This document shows positions 1 through 12,536 of a stretch of 12,536 bases of DNA, piece after piece. Numbering within the stretch: the first letter of the stretch is position 1; each line of letters starts with the position of its first letter. The stretch spans positions 1 through 12,536 of the forward strand of contig JAMDBS010000091.1 of the NCBI GenBank assembly GCA_023487325.1, written 5' to 3'. The translations under genes and the position numbers were made by a program. Origin of the DNA: Patescibacteria group bacterium. GTDB lineage: Bacteria > Patescibacteria > UBA1384 > JAMDBS01. The notes beneath the pieces are model-generated. The model saw nothing but the letters and a program-made list of their open reading frames with translations. It made no database searches and was not told the origin of the DNA.

Positions 1-243
1 TATAGCTGCGCCCGGGATCCCATCGGCGTCATAATCGGCAAAAATACCAATTTTTTCGTTATTTTTTAGCGCTTGTTTAATTCTTTTAACCGCCTTGGCC
101 ATATCTTTGATTAAATACGGATCGAGCAAATCTCGCGTAAAATCAGGATTTAAAAATTGCTCCTTATCTTTAATCCCACGATCGATAAGGAGTTGGCTAA
201 TAATATCTTTAGATTTTTGCGGCAAAACCACCCAATGCTTCAT
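1..243 (-). CDS. recJ: RecJ single-stranded-DNA exonuclease, N-terminal part
   Basis: RecJ is a cytoplasmic 5'-3' single-strand DNA exonuclease of the DHH phosphoesterase superfamily, used in recombination and repair. Only the first 81 codons lie in the window; the gene runs off the left edge. The visible part reads MKHWVVLPQ, then FLNPDFTRDLLDPYLIKDM at about residues 30-48, then IGIFADYDADG at about 65-75. FLNPDF...LLDPYLIKDM followed by DYDADG is the standard RecJ N-terminus, and DYDADG is DHH motif I, whose aspartates bind the catalytic metal. The ATG overlaps the ftsQ stop as ATGA, so translation is probably coupled to ftsQ. It stands where ftsA or ftsZ often follows ftsQ. The catalytic core beyond motif I is not visible. 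Confidence 0.9.
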   Translation of the reverse strand, partial: MKHWVVLPQKSKDIISQLLIDRGIKDKEQFLNPDFTRDLLDPYLIKDMAKAVKRIKQALKNNEKIGIFADYDADGIPGAAI

Positions 244-1016
244 TTATAATATGCCCTTCCCTCAACTCGTAAGTCAATGTATTCTTTAATTTCATCTTTA
301 TATTGATCAAGTATTTTCTTTAATACTATCAGCTGGGTATTATAATCTCGGCTAGTATCTAACAATGCTCGCCAACCAGATTCAGTTATCACCTCGACCT
401 GCAAAGTCGTTTCGTCAACATGGAATTCTTTTATTTTAGTGCCAATTTTATTTTCAAAATTACTATTTAAATCCAAAATATACCTTATGAAATCTGGAGT
501 AATAATTCTTGCGCCTAAATTAATGGGGACATTTTTATTATCAATAACTATGGGCAACTTGTTATCATCTTGAGTAATTGATTCGTCGTTTTTTAATTCG
601 AATATAACACCATTTTCATCAATAAAGTAATTTTTACCTTGTGTCTGCCAAATAATTTTTGGAGTTCTGACGTTGACCTTGATTCTTAAAGTATCTGGTA
701 TCCCTTTAAAAATTTCTAAACTAGAGATGCTGGTTTGCCTACTCGCCAATTGCTGTTCAATTTTGCCAATTTGAAAAAAGAGTATGTTTTTACCTTTAAA
801 TTTTTCTATTTCTTTGCCAACTTCTGGATTTAACGATCCGGAAATAGTAATAATTTTAATTTTAAAGTATGGTGAGAAACAGACAAACCAAAAAAACAGG
901 ACAAGTAAAAGAAATATCGATATCATTACAATAATAACCCGAGAAAAATTAGCTTTTCTCTCGGCCGGGGTAGCGGCATATATTTTGGGTTGACGAAAAT
1001 ACTTATGATTATTCAT
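240..1016 (-). CDS. ftsQ: Cell division protein FtsQ/DivIB
   Basis: FtsQ is a bitopic membrane protein that links FtsB/FtsL to the rest of the divisome at the septum. This copy has 258 residues, normal for the family. Residues 1-26 are a short basic cytoplasmic tail and 27-46 one hydrophobic membrane helix. About 50-118 are a POTRA domain (YFKIKIITISG... to ...GIPDTLRIKVNVRTPK). The rest is the beta domain, with FIDENGVIF near 131-139 and the family-typical end YIDLRVEGRAYYK. The start lies just after the murB stop (the codons run TAA TAA ATG) and the stop overlaps recJ as ATGA. It is therefore probably co-transcribed with both. No SD is seen, which fits re-initiation after murB. Confidence 0.93.
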   Translation of the reverse strand: MNNHKYFRQPKIYAATPAERKANFSRVIIVMISIFLLLVLFFWFVCFSPYFKIKIITISGSLNPEVGKEIEKFKGKNILFFQIGKIEQQLASRQTSISSLEIFKGIPDTLRIKVNVRTPKIIWQTQGKNYFIDENGVIFELKNDESITQDDNKLPIVIDNKNVPINLGARIITPDFIRYILDLNSNFENKIGTKIKEFHVDETTLQVEVITESGWRALLDTSRDYNTQLIVLKKILDQYKDEIKEYIDLRVEGRAYYK

Positions 1017-1019
1017 TTA

Positions 1020-1952
1020 TTAGTCCCATTGGCCTAAGTACTCAATTTCTTCTTGTAAAGAAATCTCTTTTTCTTTTTTTGCCTTGTCTTTTACTTGCTC
1101 AATCAAGGCCTTAATCTGCGCGGCTTTAGCCATGCCTTTATTAATAATAAAATTAGCATGTTTTTTAGATATCTGAGCATCGCCAATTTTGATTTTTTTA
1201 GCCCCTATTGACTCTAAAATATAACCAGCGGATTTTTCTTTGCCTAAGCCAGGATTTTTAAATATACTACCAAGTGAATTTTCACTATTAGGCTGTTTCT
1301 CTGCCCGCGATTTTTGGTAAAAAGATAATTTTTTTAAGATATCCTCTTTTTTACTTTGCGATAGTTGAAATTTAACTGATAAAATAACAGGTATTTCGCG
1401 ACCCTCTGCTTTCATTCTCTTCAGTTTTGTTACGCGATAGCCTGTTTCTAAATACGTAGCTGGATATCGAATAATTTTTCCGCTCACAGTAAGCACGGTA
1501 ATATTTTTAATATATTGGGATATTTCGGTATTAAATGCCCCGGCATTACCATAAATTGCGCCGCCGACTGTACCATAAATACCATAGAGTGCCTCTAGTC
1601 CGGCTAAATTATTATTGACAGCTTCCATTATTAAACGCGAAAGGCTAACTCCAGAATCAGCAATAATTTGTGCTGTTTCTTTTAAAACTGCTATATTATT
1701 AGACCTGTTAACTATTACCAGTCCGCCAAATCCGAAATCACTAATTAAAACATTGCTCATTCCGCCCAAAACAGTGTAAGGAATATTTAATTTTTTTGCT
1801 GCTAAAACTGCCGATACGAGCTTGTTTATACTACCGGCGATATAAAAATAATCTGCCACCCCGCCAACTTTCATCGTACTATAATCGCGCAAAACAATAT
1901 GTTCTTTTAGCTCACTACCTAAAATATTTTTTAATTTTTTATACCTATTCAT
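1020..1952 (-). CDS. murB: UDP-N-acetylenolpyruvoylglucosamine reductase MurB
   Basis: MurB is the cytoplasmic FAD enzyme that reduces UDP-GlcNAc-enolpyruvate to UDP-MurNAc with NADPH. The 310-residue protein shows the FAD-binding N-terminal domain with GGMSNVLISD at 63-72. GIYGTVGGAIYGNAGAF follows at 124-140. The YR pair at 172-173 corresponds to the catalytic arginine, and NSLGSIFKNP at 225-234 carries the proton-donor serine S229. Near the C-terminus EEIEYLG holds the expected glutamate (about E302). Length and motifs look intact. The ATG has a good SD (GAGGTG, five bases upstream) and an extended -10 promoter further up. murB therefore starts its own transcript, with ftsQ and recJ behind it, separated from murC by the opposite-strand hydrolase. 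Confidence 0.95.
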   Translation of the reverse strand: MNRYKKLKNILGSELKEHIVLRDYSTMKVGGVADYFYIAGSINKLVSAVLAAKKLNIPYTVLGGMSNVLISDFGFGGLVIVNRSNNIAVLKETAQIIADSGVSLSRLIMEAVNNNLAGLEALYGIYGTVGGAIYGNAGAFNTEISQYIKNITVLTVSGKIIRYPATYLETGYRVTKLKRMKAEGREIPVILSVKFQLSQSKKEDILKKLSFYQKSRAEKQPNSENSLGSIFKNPGLGKEKSAGYILESIGAKKIKIGDAQISKKHANFIINKGMAKAAQIKALIEQVKDKAKKEKEISLQEEIEYLGQWD

Positions 1953-1969
1953 TTATTCACCTCTTAATT

Positions 1970-1998
1970 TTGACTTATTTTCTATTATATCATACCAT
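1970..1998 (+). promoter_or_regulatory. Possible sigma70-type promoter for the hydrolase gene
   Basis: TTGACT (5 of 6 to the -35 consensus) at 1970-1975 is followed after 17 bases by TACCAT (4 of 6 to the -10 consensus) at 1993-1998. The predicted start is near 2005, 23 bases before the hydrolase ATG. The spacer contains the murB -10 element on the other strand, so the two polymerases could not bind at once. The -10 is weak, so this is a moderate call. Confidence 0.4.
1984..1992 (-). promoter_or_regulatory. Extended -10 promoter for murB-ftsQ-recJ
   Basis: The minus strand reads TGATATAAT, a perfect TGn plus TATAAT extended -10 element. No good -35 lies 16-18 bases upstream, as is usual for extended -10 promoters. 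The predicted transcript start is near 1977, giving a leader of about 25 nt with the SD GAGGTG at about 1958-1963. The site overlaps the proposed forward promoter of the hydrolase gene. Confidence 0.65.
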
Positions 1999-2027
1999 AT
2001 TTATTAAAGGCTAACTATTATTTAAAT

Positions 2028-2858
2028 ATGCAAAAAAAAGTTGTTTCCTTCGATAAAACAATTATTAATTACGAAATTGATAAAAAAATTAAAAAGGGCC
2101 ACAAGCGGCCTGTTTTAATTTTTGTCCACGGTGTTGGTGGAAATCTTAAGGCTTGGGAAGAAGAAAGAAAATATTTGCGTCAAAAAGATTTTCGAACTTT
2201 AGCACTTGATTTGCGCGGGCATGGTCTATCGGACCGGCCACACACTGTCAAAGATTATTCTTTAAATAAATTCTCTAAAGATATCTATCGTATCGTCCAA
2301 AAAGAAAAAATTATTAATTTCATTTTAATTGGACACTGTTTTGGCGGAATGATAACGATAAATTTTCATAATCTTTACCCGAATTTAACTAGAAGCTATG
2401 TATTAATTGATAGCGCGCCAAAAGCGCCTCAAGTATTAAAGAATTTTATTAGCAATAATCCTTTTTTAATAAATTTACTAAATAGCAGATTACACAAAAG
2501 AAAATCAGTAAGCGAACAATCTGTTCAATTAGATTATAAAAAATTTATCGGTACTGGCGATTGGAATATTAAAAGAATTTATAATGATATTACCCACACT
2601 TCATTTAAATCTTGGGTTTTTACCTTTCAGAATCTCGCCAGATTTAACGGAGTAAAAATTTTAAAAAACATTAAACAGCCGGTTCTAATTATAAACGGAG
2701 AAAAAGATTCAATTTTTCAAGTTGAAGTGGCTCAAAAAATTAACCATTTAGTAAAAAATTCCCGCTTGCATATTATTCCCGATGCTAATCATGTTTTAAT
2801 AATTAACAATCCAAAAATATTAGCAAAATATATTGCTGACTTTGTTAAAAATTTCTAA
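2028..2858 (+). CDS. Alpha/beta hydrolase with cysteine at the nucleophile elbow
   Basis: This 276-residue protein has the alpha/beta hydrolase fold. The oxyanion motif is HGVGG at 34-38 and DLRGHGLSDRP follows at 61-71. The nucleophile elbow is GHCFGG at 102-107, the acid is D227 in INGEKDSIF, and the base is H255 in DANHV. The usual GHSxGG serine is replaced by cysteine: codon TGT at 2337-2339, C104. Dienelactone hydrolase is a known cysteine-nucleophile member of this fold, but overall this resembles the small esterase, lipase or haloperoxidase-like group. No signal peptide is seen, so it is probably cytoplasmic. The substrate is unknown. It is the only clear plus-strand gene, sits between murC and murB, and ends 8 bp from the murC stop. 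No SD precedes the ATG. Confidence 0.88.
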   Translation: MQKKVVSFDKTIINYEIDKKIKKGHKRPVLIFVHGVGGNLKAWEEERKYLRQKDFRTLALDLRGHGLSDRPHTVKDYSLNKFSKDIYRIVQKEKIINFILIGHCFGGMITINFHNLYPNLTRSYVLIDSAPKAPQVLKNFISNNPFLINLLNSRLHKRKSVSEQSVQLDYKKFIGTGDWNIKRIYNDITHTSFKSWVFTFQNLARFNGVKILKNIKQPVLIINGEKDSIFQVEVAQKINHLVKNSRLHIIPDANHVLIINNPKILAKYIADFVKNF

Positions 2859-2866
2859 GAGCCTGT

Positions 2867-4223
2867 TTAATATAACCTTACTTGAAGGAATGCTTCGCCT
2901 ACTTTATAGATATCAGTTGCGCCTAGAGTCAAAATTATATCGCCAGGATGGGCAATTTTTCTCAGTTCACTAACTATATCATTATATTCGGCAATATATT
3001 TGGCATCTATATTTTGTTTTTTAATTTCTCTAACTAGATCTTGGGAATAGTCAGCGCGTGCCTCTCTGGGTTCGCGCCCACTAATAAGATAAATATCGCT
3101 GATTATTAGCTTGTCAACCCCGGCAAAAGATTTCACAAAATCTTTAAATAATAGCTTTGTGCGCATATATTGATGGGGCTGGAATACCACGATCAACTCG
3201 GGTTTATGGTGTAAAGGTTTAGAATTTGCATCGCCTCTATAACTTACACCTTGCACCATACACCTATTAATGTATTCCAGCGCTGCTTGAATCGTGGCCT
3301 TAATCTCAGTAGGATGATGGCCATAATCGTCAATCACCATAATGCCATTTTTCTCTCCCTTTATTTCAAACCGACGGTCGGCGCCGGTAAAATTATTTAA
3401 TGCGTTTTTAATTATTTCGTGTTTTACTCCTAATTCATGACAAACACGGGCTGCGGCATTAGCATTTAGTAAATTATGCTTTCCCGGCACTTGCAAATTT
3501 AAACCTGGCCATATTTTTTTAGCGGTAAATCTTTTTACCTTGCATTTGGCTGATTTTACTAGTGACGTAACATTTCTATCGTCTTGGTTTAAAACTAATA
3601 AACCATTTTTCGGTATAAGTTTGATAAATTTCTTAAAGGGCTTTTTTTATTTCCGGCATACCGCTCGGGTAAGTATCTAAGTGTTCTTCTTCTAAATTTA
3701 GGATTACCGCGATTTTTGGTCGAAAATCCAACATTTGGCGTTCATATTCACACGCCTCGGCCACAAAGTATTTACTTTTTCCGACACGAACATTACCTTT
3801 CCATTTTTTAACATTTGAGCCCACTAAAACCGTTGGATCATAACCGGCTTGCTCTAAAATTTCCCCAATCATAGTAGTAGTGGTGGTTTTCCCATGCATG
3901 CCGACGATGGCAATACCAATTTTATCATTCATTAATTGCCCAATAAGCTTAGAACGGGTAATTATTTTTATCCCTAATTCTTTTGCCTTGTCTAGCTCTT
4001 TTTGGGCCGGCGAACCAGTATGAACCGCCGCGGCAGTCACAATTACTGCATCGAGATCTTTTGTAATATGCTCCGGTGAATGCCCCTCAAAAGTCTTAAT
4101 TTTTAAGTCATAAGCCTTAAGGTTTTTTAAATCACAACCACTAACAATATTGCCTTGTGCTACAAGCAATTTAGCAAGACCGCTCATCGAAACCCCGCCT
4201 ATGCCAATAAGATGATAATTCAT
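2867..4223 (-). CDS. murC: UDP-N-acetylmuramate--L-alanine ligase MurC, with a frameshift
   Basis: MurC is the cytoplasmic ATP-dependent ligase that adds the first stem amino acid to UDP-MurNAc. The N-terminal frame (3633-4223) has the Rossmann motif GIGGVSMSGLA, the P-loop GMHGKTTTTT at 109-118 and EACEYERQMLDF at 156-167. It ends prematurely at TAA. The rest lies one frame away and contains FTGADRRFEIKG, DDYGHHPTEIKA, FQPHQYMRT and DYSQDLVREI. Removing one A from the A7 run at 3642-3648 (minus-strand sense) gives a continuous protein of about 451 residues, a normal MurC length, reading EIKKPFKKF across the join. Heptad array A adds about 24 residues between EYIN and KPELIVVF. No SD is present; the mRNA may be leaderless. 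A single-base assembly error, true mutation or transcriptional slippage could explain the break. Confidence 0.9.
3202..3271. repeat. Heptad array A, two opposed blocks inside murC
   Basis: On the plus strand 3244-3271 reads four units, CTTACAC, CTTGCAC, CATACAC and CTATTAA, preceded by CTCTATAA. On the minus strand 3202-3222 reads CTAAAC, CTTTACAC and CATAAAC. The two blocks point at each other and form an imperfect inverted repeat (GGTGTAA at 3208-3214 against TTACACC at 3244-3250). The whole is in frame within MurC and encodes roughly CMVQGVSYRGDANSKPLHHK, at about residues 318-341 of the restored protein. GGTTTATGGTG at 3201-3211 recurs exactly in array C in murG. Confidence 0.75.
3642..3648 (-). 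other. A7 homopolymer at the murC frameshift
   Basis: Seven T on the plus strand (seven A in the mRNA) sit exactly where murC changes frame. With six A the frame reads through as EIKKPFKKFIKL; with seven it stops eight bases later. Runs of this length are prone to sequencing error and, in AT-rich genomes, to RNA polymerase slippage. Confidence 0.8.
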
Positions 4224-4229
4224 AGTTAA

Positions 4230-4238
4230 ATATTACCA
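4230..4238 (-). promoter_or_regulatory. Possible extended -10 promoter giving leaderless murC mRNA
   Basis: The minus strand reads TGG followed by TAATAT, an extended -10-like element. No convincing -35 is visible. The expected start, seven bases after the hexamer, falls on the A of the murC ATG (4223). No SD precedes murC and a terminator lies just upstream, so murC needs its own promoter. This is a pattern call from one motif. Confidence 0.4.
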
Positions 4239-4254
4239 TTTTTCTGGTTAAATT

Positions 4255-4284
4255 AAAAGACGAACCAATAGTGATTCGTCTTTT
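4255..4284 (-). terminator. Intrinsic terminator after the 209-residue unknown gene
   Basis: A perfect 10-bp stem (AAAAGACGAA pairing with TTCGTCTTTT) encloses a 10-base loop and ends in T-rich sequence on both strands. It begins 23 bp downstream of the stop codon at 4308. It lies upstream of murC, so it should separate that unit from murC. The symmetry means it could also stop plus-strand transcripts. Confidence 0.85.
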
Positions 4285-4307
4285 ATGATATCGATCTAAC
4301 GCATAAA

Positions 4308-4937
4308 TTATAATTTACCCATTTCAGGTGATTTTTCTCCGGCCAAGGCTTTTGTAATATTCTGCAAAATCACAATTTCCTTGGCGGCATTTTTGATTTT
4401 TTGAGAATCTTGCTCAAAATTTATTACTTTTAAATCACTCTGAATTTTGCTGCTTGCTCTAGCCAATGCCTCGATCTGATGAGGTTGTAATTTAGGAAAA
4501 ACACCTTTAGCAAATTGAGCAACGTTTATAGGAACTTTACCACCCAAAACTACCCTCAAAATATCCAAACCTTTTTTGTCTTTGGCTTTTGTAATAGTAC
4601 ATTCAGAAGGAAATTGCGGTAGTTGAGACACAAGTTGATAAACATCAGGAGATTTGGCTTGAAAATCCTGTTCTACTGTTTCGGGAGTTACGCTTTCTGC
4701 TTCTACAAGTAGCTTATTGCCATCTACCAATTCAAAAGTTGTTTCCCCTACTTTAATCTGCCCTAAGCTTTCCGCTCTTTTCATTCTGGTCTGAAAACGT
4801 TCATTTAATAGTTTTTGTTTAGCTTCATCGCTCATTGCCACCGACATAGCTGGTTTTTGTTCGGCGAATCTTTTTGCTGCTTCTTGCTGTTTCATTACCT
4901 CGTCCGGTATTTGACCTGGCTCCATTCCAAATGGCAT
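4308..4937 (-). CDS. Unknown protein of 209 residues in its own transcription unit
   Basis: I do not recognise this protein. It begins MPFGMEPGQIPDEVMKQQEA and has no signal peptide or membrane segment, so it is probably cytoplasmic. Residues 10-60 are charged and glutamine/lysine-rich and look helical. The middle (about 62-135) is mixed, with short possible strands such as GETTFELVDGNKLLVEAE and LDILRVVLGGKVPI. The C-terminus (about 140-205) looks helical (QPHQIEALARASSKIQSDL, KNAAKEIVILQNITKAL). The start is well supported: AAGGAGG lies four bases before the ATG. A consensus promoter, a hairpin-containing leader and a strong terminator surround it, suggesting high and perhaps regulated expression. 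It interrupts the usual murG-murC junction. Nothing in the sequence ties it to cell-wall synthesis. Confidence 0.8.
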   Translation of the reverse strand: MPFGMEPGQIPDEVMKQQEAAKRFAEQKPAMSVAMSDEAKQKLLNERFQTRMKRAESLGQIKVGETTFELVDGNKLLVEAESVTPETVEQDFQAKSPDVYQLVSQLPQFPSECTITKAKDKKGLDILRVVLGGKVPINVAQFAKGVFPKLQPHQIEALARASSKIQSDLKVINFEQDSQKIKNAAKEIVILQNITKALAGEKSPEMGKL

Positions 4938-4941
4938 TTTT

Positions 4942-4948
4942 CCTCCTT
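4942..4948 (-). promoter_or_regulatory. Strong Shine-Dalgarno AAGGAGG
   Basis: AAGGAGG lies four bases before the ATG at 4937 and is the strongest SD in the window. Most neighbouring genes have weak or no SD. It fixes the start of the 209-residue gene and points to efficient translation. Confidence 0.85.
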
Positions 4949-4949
4949 A

Positions 4950-4965
4950 TCCCGTTAAGGCGGGA
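4950..4965 (-). other. Small hairpin abutting the Shine-Dalgarno
   Basis: On the minus strand TCCCG pairs with CGGGA around the loop CCTTAA, ending one base before the SD. The loop bases CCTTA could instead pair with TAAGG of the SD region (five pairs, six-base loop), which would exclude the first stem. This allows an open/closed ribosome-site switch. No experiment or comparative evidence supports that; the short stem alone could be chance. Confidence 0.4.
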
Positions 4966-4970
4966 CTTAA

Positions 4971-4995
4971 ATAAAAATTAGCCCAGTGGACTAAT
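4971..4995 (-). terminator. Attenuator-like intrinsic terminator in the leader
   Basis: On the minus strand ATTAGTCC pairs with GGGCTAAT (eight pairs, one G-U) around the triloop ACT, followed by TTTTTAT. It lies between the promoter at 5055-5083 and the SD at 4942-4948, so it would end transcripts before the coding region unless overridden. That is the layout of an attenuated leader. Confidence 0.6.
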
Positions 4996-5048
4996 TAAAA
5001 TAAATACGCTTTTCCTTCTTTTAAGTTTTGCACTTTAAACTTTAACAT
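4995..5048 (-). CDS. Possible leaderless leader peptide, 17 residues
   Basis: An ORF MLKFKVQNLKEGKAYLF begins at the ATG at 5048, seven bases after the -10 box, so the mRNA may begin on the start codon. Its TAA ends at 4995, the first base of the attenuator-like stem. A ribosome reaching the stop would therefore cover the hairpin. There is no run of a single regulatory amino acid, although four of 17 residues are lysine. It may be a chance ORF; only its position is suggestive. Confidence 0.3.
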   Translation of the reverse strand: MLKFKVQNLKEGKAYLF

Positions 5049-5054
5049 ATTACT

Positions 5055-5083
5055 ATTATACCTGAAAATTAAGGTTTTGTCAA
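5055..5083 (-). promoter_or_regulatory. Consensus sigma70-type promoter for the 209-residue gene
   Basis: The minus strand has TTGACA (5083-5078), a 17-base spacer and TATAAT (5060-5055). Both hexamers and the spacing match the housekeeping consensus exactly. The predicted start is near 5048. It is the strongest promoter seen in the window. The -35 is embedded in an inverted repeat (5079-5096), which could be an operator or the end of the murG terminator. Confidence 0.88.
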
Positions 5084-5120
5084 CCTTCGGGTTGACCCTG
5101 AATAATGTCGAGAGGGTCAA
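5079..5120. other. Two overlapping, mutually exclusive inverted repeats
   Basis: Repeat one pairs GTCAACC (5079-5085) with GGTTGAC (5090-5096) around TTCG, giving a C(UUCG)G tetraloop on the plus strand. Repeat two pairs TTGACCCT (5092-5099) with AGGGTCAA (5113-5120) around 13 bases. They share TTGAC, so only one can form. They lie just after murG and overlap the -35 of the next promoter. They could end murG transcription or bind a regulator. The minus-strand U-tract after them is poor, so a standard terminator is not certain. Confidence 0.5.
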
Positions 5121-5125
5121 ATTTT

Positions 5126-5167
5126 GGGATAGACAGTAGCTCTGAGACACTAGACGTTAGACGTTAG
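5126..5167 (-). repeat. Heptad array B at the murG 3' end
   Basis: Six 7-bp units in perfect phase on the minus strand: CTAACGT twice, then CTAGTGT, CTCAGAG, CTACTGT and CTATCCC. All begin with CT, and five begin with CTA. The first two encode the last murG residues and the third contains its TAG stop. Confidence 0.75.
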
Positions 5168-6298
5168 GTTGATAATCTCTTTAGAAATGAGTTCGGCGGC
5201 GTCTTTTTTAAACAATTTATGTGTATTTTCACGCATTTCTTTCAGTCGGTTTTTATTATTCAACAATCCCTCAATAATAATTCGTAAATTATCCGGTATT
5301 ATGTCTTGCTCTAAAATTACCACCGCTGCTTTATTCTTTTCGTACACTTTTGCATTCTGAAGTTGATGATTATTGGCCGAAGCAGGAAGCGGGATAATTA
5401 GCGCTGGTTTTGATAAACTGGATATTTCCGCCAGGGTACTGGCACCAGCGCGAGTAATTGTTAAATCCGCTTTTTTCATTAAATCAAGTATTTTATCGGT
5501 AAAATCATACAATTCATAATTAGAAAATTTATATTTTTGGCATTGACTATAATCATTTTTACCACAAATGTGAATGATGTGGTATTTTTTCAATAATTTT
5601 GGCAAAATCGCTAAAATTGTTTGATTGATAAAATGCGCGCCCTGACTACCGCCGGTTACTAGAATAGTAGGTTTATGGTGCAGAGGGGTAAGATGTAGAG
5701 GTTTAGAGGGGTAAGGTTTAAGAGATAAGACAGAATTTTTACGGATGGGATTACCGGTATAGACGAGTTTAGTCGATTTAATATAGGGATAAAACTCAGT
5801 CGGGAAGCCGACACAAACTTTTTTGGCTAATTTACTTTCGATTTTATTAGCCAATCCCATTACGGAATCGGATTCGTGAATTATAATCGGAATTTTTAAA
5901 AACCACCCAGCCAAAACTACCGGAAAAGTCGCATATCCACCTTTGGCAAAAATTACATCGGGCTTAACATTTTTAAGAATTTTTACTGATTGTATAAAAC
6001 CAGCAATCGATTTGAAAGGATCGATAAAATTCTGCCAATCAAAATATCGACGAATTTTACCTGAATTTATTGCTAAATAATTTAAATTATATTTTCTTGT
6101 TATCAGCCTTTCTTCGTCATTATCGGGACCAATAAACAAGAATTCTGTATCTTTATTTATCGATTTTAGTTCTTGGCTAACAGCAATAAGCGGTAAAATA
6201 TGTCCCGCTGTTCCACCGCCGGTTAGGACAACTTTAATAGGCGTATGGGGTAAGGCGTATGGGGTAAGGCGTATGGGGTAAGGCGTAGAAAATTTCAT
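5150..6298 (-). CDS. murG: MurG, lipid II-forming GlcNAc transferase
   Basis: MurG is a GT-B glycosyltransferase on the inner face of the membrane. It transfers GlcNAc from UDP-GlcNAc to lipid I, giving lipid II. The 382-residue protein shows VVLTGGGTAGH at 23-33, FAKGGYATFP at 118-126, HESD at 141-144 and GNPIR at 182-186. GGSQGAHFIN at 216-225, TRAGASTLAE at 282-291 and NNHQLQNA at 308-315 follow. Residues about 4-20 (TPYPIRLTPYALPHTP) precede the usual MurG start and come from array D. About 189-212 (SKPLHLTPLHHKP) lie in the interdomain linker and come from array C. The last codons lie in array B. The ATG overlaps the stop of the four-helix-bundle gene as ATGA, with GAGG eight bases upstream, supporting this start. 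Confidence 0.95.
   Translation of the reverse strand: MKFSTPYPIRLTPYALPHTPIKVVLTGGGTAGHILPLIAVSQELKSINKDTEFLFIGPDNDEERLITRKYNLNYLAINSGKIRRYFDWQNFIDPFKSIAGFIQSVKILKNVKPDVIFAKGGYATFPVVLAGWFLKIPIIIHESDSVMGLANKIESKLAKKVCVGFPTEFYPYIKSTKLVYTGNPIRKNSVLSLKPYPSKPLHLTPLHHKPTILVTGGSQGAHFINQTILAILPKLLKKYHIIHICGKNDYSQCQKYKFSNYELYDFTDKILDLMKKADLTITRAGASTLAEISSLSKPALIIPLPASANNHQLQNAKVYEKNKAAVVILEQDIIPDNLRIIIEGLLNNKNRLKEMRENTHKLFKKDAAELISKEIINLTSNV
5663..5733 (-). repeat. Heptad/octad array C in the murG linker
   Basis: On the minus strand 7- and 8-bp units alternate, among them CTTATCT, CTTAAAC, CTTACCC, CTCTAAAC, CTCTACAT and CATAAAC. It is in frame and encodes roughly LKPYPSKPLHLTPLHHK between the two GT-B domains, a place where extra residues are tolerable. 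A 22-bp stretch (5699-5720) recurs inverted in array E, and an 11-bp stretch (5670-5680) recurs in array A. Confidence 0.7.
5699..5720. repeat. 22-bp arm of a long-range inverted repeat (partner 6710-6731)
   Basis: The 22 bases here are the exact reverse complement of 6710-6731, one kilobase away in array E. The arms enclose the 5' half of murG and the whole four-helix-bundle gene. Identity this long in otherwise degenerate arrays points to recent copying or conversion. Confidence 0.8.
6241..6288 (-). repeat. Array D, 14-bp (two heptads) tandem repeat at the murG start
   Basis: GCGTATGGGGTAAG occurs three times in perfect tandem (6241-6282), followed by GCGTAG. On the minus strand this is CTTACCC and CATACGC alternating, so the 14-bp unit is two related heptads. 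It encodes MurG residues 4-20. Because 14 is not a multiple of three, each copy is read in a different frame, and loss or gain of one copy would shift the murG frame. Confidence 0.92.
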
Positions 6299-6672
6299 TT
6301 TTTGTTCCTCAAAGATTTAATTAAACCGTTTAACAATCTTCCTACATCATCAGCTAATAAAATTAGTTTTTCATAACCAATACTTGATAAATATTTCAAA
6401 TCCTTAGCTAATAAAAGATGATATTTTGTCTCTTCTAAAGAACCATTAGCAATATCAAGATGATTCAAGTAATTATTCAAGCTCTGTCTAGAAAAACCTT
6501 CGGCGATATTAGCGGGCGTAGACGAAACCGCTCTCCTTGTTTGTGAAGTTAGCGCGAATCTTTCTTCCGATGGATAATTCTTAGTTATTTTATAAACTTC
6601 TAAAACTAAAAAATGAGCTTTTTGCCAAACAACTAAATCTTTGTATGTTTTTATCGATTTTGTATTCATCAT
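6295..6672 (-). CDS. Four-helix-bundle protein, 23S rRNA intervening-sequence family
   Basis: The family was first found inside intervening sequences of 23S rRNA genes in Leptospira and others, but also occurs free-standing; its function is unknown. It is related to the accessory protein of diversity-generating retroelements. The 125 residues carry all family signatures. These are YKDLVVWQKAHFLVLEVY at 10-27, YPSEERFALTSQTRRAVSS at 33-51, TPANIAEGF at 52-60, and YLNHLDIANGSLEETKYHL at 68-86. Four helices are expected, with no signal peptide. Two ATGs start the gene; GAGGTG eight bases before the first is supplied by array E. The stop overlaps murG as ATGA. It lies between ftsW and murG, normally adjacent genes, and is bracketed by oppositely oriented arrays D and E, suggesting insertion as a cassette. 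Confidence 0.93.
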   Translation of the reverse strand: MMNTKSIKTYKDLVVWQKAHFLVLEVYKITKNYPSEERFALTSQTRRAVSSTPANIAEGFSRQSLNNYLNHLDIANGSLEETKYHLLLAKDLKYLSSIGYEKLILLADDVGRLLNGLIKSLRNKK

Positions 6673-6676
6673 AAAT

Positions 6677-6736
6677 CTTACACCTCTATACCCTATCTCT
6701 CTACATCTCTAAACCTTACCCCTCTAAACCTACCTT
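6677..6736 (+). repeat. Heptad/octad array E between ftsW and the four-helix-bundle gene
   Basis: Plus-strand units are CTTACAC, CTCTATAC, CCTATCT, CTCTACAT, CTCTAAAC (twice), CTTACCC and CTACCTT. It fills the entire intergenic space. It contains the ftsW TAG stop at one end and, at the other, the likely SD (GAGGTG, minus strand) of the four-helix-bundle gene. Its orientation is opposite to arrays C and D, with which it shares unit vocabulary. Confidence 0.75.
6710..6731. repeat. 22-bp arm of a long-range inverted repeat (partner 5699-5720)
   Basis: Exact reverse complement of 5699-5720 in murG. It lies in array E, next to the ftsW stop. Confidence 0.8.
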
Positions 6737-7857
6737 GTGCTTTGCTTTGATATATTCATCAAGATTCCTATTGCTGCTAATAATACAACTAGAGATGATC
6801 CGCCATAGCTTACAAATGGCAAAGGCACACCGGTCAGCGGCAAAAGTCCTGTCATAGCGCCAATATTAATTATGGCCTGAAAAACAATCCAGCTCGTAAT
6901 TCCCACTGCCAGTAATTTAGAGAATACGTCGGGTGCATTTTTGGCGATTTTATAACCTCGCCAAGCAATAAGAACGTATACAATAATAACCAGTATGGCC
7001 CTTAAAAAACCTAGTTCTTCGGTAATAATGGCAAAAATTGAGTCGGTTTGTGCCTGAGGCAAAAATAAGCGTTTTTGGCTGGATAAGCCGAAACCTAATC
7101 CCAGCAATCCACCCGATCCAATTGCTACCAAGGCTTGATTAATATGATATGACGCGCCGAGTGTTTCATTGCCAGGGTTTAGAAAAACTAAAAATCGTTG
7201 CAAGCGATATGCAGAAGTTTTAATTAATAGCCAAAAAGCTCCGCCAGCTGCAAGAATACCAATAATCATATGCGAAATGCGAGCTCCGGAGGCAAAAAAA
7301 ATAGCTACGGCAGAAAGAGCAATCACCGTCATAGTACCCATATCTGGTTCACACATTATTAGAAAAATAATCAACCCGGTAATTAAAATGAAAGGCAAAA
7401 ATCCGCGTTTAAAGTCTTTTACATCCGCACCTTTTTTGGCGAGCCACGCAGAAAGATAAATAATAAAAGTTAATTTAATAAATTCCGCCGGTTGGAAAAA
7501 AATTGGCCCTACGTGAATCCAGCGATAAGCGCCTTCCAGCTGTCGCCCAATACCTGGTACAAAAACAGCAATTAAAAAAAATAAGGTGATGCCAAGCATC
7601 CAGCCGGCATATTTATTCCAGAATTTGTAATCGATATTGTAGCAAATAACCCAAGCTATAATGCCGATTGCAAAAGCTGTAAGCTGTTTAGTTAGAAAAT
7701 AACTATTGTAATGATATAGTTCGTTAGAAATCACTACACTAGCGGAATAAACCATAATTACGCCAAAAACAGAAAGAATAAAAACTAAAATGGCCAGCCA
7801 AAAATCAGGCCTTTTCTGTTTGGGGCGAAAATTTTGCAGAGTTTTTGATAAAACCAT
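6730..7857 (-). CDS. ftsW: FtsW, septal peptidoglycan polymerase (SEDS family)
   Basis: FtsW is a polytopic membrane protein that polymerises lipid II into septal glycan with its partner class B PBP. This 375-residue copy has a 20-residue basic cytoplasmic start and then about ten hydrophobic segments. YRWIHVGPIFFQPAEF is the signature before the conserved loop. ASYHINQALVAIGSGGLLG, LPQAQTDSIFAIITEELG and GVPLPFVSYGGSSLV near the C-terminus are the family's most conserved stretches. The long extracellular loop between RLQRFLVFLNP and the QTDSIF region is present. The order murD-ftsW is canonical. No SD precedes the ATG: the space back to murD is entirely array F. The TAG stop lies in array E. 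FtsW is preferred over RodA from its place in the cluster. Confidence 0.93.
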   Translation of the reverse strand: MVLSKTLQNFRPKQKRPDFWLAILVFILSVFGVIMVYSASVVISNELYHYNSYFLTKQLTAFAIGIIAWVICYNIDYKFWNKYAGWMLGITLFFLIAVFVPGIGRQLEGAYRWIHVGPIFFQPAEFIKLTFIIYLSAWLAKKGADVKDFKRGFLPFILITGLIIFLIMCEPDMGTMTVIALSAVAIFFASGARISHMIIGILAAGGAFWLLIKTSAYRLQRFLVFLNPGNETLGASYHINQALVAIGSGGLLGLGFGLSSQKRLFLPQAQTDSIFAIITEELGFLRAILVIIVYVLIAWRGYKIAKNAPDVFSKLLAVGITSWIVFQAIINIGAMTGLLPLTGVPLPFVSYGGSSLVVLLAAIGILMNISKQSTR

Positions 7858-7862
7858 AGTAG

Positions 7863-7904
7863 ATAAGTTAAAAGTAGAAAGTTAAAAATTAAAAGTTATA
7901 AGTT
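7863..7904 (-). repeat. Heptad array F between murD and ftsW
   Basis: Six units in perfect 7-bp phase on the minus strand: AACTTAT, AACTTTT, AATTTTT, AACTTTC, TACTTTT, AACTTAT. The murD TAA stop straddles the first two and the ftsW ATG follows five bases after the last. The AT-rich units differ from the C-rich ones of arrays C to E, yet keep the same period. No SD is left before ftsW. Confidence 0.75.
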
Positions 7905-9305
7905 TTTAACAGCAAGATTAAATTGCTGGCCGCGGTCTTTATAATCTTTAAACCAATCAAAGCTAGCCGAAGCTGGCGAAAGTAAAACAATATCACTGCT
8001 ATTAGCTAGTTTATACGCTGCCCTAACTGCCTCAGCCATATTTTTGCAATTTTTTATAGTTTTAATAAATCGCTTATCTTTTATTGCTGCAACAATTTTT
8101 GGCCCAGTTTGACCAATTGACACAACAGCTTTAACCGAACTGTTTTCAATCACTTTTCCCAATTTCTTATAATCAGCATTTTTACTTGAACCGCCGGCAA
8201 TTAAAATTATGGGTTCATTAAATGATTTAATAGCCGCAATTGCGGTATCCGGATTAGTCGAGGCGGAATCGTTAAAAAAAGATATTCCTTTAATTTTTCT
8301 AATAAATTCTATCCTTAGCGGCAAACCCTTAAATCCTATTATTATTTTCTTTATGTTATTCGGTCTAACCCCGGCCAGATATGCACCTGCAGCAGCCGCA
8401 CAAACATTTTCTAAATTATGCGCGCCTTTTATTTTTAGCTCGCTTATAGAACATAATAAGTAGTCTTTTTTTTCTGTTCGCAGTATTAACCGTCCGGAAT
8501 CTGAATTGTCCCAATCAATAAAACAGCCTAAATCAACTGATTTTTTGTGCGAAAAATAATATTTATTTTCCGCTGGGGAGACAACAGCAAATTTAAATGA
8601 GGTTAAATAATCCAAATTGACTACTACAGAATCACTTTTTAGTTGATGGCGAACAATATTTAATTTAGAATCAATATACTCCTTTTGATCTTTATGATAA
8701 TCCAGGTGGTCAGTGGTAATATTTAAAACAATAGCAATATGCGGACTCTTATCTAAATCTTGCAATTGAAAGGAAGATAATTCCAAAACCACCCGATCGC
8801 TACTTTTAATTTTGTCCAAAAATTCTATCGGAGCATTACCAATGTTGCCACCCAAATAGACATTAGTCGATAGTCGATAGTCGATAGTTTTTAAGATTTC
8901 ATAGATCAAAGAAGTTGTTGTGCCCTTACCTTTGGTGCCGGTTACACCAATAATCTTGGCCGGGGTTAGATCAAAAAATAACTTTATTTGTGAAGAAATA
9001 ATCGTGCCTAATTTTTTAGCTTTTTGAATTTCCGGTAATAAATATGGTATTCCTGGTGAACGAAAAATAATATCAAATTTGCTTAAATTATCCAGATATT
9101 TTTTCCCTAGTTGATAACTAATTTTTAAATTTTGGGATTTGGGATTTGGGATTTGTTTAGGATTTAGAATTTGGAATTTAGGATTTCGATCACAAATTGT
9201 GATTTTCATCACCTTGTGATCGGTAAGCCATTTCAAAAGCGCTTGGTTTTCTACGCCAAAGCCCAGCAGAGCTATTTTTTTGTTTCGCATATCTTCGATA
9301 TTCAT
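7896..9305 (-). CDS. murD: UDP-N-acetylmuramoylalanine--D-glutamate ligase MurD
   Basis: MurD is the cytoplasmic ligase adding D-glutamate to UDP-MurNAc-L-Ala with ATP. In its 469 residues the N-terminal Rossmann domain begins IALLGFGVEN (11-20) and has FRSPGIP (81-87). The P-loop is GVTGTKGKGTTTS (120-132), with G where S or T usually follows the lysine. GGNIG is at 152-156, LELSSFQL at 174-181 and TTDHLDYH at 197-204. The C-terminal domain shows NDSASTNPDTAIAAI, IAGGSSKNADY and SPASASFDWFKDYKDRGQQF, which fix it as MurD. Two heptad arrays add residues in frame: H at about 39-59 (KFQILNPKQIPNPKSQNL) and G at 140-151 (TIDYRLSTNVYL). The ATG overlaps the radical SAM stop as ATGA. The stop lies in array F. 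Confidence 0.95.
   Translation of the reverse strand: MNIEDMRNKKIALLGFGVENQALLKWLTDHKVMKITICDRNPKFQILNPKQIPNPKSQNLKISYQLGKKYLDNLSKFDIIFRSPGIPYLLPEIQKAKKLGTIISSQIKLFFDLTPAKIIGVTGTKGKGTTTSLIYEILKTIDYRLSTNVYLGGNIGNAPIEFLDKIKSSDRVVLELSSFQLQDLDKSPHIAIVLNITTDHLDYHKDQKEYIDSKLNIVRHQLKSDSVVVNLDYLTSFKFAVVSPAENKYYFSHKKSVDLGCFIDWDNSDSGRLILRTEKKDYLLCSISELKIKGAHNLENVCAAAAGAYLAGVRPNNIKKIIIGFKGLPLRIEFIRKIKGISFFNDSASTNPDTAIAAIKSFNEPIILIAGGSSKNADYKKLGKVIENSSVKAVVSIGQTGPKIVAAIKDKRFIKTIKNCKNMAEAVRAAYKLANSSDIVLLSPASASFDWFKDYKDRGQQFNLAVKNL
8853..8887 (-). repeat. Heptad array G inside murD
   Basis: Five units in perfect phase on the minus strand: CTATCGA three times, then CTAATGT and CTATTTG, all beginning with CTA. 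The array encodes residues 140-151, between the helix after the P-loop and the GGNIG strand, and keeps the frame. Its CTA-plus-four form matches array B. Confidence 0.8.
9130..9189 (-). repeat. Heptad array H inside murD
   Basis: On the plus strand GGGATTT occurs three times (9134-9154). An 11-base step follows, then four ATTT-anchored units (ATTTAGA, ATTTGGA, ATTTAGG, ATTTCGA) at 9162-9189. It encodes the asparagine/proline/lysine-rich stretch KFQILNPKQIPNPKSQN in the N-terminal Rossmann domain of MurD, between CDRNP and ISYQLG. Confidence 0.78.
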
Positions 9306-10975
9306 TTTGGCTTATTCTCCCAACCAAAATCATAAAATAGTCGCAATGGTGTTTGAAATTTATTTTTATTAACTACGATTGAATCAAGATGAAAATTGAT
9401 TTCTTTTCCGAATTTTTCAAAAATATCTTCTGAAGTTATATTTGCACTTTTCTCCCAGTATTCATCTATCCGCCGATCTGAATGGCTTATAAAGTATGCT
9501 ATATAAGGAATAAAACCTGGCAACCTTAATTCTAGTTGTAAAGAAGAAAAGCATGCAGAATCTATTTTCACGATTTTAACTCGCAAAAAACCATATCGCT
9601 CTAGTTCTTCTATGTTGAATTTATAATTGTGTTTTAGCGTATGCGCCTTCTCTATTTCTTTCTTAGACGCGTAGTCGTCGCGTAGAGCTTCTAAGAAATT
9701 ACATTTTCGGTTATCTCTCGCTTCTTTCAGCTCTGATATCAGTGTTTCTTTTTCTTCATGATGGGAATTTGATATAGGATCTTCAGAAACCTGTTTTATT
9801 TGATCCAAATAATATTCATCTATTGAAAGTAATGCTTTAGGTATACCAGATTGTTCCACTGCCGAAACTTTATAATCTTCATCAATAGCCACACAGTACA
9901 ATTTATCGCCAGACCATATATGGAAAAAGGGAACAAATGGGGTATCTAAACGAATGTGTGCAGCAATATTGCCTTTAAGAATATTTAATATCGAATCTCC
10001 TTTCTTTATTGCTTTATTATCTTGTTTCTCTATGGGCACTACAATTTGCCCCTGGGGAAATTTTTCAGATAAAGGAACCTGAATTACGTTATAAAGTCCC
10101 CTAGGGGTTAAGAGTACCCCATTAAAACAACCGATACCTATGGATTGTTGCCCAAACTCTGAAAACGAAAAAGATCTCCCTAGCCCTTTGATGTGTGAAG
10201 TATTTTCGCCAACTATCCCCACCTCGCTATTTGTTTTTTCTTTTATAATTTCAGTTTCTTTCTGCGATAACCCATATACGCTGACTCTAGCTCCCCCTTC
10301 ACTCATATTTTGTAATTTTAAAAAATTTAGCCATGCATTGTTTCTGGTCTCTCTAGAAGTAATATGAGGACTGTACCCGGCATATTCTATAGCTAACTGG
10401 TGCACATCTTGATATGTTTTATTTTCAAGATGTTCTCGCGAAATATAGTCGGAAGGTTCGGAGGCCCAATATAAAAAAGGTTGCGTTTTATTAATTTGTT
10501 TTCCATATCGCTGAAACAAATTAGCTAATTGAGAATATGGAATATAGTCCCTAGTACCAAGAGGGGCATCAAAGCCACAAAATGGACAACCCTTGGAGCA
10601 GCCAAAAGTTAACTGGATCGAACCTAGATTGGAAAAAATTAGTTTGAGTTCGTCAGCACTAAATTTTTCTTCTACATTCAAAGGCAATGATTCACTGTCT
10701 CCAGGATAAAGCTTTTTCTTCTCTGCAACTAAGCAATCAATTAATTTTTGGTGATTTTGTTCTAGCCATTTTTCCCAATAACTAAATTTAGCCACCAGAG
10801 AGTTATTCTCTAAAGATTTATTTAGAAATGTTTCCAATTTTCCTTCCTGATGCAAGGAAACAAAATAGTCCATTAACTCTTTTGGCGACATTCCCAAAAT
10901 GTTTTCAGAAGAAATTTCTTCACTGTGAGTTTCGATTTTCACTTCTTCTAATGTTGGCTCGCCTTCCTTCAGCAT
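9302..10975 (-). CDS. Uncharacterised radical SAM protein, 557 residues
   Basis: The core motif is LTFGCSKGCPFCGF at 122-135. It has the CxxxCxxC spacing (C126, C130, C133) that binds the 4Fe-4S cluster used to cleave S-adenosylmethionine. FLYWASEPSDY at 167-177 fits the SAM-contacting GGEP-type strand. About 120 residues of helical, acidic sequence precede the core, and more than 200 residues of unassigned sequence follow it. I do not recognise the subfamily or substrate. No signal peptide or membrane segment is evident. The stop overlaps murD as ATGA, so it is co-translated with a peptidoglycan gene. The start has AAGGA seven bases upstream and overlaps the small ORF by 56 bases. No heptad array occurs in this gene. 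Modification of a cell-wall precursor is possible but purely contextual. Confidence 0.85.
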   Translation of the reverse strand: MLKEGEPTLEEVKIETHSEEISSENILGMSPKELMDYFVSLHQEGKLETFLNKSLENNSLVAKFSYWEKWLEQNHQKLIDCLVAEKKKLYPGDSESLPLNVEEKFSADELKLIFSNLGSIQLTFGCSKGCPFCGFDAPLGTRDYIPYSQLANLFQRYGKQINKTQPFLYWASEPSDYISREHLENKTYQDVHQLAIEYAGYSPHITSRETRNNAWLNFLKLQNMSEGGARVSVYGLSQKETEIIKEKTNSEVGIVGENTSHIKGLGRSFSFSEFGQQSIGIGCFNGVLLTPRGLYNVIQVPLSEKFPQGQIVVPIEKQDNKAIKKGDSILNILKGNIAAHIRLDTPFVPFFHIWSGDKLYCVAIDEDYKVSAVEQSGIPKALLSIDEYYLDQIKQVSEDPISNSHHEEKETLISELKEARDNRKCNFLEALRDDYASKKEIEKAHTLKHNYKFNIEELERYGFLRVKIVKIDSACFSSLQLELRLPGFIPYIAYFISHSDRRIDEYWEKSANITSEDIFEKFGKEINFHLDSIVVNKNKFQTPLRLFYDFGWENKPK

Positions 10976-11099
10976 ATTTATTCCTTACATTTCTTATCTT
11001 GATCTTATATGTCTTCAAACCCTCTAATTCTTGAGTGAGTCGAATTTTATCTCGCACTAATTCTTCGATGTATTTAATTTTTAGAGTTCTTTGGTCCAT
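10920..11099 (-). CDS. Small basic protein of 59 residues, unknown
   Basis: The ORF MDQRTLKIKYIEELVRDKIR... starts two bases after the mraY stop, with AGAGGA just upstream inside the mraY end, so it is well placed for translation after mraY. Residues about 5-38 look like a charged amphipathic helix; the C-terminus is rich in arginine and asparagine (GRRANIRRSENRNSQ). The last 56 bases overlap the radical SAM start in another frame. A longer reading from 11165 is open but would lie within mraY, so I chose the later ATG. Function is unknown. Its size and long overlap make it less certain than its neighbours. Confidence 0.5.
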   Translation of the reverse strand: MDQRTLKIKYIEELVRDKIRLTQELEGLKTYKIKIRNVRNKYAEGRRANIRRSENRNSQ

Positions 11100-11101
11100 T
11101 T

Positions 11102-12145
11102 TTATCCTCTCCCTATTAGCGCTATTGCCAAACCTAAAGCGGCGCAAACAGCGGAAATAACCCAAAAACGCATTGTCACTTTAGTTTCCGGCCAAGCCAG
11201 TGCCTGAAAATGATGATGAATCGGTGCCGATAAAAATACCTTTTTATGAAAAAATTTGCGCGAAAATATTTGGATTACTACCGAGAATGCTTCTAGCACT
11301 AGAACAAAAGCGATTACTGGCAAAACCACTACCGAGTTAGTTAAAAATGCCACTACGGCCAGCGTCATCCCCAGCGCCATGGAACCGGTATCGCCCATAA
11401 AAAATCTGGCTGGGTAAATATTAAACCACAAAAAAGCTAAAAGCGCGCCGGAAATTGTTCCGCAAAATATGGCTAAACTCGCCTGACCCTGAACTAAAGC
11501 AATAATGGAGTAGGCACCAAAACAAATAGTCATAATTCCGCCCAATAATCCGTCTAGGCCATCTGTTTCATTGCTAGCAAAAGCCGAACCAATTAAAACA
11601 ATAATAAATACTGGTATATACCACCAGCCGAGCTCAATATTGTAAGGTAAGCCTAAATAATTGCCGCCCGGAATGTGAATTGAACTCCAATCCAGTTTAA
11701 AATAAAACCACCAAGCACCCAAAGCCGCCACCATTAAGTATAAAATGAGTTTTGAGCGAAAACGAAAACCACCATTGTTGGGTCCGATTTGTTTGATATT
11801 CAGTAAATCGTCGATGGCACCAATAATTCCCGCGAAGACCAAAGTAAAAAGCGGCAAATATGTTCCGGCACGATCAAGATTAAACAATAAAGTTATTAAA
11901 GCAACCGTTAGCCAAATTAAAATACCTGCCATCGTTGGTGTATTTTCTTTACTTTTGTGTAAAGAATAAAAAATCGGTGTTTTACTTTTTTCGTCATAGC
12001 CAGTTTGGCGAATTTTTTTGCCAAGTTTATTTTTATACAAAAAACTAGTTAAAAATGGAGTCATAAGCATAGCTGCTAAAAATGCGATTGCGGCGAATAA
12101 AAAGATTTTCATTAATCCCGAAATTGAAAAAGTAATTTGTTCCAT
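11102..12145 (-). CDS. mraY: MraY, phospho-MurNAc-pentapeptide translocase
   Basis: MraY is the polytopic membrane enzyme that transfers phospho-MurNAc-pentapeptide to undecaprenyl phosphate, forming lipid I. The 347-residue protein has about ten hydrophobic segments and all family signatures. KENTPTMAGILI is at 66-77, and IDDLLNIK, with the catalytic DD pair, at 111-118. SNETDGLDGLLGG is at 191-203, FNIYPARFFMGDTGSMALG at 241-259, and the cytoplasmic HHH cluster at 310-312 is followed by ETKVTMRFW. Some positions differ mildly from the usual NxTDGLDGLA and TPTMGG. The gene follows murF as expected. The space between them is array I, and no SD is visible before the ATG. The stop is two bases from the small ORF. 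Confidence 0.95.
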   Translation of the reverse strand: MEQITFSISGLMKIFLFAAIAFLAAMLMTPFLTSFLYKNKLGKKIRQTGYDEKSKTPIFYSLHKSKENTPTMAGILIWLTVALITLLFNLDRAGTYLPLFTLVFAGIIGAIDDLLNIKQIGPNNGGFRFRSKLILYLMVAALGAWWFYFKLDWSSIHIPGGNYLGLPYNIELGWWYIPVFIIVLIGSAFASNETDGLDGLLGGIMTICFGAYSIIALVQGQASLAIFCGTISGALLAFLWFNIYPARFFMGDTGSMALGMTLAVVAFLTNSVVVLPVIAFVLVLEAFSVVIQIFSRKFFHKKVFLSAPIHHHFQALAWPETKVTMRFWVISAVCAALGLAIALIGRG

Positions 12146-12149
12146 AGGT

Positions 12150-12177
12150 TTATTTTAGTATTTGGTATTTAATATTT
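12150..12177 (-). repeat. Heptad array I between murF and mraY
   Basis: Four units in phase on the minus strand: AAATATT, AAATACC, AAATACT, AAAATAA. They fill nearly the whole spacer. The murF TAA stop overlaps the first two units, and the mraY ATG follows four bases after the last. The units are degenerate, so this is the weakest of the ten arrays and is supported mainly by analogy with array F. Confidence 0.5.
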
Positions 12178-12536
12178 TGCTAATTTATCAACGATTTCTT
12201 CCATATACATTCCCCGTGATCCCTTTATTAATATTATATCGTTAGGATGTATTTCTTTCAATAAAAATTCAACTATCTGTTGATTATTTTTAAATTGATA
12301 TGAATTTCGCTGTTTGGCAAAATTTGATCCGATAGTGATGATTAAATCGGCTGTTTTTTTTGCCAAATCCAATATTTCCTTATGGGCATTATTGGAAAAA
12401 TCTCCTAATTCGAGCATATCGCCCAAAACTGCAATTTTTCGGGAAGGTGTAAGGTGTAAGGTGTAAGGTGTAAGGCTTAATTTCTTTAGTGCTTTTTCCA
12501 TTGACAGTGGATTGGAGTTCAATTCACATTCCGGGC
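12169..12536 (-). CDS. murF: MurF, C-terminal part
   Basis: MurF is the ligase that adds the D-Ala-D-Ala dipeptide to the UDP-MurNAc-tripeptide. The frame stays open to the right edge, so the 5' part lies outside; 121 codons plus the stop are visible. ELNSNPLSMEKAL corresponds to the family's NANPxSMxxAL motif. IAVLGDMLELGDFSNNAHKEI is the MurF signature of the third domain, and ILIKGSRGMYMEEIVDKL is the usual end. An internal TTG (12522) is not the start, because conserved sequence continues upstream of it. Array J adds about a dozen residues (LSLTPYTLHLTPS) between EKALKKL and RKIAVLGD. The stop lies in array I, just before mraY. Confidence 0.92.
   Translation of the reverse strand, partial: PECELNSNPLSMEKALKKLSLTPYTLHLTPSRKIAVLGDMLELGDFSNNAHKEILDLAKKTADLIITIGSNFAKQRNSYQFKNNQQIVEFLLKEIHPNDIILIKGSRGMYMEEIVDKLAKY
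12444..12478 (-). repeat. Heptad array J inside murF
   Basis: AAGGTGT occurs four times in perfect tandem (12444-12471), followed by the variant AAGGCTT; on the minus strand the unit is CTTACAC. It is in frame and encodes SLTPYTLHLTP. The same unit occurs in arrays A and E, and the peptide core LTPYxL also occurs in the MurG extension from array D. Confidence 0.93.

What the first reader, a model, noticed from the sequence alone, without database searches (positions are those of the whole stretch)
3202..12478. Ten dispersed arrays of ~7-bp units seed a dcw cluster
Ten arrays (A 3202-3271, B 5126-5167, C 5663-5733, D 6241-6288, E 6677-6736, F 7863-7904, G 8853-8887, H 9130-9189, I 12150-12177, J 12444-12478) share a 7-bp period (sometimes 8) but differ in unit sequence. 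C-rich units (CTTACAC, CTTACCC, CATACGC) link A, C, D, E and J. CTA-plus-four units link B and G. AT-rich units link F, H and I. Period conserved while sequence drifts suggests a common generating process rather than simple slippage of one unit. The heptanucleotide STRR repeats of filamentous cyanobacteria are a precedent for period, not sequence. No transposase is visible in the window.
Basis: partly seen in the sequence, partly recalled or inferred. Interest (0 to 1): 0.85.

Follow-up and report, generated by a model that had tools for sequence, protein, structure and literature searches.

The report
Heptamer-armed mobile hairpins in bacterial genes

Summary
The 7-bp arrays are mostly real: TRF finds 7 of the 10 with periods of 7 or 14, against 0.24 such rows per shuffle. 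[quoted passage not shown]). Elsewhere, 68 of 84 IVP loci have period-7 arrays beside the ORF and 66 of 84 have arms that are reverse complements of each other; 10 DGR Avd loci, distant relatives, have neither. Arms and gene insert as one unit: against one empty site, 428 bp are added with an exact 5-bp duplication, and the empty site has no array. Arrays near armed IVPs often share the unit (30 of 45), and 9 of 10 close pairs are ORF-less hairpins. Best reading: D/E are the arms of an IVP hairpin element; A, C and J, related in unit, are its ORF-less or one-armed kin; B, F, G, H and I are probably arms of other such elements. Weak points: D and E pair only moderately, no DNA of close relatives was reached, dispersed arrays did not differ significantly between IVP-bearing and IVP-free genomes, and the moving enzyme is unknown.

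The parts
6295..6672 (-). IVP (23S rRNA-intervening-sequence protein / bAvd-like four-helix-bundle) gene, 125 aa; the gene of the element
   Evidence: PF05635 4.3e-36, PF22296 2.2e-12; PDB sequence relatives 2gsc (XCC0516) and 2rld
6677..6736 (-). Array E: upstream arm of the IVP element in operon sense (G-rich), next to the ATG
   Evidence: an upstream arm with G over C is the rule: 59 of 66 elements with paired arms, 6 the other way
6239..6288 (-). Array D: downstream arm of the IVP element (C-rich in operon sense); clean 14-bp units; read as the N-terminal extension of MurG, whose ATG overlaps the IVP stop codon
   Evidence: TRF score 98; N-terminus 22 aa before the TGGG motif against a median of 7 in the 106 of 119 relatives that the pattern fitted
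3202..3271 (.). Array A: two inverted arms with a short loop and no ORF, inside a Mur ligase gene (murC by position)
5663..5733 (-). Array C: one arm, in frame inside murG, same unit family as E (C-E inverse score 24.0)
   Evidence: variable loop in MurG relatives
12444..12478 (-). Array J: one arm, in frame in a Mur ligase C-terminal part (murF by position), unit AAGGTGT shared with A and D
5126..5167 (-). Array B: one arm, unit TAGACGT, overlaps the 3' end of murG; links to G
8853..8887 (-). Array G: one arm, unit TAGTCGA, in frame in murD; links to B
9130..9189 (-). Array H: one arm, unit TTTGGGA, in frame in murD; links to I
12150..12177 (-). Array I: weak arm between mraY and the next Mur ligase gene; links to H
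   Evidence: TRF score 34
7858..7904 (-). Array F: one arm, unit AAGTTAA, between ftsW and murD; linked to no other array

Best explanation
The arrays are arms of IVP hairpin elements. An element is an IVP gene enclosed by two arrays of mostly 7-bp units that are reverse complements of each other, so DNA or RNA can fold into a long stem with the gene in the loop; this is the anatomy of the classical 23S rRNA intervening sequence. Arms and gene insert together between genes (shown on cyanobacterial plasmids). ORF-less hairpins and single arms of the same unit lie near such elements (shown). In the window, E-IVP-D is one element in sense in the dcw operon; A (two arms, no ORF), C and J (one arm) are its kin; B-G, H-I and F are probably arms of other such elements (inferred from period only). 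The two arms stay matched while units differ between elements probably because template switching across the hairpin, or a comparable copying step, rewrites one arm from the other while slippage changes copy number in steps of 7 (inferred; two copies at one site differ by exactly 14 bp). IVP probably binds the stem and helps a trans-acting enzyme move it (inferred; enzyme unknown). Arms inside coding genes survive mostly because the C-rich orientation is free of stop codons (inferred).
For: IVP between D and E. 84 IVP loci: period-7 in 68, inverse arms in 66, either in 79; DGR Avd 0 of 10 and 0 of 10. Period-7 per single flank: 36 and 33 of 50 (set includes one DGR Avd); control stretches 720-900 bp away: 4 of 49 and 3 of 50, 1 of 33 and 3 of 32. 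Own arms beat arms swapped between loci at the 5% level in 36 of 50 and in 30 of 35 of a second set. Empty site: L004 and L005 against L186, 428 and 414 bp inserted, GTAAT duplicated, no array at the empty site. Two reciprocal filled/empty sites on Nostoc plasmids. 30 of 45 arrays near armed IVP loci carry the local unit; 9 of 10 close pairs are inverted and ORF-less. In the Bacillota-titled phylum, 17 arrays in 71 kb beside IVP genes against 4 in 633 kb of sampled stretches of IVP-bearing genomes, same threshold. ORF-less hairpin with the same unit in the same 23S rRNA as an IVP element (L043). Upstream arm has G over C in 59 of 66, as E has. Window arrays A, C, D, E and J are related in sequence. 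A published 23S IVS has tandem heptamers of variable number before its ORF (PMC4990558, passages).
Against: In the window D and E pair only moderately: local score 9-10, 5 of 50 other loci's downstream flanks do as well, duplex energy reached by 29 of 500 shuffles, and C mates better with E than D does. No close relative's DNA was reached, so insertion in this lineage is not shown. B, F, G, H and I have no IVP and no matching unit. In some loci the two flanks resemble each other more in direct than in inverse orientation (for example L009 62.5 against 17.0, L030 61.0 against 19.5, also L022, L037, L039, L041, L049, L052). The exact duplication was seen at one site; site 2 allows a 5-bp repeat with one mismatch by my reading and carries about 35 further bases beyond the downstream arm; site 1 shows no duplication. 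In 30 IVP-bearing against 30 IVP-free genomes dispersed arrays were rare and not significantly different (4 in 633 kb vs 1 in 675 kb at threshold 20, p=0.145; 2 vs 0 at 21, p=0.08). Some elements use periods 8, 9 or 11; 5 of 84 IVP loci show neither feature. The authors of the Xanthomonas/Nostoc study generally found no link of their heptamer arrays to mobile elements, few inverted pairs in Nostoc and none of the arrays on its plasmids (PMC4692102, passages). In Coxiella the authors think the IVS RNA matters more than the protein (PMC4990558, passage).
Confidence: 0.78

Rival explanations
1. Ordinary microsatellites: each array arose by replication slippage of a local 7-mer, and the IVP gene is a bystander.
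For: Unit copy number does change in steps of 7 (L004 against L005, 14 bp). B, F, G, H and I differ in unit from D/E.
Against: Flanks on the two sides of the ORF are inverse copies in 66 of 84 loci; slippage alone does not make inverse copies several hundred bp apart. Arrays arrive together with the gene. Avd loci and control stretches mostly lack them.
Confidence: 0.08
2. Arrays came first and are target sites: the IVP gene jumps into pre-existing heptamer arrays.
For: Arrays without IVP are common near IVP genes.
Against: The empty site fetched from a record with 99% identical flanks has no array; both reciprocal Nostoc empty sites lack it too. Insertion into a direct array would leave direct, not inverse, flanks.
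Confidence: 0.05
3. IVP is an Avd-like partner of a reverse transcriptase acting in trans, and the element is a minimal retroelement copied from its RNA hairpin (DGR-like or intron-like mobility).
For: IVP and Avd are related (PF22296 hit; 29% identity). Of 33 armed elements outside RNA genes in bacterial genomes and plasmids, 28 run in the sense of both neighbours, 2 against both, 3 mixed or unclear (at least one of the 28, L050, is doubtful because its left neighbour overlaps a tmRNA on the other strand); the 8 in rRNA or RNase P RNA are in sense by the Rfam strands.
Against: 10 of 32 IVP-bearing genomes have no RVT_1 match (22 of 32 against 82 of 167, p=0.053), with the caveat that many are incomplete drafts. 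In viral contigs 24 of 35 are antisense to both neighbours, 2 in sense, 9 mixed. A 5-bp duplication fits DNA transposition.
Confidence: 0.2
4. The arrays are functional regulatory or processing signals (G-quadruplexes, RNase III sites, translational couplers) kept by selection.
For: Heptamer arrays in Xanthomonas and Nostoc were described as quadruplex formers, with 70 convergent pairs in one Xanthomonas genome (PMC4692102, abstract and passages).
Against: Units here differ between arrays and several are AT-rich; the D extension is absent from the 59 relatives displayed; in-frame arrays C, G and H sit in loops that vary between relatives.
Confidence: 0.1

Closest known systems
23S rRNA intervening sequences (IVS) with the S23/IVP ORF (Coxiella and others)
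   Same: IVP gene in the loop of a terminal inverted-repeat stem; tandem heptamers of variable number before the ORF in Coxiella (PMC4990558, passages)
   Different: Here the element lies between protein genes of the dcw operon, with unit-related ORF-less and one-armed arrays around it, some read in frame inside cell-wall genes
STRR heptanucleotide arrays of heterocystous cyanobacteria (recalled)
   Same: 7-bp units, dispersed, unit differs between places; RNase P RNA as host site (recalled; indirect support)
   Different: Described without a gene as far as I recall; here the arms are found on IVP genes of cyanobacterial plasmids
GGGAATC arrays of Xanthomonas and TAACTGA arrays of Beggiatoaceae
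   Same: Dispersed heptamer arrays; convergent pairs in Xanthomonas (PMC4692102, passages); in Beggiatoaceae a suspicion of mobility, stops in one orientation, and an array at the very end of a MurG (PMC4679880, passages)
   Different: Neither text contains 'S23', 'intervening' or 'helix bundle'; PMC4692102 reports no general link to mobile elements; units differ
DGR accessory protein Avd
   Same: Homologous four-helix-bundle protein
   Different: Next to a reverse transcriptase; no arms in 10 of 10 loci examined
REP/REPIN-RAYT and MITEs (recalled)
   Same: Small hairpins, non-autonomous copies moved in trans
   Different: Units are not conserved between elements, and the protein is not a known nuclease (recalled)

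Membership tests
IVS/IVP hairpin element | IVP (PF05635) ORF | tested here: met
   4.3e-36, 123.8 bits against a cut-off of 33.8
IVS/IVP hairpin element | Terminal inverted repeats that pair | tested here: inconclusive
   D/E are in inverted orientation and share GGGGTAAGG, but the score is modest: 5 of 50 other loci reach it, 29 of 500 shuffles
IVS/IVP hairpin element | 7-bp units in the arms | tested here: met
   D 14-bp units, E mixed 7/8; 68 of 84 elsewhere
IVS/IVP hairpin element | G-rich upstream, C-rich downstream arm | tested here: met
   E and D by reading; rule from 59 of 66
IVS/IVP hairpin element | Location in 23S rRNA (classical IVS) | tested here: not met
   Lies between murG and ftsW, so it is not a classical rRNA IVS; of the loci collected here 6 were found in 23S rRNA and 2 in RNase P RNA (plasmid loci other than L018 and the viral contigs were not searched with Rfam)
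IVS/IVP hairpin element | Excision by RNase III | not testable with these tools
   -
Diversity-generating retroelement | Reverse transcriptase beside Avd | tested here: not met
   No RT hit among the 10 window ORFs scanned, of 18 listed
Diversity-generating retroelement | Template and variable repeats | not tested
   -
STRR | Heptanucleotide arrays in a heterocystous cyanobacterium | tested here: not met
   The nearest MurG and MurD relatives that bear a taxon name are Patescibacteria, further ones Berkelbacteria

The most novel reading that the evidence does not exclude
IVP hairpin elements are a bacteria-wide class of small mobile DNA, and the long-known dispersed heptanucleotide arrays of bacteria (STRR, GGGAATC, TAACTGA, and the ten arrays here) are their ORF-less or one-armed copies; the rRNA intervening sequence is only the best-known landing site. 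The element inserts with a 5-bp duplication, keeps its two arms matched while the unit drifts, and can be tolerated as in-frame peptide in essential genes.
Probability: 0.5. Interest if true: 0.9.

Novelty: new variant of a known kind. Interest (0 to 1): 0.78.

Why it matters
If right, it joins three separate puzzles: how rRNA intervening sequences move, what the widespread 'four helix bundle protein' genes in operons and cas loci are, and where dispersed heptanucleotide arrays come from. It gives a testable mobile element with known ends, a near-identical empty site and a small protein, and it may explain odd variable peptides in cell-wall enzymes of Patescibacteria.

Tried and rejected
Genome-level link between IVP genes and dispersed arrays: underpowered, not significant. 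Own promoter in antisense elements: median spacer between arm and start codon 8 (sense) against 22 (antisense), p=0.53, so dropped. Reverse transcriptase or Y1 transposase as the mover: RVT_1 22 of 32 against 82 of 167 (p=0.053), Y1_Tnp 26 of 32 against 90 of 167 (p=0.0055), but 3 of 32 IVP genomes lack both, and co-occurrence may only reflect mobile-element load or completeness. The FtsW scan for close relatives gave two distant loci only. The IVP single-protein scan of viral contigs found none; the alignment scan found 44. The isolated-phage collection gave no match to one viral-contig IVP and only DGR Avd to the window's IVP, so the IMG/VR contigs are predicted viruses and may be mis-called. 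In-frame arrays could be compared in relatives only at protein level.

What was taken and dropped: 20 of the 36 plasmid records matched; 30 loci, one for each of 30 of the 35 matching genomes (the tool lists further places without loci); 44 viral-contig loci, of which 9 were dropped as near-duplicates; 9 of the 19 records with an Avd match (the rest mostly duplicates, two further distinct ones not fetched for the cap), several of them closely related. L020 (DGR Avd) and the window are not among the 84. In one search only arrays beside loci with arm score at least 12 were counted (45; one search lists 64 without that filter). In one search I left out by hand 7 weak-armed loci, the 8 RNA-gene loci, L016 and L020; without the 7-locus exclusion the counts are 31 sense, 3 against and 6 mixed of 40. 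The neighbours of genome and viral loci are crude ORF calls. L005, L034 and L038 look like second copies of orthologous sites.
Full report
WHAT IS THERE. The window is a dcw cluster on the minus strand. Pfam names MurG, FtsW, MurD-like and MraY-type domains and further Mur ligase parts, which I take for murC and murF by position (10 of the 18 ORFs were scanned). The nearest MurG and MurD relatives that bear a taxon name are Patescibacteria, with Berkelbacteria further down the MurD list. Period-7 signal is far above shuffles (8 clusters against 0.47), and TRF rows with a period multiple of 7 number 9 (7 arrays) against 0.24. A, C and E are irregular (7/8-bp steps). A-C-D-E-J form one unit family, B-G a second, H-I a third, F stands alone; A also resembles H a little.

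THE MISSED GENE. ORF 6295-6672(-) between D and E is PF05635, 23S_rRNA_IVP (4.3e-36), also PF22296 bAvd (2.2e-12). On the sense strand E lies just upstream of its ATG and D just after its stop; E is G-rich and D is C-rich, in inverted orientation. MurG's ATG overlaps the IVP stop, and D is read as a MurG N-terminal extension: 22 aa before TGGG against a median of 7 in the 106 of 119 relatives that the pattern fitted; none of the 59 relatives displayed has it.

THE SAME ANATOMY ELSEWHERE. I examined 20 plasmid loci (of 36 records matched), 30 genome loci (one for each of 30 of 35 matching genomes) and 44 viral-contig loci (35 distinct). Reading the flanks showed G-rich repeats before the ORF and their reverse complement after it in most. 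Over 84 IVP loci (one DGR Avd taken out): period-7 in 68, inverse arms (score at least 14) in 66, one or the other in 79. Ten DGR Avd loci: 0 and 0 (loci, several closely related). In one search periods 7, 14 and 21 stand out in the flanks; at threshold 18, period 8 reaches 7 of 50 loci and others at most 4. Some elements have best periods of 8, 9 or 11. Single flanks reach the period-7 threshold in 36 and 33 of 50, control stretches 720-900 bp away in 4 of 49 and 3 of 50; in the second set 29 of 35 loci against 1 of 33 and 3 of 32 control stretches. Own arms against arms swapped between loci: mean 18.2 against 8.3, 36 of 50 in the top 5%; second set 20.5 against 8.4, 30 of 35. Not all is inverse: in L009, L022, L030, L037, L039, L041, L049 and L052 the flanks resemble each other more in direct orientation. 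The upstream arm has G over C in 59 of 66 elements, the reverse in 6. Host genes include 23S rRNA (L018, L035, L040, L043, L047, L052) and RNase P RNA (L042, L044).

MOBILITY AS ONE UNIT. Two Nostoc plasmids are reciprocal filled and empty sites for two different IVP elements with different units; flanking BLAST pieces are 92.4, 93.3 and 99.7% identical. At one of the two the insert has about 35 bases beyond the downstream arm. For the Trichormus/Scytonema element, six of the listed plasmid records match at 98-99% identity over a span shorter by about one element. One of them was fetched: 428 bp are inserted in L004, the alignment slides over 5 bases, that is an exact duplication of GTAAT, and the empty site carries no array. 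L005 has 414 bp, exactly 14 bp less in one arm. So arms and gene arrive together, and unit number changes afterwards (that the event was insertion and not precise loss is inferred from the duplication).

ORF-LESS KIN. Of 45 further arrays near armed IVP loci (of 64 near any), 30 match the unit of the local IVP better than 95% of other loci's arms do, and 9 of 10 close pairs are inverted with no room for the ORF. Arrays are dense near IVP genes in the Bacillota-titled phylum: 17 in 71 kb against 4 in 633 kb sampled from IVP-bearing genomes. In L043 one 23S rRNA has an IVP element in one helix and an ORF-less hairpin of the same unit in another (score 29.0 against at most 13.5 for other loci). 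In the window, A is such an ORF-less pair; C and J are single arms of the same unit family.

HOW IT MAY WORK. Shown: anatomy, matching arms, joint insertion, ORF-less kin. Inferred: IVP binds the stem; a trans-acting enzyme inserts the element; template switching across the hairpin keeps the arms matched while slippage changes copy number; stop-free C-rich arms are tolerated in reading frames. Orientation is puzzling: of 33 armed elements outside RNA genes in bacterial genomes and plasmids, 28 run in the sense of both neighbours, 2 against, 3 mixed (L050 among the 28 is doubtful, since its left neighbour overlaps a tmRNA), while of 35 in viral contigs 24 run against both, 2 with both, 9 mixed. 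That argues against insertion only into sense RNA. RT and Y1 transposase are present in 22 and 26 of 32 IVP genomes, so neither is universal.

LIMITS. In the window the D/E pair is only moderately complementary (29 of 500 shuffles), E pairs better with C, and no close relative's DNA was reached. The genome-level comparison of dispersed arrays was not significant. That B, F, G, H and I belong to the same class rests on period alone. The authors of PMC4692102 generally found no link of such arrays to mobile elements (passage), and those of PMC4990558 hold the IVS RNA to matter more than its protein (passage).

LITERATURE. Ten searches (open PMC papers only, no preprints) listed no paper whose title or shown abstract links IVP genes outside rRNA with heptamer arms or dispersed heptamer arrays; three lists were cut (20 of 26,457, 40 of 69, 20 of 806). 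Seen: PMC4990558 (passages: heptamers GACAGAT of variable number before the IVS ORF), PMC3936711 (passages: IVP genes in cas loci; 'tandem', 'hairpin', 'heptamer' and 'inverted' occur 0 times), PMC10053308 (passages), PMC4692102 (abstract, outline and passages), PMC4679880 (passages), PMC2858038 (passages), PMC8700078 (passages). Subscription papers and preprints were not searched, so priority is not established.

CHECK.

Noticed in passing
viral contigs L133-L175: IVP elements in predicted viral contigs are antisense to both neighbours in 24 of 35 (2 in sense, 9 mixed), the opposite of bacterial and plasmid loci (28 of 33 sense, 2 against, 3 mixed). Unexplained.
   Followed up: partly
window 3497-3632: The Mur ligase gene taken for murC is split into two ORFs (2867-3496 and 3633-4223); a run of seven T lies near 3645. 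Frameshift or assembly error not distinguished.
   Followed up: no
   Followed up: no
window 9302-10975 (-): 557-aa ORF with the motif CSKGCPFC (radical-SAM-like by eye, no Pfam hit) between murD and mraY, an unusual guest in a dcw cluster.
   Followed up: no
MurD relatives P0125-P0159: Other repeated peptides recur in variable loops of MurD relatives (for example FPISNFQFPN and SGKRLRPTF), suggesting further dispersed in-frame repeat families.
   Followed up: no
L009, L012, L015: IVP elements lie inside CRISPR operons (cas6-cas4 of type I-D, cas10-cmr3 of III-B); some relatives of the L012 and L015 sites lack them by span, so the published cas association may be insertion rather than function.
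   Followed up: partly
P0243 and P0033: An IVP 68% identical to the window's and a MurG 48% identical both have a longest contig of 6119 bases, perhaps the same contig with an IVP near murG.
   Followed up: no
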